The position numbers and the translations under genes were made by a program. A DNA stretch of 64,000 bases, taken from contig NC_014315.1 in the NCBI RefSeq assembly GCF_000143085.1, positions 1,952,001 through 2,016,000 on the forward strand. Direction: 5' to 3'. This DNA comes from Nitrosococcus watsonii C-113 (lineage in GTDB: Bacteria > Pseudomonadota > Gammaproteobacteria > Nitrosococcales > Nitrosococcaceae). This document shows, piece after piece, positions 1 to 64,000 of the stretch (the stretch's first letter is position 1; every line of letters begins with the position of its first letter). The notes under the pieces are model-generated. The model saw nothing but the letters and a program-made list of their open reading frames with translations, made no database searches and was not told the origin of the DNA.

Positions 1-193
1 GGGCGCCGAAAAGCCGCTGGCGGGCCTCTGGAAGCCATTCGCCACTGCCTTCAAGAGAAATACTGCTGCTTGCAGCAACCCTGAGAGGAGAAATTTCCTG
101 GCTATCCATATCCCCACTGGCAGCAATGGGGTCAGCTCCTTGCAACATCCCAAGCAAAACACAAACCATAATCCGATAATTAAATATCAACAT
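1..193 (-). CDS. Secreted protein of unknown function, truncated by window edge
   Basis: The minus strand reads openly from an ATG at 193 to the window edge (64 codons, no stop). The start MLIFNYRIMVCVLLGMLQG has a hydrophobic core followed by a Ser/Ala-rich stretch, consistent with a signal peptide and cleavage near ADPIAASG. A GAGAG motif lies 8 bases upstream of the ATG. It is the last visible gene of the minus-strand exopolysaccharide block, 111 bp after the amidotransferase stop, so a role in the same pathway is inferred. No domain is recognisable in the visible part. Confidence 0.5.
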   Translation of the reverse strand, partial: MLIFNYRIMVCVLLGMLQGADPIAASGDMDSQEISPLRVAASSSISLEGSGEWLPEARQRLFGA

Positions 194-304
194 AACCAAA
201 ACTCTCAAAGAACTTGGGTTAAGCAATTTCTGTGAAAATTTCGCTGCAATCGCTGATTTCCAAGCCGAGACGCTGCTAACTGACAAAGGCTTCCGATAAT
301 AGAA

Positions 305-2197
305 TTATCCCTCACTAGACTGACGCAAAAATGCCTCAAACATTAGAAGAGACCAAATAGGCGCGCTGTAATCACGTAATCCTGCCAAGTGCTGATCGAC
401 GAGACGCCGCAAGGTCTGCATTTCGAAAAGCCCGGTTTCCGCCAGTATTTGTCCGGTCACCGCAGTGCGTACTCGTTCCCGAAGCGGGCCTCGAAACCAG
501 GTGGCCAGCGGTACCGCAAAACCCATTTTCCGCCGATATAAAATTTCCTCGGAGAGATAGGGGCGCAAGGCCCGCTTAAAGATGTACTTTCCCTCACCAT
601 CTCGGTACTTGAAGTGGGGAGGTAAACCGCTAGCCCACTCGACAAACGGATGATCCAGCAACGGTACCCGTACTTCAAGACTATGGGCCATACTAGCACG
701 ATCCACTTTAGTAAGAATATCGCCAGGCAAATAAGTTTTTAGATCTAAATATTGGACCTGAAGCAGCGGATGATCGGGTGCCTGCCGGGCATGGTTCCGC
801 AATACCTGCGATGCCTCATAACCCTGCAGCTCTTGGTGCATTCCTTGGCTAAAAAGACGATAGCGTAATTCATTCGAAATCACTGTCACGCTGTGAAAGT
901 AACCTTCAAGAGCATCACGGGCCAATGCCTGGAAGGTTGTCTTAGCACGAAAGATGCGTGGTGCCCAATCAAGCTTAGGATAGCAGCGTCCCAAGGTCCC
1001 AAAAAGAGGCTGCCGCAGGCTCAGCGGCAAGATTCCCCGTATTCGCTGCTCATGCAAGTGCCAGCGGTAACGGCGGTAACCCGCAAAGAGCTCATCGCCT
1101 CCATCCCCGGAGAGAGCCACCTTTACCCGTTGGCGTGCCAGTTCGCACACTCTATAGGTAGGCATGGCGGACGAGTCAGCGTAGGGCTCGTCATAAACCC
1201 CCGCCAGTCGGTCAATTAGCCCGAAATCATCCGAATCGACTTGAGCAGAATGATGATTAGTGCCATAACGATGAGCGACCTGCTCGGCGTAGCGGGCTTC
1301 ATCAAATGCTGGATCAGAAAAACCAATCGAGCAGGTGCGTACTGGATCATTGGACAATTGGGCCATTGCCGCCACCACGGCGCTGGAGTCTACACCACCG
1401 GAAAGGAACGCCCCAAGGGGAACGTCCGCAACCAATCTAATATTGACCGCTTCTCGGAATTTTTCAATAAGGGTTTCTTCTATGGCTGGCTCAGAACCTA
1501 ACGCTTGTGGCTCTAAGGTAGCATCCCAGTACTGCCGCGGTTCCAATTTTGTCACGCCACGGCGGAGCGTAAGTGTATAACCCGGTGCAAGCTTATTAGC
1601 ATGGCGGAAAATAGTGCGGGGATCAGGAATATAGCCGAAAGCAAAATAATCTTCTACCGCCAGAGGATCGAGCTGGCGCGGCAAATGAGGATGGGCAATA
1701 AGCGCCTTGAGTTCAGAGCCAAAAATGAGCTGCCCCTTGGGCAGCAGTGCATAATACAGCGGTTTGATGCCTAATCTATCGCGGGCTAGGAAAAGCGTTG
1801 CCTGCTTACGATCCCAAATAGCAAAGGCAAACATACCCCGAAAATGATGCACGCACTTCTCGCCCCATTCCTCCCAGGCATGGACAATGACTTCCGTATC
1901 GCACCGGGTACGGAAAACATGACCACGGCGGCTAAGCTCAACCATAAGCTCCTTAAAATTATAAATCTCACCGTTATAGGTGACCCAAACCGTATCATTT
2001 TCGTTGCTAAGCGGTTGATATCCATTAGATAAATCAATGATAGAAAGACGACGATGAGCAAGCCCGATACCAGGCTCGAGATGAAGACCGCTGCCATCCG
2101 GCCCTCGATGATGTTGGCTATCATTCATGCGCGAGAGAATCTCCCGATCAACAGGGCGGCCTTCATAGAGGTCAAAAATACCTGCTATGCCGCACAT
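305..2197 (-). CDS. Asparagine synthase-like amidotransferase of XrtA exopolysaccharide locus
   Basis: Glutamine-dependent amidotransferase of the asparagine synthase B family, in the form typically found in exosortase A loci. The frame is open from 2293, but I place the start at the ATG at 2197 because this exposes Cys2 (MCGIAGIFDL), the N-terminal nucleophile of the glutaminase domain. The glutaminase half covers about residues 2-215 (RGPDG near 31-35, YNGEIYN near 74-80). The synthetase half follows, with the ATP pyrophosphatase loop LSGGVDSS at about 265-272 and a second conserved LSGDGGDELFAGY motif. Length is about 630 aa, normal for the family. It probably amidates a sugar acid or other precursor of the polymer; the true substrate is unknown. 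It lies 83 bp after wecB and is probably cotranscribed. Confidence 0.9.
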   Translation of the reverse strand: MCGIAGIFDLYEGRPVDREILSRMNDSQHHRGPDGSGLHLEPGIGLAHRRLSIIDLSNGYQPLSNENDTVWVTYNGEIYNFKELMVELSRRGHVFRTRCDTEVIVHAWEEWGEKCVHHFRGMFAFAIWDRKQATLFLARDRLGIKPLYYALLPKGQLIFGSELKALIAHPHLPRQLDPLAVEDYFAFGYIPDPRTIFRHANKLAPGYTLTLRRGVTKLEPRQYWDATLEPQALGSEPAIEETLIEKFREAVNIRLVADVPLGAFLSGGVDSSAVVAAMAQLSNDPVRTCSIGFSDPAFDEARYAEQVAHRYGTNHHSAQVDSDDFGLIDRLAGVYDEPYADSSAMPTYRVCELARQRVKVALSGDGGDELFAGYRRYRWHLHEQRIRGILPLSLRQPLFGTLGRCYPKLDWAPRIFRAKTTFQALARDALEGYFHSVTVISNELRYRLFSQGMHQELQGYEASQVLRNHARQAPDHPLLQVQYLDLKTYLPGDILTKVDRASMAHSLEVRVPLLDHPFVEWASGLPPHFKYRDGEGKYIFKRALRPYLSEEILYRRKMGFAVPLATWFRGPLRERVRTAVTGQILAETGLFEMQTLRRLVDQHLAGLRDYSAPIWSLLMFEAFLRQSSEG

Positions 2198-2280
2198 GGA
2201 AAAATCCCATAAAAACTTCTCGGAAATACTCTCATTAAATTTGCGCCAAACACTACTTACTTTTCTCCCTACCTTGAAGC

Positions 2281-3405
2281 TTAGCGAATCCACTCCAATA
2301 AGGCTTCCTTGATCCTAAGAGCAGCCCTACCATCCCAAAGTTCAGGAATACGCCCAGCCTTGCCTCCGGTAGCCAGGATATCCTCTAAAACAGAAAGCAC
2401 CCGCTCCGGCACAATCCCTGTTACCGTATTCGTTCCTTCCTCTACCGTAATAGGACGCTCCGTGTTATCCCGTAGAGTTATACAAGGAATCCCCAGCGCA
2501 GTAGTCTCTTCCTGCATACCCCCGGAATCGGTGAGTACCAGCCGAGCTTTATTCATTAATCCCAGCATCTCCAGGTAACCTACTGGTGGCATGCAAAGCA
2601 CTCCCGACATTTGCTCTAATACTTGATGCAATCCGCTTCGTTCAAGGGCCGCAGCCGTACGTGGATGCACCGGAAAAATAACCGGAATGCGTTCGCTGAC
2701 CTGCTGGAGCAACGAGAGAATGCTCCTCAGAGTTGGCGCATCATCTACATTAGCGGGCCGATGCAGCGTTAACACAGCATAGCCGCTCGTGCAAGCATCT
2801 ACTCCTGCATCTCCTTTGCTCCGCAATAATATCTCCCGTGGGGCAACCGCTTTCGAGCGGTGCTTGAGTAAACTGTCGATCATCACATTACCCACAAAGT
2901 GGATACGGCGCTCTTCCACGCCCTCCCGTAACAAATTCTCCCTAGCTGTACGCTCGGTCGTGAATAGTAACTGGGCAAGTTGATCCGTCAGGATCCGGTT
3001 GATTTCTTCCGGCATACTGCGATCAAAGCTGCGCAGTCCTGCTTCCACATGAATCAACGGGATCTGTCTTTTGGCGGCTACTAGCGCGCAAGCAATAGTT
3101 GAGTTGACATCCCCAACAACCAGCACCGCAGCAGGAGTCGCAGCCTCCACTACTGGCTCGAAACGCTGCATGATCTCAGCCGTTTGCCAACTATGGCTGC
3201 CACTGCCCACTTCAAGATTAATATCAGGCTCAGGAATACCCAACTGCTGAAAGAATAATGTCTGCATGCGAGTATCGTAATGTTGCCCGGTATGCACTAG
3301 ACTTAGAGGCACCGAGCCCTCGAGCGCCGCCATAATCGGCGCGATTTTCATAAAATTAGGCCGTGCACCGACAACACACATCACCGTATTTTTTGGTAAA
3401 CTCAT
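2281..3405 (-). CDS. wecB: UDP-N-acetylglucosamine 2-epimerase (non-hydrolysing)
   Basis: Interconverts UDP-GlcNAc and UDP-ManNAc, supplying ManNAc-type sugars for surface polysaccharide. Family motifs visible include VVGARPNFMK near the N-terminus, the active-site block HVEAGLRSFDRSMPEEINR, TLHRPANVD, FPVHPRT and the UDP-binding LTDSGGMQEE. The length (about 374 aa) matches bacterial WecB. The frame could start 18 bases earlier, but the ATG at 3405 (MSLPKNTVMCVVGARPN) fits family N-termini better. The gene lies 71 bp downstream of a glycosyltransferase and 83 bp upstream of the amidotransferase, so it belongs to the exopolysaccharide operon. Confidence 0.93.
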   Translation of the reverse strand: MSLPKNTVMCVVGARPNFMKIAPIMAALEGSVPLSLVHTGQHYDTRMQTLFFQQLGIPEPDINLEVGSGSHSWQTAEIMQRFEPVVEAATPAAVLVVGDVNSTIACALVAAKRQIPLIHVEAGLRSFDRSMPEEINRILTDQLAQLLFTTERTARENLLREGVEERRIHFVGNVMIDSLLKHRSKAVAPREILLRSKGDAGVDACTSGYAVLTLHRPANVDDAPTLRSILSLLQQVSERIPVIFPVHPRTAAALERSGLHQVLEQMSGVLCMPPVGYLEMLGLMNKARLVLTDSGGMQEETTALGIPCITLRDNTERPITVEEGTNTVTGIVPERVLSVLEDILATGGKAGRIPELWDGRAALRIKEALLEWIR

Positions 3406-3476
3406 TGCCACCCTAACTGCCATTTCTGTTGTTGGTCTCTTTTAGACGCGTAAACATTACACCCGCCACTCTACAT

Positions 3477-4682
3477 TTAAATACTTAATACTTTCTTTCC
3501 AAGTCGGGTGGCCAATAAAGTGTCGTATAGACCTGCATACTGCTCTACCATAGAACTAATTCCAAACTTTTCTTCAATATGTCGCCGAGCTTCACGCCCT
3601 TGTTCTACAACCAATTTTCTATCCTGAGCATAGCGCTCCAAGGCTGAAGCCATAGCTTCAGGATCAGCTGAAGGAACCAGGTATCCTGTTACAGCATCTA
3701 TAACCAATTCTGGATTACCGCCTACCTGGGTAGCGACTACGGGCAGCCCTGTTGCCATGGCCTCTAATATGGTATTGGAAATCCCCTCTGCCAGGGATGG
3801 CAAGGCAAATACATCCAGGGCTTGCAGCAATGCGGGCACATCCGCTCGTTCGCCTGCAAACCAAATAAGGTGAGCCATACCCGCTTCTGCAACAAGAGTC
3901 TCCAACCGAGGCCGTAGGGAACCCCCTCCAACAATAACTAAGCGTAAATTATTTTCACCTTTAGGCAAGCGGCGCGCCAAATTTATAAAAGCCCGCACTA
4001 ATGTAAGCTGATCTTTAATAGATTCTAGGCGCCCTACCGTGCCAATGACTAAACAATTCTCGCAAGCAAACCCCGCTGGCAATACTGAGCGATCCCGCTG
4101 GGGATGAAAATACCTGGTGTCGACTCCATTATAGATATGCTTGATGCGCGCAGGAGAAACCCCTACCTTCTCCCGAAGATAGCTCACGATAGGCTGTGAT
4201 AAGGCAATATACTGGTGTATCAATGGCCGATGCAAACGGCGAAGCCAACGGTAACGCCAATTTTTTCCCTCTGGATCATAGATATCCCAACCATGCTCTC
4301 CATGGATACGTATCGGCACCCTTGCTAGGGCCGCAGGTCCCTGCATCTCCAAGGCCGCAAGATTGCGGGTATGCACAATGTGAGGTTTAAGACTACGCAG
4401 CAGGCGCCAAAGCCGGAAATAAAGAGCTACATCCTTGCCTTCTTGTTTATGTAAGGCATAAATAGCGAGCCCAGGCTGCCGAATGCGCTTTGCAAACTCG
4501 GTTGAATCCCGCAAGCAAATAATAACGTGTTGGTATCGATCAGCCGTATGGTTGATCAAGTTTACCAATCCATTTTCTAAACCGCCCGTCTGCAGCCGGA
4601 AAATTACATGAACAATGACTGGCCGGCCCGTATCATCACAAAAAACGTTAGAAGATATATCGCTCTCGCTTGGGAAAGGCAT
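3477..4682 (-). CDS. XrtA-system glycosyltransferase, GT4 family (TIGR03088-like)
   Basis: Cytoplasmic glycosyltransferase with a GT-B fold. The N-terminal half carries the acceptor-site signature VIFRLQTGGLENGLVNLIN (about 26-44). The C-terminal half has IGTVGRLESIKDQ and the nucleotide-sugar motif LPSLAEGISNTILEAMATGLP with its EGxSNTxLEA core, as in GT4 enzymes. Length of 401 aa is typical. Its position just 12 bp after the exosortase gene is the usual arrangement of TIGR03088 members in PEP-CTERM/exopolysaccharide loci. It adds a sugar to the lipid-linked repeat unit; the specific sugar cannot be read from the sequence. Confidence 0.88.
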   Translation of the reverse strand: MPFPSESDISSNVFCDDTGRPVIVHVIFRLQTGGLENGLVNLINHTADRYQHVIICLRDSTEFAKRIRQPGLAIYALHKQEGKDVALYFRLWRLLRSLKPHIVHTRNLAALEMQGPAALARVPIRIHGEHGWDIYDPEGKNWRYRWLRRLHRPLIHQYIALSQPIVSYLREKVGVSPARIKHIYNGVDTRYFHPQRDRSVLPAGFACENCLVIGTVGRLESIKDQLTLVRAFINLARRLPKGENNLRLVIVGGGSLRPRLETLVAEAGMAHLIWFAGERADVPALLQALDVFALPSLAEGISNTILEAMATGLPVVATQVGGNPELVIDAVTGYLVPSADPEAMASALERYAQDRKLVVEQGREARRHIEEKFGISSMVEQYAGLYDTLLATRLGKKVLSI

Positions 4683-4694
4683 AAGCTATCCGCT

Positions 4695-6275
4695 TTATGT
4701 TCTCTCTGGTATTGATTGGCAAGCTAGCATTGCACCTGGTGTAGAGACTGTCGGCATCTCATCCAAAAATTTTAGCAGTAGCGCCCGGGCTTGTTCCAGC
4801 TTACCACTATCCGCAGCTACGGCGATGAGCGTGGAACCGCTTGACTGCTTGGTAAGTTGGGCCCAGGCTTCAAGGAATTTAGCTTTTATCGAATTGGCCG
4901 TCCGCCGGCCAGCAATATCATACCAGTGCCAAATGACCCGTAGCGTATCAGGGGAACGCATGATTGTTTCATGCACTTGAGGATAATCATCACCAAGGGG
5001 GAAACTTCGGCTATTCTCTTCCATCCGGCGCCAGTACCGATCATCGTAGAGGCGATTTTGGGAACTGATAAGTTCAGCTCCCTGGCGCTCTTGCTGATAA
5101 TAGATAATCAGAAGCTGTACCGCGCTGTCATCTGGCAATGAATAGAGACGGCGCACGATTTTATCTGCTTGAGAATAATCAGGTTCCCAAATACTGGTCG
5201 GGACGAGAGGCCCACTCCAAGCTTGCTGCCCCTTAGGCACGGACACCAAACAATCGGCTGCCAATACTTGACCTTTAAACCAAATGCCACTGGCCGGACC
5301 CGCCCCGGCGACTAATACCAACACAATAGCCGTAACGCCTAGTTTTTTCGCACGAGGAGCCTGCTGGGCAACCATCAATTCAGATTGCCTAGGTAGTGAA
5401 GCCCTGCTGCCAGGGTGCTCATCTTCACGCCAGAAAGAACCCAGCCAAAAGAGCAATAACATCACTACACCAAAGAAAATCCACCCATAAATAATATGAT
5501 CCACTCCAGTAGCCAACTTCATATTACTGAGGTAAGCCAGCATAATAATGGCGTAGGCCCGAATGCCATTAGCAATAATGGGTATGATAACCGAAGCCAC
5601 AATAAATGCAGCACGGCGCCAATAGCTAGAATAAGTGAGATAAGCATAGAGAGTGCCAAGCGCAATCGAAGCGATAAGATAACGTAAGCCGCTACAAGCT
5701 TCCGCAACCAGGAAATCCCCCGAGGGAATACTGATGTAACGCCCTTCCCAGTAGACCGGCACCCCGCTAATTTGCAGGCTTTTAACAGCAAAAGCAGCCG
5801 TAAAATCTTGCAACGGCGGAATCAATGCTTCACCAAGGGGCACCGCAAAAAACAAATAAGCAAGCGGGAACGCCAATGCGCGAACGACTCTCTCACCTAA
5901 TAACCCCCATACCACTACTGGAATCATGGCCACCAATAACAGTTGTTCGGCAAATAGCACGTCCGCAATCCTTGCCAATAACCATCCTCCGGATAATAGT
6001 AGAATAAAGAGTACGGCTAGTGGCTGGGGACTTGGCTGAAGTCGCTGAAGTTGCTGCCGCCGCGTCCAGATCATATAACCACTAATAGGAAGGATAAGCA
6101 TGCCATGGGCAAAGGTTTCAGAACGCCACCAAATAGTCGTCATGGACACCGCGGTCTCCAGATAAAACAGTAATAAGACGAGCAGCACCACGGCTACTGC
6201 TGCCGTTGCCATAGGCCAGCTTAACGCCCAATTAATCTGCTTCTTATCTAAATACCACCGTTCAGCAGGGTTCAT
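4695..6275 (-). CDS. xrtA: Exosortase A fused to C-terminal EpsI domain
   Basis: Membrane transpeptidase/protease that recognises C-terminal PEP-CTERM signals. Numbering from the chosen ATG, the catalytic Cys lies in AEACSGLR (about 194), the Arg in ANGIRAY (about 239) and the His in VDHIIYGWIFF (about 260), all within 8 or so hydrophobic helices. The residues after about 300 form a periplasmic EpsI (DUF3485) domain with one more transmembrane anchor, the fused layout common in XrtA. The frame opens at a GTG at 6314, but the ATG at 6275 has AAGGA 8 bases upstream and is preferred; 6281 is possible. It overlaps the upstream glycosyltransferase by 14 bp. The likely substrate encoded nearby is the PEP-CTERM protein at 20273-21262. 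Confidence 0.93.
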   Translation of the reverse strand: MNPAERWYLDKKQINWALSWPMATAAVAVVLLVLLLFYLETAVSMTTIWWRSETFAHGMLILPISGYMIWTRRQQLQRLQPSPQPLAVLFILLLSGGWLLARIADVLFAEQLLLVAMIPVVVWGLLGERVVRALAFPLAYLFFAVPLGEALIPPLQDFTAAFAVKSLQISGVPVYWEGRYISIPSGDFLVAEACSGLRYLIASIALGTLYAYLTYSSYWRRAAFIVASVIIPIIANGIRAYAIIMLAYLSNMKLATGVDHIIYGWIFFGVVMLLLFWLGSFWREDEHPGSRASLPRQSELMVAQQAPRAKKLGVTAIVLVLVAGAGPASGIWFKGQVLAADCLVSVPKGQQAWSGPLVPTSIWEPDYSQADKIVRRLYSLPDDSAVQLLIIYYQQERQGAELISSQNRLYDDRYWRRMEENSRSFPLGDDYPQVHETIMRSPDTLRVIWHWYDIAGRRTANSIKAKFLEAWAQLTKQSSGSTLIAVAADSGKLEQARALLLKFLDEMPTVSTPGAMLACQSIPERT

Positions 6276-7533
6276 CTGCATTTTCCTTTCCACCGATAGC
6301 TTCTTTCTCCGCACCGATCAGGGGACGAGGAAAAGGGGTACGGAGTAACGCCGAAAAACGTTCCAAGTGATTATCCCAATGGTAGTTTTGTAAAACATGC
6401 TCCCGGCCTTTCCTGCCTGCCTCCTCTCCCTTCCCCTGCAGCAATACTGCAATGGTTTTTGCTGCAAATTGATCCGGTGTTGCGCTCACTAGATTCTCAC
6501 ATGCCGGAGGCAAGTCGATACCCTCGGCAGCCTCTGGAGTGGCTAGCACAGGCCGGGCCATGGCCATCGCCTCCAGCATCTTGTTTTGAATTCCACGGGC
6601 AATCCGCAGAGGCGCCACCGCAGCTCGGGCATGGGCTAAATAAGGACGCATATCCGCTACAGTACCTGTCACATATACTTGCCGCCCTGCCGAGAGACGT
6701 CGCACAGCTTCAGTCGGTTGCGTACCTACGATATAGAAACAGGCAGCAGGAATCACCGCTAAAATCTTCGGAAAAATAGCTTCAGCAAACCAAATTACCG
6801 CATCTACATTAGGACGGTAATTCATGGCACCAGTAAACACCAACACCTGCTGCTCCGGACGATAAGGAGAGGAATAATGCTGATCCGGAGAGAAAAAATC
6901 CGTATCGACCCCATTAGGCGCTGCAAGCACTTGTGTCGCCACTTCCGGAGCTAAACGGCAGAATAACTCAGCCTCTGCCGAGGAAACAAAGGTTGCAGCC
7001 TGTGCCTGTGCAGCTATTTTTCGCTCGAAGGTTAAAAGAGTACGGGCTTCACGCTGATAAACCCACGATAAAGGAGGACTTGATGTCTGACTATAGGCAT
7101 GCCATTTTTCTGAATCCACATCCACAAAATCCACAATAGCCGACACTCGCCGGGGAAGCATAGTCAGATACTGGGCCATTACAGAGGAAAATATCACAAC
7201 GCCTTCCAGGGAATGTCGAGCGGCGATATCTTGCACCCAGCGGCTCATACAGCGATCCTTATAATAAGCTAAACCAAGTGGCTTTCCGGCTACCAATGCT
7301 GTTAGGCATCGGGCCAATGCGAGAGCTCGCGGTAGCGGCCGCAGGCAAAGCTCATCTATTCCTAACCGATGAAGATCGGAAGCATATTTCCAGTCTACCG
7401 GATCATCCACGAAGGCGCCCACATGGACGCGATAACGGCTAGCAAGAAAACGCAATAAATGATAGGAACGTATTTTATCGCCTTTATTGGGGGGAAAAGG
7501 TATCCGATGCGCAAGAAACAGGAGATCACCCAT
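6262..7533 (-). CDS. XrtA-system glycosyltransferase (TIGR03087-like)
   Basis: GT4-type glycosyltransferase of the PEP-CTERM/XrtA group. It begins MGDLLFLAHRIPFPPNKGDK, the near-invariant N-terminus of TIGR03087 proteins (LAHRxPYPPxKGDKIRS). Later motifs include FSSVMAQYL, VDSEKW, VFTGAMNYRPNVDAVIWF and the donor-site block IQNKMLEAMAMARPV. The frame is open to 7608, but the ATG at 7533 has an AAGG 6 bases upstream and lies 8 bp beyond the FemAB stop, so it is preferred (about 423 aa). Role: transfer of a sugar to the growing exopolysaccharide unit in the cytoplasm. The stop overlaps the exosortase start, indicating translational coupling. Confidence 0.9.
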   Translation of the reverse strand: MGDLLFLAHRIPFPPNKGDKIRSYHLLRFLASRYRVHVGAFVDDPVDWKYASDLHRLGIDELCLRPLPRALALARCLTALVAGKPLGLAYYKDRCMSRWVQDIAARHSLEGVVIFSSVMAQYLTMLPRRVSAIVDFVDVDSEKWHAYSQTSSPPLSWVYQREARTLLTFERKIAAQAQAATFVSSAEAELFCRLAPEVATQVLAAPNGVDTDFFSPDQHYSSPYRPEQQVLVFTGAMNYRPNVDAVIWFAEAIFPKILAVIPAACFYIVGTQPTEAVRRLSAGRQVYVTGTVADMRPYLAHARAAVAPLRIARGIQNKMLEAMAMARPVLATPEAAEGIDLPPACENLVSATPDQFAAKTIAVLLQGKGEEAGRKGREHVLQNYHWDNHLERFSALLRTPFPRPLIGAEKEAIGGKENADEPC

Positions 7534-7541
7534 TTCCGCCC

Positions 7542-8600
7542 TTACCCGAGATCCCGTGCAACCCATGGCCCCATTAACTGGGTGAGAGGCACCGGCAACC
7601 GTTTCCAACCTTCCACAAAGAGACGATAACGGGGATTGAGGGGATTCTTTTCAGGGACTTTATTTGCCTTGATCAATTTATATTCATAATATAAGGGCTG
7701 AGGTTCAAACCCCCAGTGGATCTTAAAACGATAGGAACCGACATTCAACTTGCTCCGCCCATAATCAAACACGCGCACACTCCGCTCCAAGGCCCGGCGC
7801 ATTAATTCCCAGTACATGAAATCATTGGCTTTGAACTCCCGGGCCCCTGCAAGCCCCCCTCCATAATAGGGAAGCACTTCATCGCGAAAATAAAAGCTCA
7901 TCACACTGCTTATCGCAGTTCCTTCATGAAAGATGGTCAACACTTCGCAGCGCTCCCCAAATACAGCCTTAAGGATTTCAAAATAGCGCTTTGGAAAAAC
8001 TGGAGTCCCTAAATTACGGACACTCTCAGAATAGATCAAAAAGAAACGTTCTATATCCGAGTCTGTGCTGCTGGTTAATCCTGCTTTGATCCCTTTACGC
8101 ACCATCGCCCGCTGTTTACGAGGAATAGCCGCAAGATTTTTTTCTGGATCAGAATCAATATGTTTACGAAAGGTTACGTAAAGCTCAGACCGGGGCCAGT
8201 TAGAATGGCGGAGTTGGAGATTACGCAGTTCAAGATAATCCACTCCTAAATCCCAGGCTAACCGATAGGCGGCGGCTTCCAGCGCTTCACAGGCTTCCCG
8301 TGATCCCACCGCACCACCATAAACGCAAAAAGGTGTTGAGATAAGAGCATCACCAAATAGCCGGCTGCGGATACGTGCCAAGGGGAGCAGACCCACCATT
8401 TGGCCGCCCTGCTCAGCATAGAAATAATGGGTTGTATGTCCATAAGCCCGTTCTAGCACCTCCCGCCAGCCCGCCAGGTGGAAAAAGGTTGCTTCAGGAT
8501 GGGTTTCCACAAACTCATTCCAGCGCTTTTCTTCTTTTGTGGTTAAAGCGCAGATCGTCAAAGGGCGCTCATCAGTAGAATGCAATGCTTCATTTCCCAT
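7542..8600 (-). CDS. FemAB family XrtA/PEP-CTERM-associated protein
   Basis: A 352-aa member of the FemAB/GNAT-like acyltransferase superfamily found in exosortase A loci (TIGR03019 type). Visible hallmarks are the N-terminal WNEFVETHPEATFFHLAGW, the central KQRAMVRKGIKAGL and the C-terminal VFDYGRSKLNVGSYRFKIHW, all characteristic of this subgroup. The family is thought to transfer an aminoacyl or acyl group, but no substrate has been established that I can name. It sits 6 bp after the deacetylase and 8 bp before a glycosyltransferase, so the genes are surely cotranscribed. No clear Shine-Dalgarno precedes the ATG at 8600; coupling to the upstream stop is likely. Confidence 0.88.
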   Translation of the reverse strand: MGNEALHSTDERPLTICALTTKEEKRWNEFVETHPEATFFHLAGWREVLERAYGHTTHYFYAEQGGQMVGLLPLARIRSRLFGDALISTPFCVYGGAVGSREACEALEAAAYRLAWDLGVDYLELRNLQLRHSNWPRSELYVTFRKHIDSDPEKNLAAIPRKQRAMVRKGIKAGLTSSTDSDIERFFLIYSESVRNLGTPVFPKRYFEILKAVFGERCEVLTIFHEGTAISSVMSFYFRDEVLPYYGGGLAGAREFKANDFMYWELMRRALERSVRVFDYGRSKLNVGSYRFKIHWGFEPQPLYYEYKLIKANKVPEKNPLNPRYRLFVEGWKRLPVPLTQLMGPWVARDLG

Positions 8601-8606
8601 TATTTG

Positions 8607-9458
8607 TTAATCTTGCCGCAAAAAAACGCGATCCATGCGATCCCAGCGGAAATCGCCTATTAGCCGTAATAATCGTTGCTCCATACGTTGGAGATTAAGA
8701 TAGTGGCGAACACGGGTTTTCATGCTGATCCCTCGTTGGCGCGGCTGTCCAGAATCTATCTCCCAAGGATGGAAATAAAAAATACAGGGCTGACCATCAA
8801 GCTGGTTAACCCGGCGTACTGCCCAGCGAAACAAACCATAGGGAAAAAGGCGAAAATACCCGCCGCCACCGCAGGGAAACTTGCGCCCTGATAACTCGAC
8901 GGTGCTTACCGGAATCTCGAGAAGAGCAGGAACTTCTGGAGGATGAAAGGCAAAGCGGGGTGCTTCAGGCATGCCGTACAGATCGTGATGTATCGGATAA
9001 ATGCTCGAACTATAAAGGTAGCCTGTTTCAGCAAGCACCTCATGTGCCCACAGGTTACTTCTGCCGATAGAATAGCTTGCTGCCCGATAACCCCTCACGG
9101 CTGTGCCTGAAAGATCTTCTAGTAATTTACGGGTATGAGATACATCCTCTCGAAAGCTATCCCTATTTTGTTGTGTCACCCGAATGTGAGAGAAACCATG
9201 GGAAGCTAGTTCGTGGCCCGCTTCCACGATACGCTGTACCAGCGCTGGGTAACGCTCTGCTACCCAACCTAGCATAAAAAAAGTAGCAACTATTCCCTGA
9301 TCAGCAAAAAGTTGCAGTATCCGATCAGTATTTTGCTCAACCCGGCAAGGCAGTTTACCCCAACTGTCGCGTGGAATAATATTTTCAAAGGCCGATACCT
9401 GAAAATAATCTTCCACATCCACAGTCATGGCATTAGTGATTAGCTCTGGCTGTTTCAA
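8607..9458 (-). CDS. XrtA-system polysaccharide deacetylase
   Basis: NodB-homology polysaccharide deacetylase (CE4), predicted to remove N- or O-acetyl groups from exopolysaccharide. The start region contains NAMTVDVEDYFQVSAFEN, with the DxED metal/catalytic block. The second metal motif HELASHGFSHIRV provides the two His residues. The block RGYRAASYSIG and the C-terminal FYFHPWEID also fit the XrtA subgroup. I accept the TTG start at 9458, which has AAGGA 7 bases upstream and gives the short N-terminal extension usual before MTVDVEDYF. An ATG at 9428 lacks a Shine-Dalgarno. No signal peptide is seen, so the site of action is uncertain. Confidence 0.9.
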   Translation of the reverse strand: MKQPELITNAMTVDVEDYFQVSAFENIIPRDSWGKLPCRVEQNTDRILQLFADQGIVATFFMLGWVAERYPALVQRIVEAGHELASHGFSHIRVTQQNRDSFREDVSHTRKLLEDLSGTAVRGYRAASYSIGRSNLWAHEVLAETGYLYSSSIYPIHHDLYGMPEAPRFAFHPPEVPALLEIPVSTVELSGRKFPCGGGGYFRLFPYGLFRWAVRRVNQLDGQPCIFYFHPWEIDSGQPRQRGISMKTRVRHYLNLQRMEQRLLRLIGDFRWDRMDRVFLRQD

Positions 9459-9550
9459 ACGAAAGTTCCTTCATTTAGACACGCTACCGCCCTCCTTCGC
9501 AAGAAGGCCAGGAACAAACAAGGTTTAACCACTCGTTTTTTAAAAGGGCT

Positions 9551-9601
9551 AGGGTAGAGCCGTAAAAGCCGCGAAACGGCTTCTTAAGATACTCTATCCC
9601 T
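9551..9601 (-). terminator. Nested inverted repeat, possible terminator of the barrel-protein gene
   Basis: Between 9459 and 9727, AAGCCG (9566-9571) and CGGCTT (9577-9582) form a tight hairpin with loop CGAAA. Outside it, AGGG-AGAG and CTCTATCCCT form an imperfect outer stem. On the minus strand this lies about 130 bp after the stop of the outer-membrane protein gene and is followed only by a short T tract, so termination is a suggestion. Confidence 0.4.
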
Positions 9602-9727
9602 AAGAAAAAAAGCACCAATACTCACCCGCTATACCAAAAACAGAGCAAGAATTGTGTTTTCTGTTCTTAAAAACTATATAACGGCTTGAATTAAATTAAC
9701 TCAAGTTTTTAAAATATCTTTTAGCTA

Positions 9728-11530
9728 TCAAAAACGCATGAATACTGTTGCGAAAACCATATTCATACCAAAATCAGACTCAGAATCCGTGGAATCCCGC
9801 TGACCATGGGTATAGCGCAAAGATAACCCCGATTTTGGACTAAACCTGTGTCTTATACCAAGCGAAGCATTCCAGAGGTTATCCGAGCGGGAAGGATCTG
9901 GGGGAGTGCTTGGAAAAGAACGTTGCATCCACATGCCGCCCGCCAGGATATTCGTCCGGGAGGAAAAATTCCAGATCCAAAATAGATTCCCCCCCTTCAG
10001 ATCCTCTTCTTCGCCGCTCTCTTGAAACTCCCGATTTACCTGAAATCCACGTACTAACAGCCGGGTTTTCTCAGTCATTAGATAAGTCCAGGACAGCATA
10101 GTATTGGTGCTTAGGAAAGTTTCCGTCGTAACCGTCGGTAAAGTATTTATTGGACCCTCGGTAAAATCTGGTTGTTGAAATAATAACTGATCGTAAGTAA
10201 AAAATTGTTGACCATAAGAAGCACTAAAGATGTTGCGCTTAGTTCTGTAAATCGCCCTTACAAAAGCAGTCGTGCCAAAAAAGCGCTGGCCAACTCCCCC
10301 TACTATTCGTGTTCTACGAGAGGGATTATAAGAAAGACCCACACTCCATCGGGTTCCACTGGTGCTTCCATCGCCAGCACTCCGTCTAAATGCATTATCT
10401 TCATAACCCAATATCCCAAAAGCTGATACCCGGCGGAAAAGACGCATTTGAAGTCTAAAAAGATAGTTGGCAAGCTGAACTGTTGGGGAATCTTCACGAT
10501 GGGTGTAACGCTGGTTCGTGAGAAATGCCCAGCGAAAACGGTCAAACCGGGAACCACTCCGTAGAATTCCGAATATTCTGTCCGCATTTGTCGTCGGCGT
10601 CCCTTCAGGAGCAACTAAAACCTCTTGGCGTTGATAGCGCACTTGGCCCGAAGCGGTGTTTCCCCATCGCCAGCAATAGAAAGGCGATGCCTGTAGGGTC
10701 ACAACAGTACTAATATTACCGGTCGCAAAAAGATTCCCTGCTCCACCGCCGCCGAAGCCACCGCCGCCGAAGCCACCCCCCATACCACCACCGCCGAAGC
10801 CACCCCCCATACCACCACCGCCGAAGCCACCCCCCATACCACCACCGCCGAAGCCACCCCCCATACCACCACCGCCGAAGCCACCCCCCATACCACCGCC
10901 GCCGAAACCACCCCCCATACCACCGCCGCCGCTGCTGCAAACTCCGCTTCTACCACCGCCGAAACCACCCCCCATACCACCGCCGCCGAAACCACCCCCC
11001 ATACCACCGCCGCCGAAACCACCCCCCATACCACCGCCGCCGAAACCACCCCCCATACCACCGCCGCCGAAACCACCCCCCATACCACCGCCACCGAAAC
11101 CACCCCCCATACCACCGCCGCCGAAACCGCGAAATGGTGGTGTAGCACCTGTAGGAGAAACCAAAGCTTGGAAAACGCTAGCTCGCAAGTCGAAAAAGAG
11201 GTGATCTTCAGCTAATTCTGCCCTAGCTGATCCGAGAAAGCGGTGAAAGGTTGTATTTCTATCACTGTCCTTGGCAAACAAAAGATTCTGCATGAAATAG
11301 TTGGCTCCTAACCGAAGCCGGCTACCTGTACCTCGCAGAAAGAAACCAGGAGTAATCTGGGTAATAAAGTCACTTTCTTCCTCTCCCCGAGGTGCTAAAG
11401 TAACATTATCCGTATAAATTTCCCCCCCAGCTAGTAGAGGTGTAAACTTCCATTCTGACCCATTAGCACAGGCTCCAAAAAATAACAATACGCCTCCCCC
11501 AATAAGGCCAAAGCGCCTCCCTGCACACAT
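9728..11530 (-). CDS. XrtA-associated outer-membrane beta-barrel protein (TIGR03016-like) with Gly-rich repeat insert
   Basis: Predicted outer-membrane barrel of the PEP-CTERM-associated TIGR03016 group. It may serve as the pore or scaffold for polymer export. A signal peptide runs from MCAGRRFGLIGGGVLLFFGACANG. The rest is alternating aromatic/polar strands, and it ends in a terminal Phe (VFMRF) as outer-membrane barrels do. An insertion at about residues 135-265 consists of twelve 9-residue MGGGFGGGG units in two blocks of six, separated by RSGVCSSGG. The frame opens at a TTG at 11560, but the ATG at 11530 with AGGA upstream gives a cleaner signal peptide. It starts 45 bp after the tyrosine kinase stop. 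The glycine insert is unusual and may be a surface loop. Confidence 0.82.
   Translation of the reverse strand: MCAGRRFGLIGGGVLLFFGACANGSEWKFTPLLAGGEIYTDNVTLAPRGEEESDFITQITPGFFLRGTGSRLRLGANYFMQNLLFAKDSDRNTTFHRFLGSARAELAEDHLFFDLRASVFQALVSPTGATPPFRGFGGGGMGGGFGGGGMGGGFGGGGMGGGFGGGGMGGGFGGGGMGGGFGGGGMGGGFGGGRSGVCSSGGGGMGGGFGGGGMGGGFGGGGMGGGFGGGGMGGGFGGGGMGGGFGGGGMGGGFGGGGFGGGGAGNLFATGNISTVVTLQASPFYCWRWGNTASGQVRYQRQEVLVAPEGTPTTNADRIFGILRSGSRFDRFRWAFLTNQRYTHREDSPTVQLANYLFRLQMRLFRRVSAFGILGYEDNAFRRSAGDGSTSGTRWSVGLSYNPSRRTRIVGGVGQRFFGTTAFVRAIYRTKRNIFSASYGQQFFTYDQLLFQQPDFTEGPINTLPTVTTETFLSTNTMLSWTYLMTEKTRLLVRGFQVNREFQESGEEEDLKGGNLFWIWNFSSRTNILAGGMWMQRSFPSTPPDPSRSDNLWNASLGIRHRFSPKSGLSLRYTHGQRDSTDSESDFGMNMVFATVFMRF
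10747..11128. repeat. Tandem 27-bp coding repeat (MGGGFGGGG units)
   Basis: A near-perfect 27-bp period repeats across about 380 bp inside the barrel gene, in two arrays of six units split by a non-repeat spacer (about 10931-10965). The units in 10760-10900 read GAAGCCACC on the plus strand, whereas those in 10905-11125 mostly read GAAACCACC, so two subtypes have been homogenised separately. All units keep the reading frame. Copy-number change by slippage would change the protein length in 9-aa steps. Confidence 0.93.
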
Positions 11531-11575
11531 CAAGGAAAATTCCTGACATATCCGAAACAACTAACAAAATAACCA

Positions 11576-12469
11576 TTATTGGCCATTGGAGTAGCTGCCG
11601 TAGTAATAGCCACCATAATAGTCTTGACCTGATGCTTGCCGATTTTTATTCAGCACCAACCATATCAATTTATTAGATTGATCTAGCAGGGAAAGCGCTT
11701 CCTTGACAGCGGTTTGTGGGGTACGTCCGGTTTCAACTACTAATACAATTTGGCCCATGAGATGAGCCAATGCACTGGGCTGGCTAGCTGCAAGCAAAGG
11801 CGAGCTATCAATAATGATTATGCGCTCTGGATAGCGGCGGGAAACATCTTCTGCAAACATCGCCATTTGTTTGCTGGCAAGCAACTCCGTTGAACGGGAA
11901 TAAGGTTTTCCTGCTCCCACAACACGAAGGTTGTCAATATTAGTACGCACCATTACGTCAGCCAAATCCAAAGTGGGATCCCTCAGCACCTCCACCAAAC
12001 CGGTCCTTTTCGTAAGGCTAAGCGTGTCGCTTAGTTTCGGTCTCACCACATCTGCGTCTATTAAAAGAACAGTACGGTTATACTCCATCACAATACTCAT
12101 CGCCAAGTTGATGGAAGTAAAGGTCTTACCTTCCCCCGAAAGTGCACTTGTCACCATAATCACATTACTGTATTCATTAGAACTAACGCTGCTGTCAAGT
12201 GCTCTTTTCAGGATAGACCTTTTTATCATGCGATACTCTTCCGCAATCCGGCTTTGGGGTTCAGCTGGTACGATAAAACCTTTTTGGCGCAGCGCCTCTA
12301 AATCCAGCCGATGCATCTGGGATTTTCTCTCTCCCGGCCTAACCCGTATTTGGGGAGATGCCGTCTGCCGCTCTAAAGAATTCGAAGAGAAAGGGGCTGC
12401 ATTCGCAGGAGTCAAAGTCTCTTGACCGACCATGTTTTTACGCTCCATCGCTTTTTCAATGCTACTCAT
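11576..12469 (-). CDS. XrtA-associated tyrosine autokinase (BY-kinase)
   Basis: Cytoplasmic bacterial tyrosine kinase of the CpsD/Wzc cytoplasmic-domain type that regulates polymer chain length with its membrane partner. Walker A is SALSGEGKT (about 108-116), Walker A' is VLLIDADVVRPKL (about 134-146) and Walker B is IIIIDSSPLL. The C-terminus is a tyrosine cluster (DYYGGYYYGSYSNGQ), the expected autophosphorylation site. At 297 aa it matches the TIGR03018 group. It is encoded between the chain-length determinant and the barrel protein, with 231 bp on its 5' side. That gap contains an AT-rich stretch and a small CCCGG-AAAAA-CCGGG hairpin (about 12618-12632), so it may have its own promoter. 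Confidence 0.92.
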   Translation of the reverse strand: MSSIEKAMERKNMVGQETLTPANAAPFSSNSLERQTASPQIRVRPGERKSQMHRLDLEALRQKGFIVPAEPQSRIAEEYRMIKRSILKRALDSSVSSNEYSNVIMVTSALSGEGKTFTSINLAMSIVMEYNRTVLLIDADVVRPKLSDTLSLTKRTGLVEVLRDPTLDLADVMVRTNIDNLRVVGAGKPYSRSTELLASKQMAMFAEDVSRRYPERIIIIDSSPLLAASQPSALAHLMGQIVLVVETGRTPQTAVKEALSLLDQSNKLIWLVLNKNRQASGQDYYGGYYYGSYSNGQ

Positions 12470-12700
12470 AAAAAATATTCCTTAATTTTTTTCTACGGAC
12501 AATGTCCCCAGCAATACTTAGTCAAAATACAATCTACGTTTTGCTCTTCTCGTAATTGTATAAAGATAAACTTCCTCTCTCTATTAAGATAGGCCGCATT
12601 TAATCAATTAAATTACCCCCGGAAAAACCGGGTCTCACCTTAATTTAGTAAGTATTTATAGTTTGAATTATTACTCTTAAATTTAGGGAATTTTAGGGCA

Positions 12701-14296
12701 CTAAAAAAGCGAATGCTTAATTGTGTCGAACATTTTGATACCAAAGAGATAATTGGATACCAATAATCCATATCCAGCGATGAGAAGACCTAGAAAAGCA
12801 AGAAGAAACGCCAGATTAAGCCGATGCTTCCATAAAATACGCCCTGATAATATCATTGATACCGGGCCTAGAACGGGAAGCCCCGTCGCTTCTTCTAAAT
12901 CCCGGCGGGTATAAAAAACGAGCCTTAATTGGGAAAGAAGAAATGCCAAAGCCCCTCCGGCACCTACCGCAACCACCAGAACTAACGTTAATAACAAGGG
13001 ACGGTCAGGACCAGAAGGAAGGAGCGGTTGTATAGGCGGTTCCACAATTCTGAACTTAACATTATCTGGCGACTCTTCCACCCTTTCACCCATTTTTGCT
13101 GATTCTAAGCGTGTTAATAGTTGCTGATAGTTGCTTTTATAGACCCCATAGTCACGATTTAGCTGAGCTAATTCCGCCTCTACCTTAGGAATAGTATCGA
13201 CGAGTTCACGCAACCGTTCTACATCTTTCTCCAAGGCGCTAACTTCCGCTTCTTGAGAAGCAATATTGGCTTCCGCTTCTGCCAGAGATATCTGCATTTG
13301 CTGATAGTAAAAGCTACCCCCCGCTGCATATTCTCCCGTTTCATTCGCTTCTTCTCCTTCGCCTTGCTGCTCCTGCGGTAAAGAAAACCGCTGCTCTTCT
13401 CTTTTTTGTAACATCGCAATAGTTTCCTTAATCGCCGAAACCTTTGGATGTTTATCCGTGTACTTGAGCAACACCTCATCTAGTTCCGTTTGCAAGGATT
13501 GAATACGTATATCAACGGGATTGGTATATCTTTTTGACGAGGTTCCTGTCCCAAATCCAAAAACCGGTTCCTCTCCTCTCAATTGACGTTTAAGTACATC
13601 CCGGCGCCCTATCGCCATATTAAGCTCAGTACGCGCCGTACGTAAATTCTCTACCGCAGTCTGCAAACGCTGATAATAATCGCCCTTTTCACTAGGCATT
13701 AGGCCCACATGCTCCCGTTTAAAGTCCATTAACCTTTGTTCAGCAGTACGAAGCAGCTTTTCATATTCCTTAATTTGCTGAAAAATGAACTGTTGAGCAG
13801 TATTACTATCTTTACGGGAGGCACCCATGGTGCTTTCCACAAAAATGTTCAATATGGCTTGCACCACCCGTTGCGCAAGTTGAGGATCAGTGTTTTCATA
13901 TGCAATTGTGTATAAATTGTCTTTGCTTGTTCCCTTTATATGAATATCTTTTTCAAGCCCACTAAGAAGTTTTACTTCCTGCTCCGGCGTGGTCACGGAC
14001 AAATCCATATCGGTTTGGCGGATCACTTTCTCTAAATTAGGCCGGCTTAATAAAGTCTGAGTCATTATTCTAAGCCGTTGATCGACATTAGGCTGAACAG
14101 CCAATCCCTGCAAAAGGGGGCGCAGTAGCGAATCAGTATCGACATAAACTCGTGCTGAGGATTCATATCTATCAGGCATCTGGATCACATATGTCCAACC
14201 TACAATCACCACCACCCATGCCATTAGAACGCCATACCAACGGTAACGCCAAATTCCGCACCAATAACTATATAGCTGTAACCACAGCTCATGCAT
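12701..14296 (-). CDS. XrtA-system polysaccharide chain-length determinant (Wzz/GumC family)
   Basis: Inner-membrane polysaccharide co-polymerase partner of the tyrosine kinase. The N-terminus has a transmembrane helix (about 18-36) followed by the Wzz signature YESSARVYVDTDSLLRPLLQG. A long periplasmic coiled-coil segment occupies about 170-400, with many Glu/Leu/Gln heptads. A PxxP-like block (IQPLLPSGPDRP) precedes the second transmembrane helix, and another helix lies near the C-terminus. At 531 aa it fits the TIGR03007 group. It starts 14 bp after the export lipoprotein, so the two are translationally linked. It lacks a kinase domain, consistent with the separate kinase gene downstream. 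Confidence 0.92.
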   Translation of the reverse strand: MHELWLQLYSYWCGIWRYRWYGVLMAWVVVIVGWTYVIQMPDRYESSARVYVDTDSLLRPLLQGLAVQPNVDQRLRIMTQTLLSRPNLEKVIRQTDMDLSVTTPEQEVKLLSGLEKDIHIKGTSKDNLYTIAYENTDPQLAQRVVQAILNIFVESTMGASRKDSNTAQQFIFQQIKEYEKLLRTAEQRLMDFKREHVGLMPSEKGDYYQRLQTAVENLRTARTELNMAIGRRDVLKRQLRGEEPVFGFGTGTSSKRYTNPVDIRIQSLQTELDEVLLKYTDKHPKVSAIKETIAMLQKREEQRFSLPQEQQGEGEEANETGEYAAGGSFYYQQMQISLAEAEANIASQEAEVSALEKDVERLRELVDTIPKVEAELAQLNRDYGVYKSNYQQLLTRLESAKMGERVEESPDNVKFRIVEPPIQPLLPSGPDRPLLLTLVLVVAVGAGGALAFLLSQLRLVFYTRRDLEEATGLPVLGPVSMILSGRILWKHRLNLAFLLAFLGLLIAGYGLLVSNYLFGIKMFDTIKHSLF

Positions 14297-14310
14297 GAGT
14301 CTTTATCCTT

Positions 14311-14937
14311 TTAAAACCAAGCCTCGGGAATAATCAGTATATCGCCCGGTAATATCTCTACATTAGCGGTAATATCTCCATCTCTAATCAAATCATCCAA
14401 CCGTACCGAAAACTGCTTTTCGCGGCCATTTGCCGTGCGGACGAGGGTTGCACTGTTGCCAGCGGCAAACTCCGTGAGTCCTCCTACCTCAATCATCACA
14501 TCGAGCAAGCTCATATGCTCTTGATAGCTGAGAGCCCTAGGATCAGCCGCTTCACCTACCACCCGAACCTGTTCGCTAAAACGTCCAATAAACTCATTTA
14601 CTATAACGGTAACAATAGGCGCTCTCACATAACGAGACAAGATTTTTTCTATATCCCGGGCAAGCTCAGTCGGTGTCTTACCACTTGCCTGAAGATCCTC
14701 AACCAACGGTGAAGTTAGGCGCCCATCAGGGTGTACAATAATACTGCTTGAAAGTTCCTCGTTACCCCAGACAAAAATTTCTACTTCGTCTCCAGGACCG
14801 ATAATATAGTAAGGCGTCTGTCCCTCTTGAGCCGCTACAACAGGGGCCGGTGGCTTAGTACTGGCACAACCAAAGATAGCCGCTGCAATTAAGAGTATGA
14901 GCAAGCACCCAATAAATTTATGGCTTCTAAGATGCAT
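14311..14937 (-). CDS. XrtA-system polysaccharide export lipoprotein (Wza-like)
   Basis: Outer-membrane polysaccharide export protein of the Wza/TIGR03027 type. A lipoprotein signal ends with AAAIFGC, giving lipid-modified Cys24. The polysaccharide export domain follows (YYIIGPGDEVEIFVWGNEEL, VHPDGRLTSPLVEDLQASG) and then an SLBB-like segment (VRVVGEAADPRALSYQ). At 208 aa it is a short single-SLBB form. It is the first gene of the minus-strand exopolysaccharide block, and the promoter should lie in the intergenic region above 14937. Confidence 0.92.
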   Translation of the reverse strand: MHLRSHKFIGCLLILLIAAAIFGCASTKPPAPVVAAQEGQTPYYIIGPGDEVEIFVWGNEELSSSIIVHPDGRLTSPLVEDLQASGKTPTELARDIEKILSRYVRAPIVTVIVNEFIGRFSEQVRVVGEAADPRALSYQEHMSLLDVMIEVGGLTEFAAGNSATLVRTANGREKQFSVRLDDLIRDGDITANVEILPGDILIIPEAWF

Positions 14938-15643
14938 ATAGTTGACCTTAACTTTTTCCTGTATACACTACAGAATCGTTATTGTTTACTTAAAATCCTG
15001 GTCGATTACCTACCGCCTGAGCGCAGCCTTGGCGGCTATTTTCCCTGCACAGTCCTGAATTAAGACACAGACTAGGCAGGGCTAGATAATTCAATTAAAT
15101 ACGATGCATAAATCCTAATCAGGTTTCTCGTCGTAAACCGGGCCCTAATTTGGTCCGTCATCCCAACTCTCAATAATCAAGCAGTATCGACTAAAGTTTC
15201 GGTTTGATTAAGAGAAGCCAGAAGAAAGATGCGGGTCAAACGCTTTGCGGACTAGTTAATAGGTAGTAAAATATCGTTATTTTTTCCTTGTATCTAACTA
15301 CTGGATATTTATCTATTTTTTGTTTTTAAAGAGGCATGAACTCCCGATAATCTTTAATTCTTATCTGCGAAGTTAAACCTCCTCTAAATTATTAGAGTAT
15401 TAGTTTAATATTATAATTATATAAATAACCCATTGAAAGCCTGACCAGCGCACCGTCCTCCCTATTCACCCGAACTTCTAGAATCTAGCAGGCCCAAAAA
15501 AGGGAGCCTGCAGGCGACTATACCCCATGGTGCTATCTAATACGCGCTGCTTATTGAAAAGTATGTTAAAGAAGCTGACTATTTTGTACGATAATGCAAT
15601 GACGATACAACTAATGTCCACACAATATTTCCCGAGGTTGCCC
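14938..15643. other. Divergent intergenic region between exopolysaccharide block and prsT
   Basis: About 700 bp between two divergently transcribed parts of the locus, so promoters for both directions are expected here. It is AT-rich around 15260-15430. I looked for a sigma-54 site (TGGCAC-N5-TTGC) because the locus encodes the sigma-54 regulator PrsR, but found no convincing match on either strand. No RNA gene or other ORF is supported. Confidence 0.5.
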
Positions 15644-18439
15644 ATGCCGAGCCCACTAATAAGCCCTATGGTCCTAATCTGCTCACTATTATTAGCAATT
15701 GCCCTGTTAACAGGCTGCAGCGGGGATTCCAATCTCACCCCCGAAGAGCACATCTCACGCGCCAAGGAATATCAGGATCAGGGAAAAATAAGGGCTACCA
15801 TTATCGAATTGAAAAATGCCCTCCAGAAAACGCCGGACAATCAAGAGGCGCGCTGGCTCCTAGGTCAAGCCTACGTGAAAGCGGGTGATGGGCCATCCGC
15901 CGAAAAAGAACTAAAACGAGCTCTCAGCCTTGGGTTAGCCCCCGAAGCTACAGCTATTTCTCTAACCCGCGCTGCCCTCTTACAAAGAGAATTTCAAACA
16001 GCCGTTGAAGCTTCGACTGATTACCCTACCCTTCCCAAAGAGGAACAGGCAGAGCTACTAGCCCTACGGGGACATGCCTATCTTGGGCTACAAGAACTTG
16101 AAAAAGCAGAAAAATCATACGAATCAGCCCTTTCCATTAATCCTGATACCCCGGAGGCCGGCTTTGGAAAAGCACGAATCGCCGCACTGCAGGACCACCT
16201 GGAAGAGACCCGGCAATGGCTAGAAAAAGTCCTTCAGACTACGCCAAGCTTCGCTCCCGCCTGGAGTCTGCTAGGTGACCTAGATCGTTATCAAGGAAAC
16301 GGGGAAGCCGCTGAACAAGCCTATGGGAAAGCCATCGCCCACCGCTTCAATAATGCCAGCGATCTGCTCAACCGGGCATTGGTGCGCATTTACTTGAAAG
16401 ACTATGAAGGCGCGGCCAGCGATTTGGAAACGCTGAGTAAACGCGCGCCCAATCATCCAGGGGTAACCTACGCCCAGGGATTATTATATTTCCAGCAGCA
16501 ACAGTACGCTGACGCTTTAACAGACTTCCAAAAAACGCTGAACCAGAATCCAAAATACATGCCCGCAGTATTCTATGCAGGCATCGCCCACTATCAGCAA
16601 GGCCAGATGGAACAGGCAGAACGACTCTTACAACAGTTCTTAGCCTACTTTCCTCAATCCGAGGCAGCGGCTAAAGTACTCGCAGTAGTACGGTTCCACA
16701 AAGGTGATTATAAAGGTGCCGAATCCGTGCTTAAGCCCCTACTAGCCCGATACCCTAATGATACTCATATACTAACATTGATGGGCGATATCGCCCTAAG
16801 GCAGGGTAAAGCTAGAGAGGGGACCGGGTATTTTCAGCAAGTGACTATCCAGGAGCCAGAATCTGCTGCCGCTTATATGAAATTGGGACTTGGGCTGGAA
16901 TTTTCAGGAGAACACCAACAAGGCATACAAATGTTGGAAAAAGCCTTGAAACTAGAACCCCAGATGCCGCAGGCAGACTTATTAGTTATTCTTAGCCATT
17001 TGCAAGCTCGCAATTTCGATAAGGCCATAGAAGCAGCCCAACAGATGCACCGAAAATATCCGGATAGTCCCGAGCCTCTCACTTTAATGGGAGGTGCTTA
17101 TCTTGGAAAGGGCGAGAAAGCTAAAGCCCGGAGCGCCTTTCGAGAAGCATTAAAAGTAGCGCCAGGGGCACCTAATGCTATTCACAACCTAGCTAATTTG
17201 GAAATCCAAAAGGGTAATTTAGAAAAAGCTATTTCCTTATATCAGCAAACTCTAAAATATAACCCTAATCACCTACATACCCTGCTGCGGCTAGCGGCAC
17301 TTGAGCAACAAAGGGGAAATATTGCCAAAGCTAAAATATTACTTGAGCAGGCGATGCAGGCGCACCCTCAAGCATTAAACCCCCGCCTCCTTCTAGGCGA
17401 TTACTATCTCCGTGATGGACAACCTCAGAAAGCCTTGGCAATTACTTCAGACATACAGGACACCTTCCCCGATAATCCTGCTTTATTGGCGCTGGCTGGC
17501 AAGATCCAGTTAGCTCTGGGGAAATCTCGTAATGCACTGCGGTATTTTAATAAATTAGTTAGCCTCCAACCTGATTCAGCAACTGCTCATTATGAACTAG
17601 CGCGCGCTTATTACGAAACAAAACAATTTACCAAAACTCAAACTGAACTAGAAAAAACACTAGTGTTGGACCCAAACCATGCAGGAGCTAGATTTGTAAT
17701 GGCGCGCCTGCTAATGCAGGAAGGAAAGCAGGAAGAAGCCAAAAAACAACTTCGAGAACTAAAAAGGACACATCTTAATCAACCAGAAGTCATTGATCTT
17801 GAAGCTCAATTAGCCCTACAGCAAAATCAGCCTAGCGAAGCAATAGAAATTTATCAAAAAGCACACAATGATTTTCCAGATAGCAATCGCTGGCCTCTAA
17901 AATTGGCCCAAATTCAGTGGCAAACAGGCAAGCAAAAGGATAGCTTAGCTACCTTAGAAAAATGGCTTAAAAGCCACCCGGAAGATTTTCAGGTACAATT
18001 TGTCGCAGCCAATAACTATTTGTTGCTTGGCCAAAATAATCGGGCTGAATCGGCTTTTGCCAAGCTGCATGAACAAGCACCAGAGAATGTGCTCGTCCTC
18101 AACAACCTAGCCTGGCTTATACACAAAAAAGAGCCTACCCAAGCACTAGGATATGCAAAACAAGCGTTAGAACTAGCTCCAGAAAATCCGGAGGTGATGG
18201 ATACGCTGGGTGTTATCTTGCTAAAAAAAGGCCAAATCCGCAAAGCGCTAGGATTGTTCAAAAAAGCCTCTCGCAAATTACCTCAAAATCAAGATATCCA
18301 GTTTCACCTGGCTCAAGCCCTTATCCAAGAGGGGAATACAAAAAAAGGTAAGGAAATACTACAGAGGCTAATAACCTCTGACCGTCCTTTCCACGAACGA
18401 AAGAAGGCTCAAGAGCTTCTTAAACAACTTGAAGGGTGA
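15644..18439 (+). CDS. prsT: PEP-CTERM system TPR-repeat lipoprotein PrsT
   Basis: Large periplasmic or outer-membrane lipoprotein made almost entirely of tetratricopeptide repeats, as in TIGR02917 proteins of exosortase loci. The frame opens at 15527, but I choose the ATG at 15644, which has GAGG 6 bases upstream and yields MPSPLISPMVLICSLLLAIA with lipobox LLTGC (Cys25). Repeats such as ALSINPDTPEAGFGKARIAA and TLKYNPNHLHTLLRLAALE recur at about 34-residue spacing to the C-terminus. Length (about 931 aa) is typical. It is thought to scaffold assembly or export of the polymer. A flavoprotein gene follows 65 bp downstream on the same strand. Confidence 0.9.
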   Translation: MPSPLISPMVLICSLLLAIALLTGCSGDSNLTPEEHISRAKEYQDQGKIRATIIELKNALQKTPDNQEARWLLGQAYVKAGDGPSAEKELKRALSLGLAPEATAISLTRAALLQREFQTAVEASTDYPTLPKEEQAELLALRGHAYLGLQELEKAEKSYESALSINPDTPEAGFGKARIAALQDHLEETRQWLEKVLQTTPSFAPAWSLLGDLDRYQGNGEAAEQAYGKAIAHRFNNASDLLNRALVRIYLKDYEGAASDLETLSKRAPNHPGVTYAQGLLYFQQQQYADALTDFQKTLNQNPKYMPAVFYAGIAHYQQGQMEQAERLLQQFLAYFPQSEAAAKVLAVVRFHKGDYKGAESVLKPLLARYPNDTHILTLMGDIALRQGKAREGTGYFQQVTIQEPESAAAYMKLGLGLEFSGEHQQGIQMLEKALKLEPQMPQADLLVILSHLQARNFDKAIEAAQQMHRKYPDSPEPLTLMGGAYLGKGEKAKARSAFREALKVAPGAPNAIHNLANLEIQKGNLEKAISLYQQTLKYNPNHLHTLLRLAALEQQRGNIAKAKILLEQAMQAHPQALNPRLLLGDYYLRDGQPQKALAITSDIQDTFPDNPALLALAGKIQLALGKSRNALRYFNKLVSLQPDSATAHYELARAYYETKQFTKTQTELEKTLVLDPNHAGARFVMARLLMQEGKQEEAKKQLRELKRTHLNQPEVIDLEAQLALQQNQPSEAIEIYQKAHNDFPDSNRWPLKLAQIQWQTGKQKDSLATLEKWLKSHPEDFQVQFVAANNYLLLGQNNRAESAFAKLHEQAPENVLVLNNLAWLIHKKEPTQALGYAKQALELAPENPEVMDTLGVILLKKGQIRKALGLFKKASRKLPQNQDIQFHLAQALIQEGNTKKGKEILQRLITSDRPFHERKKAQELLKQLEG

Positions 18440-18504
18440 TAATAAAGTTTAAACTCAAAGCTACTATCCAGCTTCGTAGATAAATAAGGATTAAACTTAA
18501 TAAT

Positions 18505-20151
18505 ATGAGTGGCGGCAAACCTCACGTAAGCAACCCGACCGAGCAGCGTCATTTAGAATCAGCGCTCCAAAAGTGGTCGGCACTCCTAGGGCCGAGTTAT
18601 GTATTACAGGGCGACCCAACATTGGCGGCTTATGCCCAGAGCACTGCCTCCCATAGCACTCGGCCGCTAGCAATTCTTCGTCCCCAATCCGTCGAGGAAG
18701 TGGTGGGCATTATCAAAATTGCTAACATTTTCCAGATTCCCCTCTACCCTATCAGTTGCGGGAAGAACTGGGGTTACGGCGATGCCTGTGCCGTCTCGGA
18801 TGGGCAGGTAATTGTCGAGCTTAGTCGCATGAATCGAATTCATAAGGTCGATCCAACCTTAGCTTATGCGGTAATTGAGCCGGGTGTCACTCAAAAACAG
18901 CTTTCCGAATATTTACGGGAGCATAATATCCCCTTATGGATGGATTGCACAGGGGCAGGCCCTGATACGAGTCTAGTGGGCAACATCCTGGAACGTGGCT
19001 TTGGGCATTCCCCCTATGGCAATCGTTTCCAAACCATATCTGGCATGCAAGTCGTGCTCGCCAATGGGGAAATCCTGAATACCGGGTTTGGGCACTATCC
19101 CGAGGCCAAAACAACTTATTTGTTTCCTTATGGGGTGGGACCCTACCTAGATGGGATTTTTACCCAATCAAACCTAGGAATTGTCACGCGGCTTGGACTC
19201 TGGCTGATGCCTGCCCTGGAATGCGTCAATCACTTTTTATGCTTTATCGATAAACACGAAGATATTAAACCGGTTGTGGATGCTCTGCGGCCACTACGCC
19301 TGGACGGCACCTTGCGAAGTATCGTGCATATAGGCAATGATTTGAGATTAATTTCAGGTAACCAAATCTACCCAGTAGAGCGGGCTAATGGACGAGTCCC
19401 CTTGCCTCCAGATACACGCCAAGCATTACGCAAGGAAGCGGGAATAGGGGCATGGAACATATCGGGAGCGCTTTATGGGAGGCGGACTCAAGTCGCCGCT
19501 GCGCGCCGCGTACTCCGGACAACCCTTAAAGGTCCAGGCAGGAAGCTCATCTTTCTTAGTGAGCGAAAGCTCTCCTTCGCCAAGTTTCTCAGTGGGGTGC
19601 TAGGCAATTCAAAATGGGGCCAGAATTTAACTACTAAAATTCAAATTGGCAAGGCCCTCTTTGACATGAACCGGGGTATCCCCAATGGAAAATTCCTTAT
19701 TGGCGCATACTGGCGCCGGCGTGGCGGTTTACCCTCAAATTTTCCTCAGCATGCTAACCCAGCGGCTGACAATTGCGGAATGCTGTGGCTCGCACCAGTC
19801 CTTCCCATACGTGGCGAAGATGTATTGAAACTGTACCAGCTTATTGCACCCATTTTTAAACAGCATGGCTTTGATCTCTTCATTACCCTCAGCATGGTGA
19901 CTGAGCGCACCTTGGGAAGCGTCATCTCAATCGCTTATGACAAAGAGAATACGGATGAAACCCACCAAGCGCTAGCATGCTACCACGCCTCATTCAAGGC
20001 AGTTATGAATGCTGGCTATATCCCCTATCGGGTTGGTATTCAGTCCATGGCGGAGATTAGCCATCCTTCTAGTGCCTTCTGGGATACCGTGAAGGCTCTC
20101 AAAACAACCCTTGATCCGGGTGGAATTATTGCACCGGGCCGGTATGAGTAA
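18505..20151 (+). CDS. FAD-binding oxidoreductase, vanillyl-alcohol oxidase/PCMH type
   Basis: Flavoprotein of the VAO/PCMH family. The FAD-binding domain shows PLAILRPQSVEEVVGIIKIAN, the pyrophosphate-contacting ISCGKNWGYGDACAV and the block GNILERGFGHSPYGNR. Later come GPYLDGIFTQSNLGIVTRLG and the C-terminal DPGGIIAPGRYE, both typical of p-cresol methylhydroxylase-like enzymes. The 548-aa length agrees. No signal peptide is seen. VAO-type enzymes oxidise phenolic or alcohol substrates; the substrate here cannot be predicted. Its position directly after prsT suggests a link to the exopolysaccharide locus, but this is inference. Confidence 0.85.
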   Translation: MSGGKPHVSNPTEQRHLESALQKWSALLGPSYVLQGDPTLAAYAQSTASHSTRPLAILRPQSVEEVVGIIKIANIFQIPLYPISCGKNWGYGDACAVSDGQVIVELSRMNRIHKVDPTLAYAVIEPGVTQKQLSEYLREHNIPLWMDCTGAGPDTSLVGNILERGFGHSPYGNRFQTISGMQVVLANGEILNTGFGHYPEAKTTYLFPYGVGPYLDGIFTQSNLGIVTRLGLWLMPALECVNHFLCFIDKHEDIKPVVDALRPLRLDGTLRSIVHIGNDLRLISGNQIYPVERANGRVPLPPDTRQALRKEAGIGAWNISGALYGRRTQVAAARRVLRTTLKGPGRKLIFLSERKLSFAKFLSGVLGNSKWGQNLTTKIQIGKALFDMNRGIPNGKFLIGAYWRRRGGLPSNFPQHANPAADNCGMLWLAPVLPIRGEDVLKLYQLIAPIFKQHGFDLFITLSMVTERTLGSVISIAYDKENTDETHQALACYHASFKAVMNAGYIPYRVGIQSMAEISHPSSAFWDTVKALKTTLDPGGIIAPGRYE

Positions 20152-20216
20152 AAAACCCACTTGCTTGCCCCAGGCATCACTTTCCCTCCACGTGCAACTT
20201 TCAAAAATGAAGCAGA

Positions 20217-20238
20217 CGGGACGGGATTTCCCGTCCCG
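20217..20238. terminator. Perfect hairpin between convergent genes
   Basis: CGGGACGGGA (20217-20226) and TCCCGTCCCG (20229-20238) form a perfect 10-bp inverted repeat between the flavoprotein stop (20151, plus) and the PEP-CTERM gene stop (20273, minus). On the minus strand it is followed within about 12 bases by a T-rich stretch (CATTTTTG). It probably serves as a terminator mainly for the PEP-CTERM gene. Confidence 0.7.
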
Positions 20239-20272
20239 CCGCTATTATGATGGCTGCTGAATAGGCCGGTAC

Positions 20273-21262
20273 CTACGCCTTTCTACGACGGCGGGTTATC
20301 GCTATTCCGAACAGGCCCGCCCCCAAAATGGCTAACGTTGCTGGCTCTGGCACGTCTACCGGCGACTGCTGGGCAGTAGCACTTGCATCGGAATTATGGG
20401 AAATGGTTAAGCTATACAGGACATTTGCGGACAAAGTATCGGTAACCGCCCGGAAGCTACCCGTGTTATCAGCCTGAGGGCGCACCGGTAGCGCAGCGCC
20501 TACTACCCCAACATTATCGGTGAGATCAAAACCGTCCACAGACTCAGTGCCGCCCATAATTCCGTTGTTAACTACTCCGTCGGGAGACCAGTTAAAAACC
20601 GTCGCATTAGTCCCTAGATCTTTAATGGTAATGCTAAAGGCGTAGGAGGCTTGGGCTGCCGTCTGCGGCTGGTGGAGAAACGCATCTAGCCTTCCGTGCC
20701 CATCAAACTGGAAGTCAAAAGCATCATCTTCAGCTAAACTAAATTTAAATGTAGTAGTCGTACCGACAAAGGAACCTGAAGCCCCGCTCGCCGACTGATT
20801 GAGCTGCACCTCCGCAACGGTATTTGCATCCGCGCTATTGGATACCCCACCAGGCACTCCGCTAATGATGGCACCCTCCAGTAAGGAATCAGCCCGAGAG
20901 AAGTGAGAAGTAGAAGCGGGTAGCCCGCCATTTTGTTCAGAAAAGTCGTTTTGACCAATACCAGCACAATCAGGCCCCGTGCAGGCCATACCAACATCAG
21001 CGTTTCCCTGAAGCGGGCCTACCGCGTTCGGTCCGGCGCCTGGATTCCCCGTAAGCGAAGCCTGCGAAGTACCGGTGTTCCCAATATTGATCGGGTCGAA
21101 ATCACCGAAATCCCATTGGTTGCCAGCATTATTAAAAATCTGGAAATCACTAATTTCTAGCGAAGAATAAGCCAATGCCCCTGCCTGGACGGTTCCCGCC
21201 ATTCCTAGACTTAACGCCGCTCCGCCGATAGTTAAGAGAGTTTTCTTTTTAAAAGCTTTCAT
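20273..21262 (-). CDS. PEP-CTERM sorting-domain protein
   Basis: Exported protein and probable exosortase A substrate. It has an N-terminal signal peptide (MKAFKKKTLLTIGGAALSLG, cleavage near VQAGA). The C-terminal sorting signal contains VPEPATLAILGAG, then a hydrophobic helix and the basic tail ITRRRRKA. The body (about 270 aa) is rich in Gly, Asn, Ser and Ala and low in Lys. It has two Cys close together (MACTGPDCAG, possible disulfide) and probably folds as beta-sandwich; I recognise no enzymatic motif. AAGGAG lies 9 bases before the ATG. It is the only PEP-CTERM protein in the window. A strong inverted repeat lies 60-110 bp upstream. Confidence 0.93.
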   Translation of the reverse strand: MKAFKKKTLLTIGGAALSLGMAGTVQAGALAYSSLEISDFQIFNNAGNQWDFGDFDPINIGNTGTSQASLTGNPGAGPNAVGPLQGNADVGMACTGPDCAGIGQNDFSEQNGGLPASTSHFSRADSLLEGAIISGVPGGVSNSADANTVAEVQLNQSASGASGSFVGTTTTFKFSLAEDDAFDFQFDGHGRLDAFLHQPQTAAQASYAFSITIKDLGTNATVFNWSPDGVVNNGIMGGTESVDGFDLTDNVGVVGAALPVRPQADNTGSFRAVTDTLSANVLYSLTISHNSDASATAQQSPVDVPEPATLAILGAGLFGIAITRRRRKA

Positions 21263-21323
21263 AGCCTTGCTCCTTTAAATCCTTAAAAATAATTTGATAG
21301 GGCTTCAATATATTCACAACATC

Positions 21324-21370
21324 TACCTAGCTATGAAGAAGGATATCAGTTTCCTTCTGGTAGCTAGGTA
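21324..21370. promoter_or_regulatory. Long inverted repeat upstream of the PEP-CTERM gene
   Basis: Outer arms TACCTAGCTA (21324-21333) and TAGCTAGGTA (21361-21370) plus inner arms AGAAGGA (21337-21343) and TCCTTCT (21352-21358) give a 17-bp stem with one small internal mismatch and an 8-base loop. It lies between 62 and 108 bp upstream of the start codon. There is no adjacent T tract on either strand, so an operator or a 5'-UTR structure is more likely than a terminator. Confidence 0.6.
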
Positions 21371-21989
21371 AGCTTAAAATTACCTTTAACCTACTGATAA
21401 TTATCATCGCAATTAACATTATACAAAAATCGTTCCAATAAATTTTTATTCTTATTTTTCATAAATTTACGAAGCATAATGGGTTCAAATATATCGTGTA
21501 TAGGGAAAAAATGTAAAAATATATGACATTACAATTCCCGGAAAAAAGCTATCTATCCAAACAGGAATTTATTTTCCTTCCGCCAAACTGTTAGCAGGCT
21601 ATTTGTGCTGGAATTCGTAACAGATACCTTGAAGTTCTCCATGGATGGTGAACGCCCTCCAGCGAGAGTACCTGCCTGCCTGCAGCAGACAGGCAAAATG
21701 AAACGGAGCCTCAAACGCAAGGGCCTTATTAATTGCTTTTCACCATGAATTCGCGCCAGTCTTCTTCCCCTGTTACCAAAAGCGTAACCTACCAGCGGGA
21801 GGCTAGGAAGTAATGCGCCCTCGAGGGTGGCACCAAACTGACGGCCTTGTGGCCTAAATCGTAGCCAGCCTAAAGGACCCGTTGAAGCGCGAATTCTCCA
21901 GGCTGATAAAGTTTTCAAAAATGAAATGACTATCAGTCATGGCGAAACTTTAATAGTATAAACTACTACTTTACAAGAGAACATGATTA
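21371..21989. other. Intergenic region, no supported gene
   Basis: AT-rich to about 21550, where promoter elements for the PEP-CTERM gene may lie. The 121-codon minus frame at 21553-21918 has a basic, low-complexity translation, no Shine-Dalgarno and no recognisable domain. I suspect a dispersed repeat sequence rather than a gene. It contains a CTGCCTGCCTGCAGCAGACAGGCA inverted motif near 21670-21693. Confidence 0.4.
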
Positions 21990-22640
21990 AGCGCCGCGCC
22001 ATCAATATCGATCAACGTAGGGAGTCTCGGTATCCCGCTCGACCTTAGAAAAGTGGCTGGTAGTAGCTCTCAGTGGAATACCCTGGCTGATGACGTGCTC
22101 AGCATGGCTTTGCAGCAGACGCTGCGTGACCAGCAGCAAGCCTTCAAGAATTTTTGAGGCAAAAGCGAACCCACTATACCCGAGCTTCAAGTCTAGGGAC
22201 AAGCGCCAGTCAGTTCGGATGACCCAGGTGACATTTTGCTATTGTGTGATGGACACTGTTCATCGCCAAATCGAAAGCCCCGCTGCTAGTACACTGGAGT
22301 CGCAGGCTGTCGTCAACGCTGCCGAGTATCAGGATCTTACTCGACCAAGCCAGTCGCTGCTTCATCTCGTACCGATATAAATTCAATGTCCAACTCAAAA
22401 ACTTGTTCGCGGCCAGCGGCTGTATGCCAAGATCGCTGATTACCGGTATAACTACACCCATATCAACTCATTCGCCGCCTAATCAATGAGACCTCAGTGA
22501 TTGCGGTACATAGGGTATCGTAATATGAATACCATACAAAATACCTAAAACTACTGGGCTAGCGGGACTAGCCTATGGAGCGGCCGGAACGGGGGCAAGC
22601 ACCAATATTAATATAACTATCCTTCTAAGCAAAGATAGTC
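21990..22640 (+). pseudogene. Decayed IS200/IS605-type tnpB
   Basis: Short stretches in shifting plus-strand frames line up with TnpB/OrfB. At about 22110-22160 I read ALQQTLRDQQQAFKNF, then a stop. This is followed by FEAKANPLYPSFKSRDKRQS (about 22158-22217), RGQRLYAKIADYRYNYTH (about 22410-22463) and LINETSVIAV (about 22478-22507). A possible C-terminal tail GLAGLAYGAAGTGASTN lies near 22557-22607. Stops and frame changes separate these pieces, so it is not functional. The call rests on my memory of TnpB family motifs. Confidence 0.65.
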
Positions 22641-22861
22641 GGAGATTACAGCAAGGACACCTTGAGCCTGCATTAACCGCAGGATGGTTAAGGAATAGGC
22701 AGGCACCAGTACCGGCAAATTCCAAGTATGTAAAATTTATTTACAAGCAAGTGAACCTTAGTCCAAAACGGAGTAATTCTCTATCGAGTTTTCATCTGCA
22801 AAATCACTTTCTCCCCATCATCGTACCATGATCGAAAGGTAAATCATCCACCCGATTTATA
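22641..22861. other. Intergenic stretch between two transposase remnants
   Basis: I see no ORF, RNA or strong repeat here; it is probably decayed mobile-element DNA. Confidence 0.4.
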
Positions 22862-23140
22862 CTAAGCGTCTGTTTCAAAAATCAATATACCGGTTCCGGT
22901 ATCAAAGTCGGTATTGCCATGCACATCCAGCCCTGTCTTTATGGATTGCGCGTCAATGATCGCGAGGGTGGAGCTTTCCTCCCTGCCTTCCAGATCGCTG
23001 CACTGGCAGTACAGGGCGTTATGGATACGCGCCCATGTTCCGTCTTTGTGCCAGAAGGGAAAATAGCCGTAAACTGTTTGCCACGGCGGAAAATACTTCG
23101 GTAAAATACCCCATTGAAAACCAGATCGCAGCAGATAAAA
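22862..23140 (-). pseudogene. IS5-family transposase fragment
   Basis: The minus strand reads LLRSGFQWGILPKYFPPW, QTVYGYFPFWHKDGTWARIH, then LEGREESSTLAIIDAQSIKT and GLDVHGNTDFDTGTG before a TAG at 22862-22864. This is the N-terminal DUF4096-like region plus the start of the DDE domain (first Asp in IIDAQS) of IS5-family transposases. An in-frame TAA lies just upstream of the fragment and the remaining DDE domain is absent, so it is a truncated remnant. The plus-strand frame at 22919-23104 is its shadow. Confidence 0.8.
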
Positions 23141-23359
23141 TTAGGTTAGATTTAAACATTTACGGGCAAAAAAATTGCGCTAGTTCTATCTCCTCCTTGC
23201 GGATTTTTTAGTGCAGTTTCATTAGAAATTCCACTATCCTATTTAGTACACGATACCCTTTCCTGCACAACTGGCTGCGGTAACACTTGCTTAGAATATC
23301 CGCCCATTCTCGTCACTACGATAGCCGCCTACCCACCTAATACCGATATAATCTGTCCA

Positions 23360-23485
23360 TCACCTCTTGAGCCCTCCTGCCAGTTGCTGCCCCAAATCTT
23401 CAAAATACAACTTGAACAACCCAACCGCTTTGGCGTCCAGTAGCAGCTCTTCCGAATTAAGTCGCTGCCAGAAAACGTGAGCCAT
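23360..23485 (-). CDS. Small ORF of unknown function (41 aa)
   Basis: A 41-codon frame starting MAHVFWQRLNSEELLLDAKA and ending AGGLKR. Its codon use looks protein-like (Leu/Glu/Gln-rich, amphipathic), but there is no Shine-Dalgarno and no family I recognise. It may be the tail of a gene destroyed by the insertions at 22-23 kb. The flanking DNA (23141-23359 and 23486-23578) holds nothing else I can identify. Confidence 0.2.
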   Translation of the reverse strand: MAHVFWQRLNSEELLLDAKAVGLFKLYFEDLGQQLAGGLKR

Positions 23486-23578
23486 TATCCAAAAAAGAAT
23501 TCCTGTATCTCTCCGGGTTGGGGTGCTGCTAAAAATTGTGACTATTTACCGAAAGAGAATCCCTAGCCTTATGGTAAT

Positions 23579-23614
23579 TATATTAAAAAAAAAGAAGTCT
23601 TTTTTTTTAATATA
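23579..23614 (+). promoter_or_regulatory. Perfect 17-bp palindromic hairpin abutting the ribosome binding site
   Basis: TATATTAAAAAAAAAGA (23579-23595) and TCTTTTTTTTTAATATA (23598-23614) are perfect inverted repeats with a 2-base spacer AG. The Shine-Dalgarno TGAGGA of the acyltransferase gene begins at 23615, immediately after the stem. The second arm carries nine T residues, so the structure could act as a terminator/attenuator or as a temperature-sensitive translational control. The function is inferred. Confidence 0.6.
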
Positions 23615-23630
23615 TGAGGAAAAACCTGAC

Positions 23631-24422
23631 ATGTCTCTTTCTAGTATATGTAAATCCGATCCCAACAGAAGATTAATCGATACATTCTTCGACTATTTTG
23701 AAATAGTACCCGTTAACACAACCAAATTGCTTGAGACAGTACATCACTTACGCTACCAAGTTTACTGTGTAGAAACGGGATTTGAAGATCCAAATCTCTA
23801 TCGGCATCAATTAGAAAAAGATGAATTTGACCCCTATTCAGTCTATAGCCTTTTGCGACATCGGCGAACAGGAATTTATGCCGGCACTGTTCGATTAATT
23901 TTGCCTAGAACGGATACTGAGAAATGCTTCCCTATTCACAAAGTGACTAACCATCCCCTATTTCTCAACCACCATAAATTTCCACGGACAGCAGTTGGAG
24001 CGGTATCGCGTTTTGCTATTTCTAAACACTTTAGAAAACGGTTAGGGGAATTTTCATCGCCAACTGGCATGTCACAGCAAGAGCGTTCTACCCATAGATT
24101 AGAGGAGCGACGAATAATTCCTCATCTCATGTTGGGGCTAGTGGCTGGACTCGTCAGCATGAGCGTGAAACAGGGGATAGAACACTGGTTCTGTATGGTA
24201 GAACCATCACTATTACGACTCCTTTCTCGATATGGATTGCAGTTAATTCCTTGCGGGCCAATGATAGATCATCACGGTAAACGACAACCCTGCTACGCTC
24301 ATCTTAGTAAATTCTTAGAAACCGCCTACACAGAACAACCCGCTATTTGGGAGTTGATTACTGATGAAGGGCGAAATCATCCCTTGGAAACTACCCGGAG
24401 ATATAAATCACAAGTATCGTAA
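23631..24422 (+). CDS. PEP-CTERM/exosortase-associated acyltransferase (copy 1)
   Basis: GNAT-superfamily acyltransferase of the TIGR03694 type, distantly related to LuxI-type N-acyl amino acid synthases. Family blocks are LRYQVYCVETGFEDP (Arg/Tyr near the N-terminus), TGIYAGTVRLILPR (acyl-donor binding strand), VSRFAISKHFRKR and the C-terminal block HWFCMVEPSLLRLLSRYGLQ with PCGPMIDHHGKRQPC. The frame is open from 23523, but the ATG at 23631 has GAGG 11 bases upstream and gives the family-like length of 263 aa. It is convergent with a second copy at 24810-25715. The acyl product in exosortase systems is unknown. Confidence 0.87.
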   Translation: MSLSSICKSDPNRRLIDTFFDYFEIVPVNTTKLLETVHHLRYQVYCVETGFEDPNLYRHQLEKDEFDPYSVYSLLRHRRTGIYAGTVRLILPRTDTEKCFPIHKVTNHPLFLNHHKFPRTAVGAVSRFAISKHFRKRLGEFSSPTGMSQQERSTHRLEERRIIPHLMLGLVAGLVSMSVKQGIEHWFCMVEPSLLRLLSRYGLQLIPCGPMIDHHGKRQPCYAHLSKFLETAYTEQPAIWELITDEGRNHPLETTRRYKSQVS

Positions 24423-24480
24423 TTACCCGCTGAGGCGACGAGAGTTACCGGATTTTTCTAGCCCCCGGAGATGATAACAA

Positions 24481-24581
24481 GTGTATCCATGCCAAGAACG
24501 TTATAGAAACCAATCTGTTGGCATGGATACACCAAATGACCAGGTTTAGATAAGCAAGGGGATCTACCCCTGAAAACCTGG
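24481..24581. promoter_or_regulatory. Two adjacent strong inverted repeats between the acyltransferase genes
   Basis: GTGTATCCATGCCAA (24481-24495) pairs perfectly with TTGGCATGGATACAC (24518-24532) around a 22-base loop. Immediately after, CCAGGTTT (24540-24547) pairs with AAACCTGG (24574-24581), enclosing an inner AGGGG/CCCCT stem (24557-24571). The gap between the two convergent genes is 24423-24809. A terminator role is possible, though the long loop and lack of T tract are atypical. The minus frame at 24458-24706 across them is not supported as a gene. Confidence 0.6.
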
Positions 24582-24809
24582 AATCTTGAAAACAGCCGAT
24601 AATGAGAAAAAAAACAGCCAGGAGCCTTCTTTAATATAGAGTATTGAAAAAATCTCAATGAGCAGGACGAAGAACTTACTTTCCTCCTAATCTCCAGTAA
24701 CTTCATGACCTGCTTAGAAGTATTTTTTGCACGAGCATCACTGTCTTATAGCACTACTCATTACAGGGGCATCCCAGAGGCTCCAAGGTTCCGCTGCTAG
24801 ACTCATCAC

Positions 24810-25715
24810 CTATACGTAGGCATCAGCGGCTAATTCCAAGGGGGGCATTTGCCATGGAGCAATTGCGGTGTGCGGGACTGAATATCTATTTTTATTTTCA
24901 GATGGTTTGCATCCAGACTCTGGCCAAAAGATGCCCTCACTAGTCAGGATATTCCAAGCGTCTGGATACTCTTGGTAAACACCTGCTAGCAACGTCTTTA
25001 GATCATCCAGGCAAGGATAGCGTTTGCCACGATGTTCGATGGGGGGGGAAAAAGGTGTAATTTGAAGGCCAAAGCGTTTTAAAGCCCTTATCAGCGCCGA
25101 TGTGGCTAGAGAATACCAGTGGGTAATTCCGTGTTTATGGCTCAATTGAATTGCAGCGGCCACTAACTCTAGTGTGAGATGGGAATAGAGCAGACGTGTC
25201 CAGTGGGAATGCCCCCCTTTAATCCTTCCTAAACGTCCTGCCTCTATGGGGGGAATGTCTATAATTCGTTGCCTGGCGTTCTTTGAAACTGCAAACCTGG
25301 AAATTTCTGCAGGTAAATGGGTGGAAGAAGAGTTTACGTCTGCCTGGGTAGCGGTCATCAGAGAAGTACAGCAGGTTTCAATAGGTAGTTGATTGCCTGG
25401 ATTGGAAGAGTTGGGAAGTACTAACCGAACAGTTGCAACAGCTTCGCCTGTGGCTCGGTGGCGAATAAGAACGTGCAACGAATGATCGTCAAAGATGTCT
25501 TTTTCTTTTTTGTTGAGGAAACATGATGCCTTTTCAAAAGAATTTTCAAGGCAATAAACTTGATAACGTAGCGCAAATACTTCGTTTAATAAGCTAGCTG
25601 AATTTGCTTCTATTACTTCAAAGTATTGCGAAAAAAGATTATGAGTAAGAAGCAATTCTGAATTATTATTGGAGGAATAGTTGCAGGTAGCTAAAGAAAA
25701 AAAGGGGATTGCCAT
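24810..25715 (-). CDS. PEP-CTERM/exosortase-associated acyltransferase (copy 2)
   Basis: Second TIGR03694-type acyltransferase, convergent with the first. Shared blocks include YFEVIEANSASLLNEVFALR, RYQVYCLENSFEKA, TGEAVATVRLVLPN, ISRFAVSKNARQR and ITHWYSLATSALIRALKRFG, ending in SPPIEHRGKRYPC. It carries an insertion of about 10-20 residues near QADVNSSSTHLPAE and a C-terminal extension relative to copy 1, so the pair is an old divergence rather than a recent duplication. The start is the ATG at 25715 (MAIPFFSLATC), preceded by AGGA; a TTG at 25733 is the alternative. An AT-rich region upstream may hold its promoter. Confidence 0.87.
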   Translation of the reverse strand: MAIPFFSLATCNYSSNNNSELLLTHNLFSQYFEVIEANSASLLNEVFALRYQVYCLENSFEKASCFLNKKEKDIFDDHSLHVLIRHRATGEAVATVRLVLPNSSNPGNQLPIETCCTSLMTATQADVNSSSTHLPAEISRFAVSKNARQRIIDIPPIEAGRLGRIKGGHSHWTRLLYSHLTLELVAAAIQLSHKHGITHWYSLATSALIRALKRFGLQITPFSPPIEHRGKRYPCLDDLKTLLAGVYQEYPDAWNILTSEGIFWPESGCKPSENKNRYSVPHTAIAPWQMPPLELAADAYV

Positions 25716-26246
25716 TATCTGTTTTCCTAACAAGAGTTAATTTTCAAAAGGTTAAAACGTTTGGACTTGTTATTTTTAATGAACTATAATTATGCAAAAA
25801 AAATGCCATTATTTGTTTATGGGAAGAGATTTTAAATGATAGGGAAAACCCTATAATCCATTAATTAGTTAGCTAAGCTAATGAAATTGCTTTATATAAA
25901 AATCTAGGGAAGGAGCGGTTGGCGCTTAGTATTTGGTTTATTAAGAATAATGAACTGTAAAAAGTATAAGCAGAAGAGATATACGTATTTTGTCGCTAAG
26001 AACAGACGGTCATTCGATAAATACCTTTAGGTATTTGTAATTATTACTATTTATATGTGGTCACAAGGAGACAAGGCTGGTTTATATTTTTTATGTTGTG
26101 GCTTTTTCCTTATCTTTAATTAAATGTATTAGCGAGATATACATTGGATGTACTCCGGTCTCCTAGCCGAGATGCGAGGCGGCGTAGCGGCGCACGAGGA
26201 GCGAAGGCAATAATATCTAAGTATTGTTGACGGCGACGCTTCTGCT
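25716..26246. other. AT-rich intergenic region upstream of the IS remnant
   Basis: Very AT-rich from 25740 to 26150, compatible with horizontally acquired or decayed DNA, with the promoter of the acyltransferase probably near 25740-25860. At 26160-26215 the composition jumps to GC-rich (GCGAGGCGGCGTAGCGGCGC), which I take as the edge of the IS-related sequence. No gene seen. Confidence 0.45.
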
Positions 26247-27575
26247 ATGATGTTTCTTGCGAAGCTAGTTGAAATGTGTAGAACACACGATCTGTACGGG
26301 ATGAAATCTGATCGCGCCTTGTGCCGGGAAGTGCATTTGAATGTGGCCTATCGTTGGTTTTGTCGTTTGGAATTCACCGATTCGGTGCCCCATCATTCCT
26401 CGATGAGCCGCATCCGGGATCGTTTTGGAGAGTCGATTTTTGCTGAGATCTTTGAGCGGCTTATCCGGCATTGGCAGGAGGAAGAAGAGTAGCTACCGAG
26501 GTCAACGTCTTTTGGCAGATGCCGCCTGGTGGAAGCCGATGCGGCCCTAAACTCGCTAGTGAAACGTGCGGAGGGTGATCCCCATGCACGGGCGCTGAAA
26601 AGCTACCAGCGTTGCTATCACGATTTTAGAGAAGGTAAGCGAGATCGAAAATACGCTAACCAAACCCATGTCAGTAGCACCGATCCCGATGCCAGTTTAG
26701 TCTCTCGCCAGGGGGGATACAAAAAGCTCTGCTACAAAGCTCATTTTTCTGTGGATGCGGACAGAGCCGAATGGTCACGGACTGTTTCGCTACACCAGGA
26801 GCCCGGCACGAAGGTCCAGTGCTCCCGGGGCGAGTGGCCCATCTCTGCCAAACGCTTGGTCTGCCTGTCAAGGAGGTCATCACTGATCGGGGATACGACC
26901 GTGGCCCTACCTATGCGCAACTGCTCGAGCAGAAAATCCGTCATTATATTCCCTTGCATGACCCCTATATAGGTCGGTCGCGGAAAACTCACACCGCGCG
27001 ATTTCAGCTATGACCGACAGAAGGACCGCTACCGCTGTCCCCAGGGCTATTATCTTTACCCCTATGGAAAAAGCGAGCGAGGATCGGTAAAACGGTACCG
27101 CCTCACGGGTGGCTATTGTCGCACTTGCCCGATAAATCAGACCAGTTTACCTGAGAACCACAAGCACAGAGCCCGGTTTGTTTATCGCGCTCTTCACCAC
27201 GACCAAGTGGAGGCGATGCGAAGACGGCAGAGTACCCGCGCCTTTCGAAAACGACTCACCGAGCGTCAATGGAAGATCGAGGGCCTATTTGGGGGAGCCA
27301 AACAGAACCACAGTATGCGCCGCGCCCGCTACCGCGGCCTGGCAAAAATTCAGATCCAGCTCTACCTTATCGCCATTGCGCTCAATTGCAAACGGCGGGT
27401 TAAATTCATTCTTTTTTTGGGGCAGAGATTGCTTAATATCTTTCAGCGCCTATCCTTTCGCCATGCGGCTTTGGCAAAAGTCCACTTTACTTCTCAGCCT
27501 ATCGCTGCTACTTCACTACAGAAATTTTTCAACAGGCCGTCTAGAATTTTACAGCCCACTCAAAACCTCACTTAA
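26247..27575 (+). pseudogene. IS1182-like transposase, disrupted by stop and frameshifts
   Basis: Successive plus-strand frames spell one DDE transposase. The N-terminal domain REVHLNVAYRWFCRLEF, DSVPHHSSMSRIRDRF stops at 26492. Then VEADAALNSLVKRAEGD and ANQTHVSSTDPDASLVSRQG follow in another frame. The DDE core KEVITDRGYDRGPTYAQLLE is at about 26868-26930. The Cys-containing segment YRLTGGYCRTCPINQTS and the C-terminal RLTERQWKIEGLFGGAKQ, NHSMRRARYRGLAKIQIQ end near 27400. At least one stop and two frame changes make it inactive. IS1182/IS5-superfamily assignment is from motif order; terminal inverted repeats were not located. Confidence 0.8.
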
Positions 27576-27672
27576 CCTGACTAACCAACCATTTATCCTC
27601 TTGGATAAGACCAGGTGGTTATCCAGAACCGACGTTATTTAGTGTAAAATATCTGCTTATAATTATATACCA

Positions 27673-28662
27673 ATGTATAAGGATATTCGGAAAATAAGGC
27701 ATTCTTCCCTCATCATGTATAAATATTTAAAAATATGCTTACAAGCAATCCTTATGGGGCTACCTTGGACGGTAGCTACTGCAGCTTATCCTGCTATAAA
27801 TATTATTGGAGCAGAAGCAGATACCCGTATATTATTTGTAGCAGCCTCCTATTCAACAGCAGTCACACCACCAAACGGCGCCATCCAGGGCGCACGAATT
27901 GTGCATTCTGACGGAAAACCCTATGCTTCATTAAAGTCAGTTTTGCCCCAGAATCCGATTTTTACAATTCTTCGTCCCGTCGCTATGACTGCTCATAATA
28001 CTTGGGCTGGAGCCTTCGTCGAGCCAACCTTCTTAGGGGAACTAGCTAATTTTCGCGATTGGGCCGGCGCAATGGATCAGTGGACAGACCTCGTTAACCA
28101 AAACCGCTTCCCTTCCCCCGCGGGGCTTCCACCCGGGCCAATCCTTTTAAAAAGCGGGGATGTGTTAATTCTTGGACCATTCAATGACTGCATCCATACG
28201 CTTGCAGGAACAAAACCAGCTTGCTTCGATAATCATTTTCCAAACCAACATTTAGACAATCTTTTTCTAAACCTTGATGAGGTGGTTGCTGAGGCAGTGG
28301 CTCTAGGATTAACCGTGTATGTACCAGGCTATCCAAATTTTAGCAACCTTGATTTAGGGCTGACACAGCAGGTTCTGCTGCCCCCAGGAACCGAAGTTAT
28401 AAATAGTATAGATTATGCCTTGCTTGCCAGTGAATACGAGGCTCATTTTAGAAATAGGCAAAATGTTGTTTTCATACGCACAGATGACATCATCATCTCG
28501 CATATTGGCGACGGAATGCATCTCAAGCGAAAATATCATGAAAAAGTAGCAAACCGTATTATGCAGCATTTCGCTAGAAACCGCGGCTACACAACTAAAA
28601 ACTTATTAAAGGGTTTTAACAAATTATTACATAGAATCATTAAAAAAATTATTAAAGGCTAA
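27673..28662 (+). CDS. Exported protein with SGNH-like motifs, unknown function
   Basis: A 329-aa protein I cannot place in a named family. A signal peptide is likely at about residues 15-38 (ILMGLPWTVATAAYP), especially if translation starts at the internal ATG at 27715; neither start has a strong Shine-Dalgarno. Two segments recall SGNH/GDSL hydrolases: SGDVLILGPFND (about 155-167, like block III GxND) and IGDGMHLKRKYHEKVANR (about 277-294, like block V DxxHL). The usual block I GDS serine is not evident, only FVAASYSTAV. The C-terminus is Lys/Ile-rich. It stands alone between an IS remnant and the PrsK/PrsR operon; an esterase acting on the exopolysaccharide is one possibility. Confidence 0.7.
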   Translation: MYKDIRKIRHSSLIMYKYLKICLQAILMGLPWTVATAAYPAINIIGAEADTRILFVAASYSTAVTPPNGAIQGARIVHSDGKPYASLKSVLPQNPIFTILRPVAMTAHNTWAGAFVEPTFLGELANFRDWAGAMDQWTDLVNQNRFPSPAGLPPGPILLKSGDVLILGPFNDCIHTLAGTKPACFDNHFPNQHLDNLFLNLDEVVAEAVALGLTVYVPGYPNFSNLDLGLTQQVLLPPGTEVINSIDYALLASEYEAHFRNRQNVVFIRTDDIIISHIGDGMHLKRKYHEKVANRIMQHFARNRGYTTKNLLKGFNKLLHRIIKKIIKG

Positions 28663-28776
28663 GTTATAAGGATTAAACGGTCTCTAATAGCCCTTCTAGA
28701 TAAGGACTACAATTTCGGCAACTAGCATATAGATGCTAAAGTCTCATTCTCTATGATCAGTCCAAGAATTATAAGT

Positions 28777-30129
28777 TTAATCACGCATTTCATATTTATC
28801 TAATAATGCGTATAAAGTAGGACGAGTCACGCCGAGGAGTTCCGCTGCCCGTGAGAGATTGCCATTCACCAAGGTGATGGCGCGGGTAAGCGCCTCCCGT
28901 TCGGTATGCTCTCGTATTTGACGCAAATTTAGGGACAAGGATTGCTGTTCGGCGAAGGCGGGCAAATCCAAATCTCCCGATGCAATACGGTTGCCTTCCA
29001 CCATTATCACGGCCCGTTTTATGCAATTTTCTAGTTCTCTAACATTGCCAGGCCAGGTATAAGTCTCAATAGCTCTAATAGCATCATCTGTAAAACCGCG
29101 GACCGCTTTACTCTGCGTGTGCGAAAAATGCTCGAGCAGCACCCGCCCAATGACTACCGCATCGCCTGGGCGTTCCCGCAAAGGCGGAAGAGTCACGGTA
29201 ACTTCAGCAATTCGATAATATAGATCTTCCCGAAATTGGTTTTGAGCAATAAGCTCTTTTAAATCCTGGTTGGTCGCGCAGATAACCCGCACATCCACAG
29301 GGATTTCCTCACGGCCACCCACCCGCTCAATCACCCGTTCTTGCAGAAAACGCAGCAGCTTGGCCTGAAGGCCCCGGGGCAAATCCCCGATTTCATCTAA
29401 GAACAAAGTACCCCCATGAGCGTATTCGATCTTGCCCCGAGTTTGCCGCACAGCCCCCGTAAAGGCTCCTTTTTCATAGCCAAAAAGCTCGCTTTCTAAA
29501 AGGTTCTCTGGAATAGCCGCGCAGTTAATCGCCACGAAAGTTTGCTCTCGGCGATAGCTCAGTTGGTGCAAGGCCCGAGCAATAACTTCCTTGCCCGTAC
29601 CGCTCTCACCCAAAATAAGCGCGGTGACATCAGCGGGTGCAATCTTCTCAATGGTACGACATATTTTCTTCATTCCAGGGCTGACGGCAATCACCCCTTC
29701 CAGGGAGGAATGACCAGCCCGCCGTAAACGCCGATTTTCCATCTCCAACTCATAAAGCCGGTAAGCCCGATCAATCGTCAATTTAAGAATGTCGGGATCG
29801 ATGGGCTTCGAATAAAAATCGTAGGCACCCGCCCCCACTGCTTGCACCGCATGCTCCTGGCTGTCATTCCCTGTGATCACAATGATTTTGGTATAGGGTG
29901 CCAGAGCCAGGATTTCCTGCAAGGAGGCCATGCCTTCGCTGACGCCACCAGGATTAGGAGGCAACCCAAGATCTAACGTTACTACCGGAGGTTCATGGCG
30001 GCGTACTAATGCAACTGCTTCCTGACGATCCTTAGCTACTGCTATTTCATAACCACAAAAAGCCCACCGCAACTGGCCCTGCAAACCAAGATCATCTTCC
30101 ACGATCAGCAAGTTTTTCTTACTGCTCAT
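28777..30129 (-). CDS. prsR: PEP-CTERM-box sigma-54 response regulator PrsR
   Basis: NtrC-type activator of sigma-54 promoters. The receiver domain (about 5-125) has phosphoacceptor Asp53 in VVTLDLGLPPNPGG and Lys108 in YSKPID. The AAA+ domain has Walker A GESGTGKE (174-181) and GAFTGA (221-226, sigma-54 contact). The C-terminus is a Fis-type helix-turn-helix (NLSRAAELLGVTRPTLYALL). The frame is open to 30201, but the ATG at 30127-30129 overlaps the TGA stop of the kinase gene (ATGA), giving 450 aa; that start is chosen. It is expected to control exopolysaccharide and PEP-CTERM genes, but I found no clear sigma-54 promoter in the window. Confidence 0.93.
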   Translation of the reverse strand: MSSKKNLLIVEDDLGLQGQLRWAFCGYEIAVAKDRQEAVALVRRHEPPVVTLDLGLPPNPGGVSEGMASLQEILALAPYTKIIVITGNDSQEHAVQAVGAGAYDFYSKPIDPDILKLTIDRAYRLYELEMENRRLRRAGHSSLEGVIAVSPGMKKICRTIEKIAPADVTALILGESGTGKEVIARALHQLSYRREQTFVAINCAAIPENLLESELFGYEKGAFTGAVRQTRGKIEYAHGGTLFLDEIGDLPRGLQAKLLRFLQERVIERVGGREEIPVDVRVICATNQDLKELIAQNQFREDLYYRIAEVTVTLPPLRERPGDAVVIGRVLLEHFSHTQSKAVRGFTDDAIRAIETYTWPGNVRELENCIKRAVIMVEGNRIASGDLDLPAFAEQQSLSLNLRQIREHTEREALTRAITLVNGNLSRAAELLGVTRPTLYALLDKYEMRD

Positions 30130-32204
30130 GAAACTGCCTCCTTCACTTCTTCCATCCGAGATCTTTCCACCTCGCCTTGAGGTATCCGCAGCACAAAACA
30201 AGTTCCTTTACCCGGCACGCTGCGGACTTCAATATCTCCTCCTATCTCCTGGATATATTCCTGCACCTCAAAAGCTCCAATCCCCATGCCCGTAAGCCCT
30301 TTAGTGCTATCAAAAGGGCGAAACAACCGTTCCCGAACAAAGGTAGGATCCATGCCCTGTCCGCTGTCTTCAACCTCTATCCGAACTATTCCTCTTTCTC
30401 TACTTACCCGTAAAATAACGCGTCCTTCAGGCAAAGTTGCTTCTTGGGCATTCTGGATTAAATGTCCTAAGATACTCTTAAACCGTTCTCGGTTAGCGCA
30501 TATCCCAATAAAATCTTTATCTTCTCCCTCCACTTTTGGTCTTGGCCGCTGGACGGCATAATGTTTTACCAGTTCACGAGCCAACGCCACTACATCAAAG
30601 ATTTCCTGCCGTTCTTCCTCCCCCGTGCTGCGGAGTTGACTCATTAGCCGTTGCATTCGCTGGACTGCGTGGTGGATAGTCTGTACGGCATCATCAATAA
30701 ATGCTGGGTTATGCTTATGGTGTGCGGCGTTACGCACCAGCAAAGAAAGCTGCGCAATGAGATTTTTCAGGTCATGGACCACGTAGGCAGAAAATCGATG
30801 AAAAGCAGCGAATTGCTGGGCTTGAGCCAACTGTTCGGCTGCTTCTTGATGAGCCAAGTAGCTTGCTGCTTCCCGGCCGGTAGTACGTAAAAGATCTCGA
30901 TCCTCCCAGTCCAAATCCGCTCTCGCCTGGGAGCGAGCCAAAACCAGAAAACCCACCAATGATTCCCTATGAATTAAAGGTACAATCAGCCATAGCTTGG
31001 GCAACCTATTAAACCATTCTGGTATCGGCACAGGATGGGCCGCCTCCCCCTCCGCGCCTTTTTCTACAATCCATTCTTGTTCCCGCAGGAACTGAAGAAA
31101 TACTGATTGCTTCGGCTCCATTAAGCCCTCTGGAAAAGGGAAATTCCAGACAAAAGTCGGTACATAATATTTCTCTTTGGCCTGCCACAGCACACCACCC
31201 GGGCTTTCCACGATCTGAGCGAGAGCTCGAGTGACTCGTTCTCCTAACGGGATCGAGGAGTCTTCCGAAAGCATACTAATAAAATGTAACCATTCCTCGC
31301 GATAGTCATATTTGTAATTAAAAAAATGTTTGCTGATAAAAACCCGCAACTTCGCCTTTAATTGGCCAGAGGAAAGGAGCGACAGAAGCAGTAAAGCAGC
31401 CGCAAATAAAAAAACGGCCTGGGCCATAATTCCCCAGGAACCGCCAAAATGGCGAACATAGTAGCCTGCACCGGCCATAGCCAATAAATAGAGTCCCGCC
31501 CCTAGAATAGTTGCAGTATGAAATACCATCTGCCGGGAAACATAGACGTCTGGCGACCATTGAGGGTTACGCGCAGCCGAAACTGCAATAAAAGGAACTA
31601 CCATAGCATTAGCTAGACCACGGGCAGACCATACCCCTGCATCGATTACTTGTAATAGCAGAGCATCCGCATAGAGAAAAAAATCATAAACGAATAAAGC
31701 GGCAAGCCCAAAACAGAGATATTTAATCGCCCATCGTTTATCCCGAGGAACGGAACGCAGCAGTTGCTCCACCAGCATTAAACCAATAACTGCTAGTAGT
31801 ATTTGCCCTACCAACACAATCTCATGGCTTAGTTTGGCGCCAAGCAGCCATTCTAGCCAGGAAAACCCAATTAACAGTCCCCCTTGTAAAAGTACAAAGA
31901 TGAGAACTAACACCGCAAGTCTGCGGGTAAGCCCTTGAAACTTAAAATTAAAGCCTAACGCATGAAAAAGAAAAGCATACCAGACTCCATCCCGAAAAGT
32001 TTCCAGTACCTGGGCCCAAAGCGGCGAAAGATAATCAGCATATGAGTCATAAGCTGAGATAGCTAGCCAACTTGCATTTACTGCAACCGCAAATAGCAAC
32101 ATCCCCCCCACGGGACGATTACGGTAGCCGATAGCTAGTATAATGAAAAGAGCAGTAAAGGCCGCCGCGCCAGCACCATAACTGATCAATGCCAAATTAT
32201 TCAT
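30126..32204 (-). CDS. prsK: XrtA/PEP-CTERM system histidine kinase PrsK
   Basis: Membrane sensor kinase partner of PrsR. The N-terminal third contains about eight to ten hydrophobic helices (about 1-290), followed by a GAF-like region (about 320-460). The dimerisation/phosphoacceptor helix is SAYVVHDLKNLIAQLSLLVR. The ATPase domain has HLIQNAQEAT (N box), VEDSGQGM (G1) and GMGIGAFEVQEYI (G2). The stop overlaps the prsR start, so translational coupling is certain in sequence terms. The frame opens at 32261 inside the sugar transferase gene; the ATG at 32204, 22 bp after that gene's stop, is preferred (692 aa). The signal sensed is unknown. Confidence 0.92.
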   Translation of the reverse strand: MNNLALISYGAGAAAFTALFIILAIGYRNRPVGGMLLFAVAVNASWLAISAYDSYADYLSPLWAQVLETFRDGVWYAFLFHALGFNFKFQGLTRRLAVLVLIFVLLQGGLLIGFSWLEWLLGAKLSHEIVLVGQILLAVIGLMLVEQLLRSVPRDKRWAIKYLCFGLAALFVYDFFLYADALLLQVIDAGVWSARGLANAMVVPFIAVSAARNPQWSPDVYVSRQMVFHTATILGAGLYLLAMAGAGYYVRHFGGSWGIMAQAVFLFAAALLLLSLLSSGQLKAKLRVFISKHFFNYKYDYREEWLHFISMLSEDSSIPLGERVTRALAQIVESPGGVLWQAKEKYYVPTFVWNFPFPEGLMEPKQSVFLQFLREQEWIVEKGAEGEAAHPVPIPEWFNRLPKLWLIVPLIHRESLVGFLVLARSQARADLDWEDRDLLRTTGREAASYLAHQEAAEQLAQAQQFAAFHRFSAYVVHDLKNLIAQLSLLVRNAAHHKHNPAFIDDAVQTIHHAVQRMQRLMSQLRSTGEEERQEIFDVVALARELVKHYAVQRPRPKVEGEDKDFIGICANRERFKSILGHLIQNAQEATLPEGRVILRVSRERGIVRIEVEDSGQGMDPTFVRERLFRPFDSTKGLTGMGIGAFEVQEYIQEIGGDIEVRSVPGKGTCFVLRIPQGEVERSRMEEVKEAVS

Positions 32205-32226
32205 GATGTATTGACTAACAAGAAGC

Positions 32227-33624
32227 TCAGCGGGCTCCTTTTCCAAGCACAACAACTTCAACCGTTTGCAACAAAATCATTAGATCTAAAAAAAGACTGT
32301 AATTTTTAACATAGTACAGATCATACTGGAGCTTCTCGAAAGCGGCACTCTCCGTACTACCGTAGGGATAACATATTTGCGCCCAGCCGGTCAGTCCTGG
32401 TTTAACCCGGTGGCGTTCCCCATAGTAAGGCAACTCCTTAGCTAAAGTTTCCACAAATTCTGGCCGCTCGGGCCGTGGCCCTACAAAACTCATCTGCCCC
32501 CATAAGATGTTAAAAATCTGTGGCAACTCATCAATCCGGGTACGCCGCAACCACCGCCCCACAGGCGTAATACGAGGATCACCGCTTGCTGCCCAACGGG
32601 CTTTTCCATCCGCTTCGGCATCCTGACTCATGGTCCGAAATTTAAAGATATAAAAGGGTTGGCCATTTTCACCCACTCGCCGCTGACGATAAAGCACTGG
32701 TCGGCCACTCTCCCGTAAAATTGCAATCACGGCAAACAGCATCAATGGAGAGCAAAAAATAAGCAACATTACACTCGCGGTGATATCAAAGAGCCGCTTA
32801 GTAAATTGCCGCAGGAAATGGTGATGAAAACCGCTGGAAAACAGAAGCCAGCTAGGATACATAATATCAATTTTGAGCTTACCGGCCGTCTGTTCAAAAA
32901 AATCGAGCACATCAGTTACCGTAACTCCTGCCATGCGGCAATCCAGTAGTTCCTTGTAGGGCAGACGGCCTCGGCGTTCATCAACAGCAATCACGATTTC
33001 ATCAATACCCCCGTGCGTTACGTACTCCTGAAGCCCCTCCCCCACCTCTACTAATTGCTCTTTAGGAATCAGGGGGATCTCCCCCGGCAAGGGAGCATAG
33101 CCAACGATATCAATACCAAGCCGGTCAGAGCGGCGGCGGAGAGTATTCACCGAAGCTGCGCGCTTTTCCGTACCTAATATGAGTAACTGCCGTTGCAGAC
33201 CCTGTAGTCCCATAAGATAAAGAAAAAAAGCCCTGGAAAGGAGTAGTGCGCAAGTAGAAATAATAATGCTAAGCACGAGAATACCCCGGCCTAGATGGAA
33301 TTCAGGTATAAAATAGAAAGTAACCGCCATCAATGTCCCCGCTACCAACATTGCCACTACTAAACGGTTAAAAATTCCTGCTAAACCATAGCGCTGGTGG
33401 CGACGATAAAGCCCAGAGGCAATCAGAGCAATGATCACCACAACGGTATAAATTATCGCCTTCGGCCATAAAGGCCCTAAATTCTCCTGAATGAGCTGAT
33501 AATTTCCCATAAAGCGTATAAGCGCGGCTAACCAGAGACTGAAAAATAAAATAACTGACTCACAAAAAGCGAGAATTAAAAAAGAGCGTTTAATATGATG
33601 GTTAAAGAAGCGAACAGTGCCCAC
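32227..33624 (-). CDS. XrtA-system undecaprenyl-phosphate sugar phosphotransferase (TIGR03013-like)
   Basis: Initiating enzyme of polymer synthesis: it transfers a sugar-1-phosphate to undecaprenyl phosphate at the inner membrane. Four to five N-terminal helices are followed by a nucleotide-binding-like CoA_binding_3 domain, a further helix (KRLFDITASVMLLIFCSPLM) and the catalytic C-terminal domain. The latter contains LYRQRRVGENGQPFYIFKFR and the conserved RTRIDELPQIFNILWGQMSF, VGPRPERPEF. The start is a GTG at 33624 with GGGGG 9 bases upstream. At 465 aa it matches the group. It heads the minus-strand operon with prsK and prsR. Confidence 0.92.
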   Translation of the reverse strand: MGTVRFFNHHIKRSFLILAFCESVILFFSLWLAALIRFMGNYQLIQENLGPLWPKAIIYTVVVIIALIASGLYRRHQRYGLAGIFNRLVVAMLVAGTLMAVTFYFIPEFHLGRGILVLSIIISTCALLLSRAFFLYLMGLQGLQRQLLILGTEKRAASVNTLRRRSDRLGIDIVGYAPLPGEIPLIPKEQLVEVGEGLQEYVTHGGIDEIVIAVDERRGRLPYKELLDCRMAGVTVTDVLDFFEQTAGKLKIDIMYPSWLLFSSGFHHHFLRQFTKRLFDITASVMLLIFCSPLMLFAVIAILRESGRPVLYRQRRVGENGQPFYIFKFRTMSQDAEADGKARWAASGDPRITPVGRWLRRTRIDELPQIFNILWGQMSFVGPRPERPEFVETLAKELPYYGERHRVKPGLTGWAQICYPYGSTESAAFEKLQYDLYYVKNYSLFLDLMILLQTVEVVVLGKGAR

Positions 33625-34391
33625 TTTTGTCGTCCCCCTACATTAGTATCTCAAAATTGCTCTAGCTTCTTGAATATGAAAAAATAATCCCATCGACGGC
33701 TTTTATCCTCAATAGAGGAAAGTCCAATCAGCTAAGGGTGGCGGGTAAACTTAACAATAAAGAATGCGGCCGACAGATTAGTCCGCTTCTATATCGGCGA
33801 GTATTTTTATTAGTTTAACCATTTCTAGATGATTAGACTGGCTTGCTGACATTTCGCCATAGCTTAGCGCACAGCCTCTTTTCGCCTTGTCAGCTTAGAG
33901 AATTCGCACTTCAGTGCGGTCTTCGATCAATAAGTTGAGCCGCCGTGATTTTTACCTTTTAAGGAATCAATCCCTGCTTCATAAACCATATTGGCGAAGT
34001 AGCACTTACAAGGATTAGGGTCAACCATCACCCTGTTGGAACACTATCCATGATATAGAAACGCTTCAACTTAACCGTACCTAGCCTTGAAAGTTTTAAC
34101 AATTTTTTTATGTTTAGTACTAGAATGCTCGGCCACATGTGATGTGTCCAATGGATGCTGGTAGCGTTTTTTATAAGGGCGGATATTGAGTGCAAATGGT
34201 GGAAAAATGCTTAAACGCCACGCCTTGGTCAATGATTTTTTGAGTATGGCAACTGGAACCCACCCCACTGCCCAAGAAGCAACTTCAAGTATTAGTAAAA
34301 CAGGAAGACCGCACACTATCGAATTTAGCGGAGACAATAGGGAGCGCCTGCGCCAAACATGAATCCATAAGAGGATAAAACCTACTAATCT
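33625..34391. other. Intergenic region upstream of the sugar transferase operon
   Basis: About 770 bp with no supported gene. The promoter of the sugar transferase-prsK-prsR operon should lie near 33625-33800; I saw no clear sigma-70 or sigma-54 match. An 88-codon minus frame (34071-34337) has a hydrophobic start and basic end but no Shine-Dalgarno or family resemblance, and is left uncalled. Confidence 0.4.
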
Positions 34392-34468
<77 letters not shown>

Positions 34469-34581
34469 CTAAAATAAAGAAGGATACCTATTTCTAGCGT
34501 AGGCGTCTATGTTCTTAGCAAAAATAATATTTAAACCTATCTCCTAATAACACATTAATTCTAATCAGGACAGCTAACACC

Positions 34582-35160
34582 ATGAACAAACAAATTCATA
34601 AAATGAATTTTCTTTCCCCTCAATGCCTGCTTTCTATTATGGGTATGGGAATAGTTACTCTTTCCCTCTTAGCTGCTGGATGCACGGAACAAACTGCCGA
34701 AACCAGCTCTCCAGAAGCCATTGCTAAGCGTATCGAACCAGCGGGGAAAGTAAATATTGCCTCCACACCGGAAAAAACCAGCGAAACGCCCGATACCCCT
34801 GCAAGCTCTGAAGAAAAATCACCAGCAGCACCTGCTCCTGCAAAAAACAAAGAAAACGCCCCGGCTGCTAACAATGACGAGACACCGCCAGCCACTAAGG
34901 GAAAAGAGTCCCAGCTCAACCATGGCAAAACAATAGTTAAAAATAGTTGTGCCGCTTGCCACACCGGCAATTTGCCGGGAGCTCCCGTGATTGGGAATGC
35001 GGAAGACTGGACGCCTCGCCTTACTCAAGGCGTGGAAATTCTAACTCAACATGCCACTCAAGGTTACAAGGCTATGCCACCTAAAGGCGGTAATCCTAAC
35101 CTCAGTGATGAAGACATCGCTGCGGCAATTGCTTACTTCATCTCCCAAGTAAAAAAATAA
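34582..35160 (+). CDS. Cytochrome c5-like lipoprotein
   Basis: Monohaem c-type cytochrome anchored as a lipoprotein. The signal ends in LLAAGC (Cys34). Residues 35-112 form a Pro/Ala/Lys/Glu-rich flexible linker. The C-terminal haem domain has CAACH at 123-127 and a probable axial Met165 in YKAMPPKGG, followed by the family helix LSDEDIAAAIAYFISQVKK. This is the layout of cytochrome c5/c555-type proteins (192 aa in total). The periplasmic domain probably shuttles electrons between respiratory complexes; the linker would let it reach partners. It is monocistronic with a good terminator after it. Confidence 0.88.
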   Translation: MNKQIHKMNFLSPQCLLSIMGMGIVTLSLLAAGCTEQTAETSSPEAIAKRIEPAGKVNIASTPEKTSETPDTPASSEEKSPAAPAPAKNKENAPAANNDETPPATKGKESQLNHGKTIVKNSCAACHTGNLPGAPVIGNAEDWTPRLTQGVEILTQHATQGYKAMPPKGGNPNLSDEDIAAAIAYFISQVKK

Positions 35161-35182
35161 GAACAAATCCCAATATTATGAT

Positions 35183-35217
35183 GCCTCTCCCTGTTAACGT
35201 TAGGGAGGGGCGCTTTT
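35183..35217 (+). terminator. Rho-independent terminator after the cytochrome gene
   Basis: Stem GCCTCTCCCT (35183-35192) pairs with AGGGAGGGGC (35202-35211), with one G-T pair and a 9-base loop. It is followed by GCTTTT, about 22 bp after the stop codon. Confidence 0.8.
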
Positions 35218-35274
35218 CCAAATAAACATCTCGTCCGGAATCCGCTCTTTCACCCTTTCGCGGTATCAACACAT

Positions 35275-37128
35275 TTATGATCTATTAAGTTGTTCCAAGT
35301 CCCGGACCGCCCCTTTCGCCGCTGAGGTAGTGAGCGCCGCATAGGCCCGCAGCGCCAGGGATACAGTACGATTCCGATTAACTGGCTGCCAAGCCTGCTG
35401 CGCCTTTGCCTCCATGGCTCTTTGACGCCGCGCTAATTCCTCCTCGTCCACTGCGAGATGAATACGCCGGTGAGGAATGTCGATCTCAATTCTGTCACCC
35501 TCCTCTACCAAACCAATAGTACCGCCTTCAGCCGCTTCAGGAGAAACGTGGCCAATGGAAAGCCCCGAAGTCCCGCCAGAGAAGCGACCATCCGTGATGA
35601 GCGCACAGACTTTGCCTAACCCTTTTGATTTCAGGTAACTGGTGGGATAGAGCATCTCCTGCATTCCAGGGCCCCCTTTGGGGCCTTCATACCGAATAAG
35701 CACCACGTCACCTGGCTGGATTTTATCTCCCAGAATAGCTGCTATCGCCGCCTCCTGACTCTCAAACAGCCGGGCCGGCCCGGAAAAAATCAATATCGAC
35801 GGGTCTACTCCAGCAGTCTTGACAATACAACCATCCTTTGCGAGGTTACCATAAAGCACCGCCAACCCCCCATCCTTGCTGTAAGCATGGGCAATATCGC
35901 GAATACAACCTTGCGCCCTATCCAAATCCAGACTTTCCCAGCGATTCCCTTGGCTAAAAGCCACTTGGGTAGGAATACCTCCCGGAGCGGCAAGATAGCG
36001 ACTCTGGGCAGCCTCATAGCTGGAGCGGACGATATCCCATTGATCAAGTGCTGCGCCCAAAGTCGGGCTATGAACGGTTGCCATTTGGCGATGGATCAAC
36101 CCTGCCTGATCTAATTCCCCCAAAATACTAATGACCCCCCCTGCCCGGTGAACATCCTCCATGTGATATTCTGGCGTGGCAGGAGCTACTTTACACAAAT
36201 TGGGCACCTTACGGGACAAGCGATCAATATCCGCCATCGTGAAATCCACTCCGCCTTCCTGAGCAGCGGCCAGCAAATGAAGCACCGTATTAGTCGAACC
36301 GCCCATAGCGATATCCAAACTCATGGCATTCTCAAAAGCCCCAAAATTAGCAATTGAGCGCGGCAAAACAGTTTCATCATCCTGCTCGTAATAACGTTTT
36401 GCCAACGCCACAATCAAGCGTCCTGCTTCTAGGAACAATTCTTTCCTGTCAGCATGAGTCGCCAGCAAGGAACCATTGCCTGGCAATGCTAACCCCAAGG
36501 CTTCGGTCAGGCAATTCATCGAGTTAGCGGTGAACATCCCGGAGCAAGAACCGCAGGTAGGACAAGCTGAGCGCTCATAGGCCATTACATCGGCATCGCT
36601 TTCAGCAGGGTCAACCGCCGCCACTATGGCATCTACCAAATCTAAGCTTACACTCTTACCCCGAATTTTAACCTTGCCCGCTTCCATGGGCCCACCCGAG
36701 ATAAATACTGCTGGAATATTTAAGCGCATGGCAGCCATCAGCATACCCGGAGTAATCTTGTCACAATTAGAAATGCACACCAAAGCATCGGCGCAATGGG
36801 CATTGACCATGTATTCTACTGAATCGGCAATGATTTCCCGCGAAGGCAAGGAATACAGCATGCCACTGTGCCCCATGGCAATCCCATCATCCACTGCGAT
36901 GGTATGGAATTCCTTGGCCACGCCCCCGCTCTTTTCAATCTCCCGGGCGACTAGCTGCCCTAAATCCTTGAGGTGGACATGACCGGGAACGAACTGAGTA
37001 AAAGAGTTGGCAATGGCAATAATAGGCTTACCAAAATCGCCTTCTTTCATCCCGGTGGCCCGCCACAAGGCCCGGGCACCAGCCATATTACGACCGTGAG
37101 TCGTCGTTCGGGATCGATAAGCGGGCAT
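35275..37128 (-). CDS. ilvD: Dihydroxy-acid dehydratase
   Basis: Dehydrates 2,3-dihydroxy-isovalerate and -methylvalerate in branched-chain amino acid biosynthesis. The 617-aa protein begins with the family N-terminus [20 protein letters not shown]. Iron-sulfur cluster Cys residues are seen in [12 protein letters not shown] and in [16 protein letters not shown]. The Ser in the C-terminal [14 protein letters not shown] block is the proposed catalytic base. It is flanked by a cytochrome gene and a helicase gene, with no operon partner. The intergenic 37129-37354 has no gene; it is GC-rich with CGAGCGTGAGGGC-like sequence. Confidence 0.97.
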
Positions 37129-37354
37129 AAACCACCTCCAAAAAAATCAGTTTAATCTTATTAGAACTTATTTTACCTCGGAATTAAACATGAATGTTGA
37201 ATGCCCCCAGCGAGCGTGCAAAGTGCAACGGCGCATCGAGCGTGAGGGCAACGAAACGGCGCACGGCTGTTGGAAACAGCCAAGCGAGACTTAACCGCAA
37301 GTCCCAAAGCTCTCCAGCCAATCGTGCGAAAACCAAATCATAAATTGATGACTA

Positions 37355-39358
37355 CTAACGGAGCATCTCCCGCAAATTAGCCAGATGCACTTGACCCCGC
37401 TCCATCCGTTCTACGGGGTCACGGGGAGTTCCTTCCCGCTCCCATTGAAGATCGGCGGCCGGTAGTTCCGACAAAAACCGGCTAGGTTCACACAGGACGG
37501 TTTCCCCATACTGCTGGCGCTTTTCCGCCATGGTAAAACAAAGACTCCTTTGAGCGCGGGTAATCCCTACATAGGCCAAGCGCCGTTCCTCCTCTAAAGC
37601 GCCCTGCTCCACGCTGGTCCGATGAGGCAGCAATTCTTCCTCCATCCCCACCATAAAAACGTAGGGAAATTCTAGGCCCTTTGCGGCGTGGAGAGTCAAT
37701 AAGTTAACTGCATCCCGGTCCTTTTTCTCCTGGGTTCGCTCCAGGATATCTTGCAAGCTTATTTCCGCTACCAAATCGCCTAGGGTCCGGCGTTCATCTC
37801 CCCGCTGATAGAGGCGTTCCAGCCACCCTACCAGCTCCTCCACATTAGCCATCCGCCGCTCTGCGGTACGCCGATCATGACAATTTTCATTAAGCCAGGC
37901 ACGATAATCAATGTCAGCAATGAGGTCCCTTATCACTGCAACGGGATCGCCACGGCGGCCCCGATCAGCCAAATCCACAACCCACTCGCAAAATCGGCGC
38001 AGCCGAGGCAAGGCTTCACTGGAAAGATGCCCTCCTAAGCCTAATTCAAAGCCCGAGGCTAGCAAGCTCTGCCCCCGCAAAGCCGCGTATCCCGCCAGCT
38101 TTTCCAGGGTGACCGCTCCGATTCCCCGGCGCGGCGTATTGGCCACCCGTAAAAAAGCATTATCGTCATCCTCGTTGGCCAACAGACGCAGGTAAGCCAT
38201 GATATCCTTGACTTCGCCCCGCTCGAAGAAGGAAGTCCCTCCGCTCAAAGCATAGGGAATACCATGGGCACGCAAAGCCCGCTCAAAGGGCCTAGATTGA
38301 TAGTTGCCCCGGTACAGGATGGCGTAATCACGGCATGCCGTACGGTACTTAAAACGATGGTACATCAGTTCAGCAACGACTCTATCTGCCTCATGGTGCT
38401 CATCCCGGCAACTCAACACCCGAATGGGATCGCCTTCGCCCAAAGCACTCCAAAGCCGTTTTTCAAAGACGTGGGGGTTAGAGCTAATCAGCTGATTGGC
38501 TACCCGTAAAATGCGAGTGGTGGAACGGTAGTTCTGCTCTAGCTTAATAACCGTAAGCTGGGGAAAATCTTCTTTGAGCTGATGCAAGTTTTCCGGCCTG
38601 GCGCCCCGCCAAGCGTACACGGACTGATCATCATCTCCCACCACGGTAACGGCACCTCGTACGCCAGCCAAGAGCTTAACCAACTGGTACTGGGCTGCGT
38701 TGGTATCCTGGTATTCATCCACCAGCAGATAACGGACATGCTTCTGCCAACGACTGAGAATTTCCGGACGCATCGTTAAAAGATGAACAGGCAAGCCAAT
38801 CAAATCATCGAAATCGACGGCATGATAAGTCCGCAGGCGTCGCTCATAAGCGGCATAAAGCTGGGCCGCTATGGTTTCTTGATCGTTGCTGGCCCTGCAT
38901 AAGGCTTCCTCAGGCGTCACTAAGGCATTTTTCCAGGTGGAAATTTGCCACTGGAAGCTGCTTTCCTCTCCGCCGCTACTAAACTCTTGCTGATAGAGAT
39001 CGCAGATAAGTGCGCGGCTATCCTGGGCATCCAGCAAAGAAAAACCCGCTTTCAGCCTGAGAACCTCATGTTCGCGGCGCAAGAACTTGAGTCCCAAGGC
39101 GTGAAAGGTAGAAACGACTAACCCCCGGCTTTCTCCCTTGGTGAGTAATTGTCCTATCCGAGACTTCATTTCCCGGGCGGCTTTATTAGTGAATGTCACT
39201 GCTACAATGGACCGCGCCGACACATGACATTGTTCAATGAGATAGACAATTTTATGGGTAATCACCCGGGTTTTACCGCTACCAGCGCCCGCCAACACCA
39301 ACAGGGGGCCATCGATATGGCGGACTGCCAAACGCTGTTGGGGGTTAAGATTTGACAA
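37355..39358 (-). CDS. rep: ATP-dependent DNA helicase Rep
   Basis: 3'-5' superfamily 1A helicase that helps replication forks pass obstacles. The start MSNLNPQQRLAVRHIDGP is followed by Walker A AGAGSGKT (23-30) and motif Ia VTFTNKAAREMK. Next come motif II LLVDEYQDTN, motif III VGDDDQSVYAWRGA, motif IV LEQNYRST, motif V LLTLHAAKGLEFPYVFMVG and motif VI ERRLAYVGITRAQ. The 667-aa length and the N-terminal region resemble E. coli Rep more than UvrD or PcrA. Its start overlaps the end of the yifB/comM frame by 14 bp, indicating cotranscription. Confidence 0.95.
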   Translation of the reverse strand: MSNLNPQQRLAVRHIDGPLLVLAGAGSGKTRVITHKIVYLIEQCHVSARSIVAVTFTNKAAREMKSRIGQLLTKGESRGLVVSTFHALGLKFLRREHEVLRLKAGFSLLDAQDSRALICDLYQQEFSSGGEESSFQWQISTWKNALVTPEEALCRASNDQETIAAQLYAAYERRLRTYHAVDFDDLIGLPVHLLTMRPEILSRWQKHVRYLLVDEYQDTNAAQYQLVKLLAGVRGAVTVVGDDDQSVYAWRGARPENLHQLKEDFPQLTVIKLEQNYRSTTRILRVANQLISSNPHVFEKRLWSALGEGDPIRVLSCRDEHHEADRVVAELMYHRFKYRTACRDYAILYRGNYQSRPFERALRAHGIPYALSGGTSFFERGEVKDIMAYLRLLANEDDDNAFLRVANTPRRGIGAVTLEKLAGYAALRGQSLLASGFELGLGGHLSSEALPRLRRFCEWVVDLADRGRRGDPVAVIRDLIADIDYRAWLNENCHDRRTAERRMANVEELVGWLERLYQRGDERRTLGDLVAEISLQDILERTQEKKDRDAVNLLTLHAAKGLEFPYVFMVGMEEELLPHRTSVEQGALEEERRLAYVGITRAQRSLCFTMAEKRQQYGETVLCEPSRFLSELPAADLQWEREGTPRDPVERMERGQVHLANLREMLR

Positions 39359-40862
39359 GGGAACGGTCTAATCGCCGGTAACCAATCGCTTCGGAAAGAT
39401 GGGGCGTGCGAATAGTGTCGCTTCCTTCCAAATCGGCAATCGTCCGGGCAACTTTCAATATACGATGGTAGGCACGAGCCGAAAGCCCTAACTGCTCCAA
39501 GGCCCGCTCCAATAGCTGATAATCCTTCTCTCCAAGGCGGCAAATCTGTTCTACTTCCCGGTTGCTTAACCTGCTGTTAGGTTGCCCAGAACGGGCTAGC
39601 TGGCGCTCCCGCGCTGCTTCCACCCGGGCTTGAACCTGGCAACTCGTTTCCATCCCATTCTCACTTTCGGTTCGCAACTGATGCAAGGGTACGGGCGGCA
39701 CCTCGATTTGTATATCGATGCGATCTAATAAAGGCCCGGAAATCCGCGCTCGGTAACGTTGTACTTGCTCCATGGTGCATCGGCAACGGCCTTTAGAATC
39801 GCCTAAATAGCCACAGGGGCAAGGATTCATGGCGGCTACCAACTGAACTCGGGCCGGAAACTCGGCTTGCTGGGCCGCGCGGGAAATGATAATCCAGCCC
39901 GATTCCAGAGGCTCCCTAAGGACTTCCAGTACCCGCCGCTCAAATTCTGGCAACTCATCGAGAAAGAGCACGCCATGATGGGCCAAAGATACCTCTCCTG
40001 GCCGTGGCTGCCCGCCCCCGCCTACCAAGGCTACCCCGGAAGCCGTATGATGGGGCGCTCGGAAAGGCCGTTGGCGCCAGCGGCTAACATCAAAACCTTG
40101 GCTGCTGATAGATTGCACAGTAGCGCTTTCCAGGGCTTCGGCCTCGGCCATCTCAGGCAAAAGCCCTGGCAGACGGCTGGCCAGCATGGTCTTGCCAGTT
40201 CCCGGTGGACCAATCATTAACAGATTATGAGCCCCTGCGGCTGCCACCTCCAGCGCTCGTTTGGCATGGTACTGGCCCCGAATATCTGCAATATCCCCCT
40301 TTTTATCAGTAACCACTTTAAGGGGATTGGGAGTAAAGGGAGTTAATCGCGACTCACCTCGAAGATGTTGGCAAATCTCTAACAGATGAGAAACCCCTAA
40401 TACTTCAACCTTGGACACGAGGACCGCTTCGGGAGCATTTTCTTCAGCAACCACCAGGCTACGACCCGCTTTTGCCGTTTGCAATGCGACGGGTAACACT
40501 CCACGGATACTTCGCACCTTTCCACTTAAGGCAAGCTCGCCGGCAAATTCATAAGCCTTTAACTCAGAGGAAGAAATCTGCCCCGAGGCCGCTAAAATAC
40601 CCAAAGCAATCGCCAAATCAAAGCGCCCCCCTTCCTTGGGCAGATCCGCAGGTGCCAGATTTACCGTAATACGACGCGCTGGAAATTCAAAATGACAGTT
40701 AAGCAGCGCACCCCGCACCCTCTCTCTGCTCTCCTTAACAGCAGTTTCCGGCAGGCCCACAATAGAGAAAGCAGGGAGGCCATTTGAGAGGTGGACTTCC
40801 ACGGTCACTAAAGGGGCATCCAGACTCGCCTGGGCCCGGCTATAGGCAATTGCTAGCGACAT
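39345..40862 (-). CDS. comM: YifB/ComM family Mg-chelatase-like AAA+ ATPase
   Basis: AAA+ helicase-like protein of the ComM/YifB family, which promotes branch migration during natural transformation. The N-terminal Lon-protease-like domain (LPAFSIVGLPETAVKESRER) is followed by Walker A IGPPGTGKTMLASRLPGLLP. The typical FRAPHHTASGVALVGGG, LDELPEFERRVLEVLREPLE and Zn-binding CPCGYLGDSKGRCRC blocks come next. The C-terminal helical domain ends in SEAIGYRRLDR. The 505-aa length is normal. Together with its overlap with rep it suggests a DNA-processing operon. Confidence 0.95.
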   Translation of the reverse strand: MSLAIAYSRAQASLDAPLVTVEVHLSNGLPAFSIVGLPETAVKESRERVRGALLNCHFEFPARRITVNLAPADLPKEGGRFDLAIALGILAASGQISSSELKAYEFAGELALSGKVRSIRGVLPVALQTAKAGRSLVVAEENAPEAVLVSKVEVLGVSHLLEICQHLRGESRLTPFTPNPLKVVTDKKGDIADIRGQYHAKRALEVAAAGAHNLLMIGPPGTGKTMLASRLPGLLPEMAEAEALESATVQSISSQGFDVSRWRQRPFRAPHHTASGVALVGGGGQPRPGEVSLAHHGVLFLDELPEFERRVLEVLREPLESGWIIISRAAQQAEFPARVQLVAAMNPCPCGYLGDSKGRCRCTMEQVQRYRARISGPLLDRIDIQIEVPPVPLHQLRTESENGMETSCQVQARVEAARERQLARSGQPNSRLSNREVEQICRLGEKDYQLLERALEQLGLSARAYHRILKVARTIADLEGSDTIRTPHLSEAIGYRRLDRSLVKS

Positions 40863-41088
40863 CTATGACATAGGGTATTTCTTGTCTATCTTGCAAAGAC
40901 TCGCATTTCCCAAGGATTTTTGAGCGTCAGCCATATCTCCTCTATCTTCTCCTGCATACCTCTCCGAGGGCGTTATTTACTCATCTTTTAGATGAGGATA
41001 AGGTAATAATGCTCTTAAGCTCTCTAGGAGATAGTGTACATTGCTATTTTTTTAGCAGGAGCTGTTAAACGCTGGTCTCAATCCGAAT

Positions 41089-41388
41089 CTATTCTATTAA
41101 CTTCTCCTCTGGCGCTTTCTGGGATTCTTGTGGCGTTTTGGTAAGGTCGGCTTGCGCCTCAAGGGAAGCAACCTGGGTAGCCAGATGCTCTAACTTCATG
41201 CGGGTGCGTGCTAGCACTGCTTGCTGAAGATCAAATTCTTCTCGGGTTACCAAGTCAAATTTAGCGAAGGTACTACTCAAAACGGCACGAAAGTTTTTTT
41301 CTACATCCCTCTGAAAGTCCTGTAGGCCCGGCGGAACGGCATCTGCCAGCTTACGGGCGAGTTCATCCAAAAGCTTCGGTTCAATCAT
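41089..41388 (-). CDS. ubiK: Ubiquinone biosynthesis accessory factor UbiK (BMFP family)
   Basis: A 99-aa protein of the BMFP (YqiC/UbiK) family, an accessory factor of aerobic ubiquinone biosynthesis that binds lipids and the Ubi complex. The N-terminus MIEPKLLDELARKLADAVPP and the block DFQRDVEKNFRAVLSSTFAK are characteristic. The second half (REEFDLQQAVLARTRMKLEH) forms a trimerising coiled coil, then an acidic/Lys-rich tail. It is encoded alone on the minus strand. The 226-bp gap to comM has a small CTCATC-TTTTA-GATGAG hairpin near 40980-40996. Confidence 0.93.
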   Translation of the reverse strand: MIEPKLLDELARKLADAVPPGLQDFQRDVEKNFRAVLSSTFAKFDLVTREEFDLQQAVLARTRMKLEHLATQVASLEAQADLTKTPQESQKAPEEKLIE

Positions 41389-41486
41389 CGGCTTATCCCT
41401 CTATAGCCTAGCGTAATCACAAAAATTAAGTATATCCTACATCTTGCCCTTTTGAACCCTACCAAAATAAAGCACACGAAAATAGA

Positions 41487-42758
41487 TTGGAAAGAATCGG
41501 CATCAATATCACCGTAATAAGAAATAAAATCCACTTCAAGTTCTGGCTGAGCGGATTATTATTCCTTGCCATCGGAATCCCTATGGACTGCGCACTGGCA
41601 CAAGGCTTTGGGGAAACCATGGGATTGTTCAACGCTCTTACCGACACCAATCTTAATAAATCACAGCTCATGCAGTCTCTTGAACTAACAGTTGGCGGCT
41701 GGCTAGAAACTGGTTATACCTTCAATCCCGATGAGCCCAAGGACCGTTTTAATGGGCCTGTCATCTTTAATAACCGGGCTAATGAGCTTCTAGTAAACGA
41801 ATTCTATTTATTTCTCGAAAATGATGTAAATATTGAGGGAGATCGCTGGGATTTTGGCGGGCGTGTCGATTTCCTTTTTGGTACCGATGCCCGTTTCACC
41901 CAAGCGACAGGGCTAGATAACAATATTATTGGCGACAATACTTTTCGCCTCTATAAGTTTGCTATCCCGCAACTCTACGCAGAAACCTTTGTTCCTTACG
42001 GTAAGGGTATCACGGTAAGGCTTGGCCATTTTTATACCCCCATCGGGGTTGAAACGGTGACAGCGCCTGGCAACTTTTTTTATTCCCATACCTATACAGC
42101 GGAATATGGTGAACCCTTCACCCATACTGGTTTTTTGATCAGCTACCCCCTAACCGATCATATCGGTCTCAGCGGAGGCGGCGTCTTGGGTTGGGATAAT
42201 TTCTCCAAAGATCCTAAAAACTTAAATTTCCTGGGTGTCGCTAACTGGAACAGCGTCGATCAGCGAACATCTCTAAGTTTCACGATTATTACCGGCAATG
42301 TTTCCGGTGCAGGAAATGCTCAGAAAGATTCCGATCATAACCTTACTTTGTATAGCATAGTCATGAGTCATGACTTTACCGATTTTCTTCACTATACCTT
42401 TCAACAAACCCTAGGGGGAGGGCCAAGCATAATTAATACTCAGAAGTCGGGAAAATGGTTCGGCATTAGCCAGTATTTATATTTTAGCCTCAAAGAAACC
42501 CTAAGCACGGGATTACGGTTTGAATGGTTCCGCGATGATAAGGGTACTCGGGTCTTCATCAATGATCATTCTGGCTTTCCAATCTCCGCCGCTACAAACT
42601 ATTTTGCTATCACTGCCGGCTTAAACTGGCGGCCACTAAAATGGATCACTGTCCGCCCAGAGGTGCGCTATGATTGGGCTACTGACTTTAATGCCTTTGA
42701 TAATAACAGCGATAAAAATCAGTTTCTCGTCGCAGCGGATATCATCATCCGGTTCTGA
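41487..42758 (+). CDS. BBP2-like outer-membrane beta-barrel porin (paralog 1)
   Basis: Outer-membrane barrel of the DUF1597/BBP2 type. A signal peptide is visible (FKFWLSGLLFLAIGIPMDCALAQ), then many amphipathic beta strands such as DRWDFGGRVDFLFGTDARFT and WITVRPEVRYDWATDF, with terminal Phe (DIIIRF). It is highly similar throughout to the protein at 47707-48954, including the conserved block EPFTHTGF and SYPLTD. The start is weak: the frame opens with TTG at 41487. Alignment to the paralog puts the homologous start at an ATC (41502), preceded by GGAAAGAATCGGC. Substrate is unknown. Confidence 0.82.
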   Translation: MERIGINITVIRNKIHFKFWLSGLLFLAIGIPMDCALAQGFGETMGLFNALTDTNLNKSQLMQSLELTVGGWLETGYTFNPDEPKDRFNGPVIFNNRANELLVNEFYLFLENDVNIEGDRWDFGGRVDFLFGTDARFTQATGLDNNIIGDNTFRLYKFAIPQLYAETFVPYGKGITVRLGHFYTPIGVETVTAPGNFFYSHTYTAEYGEPFTHTGFLISYPLTDHIGLSGGGVLGWDNFSKDPKNLNFLGVANWNSVDQRTSLSFTIITGNVSGAGNAQKDSDHNLTLYSIVMSHDFTDFLHYTFQQTLGGGPSIINTQKSGKWFGISQYLYFSLKETLSTGLRFEWFRDDKGTRVFINDHSGFPISAATNYFAITAGLNWRPLKWITVRPEVRYDWATDFNAFDNNSDKNQFLVAADIIIRF

Positions 42759-42843
42759 TCGCTTTATCTTCTCTTCTGGTAAAGCTCTGGCGGTGAAAAA
42801 TCCAGAACGTGTGGATAGTCAACTCTTGTGGCCAAAATCAGCG

Positions 42844-42874
42844 CGCCTACCCGAGGTATTCGGGTAGGCGTTTT
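42844..42874 (+). terminator. Rho-independent terminator of porin paralog 1
   Basis: CGCCTACCCGA (42844-42854) and TCGGGTAGGCG (42860-42870) make a perfect 11-bp stem with loop GGTAT, followed by TTTT, 85 bp after the stop codon. Confidence 0.9.
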
Positions 42875-42889
42875 GGGCGCTTGACTATA

Positions 42890-43140
42890 TGGCAAACGAC
42901 TTCGCGTTCGCCAAAAAAAGCCCCAACGGGAAAACCGTCCGGACCCCAGACGCAGATCTGCTTGCGGCGACTCATTGAACAGGCAGATCTCGACAAGCCG
43001 GTAATACCTCACAAGTTACGTCACACAACTGCCGGAAGTTGGGGTCGAGTTGGTGGATATCCAGGCCTTGCTGGAACACGTAGATTTGTCGACGGCCCAG
43101 ATCTACACTCATATGAGCGAGGAGTGGATAACAGGGGTGC
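42890..43140 (+). pseudogene. Tyrosine recombinase (integrase/Xer-type) C-terminal remnant
   Basis: Two adjacent frames together spell the C-terminal catalytic domain of a phage-type integrase. The first reads RSPKKAPTGKPSGPQTQICL, RRLIEQADLDKPVIPHKLRH (HxxR motif), and after a frame change LVDIQALLEHVDLSTAQIYT (second His and catalytic Tyr). The N-terminal part is missing, so this is a decayed fragment. It follows directly after the porin terminator. Confidence 0.75.
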
Positions 43141-43271
43141 CTCCTAGCAGTTTCCTAAAGCCCAGCGTGGCTTTTTTGGAGAAAGCCTGCCCTCCCTACC
43201 AAGCAAGTTTATACTTGTTTACATATGATCTCTAAACGATAAATCCTTACATAAACGGAGATAAAGCAGCC

Positions 43272-43727
43272 ATGCCAATGCACAAAGCACGCGCTCTCGG
43301 AATCAACCATGTGGCCTTGGAAGTGGGCGATGTCGATGCGGCCTTGGATTTTTACGGCCAAATCGTCGATTTCAACTTGCGGGGACGCCATGAAGGAATG
43401 GCGTTCATTGACTTAGGCGATCAATTTATCGCCCTAATGAAAAAACGCACTCACACTCAAGAGCCGGATAAACAGCGCCACTTTGGCTTAGTGGTCGATG
43501 ACAAAAACAAGGTCAAAAAAACGCTTGAGACGTTAAATATCGAAACTGTGCCTGGTGAATTCCTCGACTTCATTGACCCCTGGGGCAATCGGGTGCAAAT
43601 CGTTCAGTACAGCGAACTTCAGTTTACCAAAGCGCCCCATATCTTACGGGGTATGGGATTCAAACAACTCGATAAATCCGATGAAGCAATACAAGCGCTT
43701 GCCAAAAAAGGAATGGCCCCGGAATAA
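43272..43727 (+). CDS. VOC-family (glyoxalase/dioxygenase fold) protein
   Basis: A 151-aa vicinal oxygen chelate protein. The N-terminus GINHVALEVGDVDAALDFYG carries the first metal-ligand His. HFGLVVDDKNK carries a further His and FIDPWGNRVQIVQ the typical C-terminal strand with the last ligand region. Fold members include glyoxalase I, dioxygenases and fosfomycin-resistance enzymes; the exact reaction cannot be assigned. GGAG lies 12 bases before the ATG. It lies in a patch with decayed mobile-element sequence. Alternative start: ATG at 43278. Confidence 0.85.
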   Translation: MPMHKARALGINHVALEVGDVDAALDFYGQIVDFNLRGRHEGMAFIDLGDQFIALMKKRTHTQEPDKQRHFGLVVDDKNKVKKTLETLNIETVPGEFLDFIDPWGNRVQIVQYSELQFTKAPHILRGMGFKQLDKSDEAIQALAKKGMAPE

Positions 43728-43884
43728 ACCTTTTAGGAACAACGAGAGCATTTGAACAAAACCTACGGGAATCTCCTTCCGAACTTTAAAGTTCAACGCA
43801 GGTTATATTGTAAAATACTAGACTTAATCTGACAGACGCACTATTAGAGGGCGAAGATTTCGCTGTCCGCTAATTCTGGTGCGA

Positions 43885-43908
43885 GGGAGGCATTTTCCTC
43901 TCCCTTTT
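43885..43908 (+). terminator. Weak terminator-like hairpin in the region after the VOC gene
   Basis: GGGAGG (43885-43890) pairs with TCTCCC (43899-43904), with one G-T pair, followed by TTTT. It is about 155 bp after the stop codon. Confidence 0.4.
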
Positions 43909-43983
43909 CTCCCCTATGATAATACAGAGAGACACTTTTCTTTGGGCACATGCACGGTTTCCCTGAAGGTTTGCATAGGTATT

Positions 43984-44112
43984 TTACCCTAGCAATACCG
44001 GCCCGAACGCGGTCTTTAAGAAAGACTCAAAGCCCGGACTATCGGCACAGTTCTTCTCTAGCGCCTCACGCTTGGTGGCCAAGCGGGAATTCGCTAGCTT
44101 GAGAGCTGCCGC
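43984..44112 (-). pseudogene. Decayed coding remnant of unknown origin
   Basis: In the 43728-44177 gap the minus strand has a protein-like open stretch after a TAG: ALKLANSRLATKREALEKNC, then ADSPGFESFLKTAFGPVLLG and stop (43984-43986). No start codon or family was recognised. The rest of the gap holds only the weak hairpin noted separately. Confidence 0.3.
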
Positions 44113-44177
44113 CTACACACTGGCACCTATGCACAGGACTCATAAACGGTAGAAGGCCAAATGGGGATAGCTCAATG

Positions 44178-44858
44178 CTAAGCAGTTCGGCGCTTTCGCA
44201 ACCGACGTCGAGCAAGACTTTCAGCGACCAATGGTGCCTCTACGTAGCAGTCATCAATGCCGAAGTCCATGACAAAGACATAGCCATGTCCCTGCAAGAA
44301 GCGTCGAATGTCCATTCGAACTGGATACCGATTGTGCTCGACAGTAATCACCCGAACCCGATAAAGGTCGAATGGAAAGCTTTTTAGGATGCGCAATTCC
44401 GAGCCTTCAGTATCCAGGCTCCAGTAATCAATGACTCGCGGAGCCTTAAATTGCTTCAGTACCGATGATATGGTACGTGAAGGCTTTAAAACACTAGGTG
44501 GATTACCGCGTGCGTCCTTGGGAAGAGAATATATTCGAGCTGCATGGGCTAACAGCACAGGGTGATAGTCGTCGAGCACCCCTCCCAGGGTTCCTGCCTC
44601 GACGAAATCGACTTTCTCTTCAGTGTCATACAAACAACAATTGATACAGCATGTATTGCGGTTCTTAATCAAGGCATTGTAAAAACTTGCGTTGGGCTCG
44701 ACGCATATGCCGCGCCAACCGTATCCGCTCTCCAGCAGATAGGTGTTGCTCGCGCTAATGCCATCAGATGCCCCTGAATCCAAGAAAAAACCATACCTGG
44801 GAAAGCCGAGTAGCTTCAACACGTATCGGTCCTGACCAAGTTGCGAATATTCGCCCAT
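44178..44858 (-). CDS. FkbM-family methyltransferase
   Basis: SAM-dependent O-methyltransferase of the FkbM family (226 aa). The start GEYSQLGQDRYVLKLLGFPR and the SAM-binding motif FFLDSGASDGISASNTY, then WRGICVEPN (motif II acidic end), are typical. DYWSLDTEGSELRILKSFPF is the family block with DTEG. FkbM proteins methylate sugars, polyketides, and protein- or peptide-linked groups. It follows the 2OG-Fe(II) oxygenase frame by 21 bp on the same strand, so both are likely cotranscribed and act in the same modification pathway. The C-terminus is unusually basic (LARRRLRKRRTA). Confidence 0.88.
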   Translation of the reverse strand: MGEYSQLGQDRYVLKLLGFPRYGFFLDSGASDGISASNTYLLESGYGWRGICVEPNASFYNALIKNRNTCCINCCLYDTEEKVDFVEAGTLGGVLDDYHPVLLAHAARIYSLPKDARGNPPSVLKPSRTISSVLKQFKAPRVIDYWSLDTEGSELRILKSFPFDLYRVRVITVEHNRYPVRMDIRRFLQGHGYVFVMDFGIDDCYVEAPLVAESLARRRLRKRRTA

Positions 44859-44879
44859 ATCTGATTAGCCCGACACGGG

Positions 44880-45761
44880 TTACCGGCCTTGCCGAAGGCC
44901 CGCCGACCGCCATGATCGCACCTTCCGACCAGCCACGATGGGTGAGTGAGCCGCTCGGTGATGGGCGTCATTCTCTCGACGCCCATACAGCCAACTGACA
45001 TTGATGCGATGATTCTGGTATCCTGGCTTGAATTCGACCTCCTGCGTTCCATGAAATAGATCAGCATTAAATACCACCGCCCTGTTTTGCCGATACGGAA
45101 TGGTGATTGAGCTAGCTCCTTGTGAAGCAAGAAAGGGAAGAATAACGTCCGCTCTTCCATTATAGGTTACGAAGTCCCAATGCAGAGGCGCATCTACGTT
45201 GTAGATGGTCATACCGCCCTGGTCAGGGATCGTATTTGCAGAGTCAGGCGTAATCCAGAGATTGGCCGTCACAGCGGCAAAGTCCGCATGCATCGAGGAT
45301 CCCGCGGGCAGATGCCGTGTATTCTTGAATGCCCATACTTGCGTCAGAGGATACCGCGGCAAGAATATCGCGGGAAGTTCCTCTCCCAGTTCTTCCGCGA
45401 TTTGTATTAGCAGCGGACATGTGAAGCCATCGTGGAAGAACGCTCCAAGGCGCCCATGCGCGTAACGGTTAGCAAACCATATCGTTGACTCCAAACAGAA
45501 CGCGCGAAGTTCCTCCAGCGCGTCCGCGGTCAGAAAGTCATCAATGACGGCAATGCCACTTCCGCGCTCGAGATACGTACGCTGCGCGCCGGCACGATCC
45601 CAAGACGGTGAAAGCGCCTTTTCAACGCACGGCGTTGCTCTGAGGTGGAGGATACGATTGTAGTATCGCCCAATCTGCTCGTAGTCATCCCCATCTAGCG
45701 GTTGCCGCCCACCGCCCCGCCGCCGCAGCCTAGCATCCGCGGCTTTATATCGTGGCAGCAA
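44880..45761 (-). CDS. 2OG-Fe(II) oxygenase, catalytic part (probably frameshifted)
   Basis: Carries a 2-oxoglutarate-dependent dioxygenase fold. From the first codon of this frame, the metal triad is His158-x-Asp160 in GSSMHADFAAVTANLWIT and His237 in FNADLFHGTQEV. The 2OG-binding Arg252 is in YQNHRINVSWLYG. The frame opens only with a TTG (MLPRYKAAD) and overlaps the upstream frame by 17 bp. Continuity of sense across the junction (GKKGILDSALLL into LLPRYKAADARL) suggests one protein split by an indel. Possible substrates: an amino acid, a peptide or the Thr-rich protein encoded upstream. It is followed by an FkbM methyltransferase. Confidence 0.8.
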   Translation of the reverse strand: MLPRYKAADARLRRRGGGRQPLDGDDYEQIGRYYNRILHLRATPCVEKALSPSWDRAGAQRTYLERGSGIAVIDDFLTADALEELRAFCLESTIWFANRYAHGRLGAFFHDGFTCPLLIQIAEELGEELPAIFLPRYPLTQVWAFKNTRHLPAGSSMHADFAAVTANLWITPDSANTIPDQGGMTIYNVDAPLHWDFVTYNGRADVILPFLASQGASSITIPYRQNRAVVFNADLFHGTQEVEFKPGYQNHRINVSWLYGRRENDAHHRAAHSPIVAGRKVRSWRSAGLRQGR

Positions 45762-46170
45762 CTCTTAAGAGTAATGCCGAATCAAGGATTCCTTTTTTGC
45801 CAAGGTACGTGAAATGCTCGATGTCGTGCCGCAGCTTAGGGTGAGTCAAGTAAGGCTTGATTGGTCGCTCGGAAGGAGCCTCGATGTTGGCGTCCCGGAA
45901 CTCGGTATAATCCTGCGCCCCCCATCTTAACAACGCATATAATTCCGCAGCTTGCCCCGCGAGCCACAACGACCCACTTCGCATAGCTTCGGCAACCAAC
46001 TTCTGAAGCCATGCTAGCGACTTCTGATCTTGCATAAACTCACGTGACCAGCATTGCAGAACTTCTCTCCGACGACTACGCTGCGTCAGCAAATCTCCGA
46101 AGGAACGAAGTGCCCCTTCATCACGAGGGTTCTCGCTCAGGACCTTGCGTAGCGTCTCGATACTGTCCAT
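45745..46170 (-). CDS. N-terminal part of the split oxygenase (TPR-like)
   Basis: A 141-aa frame starting MDSIETLRKVLSENPRDEGA, with helices reminiscent of tetratricopeptide repeats (LRSFGDLLTQRSRRREVLQC), then KLRHDIEHFTYLGKKGILDS. The last block (HDIEHFTYL) commonly precedes the catalytic core in long 2OG-Fe(II) oxygenases as I recall them. Its final residues (RVAATI) are read in the wrong frame after the supposed indel near 45760. If the two frames were joined, the product would be about 430 aa. It starts 39 bp after the Thr-rich protein gene. Confidence 0.6.
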   Translation of the reverse strand: MDSIETLRKVLSENPRDEGALRSFGDLLTQRSRRREVLQCWSREFMQDQKSLAWLQKLVAEAMRSGSLWLAGQAAELYALLRWGAQDYTEFRDANIEAPSERPIKPYLTHPKLRHDIEHFTYLGKKGILDSALLLRVAATI

Positions 46171-46209
46171 GATCCCGGATCAACTAGTCAATTACCAGTG
46201 ACAGTAAAA

Positions 46210-46965
46210 TCAGTAGTCGCCCAAATCATTCAGTACTCCCGTGGCTCTCAGCTGTAAGGCGTAGTCGACCAACGCCGAAAGCGTGGTTAGATACGCGAGG
46301 CGATCTTCGCCCCTCAATACCTGCTCAAAGCCTGCCGCGATCACCCCATCGGTAAAGGGTCCCGCAAATGTAGCATTGGTAAATATCGTACTAAGTGTCT
46401 CTGGGGACACAGGATCAGTCAAAGGCGCCGTGAATTGAGTGGTCGTTATGCCGGTAATTTCGGTATCTGGCATAAACGTTTGAGTGAAAGTGAGCGTCTC
46501 CGTGGCGATTGCTGTCTGTGTCTCTGGAGCGGTGGCTGTTTGCGGTGCCTCGCTCCCCTGGGAAGAAGTCCTTAATAGCGCAGAGAGAAGAATGAATACA
46601 ATGTCATACCGCAACGGGACCTGCTGCCAAGAACTTTGAGTCAAGGAGAAGACAGTGTTTAAATCCTGAGACATGGCGGCGGCATGACTCAACTCCCGGA
46701 GAAACTGGCGCTCGTCAACTTTCTGTTGTTTGAAAGAGATCTTTAGCTGCTGCAGTATCCTCGGCGACGAGACAATTGAATAGATCAGGCGATTGGTAAC
46801 ATGTGCCGCGCCGGAATCGACTTTTTCCTTCTTGATGTATTCTGCGACAAGAGTCGTCGGATCCGTCACCAACTCTTCACGGAGCAAGAAGTCGCGCGAG
46901 ACTTCTTGCATGAGTGCATGCATACGCCGATTCTGTGCCGCTTGCGTTAGAATGCTTTCGGTCAT
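46210..46965 (-). CDS. Thr-rich protein of unknown function, first gene of oxygenase/methyltransferase cassette
   Basis: I do not recognise this 251-aa protein. From the chosen ATG at 46965 (GGAGG 6-7 bases upstream; a 46983 ATG is the alternative), residues 1-140 are helical and charged (MTESILTQAAQNRRMHALMQ, DFLLREELVTDPTTLVAEYI). Residues 145-215 are extremely rich in Thr, Ala, Phe and Pro (TATAPETQTAIATETLTFTQ, FTAPLTDPVSPETLSTIFTN). The C-terminus is again helical (AYLTTLSALVDYALQLRA). There is no signal peptide or transmembrane helix. Position directly before the oxygenase and methyltransferase suggests it may be their substrate or a partner. Confidence 0.75.
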   Translation of the reverse strand: MTESILTQAAQNRRMHALMQEVSRDFLLREELVTDPTTLVAEYIKKEKVDSGAAHVTNRLIYSIVSSPRILQQLKISFKQQKVDERQFLRELSHAAAMSQDLNTVFSLTQSSWQQVPLRYDIVFILLSALLRTSSQGSEAPQTATAPETQTAIATETLTFTQTFMPDTEITGITTTQFTAPLTDPVSPETLSTIFTNATFAGPFTDGVIAAGFEQVLRGEDRLAYLTTLSALVDYALQLRATGVLNDLGDY

Positions 46966-47706
46966 TGCTTTCCTCCGCATCATGCTCCCCTCAAACTCGA
47001 TATGAGGAGAGAAACTTCAGTTCTATAAGCGAAGTAGTTCTCGCTCGCGTTCCGCCATTCGGGAAATTCACTTACCCTAGGCCACCGTACCTAGACAGGG
47101 GTTGTCGGCAAGGTCCCCATAGCAAGAGGGCTGCGGCGTGCTTCAAAACCCCATTCTATAGTTTAGTTATAGACGGAACTATATAGAGAAAGCAAGTTCT
47201 AGTAACAGCGATCATCAAGGTAAACGGCTCGGAAGATCGCGTCCATCTGCAAGGTAAACGGCTCGGAAGATCGCGTCCATCTGCTTATCGAGTAACTGCC
47301 GAAGCTCTCGATCAACGTGCTGGTGAACACTTTGAAGTCCACTTCCCCCCGCTGCATACGCTTTTTGAATACCCCTATTTCGTGTTTGAGTAAGGGTGCG
47401 GCTTTAATGATCGCGGTTGTATTTTGAATGCAGCGCAGGCGGCACCACTATCGAAACACTCAGAAAGTACATTCGTGGATAAAACACCCCCACCTAGAAA
47501 CCACTTCACGATTCCCGCCCGCATCCCCACCTAAACGAGCGGAGATTATACGGATTTACGCTAAGTTTAAACAGAGTGTACACTTCTCTGTGGGCGTATG
47601 AGGAGAGCTCTTTAAATTATTAAATCATAAGCGGTAACCCCTCCTCATTCCCACGGTGTTTCTGATTTAAAACGCCACATATCACAACAAATAGATGGGG
47701 AATAAC
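46966..47706. other. Intergenic region with short tandem duplication
   Basis: About 740 bp between divergent genes. It holds an exact 34-bp tandem duplication (47217-47284) and a minus-strand open stretch that reads SVHQHVDRELRQLLDKQMDA (about 47268-47327), which looks like a decayed coding remnant. I did not identify its family. Promoters for the Thr-rich gene (near 46990-47180) and for the porin gene are expected. Confidence 0.45.
47217..47284. repeat. Exact 34-bp tandem duplication
   Basis: The 34-bp unit beginning AAGGTAAACGGCTCGGAAGA and ending TCCATCTGC occurs twice with no spacer (47217-47250 and 47251-47284). A single recent duplication event is likely. It disrupts the frame of a minus-strand coding-like stretch (34 is not a multiple of 3). 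Confidence 0.95.
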
Positions 47707-48954
47707 ATGAATACTACTGCGATAAGCAAGAAAACCCGTCTCAATCCATGGCTGAGAGGATTGCTATTTCTGACCACCGCAGGCGGTGTACAGGCAGAGG
47801 ATTTTAGAGAAACCACAGGACTGTTCGATGCCTTAACCGGCATCAGTATCAATGAAACAAAATTCATGCAGTCACTAGGAGTAACGATTAATGGCTGGCT
47901 GGAAGGCGGCTATACCATCAATCCAGATGATCCCCGTGATAACTTCAATGGACCCGTCACCTTTAATGACCGTGCTAATGAATTCATGGGAAACGAAGCC
48001 TATCTGTTCTTTGAACGCGGCGTGAATATCGAGGGAGATCGCTGGGACTTTGGCGGGCGAGTCGATTTTCTTTTTGGTACCGATACCCGCTTCACCCAGG
48101 CAGCGGGCCTAGATGACAACATCATCGGTGATGATACTTTTCGCTTCTACAAATTTGCCATCCCGCAACTGTACGTGGAAGCCTATGCTCCCTATGGCAA
48201 CGGCATCACGCTAAAGCTTGGTCATTTTTATACGATCATCGGTAATGAAGTCGTGACGGCGCCTGGTAACTTCTTTTACTCCCATGCCTATACCATGCAA
48301 TATGGCGAACCCTTTACCCATACTGGTTTTTTGGCCAGTTACCCCCTGACCGACAATATCAGCATCAACGGCGGCGGCGTTCTCGGTTGGGACAATTTTT
48401 CCAAAGATGGCGAGAATCTGAATTTCTTAGGTGGGGTAAGCTGGAGTAGCGATGATGCGCAGACCTCTTTAGCCGTCGCCATCATCACGGGCAATGTTTC
48501 TAATGTGGAGGGAACTTCTGATGATCCTGATAACAACCGCACCCTCTATAGCGTGGTCTTCAACCACGATATCACAGATCGGCTTCATTATACTTTTCAG
48601 CATGATCTAGGTATAGAACAGCATGCCATTAATAACAACAAATCGGCGGAATGGTTTGGTATCAATCAATATTTATTTTATGACATCAATGAAACCCTAA
48701 GCACGGGTTTACGGTTCGAGTGGTTCCGCGATGACGACGGCGACCGTGTCTTCGTCAATGACGGCGCCGGTCTCCCCGTCTCTGCCGCTACCAGCTATTT
48801 CGCCATCACCGGCGGGATAAACTGGCGGCCATTAAGATGGGTCACCGTTCGCCCAGAGGTACGCTATGACTGGGCCACCAATTTCAAGGCTTTTGACAAT
48901 AACAGCGACAAAAATCAATTTGTCATCGCGGCGGATGTAATCGTTCAGTTTTAG
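47707..48954 (+). CDS. BBP2-like outer-membrane beta-barrel porin (paralog 2)
   Basis: Paralog of the protein at 41487-42758, with strong identity over the full length (NIEGDRWDFGGRVDFLFGTD, TLSTGLRFEWFRDDDGDRVF, WVTVRPEVRYDWATNF, terminal VQF). The start is the ATG at 47707 (MNTTAISKKTRLNPWLRG), with GGGGA 6 bases upstream; an earlier ATG at 47695 lacks a Shine-Dalgarno. The signal peptide ends near GGVQAED. It is probably expressed more reliably than paralog 1, which lacks a good start. The two paralogs bracket a 5-kb region with the cassette, an integrase remnant and the VOC gene. Confidence 0.9.
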   Translation: MNTTAISKKTRLNPWLRGLLFLTTAGGVQAEDFRETTGLFDALTGISINETKFMQSLGVTINGWLEGGYTINPDDPRDNFNGPVTFNDRANEFMGNEAYLFFERGVNIEGDRWDFGGRVDFLFGTDTRFTQAAGLDDNIIGDDTFRFYKFAIPQLYVEAYAPYGNGITLKLGHFYTIIGNEVVTAPGNFFYSHAYTMQYGEPFTHTGFLASYPLTDNISINGGGVLGWDNFSKDGENLNFLGGVSWSSDDAQTSLAVAIITGNVSNVEGTSDDPDNNRTLYSVVFNHDITDRLHYTFQHDLGIEQHAINNNKSAEWFGINQYLFYDINETLSTGLRFEWFRDDDGDRVFVNDGAGLPVSAATSYFAITGGINWRPLRWVTVRPEVRYDWATNFKAFDNNSDKNQFVIAADVIVQF

Positions 48955-49034
48955 TTAGCACCGCTCCAGCCACAGGATGATTTTTTTAGAGGGCCTTTCC
49001 TCCGCAGAAGTGCAAATTTTGCCTTAGCTTAAAG

Positions 49035-49075
49035 GCTGGTCTGGCGCAAAACTTATTTTTGAGCGCCAGACCAGC
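49035..49075. terminator. Large inverted repeat between convergent genes
   Basis: GCTGGTCTGGCGC (49035-49047) pairs perfectly with GCGCCAGACCAGC (49063-49075), 13 bp, with a 15-base loop. It lies 80 bp after the porin stop and just after the end of the convergent oxidoreductase gene, so it probably acts as a bidirectional terminator, although T tracts are poor. Confidence 0.65.
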
Positions 49076-49081
49076 TTCCCC

Positions 49082-50338
49082 TCATGCAGTGGCTGCAACC
49101 AGCTTTTCCGCGTAGGAAGCTTTATGCGGAATATCCCAATCATAGCCTTTCAACATGTAGTCCCAGTAGAGGGGCGGGAGGCCGTATTTCTTCAGCCACC
49201 ACCAGATCAAGCGGTTACTGCGTGGATTTAGTATCGGAAACGACGGGGTCACTTTACCGCCGTAGGAGAATTCAGCCAGGATCACACTGTGCAATGAAGT
49301 AGTCAATGGGCACGAGCCATAGCCATCGTATTTTGGCGCAAGTGACCTGCCGTTTATTAGTGCCAGAATGTTACGCACCACGACTGGAACCTGCTTGCGC
49401 ACCGCTGCGGCGGTTTTGGCGTTACTTGTCGAACCCACATCGCCAAGCCCGAAAATATTACTGAAGCGGGGGTGTTGCAAAGTATTCTCATCCAATTCCA
49501 CCCATCCCGCGGCACTGGCTAGGGGACTATTCTTAATGAAGTCAGGGGCGCTTTGAGGGGGCGTTACATGGATAAAATCAAAGGATTTATTAGTTTTTTC
49601 TTTGCTACCGTCAGCCCGAACCATCTCAAAAGTTGCAGTATGGCTGGGTCCATCTATGGCAACCAGATTACAGCCAAAATTCGGTTTAATACCGTAACCG
49701 GCTACCACTTTATCTAGAGCCTCGGCGAAAAATGGAACACCGAACATCGTGGGACCGGCATTGCAGAATTCCAGGTTAGCTTTATCGAGTAGCTTACGCT
49801 GGCGAAACCGATCCGCCGCTAGATACATCGCTTTTTGCGGCGCGCCAGCGCACTTGATAGGCATCGGCGGCTGGGTAAATAAGGCCGTGCCCCCCTGGAA
49901 ATCCCGGATACATTCCCAAGTATAGCTTGCCGTACGCGGAGAATAATTGCTACTGACACCATTTTTGCCAAGAGTCTCTTCAAGTCCCTCGATTTTATGC
50001 CAGTCGAGTTGGATACCGGGGCAAACGACCAAATAATCGTAACTCACCGAGTTTCCCGAGCGCAATGTAACCGAATTGCTCTCTGGCTGAAAGGATTCGG
50101 CATAGTCGCGAATCCATTCTACCTCCTTAGGAATCAAATCCTGTTCTCGGCGCTTGGTCTTATTAAAATCGTAGACGCCGCCCCCCACTAGCGTAAATGC
50201 AGGTTGATAATAATGAACTTCACTAGGCTCGATAATAGCAATGTCCATGGTTTTATCCTTACGACGCATATTGGCTGCCACTGAAATACCAGCAGCGCCA
50301 CCGCCCACAATGAGCAGTCTATGATGAGTCCGGGGCAT
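49082..50338 (-). CDS. sqr: Sulfide:quinone oxidoreductase-like flavoprotein
   Basis: FAD-dependent oxidoreductase most like the type II (SQRDL-like) sulfide:quinone oxidoreductases, which pass electrons from sulfide to quinone. The dinucleotide-binding motif VGGGAAGISVAANM is near the N-terminus, followed by EPSEVHYYQPAFTLVGGGVY. Candidate redox Cys residues are C163 (MPIKCAGAPQKAMYLA) and C346 (GYGSCPLTTS), and the second FAD contact is IFGLGDVGSTSNAKTAAAV. The 418-aa length and the amphipathic C-terminus (LIWWWLKKYGLPPLYWDYML) suit membrane attachment. The neighbour is a persulfide dioxygenase-rhodanese fusion, 69 bp upstream, which supports a sulfide-oxidation role. Confidence 0.87.
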   Translation of the reverse strand: MPRTHHRLLIVGGGAAGISVAANMRRKDKTMDIAIIEPSEVHYYQPAFTLVGGGVYDFNKTKRREQDLIPKEVEWIRDYAESFQPESNSVTLRSGNSVSYDYLVVCPGIQLDWHKIEGLEETLGKNGVSSNYSPRTASYTWECIRDFQGGTALFTQPPMPIKCAGAPQKAMYLAADRFRQRKLLDKANLEFCNAGPTMFGVPFFAEALDKVVAGYGIKPNFGCNLVAIDGPSHTATFEMVRADGSKEKTNKSFDFIHVTPPQSAPDFIKNSPLASAAGWVELDENTLQHPRFSNIFGLGDVGSTSNAKTAAAVRKQVPVVVRNILALINGRSLAPKYDGYGSCPLTTSLHSVILAEFSYGGKVTPSFPILNPRSNRLIWWWLKKYGLPPLYWDYMLKGYDWDIPHKASYAEKLVAATA

Positions 50339-50407
50339 GATGAATTTCTCCTTAGATGATTATCCTATAGGGTATAGCATTATCTAGTAATATATTTTGA
50401 ACGCGGA

Positions 50408-51496
50408 TCAATTGGCGTTCTGCTCAGCTGCCCGCCATGCGTCATAACCACCCGCTATTAGCACCGCATCCGTATAACCCAGGCACTTGAGCGACCAGGC
50501 AGCCAATGCCGCACGCCCACCCGTTTGGCAGTACAGCATAATGGGGACATTGGGATCAGCAAGCTCCGCAGTATTACCTAAGCGAAACTCTAAAACACCA
50601 CGCGGTACATTGATAGCGCCAGGCAAATGACCCGCCGCGAATTCTTCTGGCTCCCGCACATCAATAATGGCTGTTTTACCATCGCCCAACCTTTGCTTCA
50701 CGGTGGCAACGTCAATTTCACGGACCTGCTTCCTAGCCTCCTGTACTAAATCCTGTGGCGTGCTGACGCGTTTCTCGCCCATCATCATAGTATCCTGGCG
50801 AATTTCTTCCTCGGTCAAGCCACAGCGCCTGTTTGCCGGAACAGCTTCATCAATACGCTGAGGTTTGGGCAGATTTAAATTATTCATGATCTCAATGAAC
50901 TCAGAGCGGGTTTTGCCCGCAAGACGTCCATTGCGAGTACGCTCCTGCTCAATGGAGCTGACCCAGCGGCCATTGTAGTCGTGCCCCGGATAAACGATGG
51001 TTTCGCCGGGCAAGGTAAACAATTTTTGGGTAATCGAATCGTACAATACGCCTGGATCGCCGCCTTGAAAATCGGTGCGCCCGCAACCGTTGATAAGCAG
51101 CGCATCGCCAGTAAACACCCGATCACGCCACAGATAGGAGACACTTCCAGGCGTATGGCCGGGGGTGGCAAGCACTTTAATCTCCTCGCCCTGACCAAAA
51201 GCCAATACAACGCCATCTTTGAGTTGATAATCAGCGTATTGCGCGCCGCAGGCTTGTCCAATTCCCGTCTTGGCCCCAGTACGCTGGCGCAATAAACCAC
51301 TAGCGGTGATATGATCAGCGTGGGCGTGGGTTTCCAAAGAATATTTCAGTTTAAGAGCGTACTTATTAAGCAGATTTAGATACTCATCAACGCGGGTATT
51401 CACTGGATCAATAAATACTGCTTCTTTAGTAGCCGGATCACCAATAAGATAAGTATAGGTCGAGGATTCAGGGTCAAATAACTGCCGAAAGATCAT
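50408..51496 (-). CDS. Persulfide dioxygenase-rhodanese fusion (ETHE1-like)
   Basis: Bifunctional sulfur-metabolism enzyme. The N-terminal metallo-beta-lactamase domain (1-230) of ETHE1 type has HAHADH (57-62), His114, Asp131 and His172 (VYPGHDYNGRW). These would hold a mononuclear iron that oxidises glutathione persulfide to sulfite. The C-terminal rhodanese domain (about 265-360) has catalytic Cys323 in LYCQTGGRAA. The frame opens at 51508, but the ATG at 51496 with GGAG 6 bases upstream is chosen (362 aa). With the neighbouring SQR it forms a sulfide detoxification or oxidation pair. Confidence 0.9.
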   Translation of the reverse strand: MIFRQLFDPESSTYTYLIGDPATKEAVFIDPVNTRVDEYLNLLNKYALKLKYSLETHAHADHITASGLLRQRTGAKTGIGQACGAQYADYQLKDGVVLAFGQGEEIKVLATPGHTPGSVSYLWRDRVFTGDALLINGCGRTDFQGGDPGVLYDSITQKLFTLPGETIVYPGHDYNGRWVSSIEQERTRNGRLAGKTRSEFIEIMNNLNLPKPQRIDEAVPANRRCGLTEEEIRQDTMMMGEKRVSTPQDLVQEARKQVREIDVATVKQRLGDGKTAIIDVREPEEFAAGHLPGAINVPRGVLEFRLGNTAELADPNVPIMLYCQTGGRAALAAWSLKCLGYTDAVLIAGGYDAWRAAEQNAN

Positions 51497-51889
51497 CATG
51501 CACTCCATTAGGCTGAATTGGTAACCACGATTTCACGAGACTTTGTATTAACGAGAATAATACAAAGTTAGTGCCAATGTCGTTGGCATTACCCAATAAG
51601 CTGAAAAATAAAGAAAAATCTATTTTTCTGGCTGCTCCAAGCCTGGTTCGTTTCAACATAGGCTTTAATTTAAAATAATAACTGATACAGTATTTCATAA
51701 ATGAAACGTTCAGAATAGCTTCCCCTGGTCCGCTGGCTCGCTTTCTTTGATTCCAGACAGATTTTGCCGGCATCGGCCAATTTCATCCCCAAGGTGGCGG
51801 TTTTTACCGTGGACGAAAACCGCAAGTTCATTTTTTGGAGTAAAGGCATAGAAAAATTCCTCCGCGACATGCTCACAGAGGAGGCACGT

Positions 51890-52098
51890 TGAAAGCAGGA
51901 TTGGGTTTCACGGTTGGCCCTGTCGAATTTCCGAACCGTGATCTGGCTACGGATATGCTTCAAATTCTCCAAAGCACCGCATCCGGTGTCTTTGGCTTTT
52001 TCGTCAAATCGCTTGGAAATCACATGATTTTGATGGCTTCTAGGCCGGGCTTTCCTGCGGCAAATTTTCTTCAGAGGCAATTTTGGTGATCCACACAT
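51890..52098 (-). pseudogene. tnpB (IS605-type) remnant
   Basis: The minus strand reads ISKRFDEKAKDTGCGALENL, then KHIRSQITVRKFDRANRETQ, which resembles the conserved DDE/RuvC-flanking block of TnpB proteins (VEDL-HIR-R..VRK). The frame then breaks. Downstream toward 52133-52160 a GC-rich motif (CCCGCCCTAAACGACGGGGC) looks like an IS200/IS605 end hairpin. The rest of the 51497-52194 gap holds only decayed sequence and the likely promoter of rtcB. The call rests on remembered family motifs. Confidence 0.6.
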
Positions 52099-52194
52099 CC
52101 ACGCCGGTAAAGCTAGACGGGTCTATGGAGGGCGCTTCCTTCCCGCCCTAAACGACGGGGCTTCCACGTTCGTACCAACTTGGAGGTTTAAGTG

Positions 52195-53385
52195 ATGAAA
52201 CACGAAGATATCATATCCACCAATGGAAAAGCGATCATTGAAACAGAGAGCTTGCCCATAAAATTATGGTTGGAAAAGGATCAGGTGGAAGAGGGAGCAC
52301 TGGAGCAGGCGCGAAACCTTGCAAATCTTCCATTTGCCTTCAAGCACATTGCTATCATGCCTGATACCCATCAAGGCTACGGCATGCCCATCGGTGCTAT
52401 ATTGGCCACCAAGGGGGCCATTATACCCAATGCTGTCGGTGTGGATATTGGGTGCGGCATGTGTTCCTTGCGAACCAATCTCAAGCATATCGAAACGCCA
52501 AAGCTGAAAGAGATCATGGGTATCATCCGCAAGACTGTTCCCGTGGGCTTTGAGCACCACAAAACGCGTCAAGACGAAACATGGATGCCTGAAAGAAAGG
52601 GGGAATTACCCATTGTTGAGCAAGAGTATGAAAGCGCTCTTTATCAGATCGGTACCTTGGGCGGGGGCAATCATTTCATCGAAATACAAAAGGGATCAGA
52701 TGGCTATATCTGGATTATGATTCACTCCGGCTCCCGCAACATCGGTTTTACGGTGGCCAACCATTACGATGGCGTGGCGAAAAAGATGAACCAGGACGCC
52801 GGCGAGGACGTGTCTCAGGAACTGGCATATATTCCCGAAACGTCTGCATATTTCCAACTGTATTGGAACGAAATGAACTATTGCCTCGAATTTGCGCTGG
52901 CCAACAGAAAACTGATGATGGAACGGGCCAAGTTAGCGTTTACCGAGATTCTACCCGAGGTCGAGTTCGCGGATTTTATCAATAAACCTCACAACTTCGC
53001 GGCCGAGGAAAAACATTTTGGAGAGTGGGTTATCGTTCATAGAAAAGGCGCGACCCGAGCCCGAAAAGGAGAATGGGGAATGATCCCCGGCTCCCAGGGC
53101 ACACGGTCTTTTCTCGTGAAAGGGAAAGGAGAAGCCCAGTCTTTCGAATCATGCGCGCACGGTGCCGGAAGAATCATGAGCCGAACAAAGGCACGCAAAA
53201 CGCTAGATCTGAAGGAAGAGGTAAAGTCATTGAAAGACCGAGGAATACTGCACGCTATCCGCCACCGCAAGGATCTGGATGAAGCGCCGGGATCTTACAA
53301 GGACATCGATGAGGTGATGGCAAACCAGGTCGATCTGGTCGACGTGCAAATCGAGCTGCAACCACTGGCTGTCATCAAGGGTTAA
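52195..53385 (+). CDS. rtcB: RNA ligase RtcB
   Basis: RNA-splicing ligase that joins 2',3'-cyclic phosphate or 3'-phosphate ends to 5'-OH ends via a GMP intermediate. The Mn-binding block VGVDIGCGMCSLRT (Asp84, Cys87), the LGGGNHFIEIQ motif, MIHSGSRNIGFTVANHY and the guanylylation-site region CAHGAGRIMSR are all present. At 396 aa it is a full-length short-form RtcB. I chose the ATG at 52195 because it has GGAGG 8 bases upstream; a GTG at 52192 is directly before. No archease or rtcA/rtcR gene is adjacent. It is flanked by tnpB and integrase remnants, so it may have arrived with mobile DNA. Confidence 0.95.
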   Translation: MKHEDIISTNGKAIIETESLPIKLWLEKDQVEEGALEQARNLANLPFAFKHIAIMPDTHQGYGMPIGAILATKGAIIPNAVGVDIGCGMCSLRTNLKHIETPKLKEIMGIIRKTVPVGFEHHKTRQDETWMPERKGELPIVEQEYESALYQIGTLGGGNHFIEIQKGSDGYIWIMIHSGSRNIGFTVANHYDGVAKKMNQDAGEDVSQELAYIPETSAYFQLYWNEMNYCLEFALANRKLMMERAKLAFTEILPEVEFADFINKPHNFAAEEKHFGEWVIVHRKGATRARKGEWGMIPGSQGTRSFLVKGKGEAQSFESCAHGAGRIMSRTKARKTLDLKEEVKSLKDRGILHAIRHRKDLDEAPGSYKDIDEVMANQVDLVDVQIELQPLAVIKG

Positions 53386-53402
53386 CCCCCTGTGCCAGGA
53401 GT

Positions 53403-53570
53403 TTACGGGCCGGGCCTCTCGCAGGCCGATATCACAGGATAGATTTCCAGTGATATTATTTTGTGCCTTCCCTTAAAGCGGTAATCGAAACGCCACCAGC
53501 GAGCGCCGTTGGGCTTGCGGGGCCTGTTTTGCGGTTTGGTATTGCAAATGGAGACATCGGTTAGCGCCAT
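53403..53570 (-). pseudogene. N-terminal remnant of a P4-type integrase
   Basis: A 55-codon frame starting MALTDVSICNTKPQNRPRKP and containing RWWRFDYRFKGRHKIISLEI resembles the arm-binding domain (DUF4102) of P4-type integrases. About 20 family residues between the AKP and GARWW motifs are missing, and the frame shifts before DIGLREAR. A good Shine-Dalgarno (AAAGGAG, 7 bases upstream of 53570) remains, so the fragment may be translated. Confidence 0.75.
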
Positions 53571-53686
53571 GACGGTACTCCTTTTTCAGTGATTGGAATA
53601 CCGCGAAGGTTAGCCCCTGTTACATTTGGATAGCAATAGCCTATTTAGGCTACTTTGGACAATAAAAAAGCCAGAAACTTTTGTAT

Positions 53687-53941
53687 CTACTTGCTTTCCG
53701 TCCTTCCTTGTACTTTCTTGGCCCTTTTTAGCCCCAATGCCACCCCCGGCGCTTTGCTCTTGCGGATTTCTCCAAGCCCATGAATGAGGTACTGACGGAG
53801 TAAACGGTAGTTCAAGGGTTCGTCTTCATCGAGGCAAGTAAACCAGTGTTCGATCAGCCTTCAGGCTGCTTTCGGATCAAAACCGTATTGGAGAGTCCCC
53901 AGGTCTCCGTTAATTTGCGCGTCGGTATAGTCATAATTCAT
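53687..53941 (-). pseudogene. Small unknown gene with an in-frame TGA
   Basis: A frame with AAGGAG 9 bases before the ATG at 53941 reads MNYDYTDAQINGDLGTLQYG FDPKAA, then a TGA (codon 27, 53861-53863). The same frame continues RLIEHWFTCLDEDEPLNYRL and LRQYLIHGLGEIRKSKAPGV to a TAG at 53687-53689. The protein-like continuation argues for a recent nonsense mutation. I do not recognise the family. Confidence 0.5.
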
Positions 53942-54358
53942 AACGGTTCTCTCCTTTTAGTTGAATGAAGAAGTACGCTGACCAGCGGCAAGGGTTGCCG
54001 GTAATTTCCACTCCCCCTGGATTGAGGCGTAATCCGACGGTGAATTCAAGTTCAGATTGACTTGCAACAGCCGTTATCAAGTTAACGCGCTTTCATCCGA
54101 GAACCTCTCAGGTAGTATACTACTGCGCAGGGAAAAGCTTGACAAACAAAACGTTAGTCCTCCGAGAGGGAGGAGAAATGGGGGCTGAGGGTAAACGCCT
54201 GGCGCCCCCTCTCCTTTAACAAGCGCAACATGACGAGAAGCAAGAAGCAAATAGATAAACGCCTGGCGCCGCAAGCACCACGCTCTTCAAAGCACGCTCC
54301 CCGGCGCTTGGGGATAGGCTTTCTTGCGCCGCCAGCAAAACTCCCATAAACGCCGCTG
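53942..54358. other. Intergenic region upstream of hsdR with direct repeats
   Basis: No gene seen. It contains GTAGTATACTAC (palindrome near 54113-54124), a TTGACA-like element near 54139-54144, a CTCC/GGAG hairpin and two copies of TAAACGCCTGGCGCC (54192-54206 and 54256-54270). A promoter for the restriction-modification operon is expected here. The GGCGCC core in the repeats is a palindrome and could be a controlling site. Confidence 0.45.
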
Positions 54359-57118
54359 ATGACCTCCTCCAACCAGCATCCAGAGCAGGTAGCCCGTGAT
54401 CGGATTGACCTTCAACTCCAGGCAGCCGGCTGGGTGGCGCAGGATAGTCAAGCCCTTGACTTTAATGCCGGTCTGGGCATTGCGGTGCGCGAATATCGGA
54501 CCGATGCTGGTCCGGCGGACTATGTGTTGTTTGTAAACCGGCGGGCGGTCGGGGTCATCGAGGCCAAGCCCGAGGCTTGGGGACAGAAAATTACCACCGT
54601 CGAGGAACAGTCCACGGGGTATGCCCACGCCACCCTCAAATGGGTCAACAACCAAGCGCCGCTGCCCTTTGTGTACGAAAGCACCGGCATTATCACCCGC
54701 TTTACCGATGGCCGCGATCCCAAGCCCCGCTCCCGCGAGGTCTTCAACTTCCACCGTCCGGAGAGCCTGGCCGAATGGCTGACTCAGCCTGCTTCCCTGC
54801 GCGCCCGGCTGCACGCCCTGCCGCCGCTAGCGCGCGTTGGCCTGCGGGCTTGTCAGATCACGGCCATTGAAAACCTGGAAGCCTCCTTCAAGGCGGATCG
54901 GCCCCGCGCCCTGGTGCAGATGGCCACCGGCGCCGGCAAGACCTATACCGCTATTACCGCCGTGTACCGGCTGCTCAAACACGCCGACGCCAAGCGCATT
55001 TTATTTCTGGTGGACACCAAAAACCTGGGGGAGCAGGCCGAGCAAGAATTCATGGCCTTTCTGCCCAACGACGATAACCGCAAGTTCACCGAGCTCTACA
55101 ATGTCCAGCGCCTCAAGTCGTCTTTCGTGGCCCGGGACAGCCAGGTCTGCATCAGCACCATCCAGCGCATGTACGCCCTGCTCAAGGATGAGCCTTTGGA
55201 TGAAGCCGCCGAGGAGAACCACCCCGCCGAGCGCCGGCTAAAACCCAAGCAATCCCTGCCGGTGGTCTACAATGGCAAAATCCCGCCGGAGTTTTTCGAT
55301 TTCATCATCATTGATGAGTGCCATCGCTCCATCTACAATCTGTGGCGGCAGGTCATCGAGTATTTCGATGCCTTCCTGATTGGCCTGACCGCCACCCCGG
55401 ATAATCGCACCTACGGCTTTTTCCGCAAGAACGTGGTCAGTGAGTACGGCCACGAACAGGCCGTGGCCGACGGCGTCAATGTGGGCAATGAAGTCTATGT
55501 GATTGAGACTGAGCGGACCCGGCAGGGCGGCACCCTCAAGGCCCATCAGCAGGTGGAAAAGCGCGAGCGCCTCACCCGCAAGCGGCGCTGGGAAACCCAG
55601 GACGAAGAGCAGGCTTATGCCGCCAAGCAACTGGACCGGGACATCGTCAACCCGGATCAAATCCGCACCGTGATTCGCGCCTTTAAGGGAAAGCTGCCTG
55701 AGATCTTCCCCGGTCGCAAGGAAGCACCCAAGACCCTTATTTTCGCCAAAACCGACAGCCATGCCGATGACATTATCCAGACGGTGCGGGAGGAGTTTGG
55801 CGAGGGTAATCCCTTCTGCAAGAAGGTGACCTATCAGGCCAAGGAAGACCCCAAATCGGTGCTAGCCCAGTTCCGCAACGATTATTATCCCCGGATTGCC
55901 GTCACGGTGGATATGATTGCCACCGGCACCGATGTAAAGCCCCTGGAATGCCTGCTGTTTATGCGGGATGTCAAAAGCCGCAACTACTTTGAGCAGATGA
56001 AGGGGCGCGGCACCCGGACCCTGGATGCCGATAGCCTGAGGAAGGTCACCCCCTCGGCCGCCACCGCCAAGACCCACTATGTCATTGTGGATGCCATCGG
56101 CGTCACCCAATCCCTGAAAACCGCCAGCCAGCCCCTGATCACCAAGCCCTCAGTGTCCCTCAAGGATTTGGCTATGGGGGTGATGATGGGCGCGCGGGAC
56201 GAAGACACGGTCTCTTCCCTTGCCGGCCGCCTGGCCCGCCTCGACCAACAGCTTAACGACAAGGACAAGGCCCGCATTCAGGAAGCCGCTGGCGGCATGG
56301 CTTTAACCGATATCGTCGGCGCCCTCGTCCAGGCCATGGACCCGGACCGGATTGAAGAGAAGGCTCGGCAAATTACCGGCGTTGGCGAGCTAGGCGATAG
56401 CGCGCGGGAAAAGGCCCGGGACCAATTGGTAGGCCAAGCAGCCCGGGTTTTCACCGGCCCCTTGATTGCGCTTATCGATGGCATCCGCCGGGACAAGGAA
56501 CAGACCCTCGACCATGACAATCTGGATACCCTGCTCCGCGCCGGGTGGGCGGGGGATAGCACCGAGAACGCCAAGACGCTGGTCCAGGAATTTGCGCAGT
56601 ATCTGAACGAGCACCGGGACGACATTGAGGCCCTAGCTATCTACTTCCAGACACCCGCCCGCCGCGCCGAGGTGACCTACGCCATGATCAAAGCGCTCCT
56701 GGAGCGGCTCAAGCAGGACCGCCCCAAGCTTGCCCCCCTGCGGGTCTGGCAGGCTTACGCGCACCTAGATGACTATCAGGGGGACCACCCCATCAGCGAG
56801 CTGACTGCCCTGGTGGCGCTCATTCGCCGGGTCTGCGGGCTGGACTCCCAGCTATCTACCTATGCGGCCACCGTGCGCCGCAATTTCCAGCACTGGATCA
56901 TGCACCGCCACAGCGGCGCGGGGGAGAAATTCAACGAAGAGCAGATGGCCTGGCTGCGGATGATTCGCGATCATATCATCAGCTCTTTCCATATCGAGCA
57001 GGATGATCTGGAGATGGCGCCCTTTGATGCCCAAGGGGGTATGGGGCGGATGTATCAGTTATTTGGGGACAGGATGGACGAGGTGATGGGGGAGTTGAAT
57101 GAGGCGCTGGTTGCGTGA
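54359..57118 (+). CDS. hsdR: Type I restriction enzyme, R subunit
   Basis: Motor and nuclease subunit of a type I restriction-modification complex. The N-terminal nuclease shows the PD-(D/E)xK signature as Asp54 (GPADYVLF) and Glu68-x-Lys70 (VIEAKPEAWG). Helicase motifs follow: Walker A ATGAGKT (189-195), DECH (319-322), GLTATPDNRTYGFF, and later TVDMIATGTDVKPLE and MKGRGTRTLD. The C-terminal helical domain extends to residue 919. There is no strong Shine-Dalgarno before the ATG at 54359. The stop overlaps the hsdS start (GTGA), so they are coupled. Confidence 0.95.
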   Translation: MTSSNQHPEQVARDRIDLQLQAAGWVAQDSQALDFNAGLGIAVREYRTDAGPADYVLFVNRRAVGVIEAKPEAWGQKITTVEEQSTGYAHATLKWVNNQAPLPFVYESTGIITRFTDGRDPKPRSREVFNFHRPESLAEWLTQPASLRARLHALPPLARVGLRACQITAIENLEASFKADRPRALVQMATGAGKTYTAITAVYRLLKHADAKRILFLVDTKNLGEQAEQEFMAFLPNDDNRKFTELYNVQRLKSSFVARDSQVCISTIQRMYALLKDEPLDEAAEENHPAERRLKPKQSLPVVYNGKIPPEFFDFIIIDECHRSIYNLWRQVIEYFDAFLIGLTATPDNRTYGFFRKNVVSEYGHEQAVADGVNVGNEVYVIETERTRQGGTLKAHQQVEKRERLTRKRRWETQDEEQAYAAKQLDRDIVNPDQIRTVIRAFKGKLPEIFPGRKEAPKTLIFAKTDSHADDIIQTVREEFGEGNPFCKKVTYQAKEDPKSVLAQFRNDYYPRIAVTVDMIATGTDVKPLECLLFMRDVKSRNYFEQMKGRGTRTLDADSLRKVTPSAATAKTHYVIVDAIGVTQSLKTASQPLITKPSVSLKDLAMGVMMGARDEDTVSSLAGRLARLDQQLNDKDKARIQEAAGGMALTDIVGALVQAMDPDRIEEKARQITGVGELGDSAREKARDQLVGQAARVFTGPLIALIDGIRRDKEQTLDHDNLDTLLRAGWAGDSTENAKTLVQEFAQYLNEHRDDIEALAIYFQTPARRAEVTYAMIKALLERLKQDRPKLAPLRVWQAYAHLDDYQGDHPISELTALVALIRRVCGLDSQLSTYAATVRRNFQHWIMHRHSGAGEKFNEEQMAWLRMIRDHIISSFHIEQDDLEMAPFDAQGGMGRMYQLFGDRMDEVMGELNEALVA

Positions 57119-58788
57119 ACAATAATAGCTTACCGCATAGCTGGAATTCAGCGTCATTGAGCGACCTAATTGTATTTGCAATTGGCGGGGACTGGGGGAA
57201 AGAACCCAGTTTCGGCGATCTCGAATATGTTGATGTCCGGTGTATTCGCGCTTCTGAGCTTCACAATTGGGATCAGGAGAAAGGTCGTACAGCAGCGCCC
57301 CGACGTATCAAAAAATCCAGCCTTGCGTCTAGAAAATTAATGGACGGTGATATTCTTGTTGAGATTTCTGGGGGAGGCCCCGAACAGCCAGTAGGACGAA
57401 CGGTTTTAATCGAAAAATCCGTGCTTCTCCAAAATCCTGAGATACCAAAAATTTGTACTAATTTTTTTCGCCTTATTCGACCTGCGTATGAAATATCATC
57501 GGCTTACTTAAATAATTATCTTCGCTATTTCTATAAAAGCGGCAAGGTTGTCAGATATCAAGCTGGCAGCAATAATCTTCGAAATTTGAAGTTTAATGAT
57601 TATTTGAGAATTTCTGTCCCACTTCCTCCCCTAAACGAACAACAGCGCATCGTCGCCAAAATCGAAGAACTCTTCTCCGAACTGGATAAAGGCATCGAAA
57701 GCCTCAAGACCGCCCGCGAGCAATTGAAGGTCTATCGCCAAGCGGTGCTCAAACATGCCTTCGAGGGCAAGCTCACCGCCCGGTGGCGGGAGGAGAACCA
57801 GGACAAGCTGGAGTCGCCCGAGCAACTCCTCGCCCGCATCCAGCAGGAGCGTGAAGCCCGCTACCAGCAGCAGTTGGAGGAATGGAAGGCCGCCGTCAAA
57901 GCGTGGGAGGCAACGGGGAAAGAGGGGAAGAAGCCGGGGAAGCCTAAGAAGCCTTTAGCTATAAAGATTAACAGTTTTACAACACCTAAAAATTTTCCAA
58001 ACGGCTGGATCAGTATTCAACTCCGAGAGTTGTTTGAATCAGCTCAAAATGGATTAGCGAAGAGAGAAGGTATCTCGGGTAAACCAATTCCTGTAATTAG
58101 GCTAGCTGATGTTAAAAATCAGGAAATAGACGGCTCAAATTTAAGATCTATAAAACTCGACGATATAGAAATCCAAAAATATGAACTCAGCAGGAATGAT
58201 CTTTTATGTATCCGAGTAAATGGCAGCCCGAACCTAGTGGGACGAATGATACTGTTTAAACACGATAATGTAATGGCCTACTGCGACCATTTCATTCGGT
58301 TTCGGTTCTCACAGGGAGTAGTGCTACCAAGCTATATTCAAATGCTTTTCGATACCCAGATTGTTCGTCGCTACATTGAGTTAAACAAAGTATCAAGCGC
58401 GGGACAGAATACGGTAAGCCAGACGACCATTAGCGCTCTTGCAATTCCTTATTGCTCTCTAATGGAACAGAAAATAATTGTGTCAAGGTTGGAAGAACAG
58501 CTTACGGCAATATCAGCAGTCAAGGCAGAAATAGAGAGAAATTTACAAAGATTAGAATCCCTCCGCCAATCCATCCTCAAAAAAGCTTTTTCCGGCCAGC
58601 TTGTCCCCCAGGACCCCAAAGACGAACCCGCCTCCAAGCTGCTGGAACGTATTCGCGCCGAGAAGGAAAAAATGTCCAGCCCAACGCGGCGCGCCCGGAA
58701 GCCCAGAAGGAAAACCGGGATCGAAAAGGGTACCTCAGACGAGGCAATCATGGGCAGATCGAGTATAAAGGAAAGGATGATGAAATGA
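57115..58788 (+). CDS. hsdS: Type I restriction enzyme, S (specificity) subunit
   Basis: DNA-recognition subunit with two target recognition domains. TRD1 spans about 5-160, followed by the central conserved helix (LPPLNEQQRIVAKIEELFSE, LKTAREQLKVYRQAVLKHAF). A Lys-rich linker (GKEGKKPGKPKKP) leads to TRD2 (about 295-475). The second conserved helix (SRLEEQLTAISAVKAEIERN, LRQSILKKAFSGQLVPQDP) is near the C-terminus, followed by a basic tail. Length is 557 aa. It starts with GTG at 57115. TRD sequence is AT-richer than the rest, as is usual in exchangeable TRDs. Confidence 0.94.
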   Translation: MNNNSLPHSWNSASLSDLIVFAIGGDWGKEPSFGDLEYVDVRCIRASELHNWDQEKGRTAAPRRIKKSSLASRKLMDGDILVEISGGGPEQPVGRTVLIEKSVLLQNPEIPKICTNFFRLIRPAYEISSAYLNNYLRYFYKSGKVVRYQAGSNNLRNLKFNDYLRISVPLPPLNEQQRIVAKIEELFSELDKGIESLKTAREQLKVYRQAVLKHAFEGKLTARWREENQDKLESPEQLLARIQQEREARYQQQLEEWKAAVKAWEATGKEGKKPGKPKKPLAIKINSFTTPKNFPNGWISIQLRELFESAQNGLAKREGISGKPIPVIRLADVKNQEIDGSNLRSIKLDDIEIQKYELSRNDLLCIRVNGSPNLVGRMILFKHDNVMAYCDHFIRFRFSQGVVLPSYIQMLFDTQIVRRYIELNKVSSAGQNTVSQTTISALAIPYCSLMEQKIIVSRLEEQLTAISAVKAEIERNLQRLESLRQSILKKAFSGQLVPQDPKDEPASKLLERIRAEKEKMSSPTRRARKPRRKTGIEKGTSDEAIMGRSSIKERMMK

Positions 58789-58800
58789 CGAGGAACCCCC

Positions 58801-59091
58801 ATGTTACTAGATGAGCTGCGTGCTAACAAAGAGGCCATCGCCGCGTTGGGGGGCCAGTATGGGGCCCGCCACATCCGGGTTTTTGGCTCCGTCGCCAGGG
58901 GCGAGGAACGGCCCGATAGCGACGTGGATTTGCTGGTGGAATTCCCCCGGGGTTATGATCTGTTCGCGCAACGCTTGCCTTTAACGGAGCGATTGGAGGC
59001 GTTGCTCCAGCGGCGGGTGGAAGTGATCCCGGAACATGAACTCAACAGGCACCTTCGCGACCAGATAGTGAAGGAAGCGGTGGTCCTATGA
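58801..59091 (+). CDS. MNT-domain nucleotidyltransferase inside the type I RM operon
   Basis: A 96-aa minimal nucleotidyltransferase of the MntA/DNA polymerase beta superfamily. The active site is GS (29-30) in RVFGSVARGEE followed by DSDVDLLVEF (Asp41, Asp43). Such domains form toxin-antitoxin pairs with HEPN proteins, in which MntA AMPylates the HEPN toxin. No HEPN gene is seen here. The stop overlaps the hsdM start (ATGA, 59088-59091), so it is translationally coupled. It may regulate or protect the RM operon; function is inferred. Confidence 0.87.
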   Translation: MLLDELRANKEAIAALGGQYGARHIRVFGSVARGEERPDSDVDLLVEFPRGYDLFAQRLPLTERLEALLQRRVEVIPEHELNRHLRDQIVKEAVVL

Positions 59092-60587
59092 ACACCGCCT
59101 CCATCATTTCCAAGGTCTGGAGCTTCTGCACCACCCTGCGCGACGACGGCGTGGGTTATGGGGATTACCTGGAACAGCTCACCTACCTCATTTTCCTCAA
59201 GATGGCGGATGAATACAGCCAACCGCCCTATCGCCATGAGGTGGGGATTCCGCCGGAATATAACTGGCAGAGCCTCAAGACCAAGCGGGGGGCGGAGCTG
59301 GAAGGACACTATATCGCGTTGCTGCGAGCGCTGGGCACGCGGCCGGGGATGCTCGGCCAAATCTTTACCAAGGCCCAGAACAAGATCCAGGACCCAGCCA
59401 AACTCTACCGCCTCATCAAGATGGTGGACGGCGTTCAATGGGTGATGATAGGGGCCGACATCAAGGGCGATATCTACGAAGGGCTGCTGGAGAAAAACGC
59501 CGAAGACACCAAGTCCGGGGCGGGCCAGTATTTTACCCCCCGCGCCCTCATTAAAGCGATGGTGGAATGCGTGCGCCCCGAGCCGGGCAAGACCATCGCC
59601 GATCCGGCCTGCGGCACTGGCGGATTTTTCCTCGCCGCCTACGATTTCCTGAGCGATCCCAAGCACTATTCCCTCGATAAAGCGCAGAAGGCGTTTCTCA
59701 AGCATCAGACCTTCCACGGCAACGAGATCGTCGCCAATACCCGGCGCTTGTGCCTGATGAATATGTTCCTCCACAACATCGGGGAAATCGACGGGGAGAG
59801 CGCCATCTCCCCCAATGATGCCCTGGTGGCCCCCAGCGGCCAGAGCTATGATTATGTGCTGGCCAATCCGCCCTTCGGCAAAAAGAGCGCCATGAGCTTC
59901 ACCAACGAGGAGGGAGAGCAGGAGAGCGACGATCTGACTTACAACCGCCAGGACTTCTGGGCCACCACTTCCAATAAGCAACTCAACTTCGTTCAGCACA
60001 TTCGCGCTCTGCTCAAGTCTACCGGCAAGGCGGCCGTGGTGGTGCCGGATAATGTGCTATTCGAGGGCGGCGCCGGCGAAACGATCCGCCGCAAGCTACT
60101 GGAAAACACCGATCTGCATACCATCCTGCGCCTCCCCACCGGTATCTTCTATGCCAAGGGGGTCAAGGCCAATGTGCTTTTTTTCGATAACCGGGAGGCC
60201 AGCCCGCGCCCGTGGACGAAGGAAGTGTGGTACTACGATTATCGCACCAATGTCCACCACACCCTGAAAAAGAAGCCTATGCGCTATGAGGACCTGGCGG
60301 AGTTTATCGCCTGCTATCATCCAACCAACCGGCATGAACGCCGGGAGAGCTGGCATCCGGAGAAAAATCCGGAAGGCCGCTGGCGCAAATTCAGTTATGC
60401 GGCGCTGGCCGCCCGGGACAAGACCAGCCTGGACCTATTCTGGCTTAAGGATAAAAGCCTGACGGATCTCGACAATCTTCCCGAGCCCGAGGAGCTGGCG
60501 GAAGCGATCATCGAGAACCTAGAAGCGGGCCTGAACAGCTTCCGGGAAGTGCTGGCAGGGCTGGCGGCAGGGGGAAATCAGGGATAA
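59088..60587 (+). CDS. hsdM: Type I restriction enzyme, M (methyltransferase) subunit
   Basis: N6-adenine DNA methyltransferase subunit. The N-terminal helical domain has SKVWSFCTTLRDDGVGYGDY and EQLTYLIFLKMADE. The SAM-binding motif I is ADPACGTGGFF (171-181) and the catalytic motif IV is NPPFG (260-264). The C-terminus includes LRLPTGIFYAKGVKANVLFF and a basic, helical tail. At 499 aa the length is typical of HsdM. It is the last gene of the operon. The translated ORF overlaps the MNT gene by 4 bp. Inverse gene order (R-S-MNT-M) is noteworthy. Confidence 0.95.
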   Translation: MNTASIISKVWSFCTTLRDDGVGYGDYLEQLTYLIFLKMADEYSQPPYRHEVGIPPEYNWQSLKTKRGAELEGHYIALLRALGTRPGMLGQIFTKAQNKIQDPAKLYRLIKMVDGVQWVMIGADIKGDIYEGLLEKNAEDTKSGAGQYFTPRALIKAMVECVRPEPGKTIADPACGTGGFFLAAYDFLSDPKHYSLDKAQKAFLKHQTFHGNEIVANTRRLCLMNMFLHNIGEIDGESAISPNDALVAPSGQSYDYVLANPPFGKKSAMSFTNEEGEQESDDLTYNRQDFWATTSNKQLNFVQHIRALLKSTGKAAVVVPDNVLFEGGAGETIRRKLLENTDLHTILRLPTGIFYAKGVKANVLFFDNREASPRPWTKEVWYYDYRTNVHHTLKKKPMRYEDLAEFIACYHPTNRHERRESWHPEKNPEGRWRKFSYAALAARDKTSLDLFWLKDKSLTDLDNLPEPEELAEAIIENLEAGLNSFREVLAGLAAGGNQG

Positions 60588-60639
60588 ATGAACACAGAGC
60601 CATTATTTTGCCGCCTCTCCTCAAGCCGTATTGCTGAGT

Positions 60640-61006
60640 TGATTGCCACTGCCTGCCCAGCATTCCATCTGTTATGCGGGACCCGGCATTCAGCTTGAAC
60701 CGGTAAAAGCCATGGCCGAAGCAGCCAAGCGTCTCGGGCCGGAAGCTATGGCCGGTCATCTCTTCCTTGGCTACTCCCATGCGCCGCATCACGGCAAGAA
60801 TGGCGTTACCACTCATGCTCCGCGCACTCGGGAACGCGTAGCGCCCGCCTTCGGTAAAGGGGCGCAGCTCGTCCAGGATAACTACGGCCTGGCGGGAAAG
60901 GGGCACGATATGGGGCATATTGGTCAAAGTGTTGACTCTTGTCAAACAGCTTTTTGGCCTTATCACCAGGCTTGGCGTTACGAATCGTAGTATCTGTCAG
61001 TGGCAT
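60640..61006 (-). pseudogene. Internally deleted P4-type integrase next to ssrA
   Basis: The minus strand starts MPLTDTTIRNAKPGDKAKKL, the N-terminus of a P4-type integrase, at 61006. It then jumps in another frame to the C-terminal domain PHIVPLSRQAVVILDELRPF, RYAFPSARSMSGNAILAVMR and KEEMTGHSFR. The central region is deleted and the end is out of frame, so the enzyme is dead. The start lies 136 bp from the 3' end of ssrA, the classic attachment position, marking an island boundary. Confidence 0.85.
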
Positions 61007-61141
61007 GGGGGCAACTCGCTTGCCCCCAATTGCCCCCGGATGTCAATGAATGTTGCTGGCCTTCCAGAGACCAAAAACCCACAAAAAAACCCGCTGTTAT
61101 GCGGGCTTTGGGATGTTTCTGGATTTCGCTGGATGTTCAAT

Positions 61142-61502
61142 TGGTGGAGGCGGCGGGAATCGAACCCGCGTCCACAAGTACTCCGCCTTCGGTTCTACAT
61201 GCATAGCCCAGTCATTAATTTAACCGCCTGCTACCCGACGGGCAAGGAAAACACACGGCGATCCCAGTAAAGTTTTAGCGGGTCCACCCTGGGAGAGCTT
61301 CACCGCGATCTTGTGAGAATCGACGCCTGAAATCTGAACGCACAAGCACGGCTTCAGTCAGACGGCACCCTACTGGGTTTTAAGCAGCGAGTGCGTAGTT
61401 GTCGTCGTTGGCAACTATAATGTTGCAGCGTGATTAACGAGGTCACTGCACCTCGGCATGCCCCTTAGGTTTTGCTACCCGTGTCGAAGCCAGGTCGCCC
61501 CC
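61142..61502 (-). ncRNA. ssrA: tmRNA
   Basis: Transfer-messenger RNA that rescues stalled ribosomes. On the minus strand the 5' end is GGGGGCGACCTGGCTTCGAC and the 3' end closes a tRNA-like domain GGTTCGATTCCCGCCGCCTC with encoded CCA (61142-61144). The 5' GGGGGCG pairs with the 3' CGCCTCC. The tag reading frame GCC AAC GAC GAC AAC TAC GCA CTC GCT GCT TAA gives ANDDNYALAA. SmpB is encoded just upstream, and an integrase remnant lies just beyond the 3' end. Confidence 0.98.
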
Positions 61503-61639
61503 TCAGGAATCGGTTAAGAAAAATTTTTGTTACTATGGGCAAGAGGCCGTATCGCTACCTTTCATCAGAAATCCAGCCAGCCTTTCAACCTACTCTATGA
61601 GACAGTGTAACCAAAATAGAAGTTCCCTGCCAAACAGAG

Positions 61640-62122
61640 TTAATGGACTTTTAATAAACGCTCTTTCTGCCGCGTCCATTCCTTTTCTTTTTCAGTAGCA
61701 CGTTTGTCATACTTCTGCTTACCCTTGGCTAAGGCAATTTCCAGTTTTACGCGCCCTCTTTTCCAATATAAGGTCAAGGGGATCAAGGCATAGCCCTTGC
61801 GTTCCACCGCCCCGATGAGTTTACGCAGTTCCTTGGCATGAAGTAGCAGTTTTCGGGTTCGCAAAGGGTCCGGATGAATGTGGGTCGAAACGGTGTTCAA
61901 AGGACTGAGATGGACACCGAACAGCCATACCTCCCCTCCTTTAAGAAGGCAATAGCCTTCATTCAACTGTACTCGTCCTGCCCGCAGACTCTTGACCTCC
62001 CAGCCTTCAAGTACAAGGCCCGCTTCATAACGCTCCTCAATGAAATAATCATGGCGCGCCTTGCGGTTCAAAGCAATGATATTACTTGGATTACCAGACG
62101 GTTTCTTTTTGCTTTTAGCCAT
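61640..62122 (-). CDS. smpB: SsrA-binding protein SmpB
   Basis: Small RNA-binding protein that delivers tmRNA to stalled ribosomes. The 160-aa frame shows the family blocks [40 protein letters not shown] and [20 protein letters not shown], plus the basic C-terminal tail. The gene is 137 bp from ssrA on the same strand, a common arrangement. The ATG at 62122 is the expected family start ([10 protein letters not shown]). Confidence 0.97.
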
Positions 62123-62382
62123 AACTATCAGTATAACCTAGCATTTTATTATGGCTGCTTCAAATTTAGCTGTCAGAAGAAGCGCGCTTTGATTCTGTCC
62201 CCTAGGGTCTAGGTTCTCTAAATTATAACCTACCGAATACAATAAGCACTACTGCATAATTTATTATGCAAAATTCTAAATATCATTGCAGCATTATCCC
62301 GTTGCTTGTCTTAGGTTGACCTTTCTGCTTGGGGAAAATTGGGTTTTCTAACAATTGCGATTAAATGAGCCCCTGTCAAGGC
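62123..62382. other. Intergenic region between smpB and the asparagine-synthase-like gene
   Basis: About 260 bp, AT-rich from 62200 to 62300. It probably holds the promoter of smpB. I see no RNA gene, repeat or small ORF here. Confidence 0.4.
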
Positions 62383-63969
62383 TTAAACCGCTTGCTGCGT
62401 GGTGTTTAGTGGTTTTGAGGGGATTAAATTATGCGGTAAATCTGAATGATCAACGTCATACACATGCGCCATTTTTTCAATGGCCCATTGCAATAAATAA
62501 TCATGCTCGGTGAGCGGATAAGTATAGCGAAATTCATCTAATAGACTAATTGTTCGTTTGACTATTCCTATTGTATACAACAAATTTCTTATCCGCCAAG
62601 GTAAGGGTGAATGTAGAAAACGCATTAATTTAAATGAACGATTATTGAGCAATGTATCTTTACAACTTAGATTTTTTAGCCAGATCTGGAAATCTGCATA
62701 CGAATTCTGGCTAAGTAGTTGTTGCAGCGGCCTGCCATGCACTAATGATACGTTGGGAGTAGCGTTGAATGGCTGCCCAACCGCTTTCTTTTCTTGACCA
62801 AACATTTCTCTTGGCACACCCGCCTCTTCAACAACCCGCCTTGGAATCGGTCGATCATATGCGCCACCAACCGACCAAGGTTTCATTTCGGGTGAATTGG
62901 ATATCTCCGATATTATCGTCTGACGGGTTGCACCAATACACGGTATCGGTAAATGAATAAAGCCAGTGCGAAGGCGGAATTCCAGCAAAGAAGAGCCACT
63001 GGTATCACCACGGATCATATCGCCGTCAGCTACTTTCTTTTTATTTCGTTGCCATACCTTATCACCATGGAACCCTGTAAAGAGCAATGAATTGGCCAGT
63101 TTGGGCTCAGCATCGGCAAGTATCACATCATTGCCGCCCGTTCCGGATGCAAGGAACTCAGCTTCTGGATAATCTGCTGATTTTAAATATTGATCTCTGC
63201 GAAACTCGCACACTATTAGCCCCAAACGATCGCCAATCGGTGCACCGCTATCGTCAAGGTTTGTAAATTCGTTTAAATCATCCCGTGCATTTGCGATAGT
63301 CAAGCAGGTTTTGCATCCGACCTTCTTGGCCAGAACGGCCGCAGCTGAAGAATCGTAGCCAGAAGAAATTGTCGACACAGGATGGTATTTTATTTTCCGT
63401 TTAGGGTCCCGGGCATTCTCTGCCAGCGCCGAAACAGTATTACTCAGAAAATCGCTAAAACTAGCAAAATCCTCGCCAATAACGGGAAGTTGTCTTGGGA
63501 TAACTCGCACGTCCAAGTCGGTGCTAATTTCAAGATTAGCGATACGCGCAAGGTAGATTTTGCGTTTTGAAAGGGTTTTGATCCACTTACGCATTTTATT
63601 TTTGCCGCCAATGTAGCTGGACAAGTCCCTCACATAGAAAGGGTTGCAGGGATCTAACCGGTCTCCTAGTTGATTTAGTAAGAAAACCAGTGAATTAGAT
63701 AGAATAATTGAATGTTTACATCTCGTGTAGTGGATACGATCCAGGCTGTGTGAGGGGGTCGAAACAATGAATGTCGAGCCACGGATACGCCCCCCTGTCC
63801 CCATGAAAGTATCTGTTTTATCAAAGGCGTAATCAATAAACGCACCACTCCAGGCACCTTCAACAAAACCCAAATCACTGGTTTCGACATTAGCGCCATG
63901 CAGTAAAACAGCTTGGCTATTTTTATGTATCAGCAAACACCATGCCAAAGATGGCGCCGAAACTTTCAA
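62383..63969 (-). CDS. Divergent asparagine-synthase-like protein, N-terminus uncertain
   Basis: A 528-aa frame with an ATP-pyrophosphatase-type loop STISSGYDSSAAAVLAKKVG (about 199-218). This replaces the usual SGGVDS with SSGYDS but keeps the Asp-Ser-Ser. No N-terminal Cys nucleophile is present, so it would not be a glutamine-dependent amidotransferase. Other blocks: LTIANARDDLNEF, FTGFHGDKVWQRNKKK and PVPREMFGQEKKAVGQPF-like text near 400-415 (AGVPREMFGQEKKAVGQPF). The start at 63969 is a TTG; an in-frame TGA precedes it, so the true start is unclear. Substrate is unknown. Confidence 0.7.
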   Translation of the reverse strand: MKVSAPSLAWCLLIHKNSQAVLLHGANVETSDLGFVEGAWSGAFIDYAFDKTDTFMGTGGRIRGSTFIVSTPSHSLDRIHYTRCKHSIILSNSLVFLLNQLGDRLDPCNPFYVRDLSSYIGGKNKMRKWIKTLSKRKIYLARIANLEISTDLDVRVIPRQLPVIGEDFASFSDFLSNTVSALAENARDPKRKIKYHPVSTISSGYDSSAAAVLAKKVGCKTCLTIANARDDLNEFTNLDDSGAPIGDRLGLIVCEFRRDQYLKSADYPEAEFLASGTGGNDVILADAEPKLANSLLFTGFHGDKVWQRNKKKVADGDMIRGDTSGSSLLEFRLRTGFIHLPIPCIGATRQTIISEISNSPEMKPWSVGGAYDRPIPRRVVEEAGVPREMFGQEKKAVGQPFNATPNVSLVHGRPLQQLLSQNSYADFQIWLKNLSCKDTLLNNRSFKLMRFLHSPLPWRIRNLLYTIGIVKRTISLLDEFRYTYPLTEHDYLLQWAIEKMAHVYDVDHSDLPHNLIPSKPLNTTQQAV

Positions 63970-64000
63970 CCATCAGAGAGAATTCTTCTAGGTTAGTAAA

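Follow-up and report, generated by a model that had tools for sequence, protein, structure and literature searches.

The pythonamide cluster of 'Ca. Eudoremicrobium' runs ereA-ereI-ereM-ereD-ereB; in its published accounts, the FkbM enzyme methylates backbone nitrogen at Val, and oxygen was observed on already methylated cores only (PMC9259500, PMC11285071). As described there, the system combines a precursor with a repetitive core, an oxygenase, an FkbM enzyme and an rSAM epimerase, like the cassette type reported here, and its first three genes, ereA-ereI-ereM, stand in the order precursor-oxygenase-FkbM (PMC9259500, PMC11285071). However, EreA is a proteusin whereas ORF1 of the present locus matches no NHLP model, EreI belongs to the aspartyl/asparaginyl beta-hydroxylase family, and the genome studied here has no rSAM of the family.

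The YydG/EpeE epipeptide epimerases (TIGR04078) are the best NCBIfam match of the rSAMs that accompany precursor-like proteins in Methylocapsa sp. S129 (L008), Streptomyces (L061) and Thermus (L062), and YydG/EpeE (PDB 8ai1) is also the best solved structure, matched by sequence, for a profile of the Methylocapsa and Streptomyces rSAMs. Unlike true members, these rSAMs lie far under the TIGR04078 cut-off (41.7 to 81.3 bits vs 300); the precursor-like proteins linked here are 168-368 aa long, and the window genome is again without the rSAM. With the NHLP-related RiPP peptides (TIGR04509) and proteusins a long leader is shared, and the Streptomyces precursor matches TIGR04509 over residues 18-46, below threshold (E=0.0012, 18.8 bits, cut-off 34), but neither ORF1 nor the Methylocapsa precursor matches any NHLP model at E<=5.

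The window, that is the whole stretch of 64,000 nucleotides of Nitrosococcus watsonii C-113 that was analysed, carries a cassette that we consider likely to be a RiPP-like maturation set, with ORF1 as leader-core precursor, an oxygenase that would hydroxylate the core and an FkbM enzyme that would methylate it. The features are as follows.

46210..46983, minus strand: ORF1, Thr-rich precursor-like protein, 257 aa, or 251 aa from 46965
46735..46953, minus strand: ORF1 leader region, residues 11-83, HMM match from rSAM-paired precursors
46345..46569, minus strand: ORF1 Thr-rich putative core, residues 139-213
46219..46281, minus strand: ORF1 C-terminal motif (ALVDYAxQLRAxGxL), residues 235-255, common to the Methylocapsa precursor
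45745..46170, minus strand: ORF2a, oxygenase N-terminal part ahead of the frameshift (tblastn)
44880..45761, minus strand: ORF2b, catalytic 2OG-Fe(II) oxygenase domain (alignment, model, Foldseek)
44178..44858, minus strand: FkbM-family methyltransferase (PF05050 member, 1.8e-14), 226 aa
41454..47561, no strand: island of ~6.1 kb (blastn synteny; ends taken from congener locus L073)
41487..42758, plus strand: extra BBP2 porin copy within the island (PF07642, 5.9e-88)
42809..43235, plus strand: possible tyrosine-recombinase remnant in two frames (weak profile match)
47211..47278, no strand: 34-bp tandem duplication, upstream of ORF1

ORF1 and its leader

The Thr-rich segment described in the first-pass annotation is borne out, with 22 Thr among the 75 residues 139-213. 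All nine Thr of residues 149-169 occupy odd positions (best-window parity test, P ~0.001); the plain T-x-T count of ORF1 is not unusual (P 0.40). The start at 46965 is likelier than that at 46983, because this in-frame alternative has GGAGG six bases upstream. ORF1 has no Pfam family above cut-off and no NCBIfam family, and its leader is recognised by no library model. Its structure prediction is unusable (pLDDT 39.8), no signal peptide is evident by reading, and a search of open-licence papers, weak as a sign of absence, returned none that describes the family. Used as a probe, ORF1 found no match in viral contigs, plasmids or 58 other genomes; since it is so poor a probe, its relatives were reached through the oxygenase and then through the Methylocapsa precursor.

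The Methylocapsa precursor matches ORF1 at 1.5e-15 (phmmer) and the Streptomyces protein at 2e-7; the Streptomyces and Thermus proteins match each other at about 1e-3, and ORF1 matches the Streptomyces protein directly at 0.008. An HMM built from the Streptomyces and Thermus proteins alone matches the ORF1 leader with E=3.7e-5, the best of 2836 background ORFs reaching 0.12. By these comparisons ORF1 is related to, though diverged from, precursor-like proteins which elsewhere adjoin YydG-like (peptide-epimerase-type) rSAMs. Each of the Methylocapsa, Streptomyces and Thermus precursors lies directly upstream of its rSAM, the rSAMs of the former two are 49% identical, and the Thermus protein has an Asn-rich alternating segment. 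The rSAM-linked hypothetical protein at L066 is weakly tied to ORF1 by sequence, those at L064, L065, L075 and L077 showed no sequence tie to it, and those of L063 and L067 are homologous to one another. The precursor-like protein of a Cupriavidus plasmid (L005) shares no detectable leader with ORF1 and is equated with it by position and C-terminal motif only, its score for this motif being 37.5 against 30.5 for the best of the 2836 background ORFs.

A cognate rSAM epimerase is a trait of rSAM-epimerised RiPPs; the candidate enzyme adjoins the Methylocapsa and Streptomyces precursors and was absent in the search of the window genome, where the best match to the precursor-paired family (2.1e-5) is a protein that we take, by reading, to be PqqE-like.

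In Thermus and Klebsiella we also came across rSAM loci that, with their Asn-rich proteins, PF05175 methyltransferases and SdpI-family proteins, resemble pathways of the polytheonamide type, though outside the proteusins.

Oxygenase, methyltransferase and gene order

The minus-strand genes are as tightly set as first described: re-read coordinates give 39 bp between ORF1 and ORF2a, a 17-bp overlap of ORF2a with ORF2b, and 21 bp to the FkbM gene. The two middle ORFs, however, call for a correction. In tblastn ORF2a aligns with the N-terminal portion of the unbroken oxygenases of Methylocapsa (34%, 6.9e-8) and Cupriavidus (26%, 4.7e-4); hence ORF2a and ORF2b, judged by alignment, are one frameshifted oxygenase gene. 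Two separate genes were rejected, as both ORFs match one protein in the relatives, and reading revealed nothing in favour of a programmed frameshift.

The assignment to the 2OG-Fe(II) oxygenases stands. Its HxD...H and R residues (H158, D160, H237 and R252) are invariant in all 24 alignment rows; from general knowledge we presume the first three to be the iron triad and R252 to bind 2OG. The Pfam profile PF13640 scores 13.8 bits, under its cut-off of 27. The predicted structure of ORF2b (pLDDT 77.5) has the double-stranded beta-helix fold of the superfamily, as modelled, and most of its 50 listed Foldseek matches are 2OG enzymes (best E 1.9e-7), at query-normalised TM of only 0.33-0.49. In the oxygenase tree the three cassette enzymes group together (95/99; 0/500 shuffles), with those of Cupriavidus and Methylocapsa flagged as long branches of unsure placement. 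Elsewhere the family mostly occurs without this FkbM in the DNA examined (51 of 53 loci, 35 of the 53 having at least 1.5 kb examined on both sides).

The FkbM assignment is clear (PF05050, 54.7 bits vs cut-off 22.7), the score for TIGR01444 being 33.5 bits, under the cut-off of 37.7. The window enzyme is ~55% identical to the cassette FkbMs of Methylocapsa and Cupriavidus and at most 43% to the remaining relatives compared. Profile searches for further cassettes (E<=1e-45) returned the window enzyme and one other among 398 Pseudomonadota genomes (G433, beside a glycosyltransferase), Methylocapsa S129 alone among 298 genomes of its family, S129 and two others among 377 genomes of its order, and none among 379 genomes of the Undibacterium order, a search without positive control and without the Cupriavidus plasmid. 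In the stretches examined (L059, L080, L081, L082) the three extra matches are accompanied by neither a cassette oxygenase nor a precursor or an rSAM, and a viral scan with FkbM gave no match.

Co-occurrence of the three families outside this genome was confirmed. Methylocapsa has the homologous precursor, rSAM, oxygenase and FkbM in one row, and the Cupriavidus plasmid has oxygenase and FkbM with a precursor-like protein of 12 repeats. The precursor-oxygenase-FkbM order is thus kept, with the rSAM interposed in Methylocapsa, in three loci, one each from the Gamma-, Alpha- and Betaproteobacteria; as these were the only such loci found, the cassette is rare. The grouping is genuine and goes beyond an accident of neighbourhood.

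The island and the state of the cassette

The segment 41454-47561 is missing in two congeners: its flanks are 43 bp apart in one (L073, G002) and about 1.1 kb apart in the other (L074, G001). The suggested acquired module therefore corresponds to an island of ~6.1 kb, which may alternatively have been lost in the relatives. The flanking BBP2 porins were recovered by Pfam profiles, the island copy being 67% identical to the other. The alleged mobile-element scars fared less well, as they rest on a weak integrase-like scrap: only 43050-43235 matches PF00589, below cut-off (E=0.018, 15.3 bits vs 27.1), with an HKLRHT motif seen by eye, and 42809-43147 has no family. The 617 bp upstream of ORF1 are single-copy in the genome, and promoter and terminator scans stayed at chance level.

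Since the oxygenase is frameshifted and the genome has no family rSAM, this copy of the cassette has probably decayed or been reduced, provided that the frameshift does not stem from a sequencing error.

Proposed maturation and competing readings

We suggest that ORF1 would be a long precursor, with an N-terminal leader read by the enzymes, a Thr-rich core as their target and, at the C-terminus, a conserved segment. The oxygenase would hydroxylate core residues, and FkbM would add methyl groups to the core, either to oxygen or to backbone nitrogen. As the pythonamide FkbM acts on the backbone at Val, N-methylation may by analogy be as plausible here as Thr decoration. In Methylocapsa the YydG-like rSAM probably also epimerises the core. 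All of this chemistry is our inference, as is what becomes of the product; the kinship of the leader and the arrangement of the genes suit a putative RiPP precursor beside maturases. It counts against this reading that seven window ORFs around the cassette and two further on include no recognised protease or transporter, that the cassette is rare, and that the oxygenase family is not peptide-specific. The earlier proposal of one unit, with oxygenase and FkbM acting on the Thr-rich protein, is supported by the conserved order; it needs amending for the leader kinship to rSAM-paired proteins, the frameshifted oxygenase and the lack of a family rSAM.

We regard as improbable that oxygenase and FkbM tailor a surface glycan or small molecule, acting on a sugar or amino-acid metabolite, with ORF1 an unrelated neighbour or structural protein. 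FkbM relatives at ~40% do adjoin glycosyltransferases in L059 and L080 (none is recognised in L081), and the oxygenase family is not peptide-specific, since two members (L006, L007) adjoin ABC-transporter and hydantoinase genes. However, an ORF1-type or position-equivalent protein stays with both enzymes across the three proteobacterial classes, the ORF1 leader is akin to rSAM-paired proteins, and the 20.8 kb around the Cupriavidus set have no glycosyltransferase annotated, nor was one found among the three Methylocapsa neighbours scanned. Still less probable is a Thr-rich protein decorated intact and never cleaved to a peptide. The size of ORF1 and its conserved segment beyond the core would suit this, as would the Cupriavidus repeats, which by reading alternate with helix-like stretches, and the lack of a recognised protease nearby; the Asn-rich, rSAM-adjoined Thermus relative nevertheless suggests a peptide product, and a signal peptide is not apparent.

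To a third reading, compatible with the RiPP-like reading as to origin, we give an even chance: a remnant that is functionless in this strain. The frameshift, the missing rSAM, the integrase-like scrap, the tandem duplication and the absence of the set from the congeners examined speak for it, but apart from this ORF1, FkbM and both oxygenase halves have retained open frames, as the oxygenase has its catalytic residues, so that any decay would be recent.

Last, on the reading of a RiPP-like maturation set, we offer a wider proposal only tentatively, as one that may well prove wrong. The ORF1 family may form a RiPP class outside the proteusins, with an undescribed leader, long precursors, low-complexity cores (Thr-alternating, Gly-Thr, GTEMSPG heptads, Asn-rich ladders and perhaps alternating Val/Ala proteins linked only via rSAM) and interchangeable maturases (rSAM epimerase, PF05175 amide methyltransferase, or 2OG oxygenase with FkbM). 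The branch without adjacent rSAM (the window and Cupriavidus) would have given up epimerisation and would instead hydroxylate and methylate hydrophilic Thr-rich cores. If the RiPP-like reading is true, an unannotated protein family would be tied to RiPP maturation, FkbM and oxygenase would have a further natural setting, after pythonamide, for work on a peptide, and in Thermus and Klebsiella clusters that resemble the polytheonamide type and carry a putative SdpI-type immunity protein would come into view.

Cassette layout and the ORF1 precursor-like protein

The cassette occupies four ORFs, in which the oxygenase gene is present as two halves.

Features of the cassette (window positions)
46210-46983, minus strand: ORF1, Thr-rich protein, 257 aa; 46965 is the likelier start, preceded by GGAGG
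45745-46170, minus strand: ORF2a, half of the 2OG-Fe(II) oxygenase gene
44880-45761, minus strand: ORF2b, the other half
44178-44858, minus strand: FkbM methyltransferase (PF05050)

The first-pass annotation had described minus-strand ORFs with 39- and 21-bp gaps, one overlap and a Thr-rich segment, and this is borne out; the single overlap is 17 bp. In the ORF1 core (residues 139-213) 22 of 75 residues are Thr. Within residues 149-169 all Thr (9/9) fall at odd positions (P about 0.001, best-window parity test), and a simple count gives no T-x-T excess in ORF1 (P 0.40).

In Methylocapsa sp. S129 (L008) the ORF1 homologue is directly followed by a YydG-like radical SAM enzyme (rSAM), and then by the oxygenase and FkbM. 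A plasmid search with the L008 precursor reaches a Streptomyces canus plasmid protein (L061; E 0.009), where an rSAM gene likewise comes next, 49% identical to that of Methylocapsa. Protein searches against 2836 background ORFs connect ORF1 to L008 (1.5e-15), L008 to L061 (2e-7), L061 to a Thermus aquaticus plasmid pTA14 protein (L062; about 1e-3), and ORF1 directly to L061 (0.008). A profile built from L061 and L062 only matches ORF1 residues 11-83, the leader, with E=3.7e-5, the top background ORF reaching 0.12. Nearest to these rSAMs is the YydG peptide epimerase, both in NCBIfam (under cut-off) and among solved structures. In the counterpart from the Cupriavidus oxalaticus plasmid (L005) no leader homology was detected; it contains 12 [GA]TE[MQV]SPG repeats, and its C-terminal segment resembles that of ORF1/L008 (score 37.5 vs 30.5 for the best of the 2836 background ORFs; 0/1000 shuffles). 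ORF1 is precursor-like.

Precursor-like proteins adjoin rSAMs at other loci too. The pTA14 protein (301 aa; L062:2599-6074) has an Asn-rich alternating segment (27 N) with 12 N-x-N and 13 N-x5-N pairs (0/1000 shuffles as high); it lies beside the YydG-like rSAM, along with an SdpI-family protein and a methyltransferase of family PF05175 (9.6e-7), to which PMC9259500 assigns PoyE/AerE. The locus resembles a polytheonamide-type cluster, except that no NHLP leader is recognised in it. On Klebsiella sp. PL-2018 plasmid pmk4 (L077:1859-6785), an SdpI-family protein, a 244-aa precursor-like protein and an rSAM are encoded together with another PF05175 methyltransferase (5.8e-12); the 244-aa protein has an Asn/Ala ladder with 7 N-x5-N pairs (4/1000 shuffles as high), and its N-x-N count is not unusual (181/1000). 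In L063:4950-7153 and L067:444-2589 the gene after the family rSAM encodes a protein of 354-368 aa; the two proteins are homologous (about 4e-15), and by reading each contains a long segment in which Val/Ala/Ile alternate.

The split oxygenase and its co-occurrence with FkbM

Single intact proteins of L008 and L005 are matched by ORF2a in their N-terminal part and by ORF2b in their C-terminal part; hence, one oxygenase gene is split by a frameshift near 45.75 kb, which is recent decay or a sequencing error. ORF2b has 293 stop-free codons and keeps H158, D160, H237 and R252, invariant in 24/24 aligned rows. Its Pfam score is under the cut-off. The ORF2b model (pLDDT 77.5) has 2OG-Fe(II) enzymes, prolyl 4-hydroxylases among them, as top structural matches (best E 1.9e-7; query-normalised TM 0.33-0.49 among the 50 matches listed).

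The grouping noted in the first pass recurs: precursor or counterpart, oxygenase and FkbM stand together in the window, L008 and L005, three cassettes only. The oxygenase sample comprised 50 family loci from one contig scan and three plasmid hits that were opened. Among 57 loci, own included, the window FkbM has matches in its own loci, L008 and L005 only, and ORF1 in its own loci and L008 only. Window-type FkbM was not found in 51 of the 53 other oxygenase loci within the DNA examined around each; for 35 of the 53 this DNA covers 1.5 kb or more on either side. At E<=1e-20 the FkbM profile gives one match, Methylocapsa, in 14 oxygenase-bearing genomes (15/50 loci, hand-picked). In all, 1,466 genome scans with the FkbM profile, these 14 included and some overlapping, gave no further cassette. 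The three oxygenases form one tree group (95/99; 94% of bootstrap trees; 0/500 shuffles), in which L005 and L008 are flagged as long branches.

By reading, a short WRSA- or RSA-like tail ends the oxygenases of the window, L005 and L008 and the FkbM proteins of L005 and L008, and is not seen in the window FkbM. Also by reading, oxygenase and FkbM have a WRSA or RSAVW tail in common within the cassette (L005:9524-11537, L008:7416-9637). This tail is a possible common docking tag.

Proposed substrate and mechanism

To our knowledge, the closest characterised system is pythonamide. Its reports (PMC9259500, PMC11285071) give ereA as precursor, ereI as oxygenase, ereM as FkbM, ereD as epimerase, and ereB. 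According to them, EreI was assayed with iron and 2-oxoglutarate, EreM places backbone N-methylations on Val, five of six of which need EreI co-expression, and oxygen was observed on methylated cores only. The three window genes share the ereA-ereI-ereM order, the split oxygenase aside. Unlike proteusins, ORF1 matches none of the NHLP leader models, and thus the proteusin label is unearned.

We suggest that the ORF1 leader would serve as the docking site, and that the oxygenase and FkbM would then modify the ORF1 core. Methylation might fall on the Thr oxygen, as the first-pass annotation proposed, on the backbone nitrogen, or on a newly introduced hydroxyl. A glycan or small molecule as the substrate is a less likely rival reading, in line with the FkbM relatives (about 40% identity) adjoining glycosyltransferases in L059 and L080, and with the oxygenase family having members at L006 and L007 in the company of ABC-transporter and hydantoinase genes. 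Neither family is peptide-specific, and the argument for a peptide substrate depends on ORF1. At the latter two loci the adjoining genes are hydantoinase/oxoprolinase and ABC-transporter genes (L006:9353-10696, L007:9485-10711); L057:7335-8579 resembles this setting, judged from ORF sizes only.

The genomic island and the state of the cassette

Positions 41454-47561 are unaligned in two same-genus genomes, in which both flanks align, separated by 43 bp (L073) and about 1.1 kb (L074). This island contains an extra porin, a VOC-family gene, a weak integrase-like scrap and the cassette.

BBP2 porins either side of the cassette
41487-42758: island porin, 67% vs the other window porin
47695-48954: the other window porin

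Three congeners have one porin match apiece; therefore, the extra porin probably arrived with, or by, the island event. Searched against 58 other genomes, these congeners included, ORF1 finds nothing at E<=0.01, and for the oxygenase there is a single 30% fragment (G014, E 3.9e-4).

The family rSAM was not found in the window genome, where the single weak match reads as PqqE-like. Since the oxygenase is also split, the window copy is probably reduced or dying. The 20.8 kb opened at L005 contain no annotated rSAM and also encode an aldo/keto reductase and, besides the cassette enzyme, another 2OG oxygenase, and hence the cassette version without rSAM may be functional.
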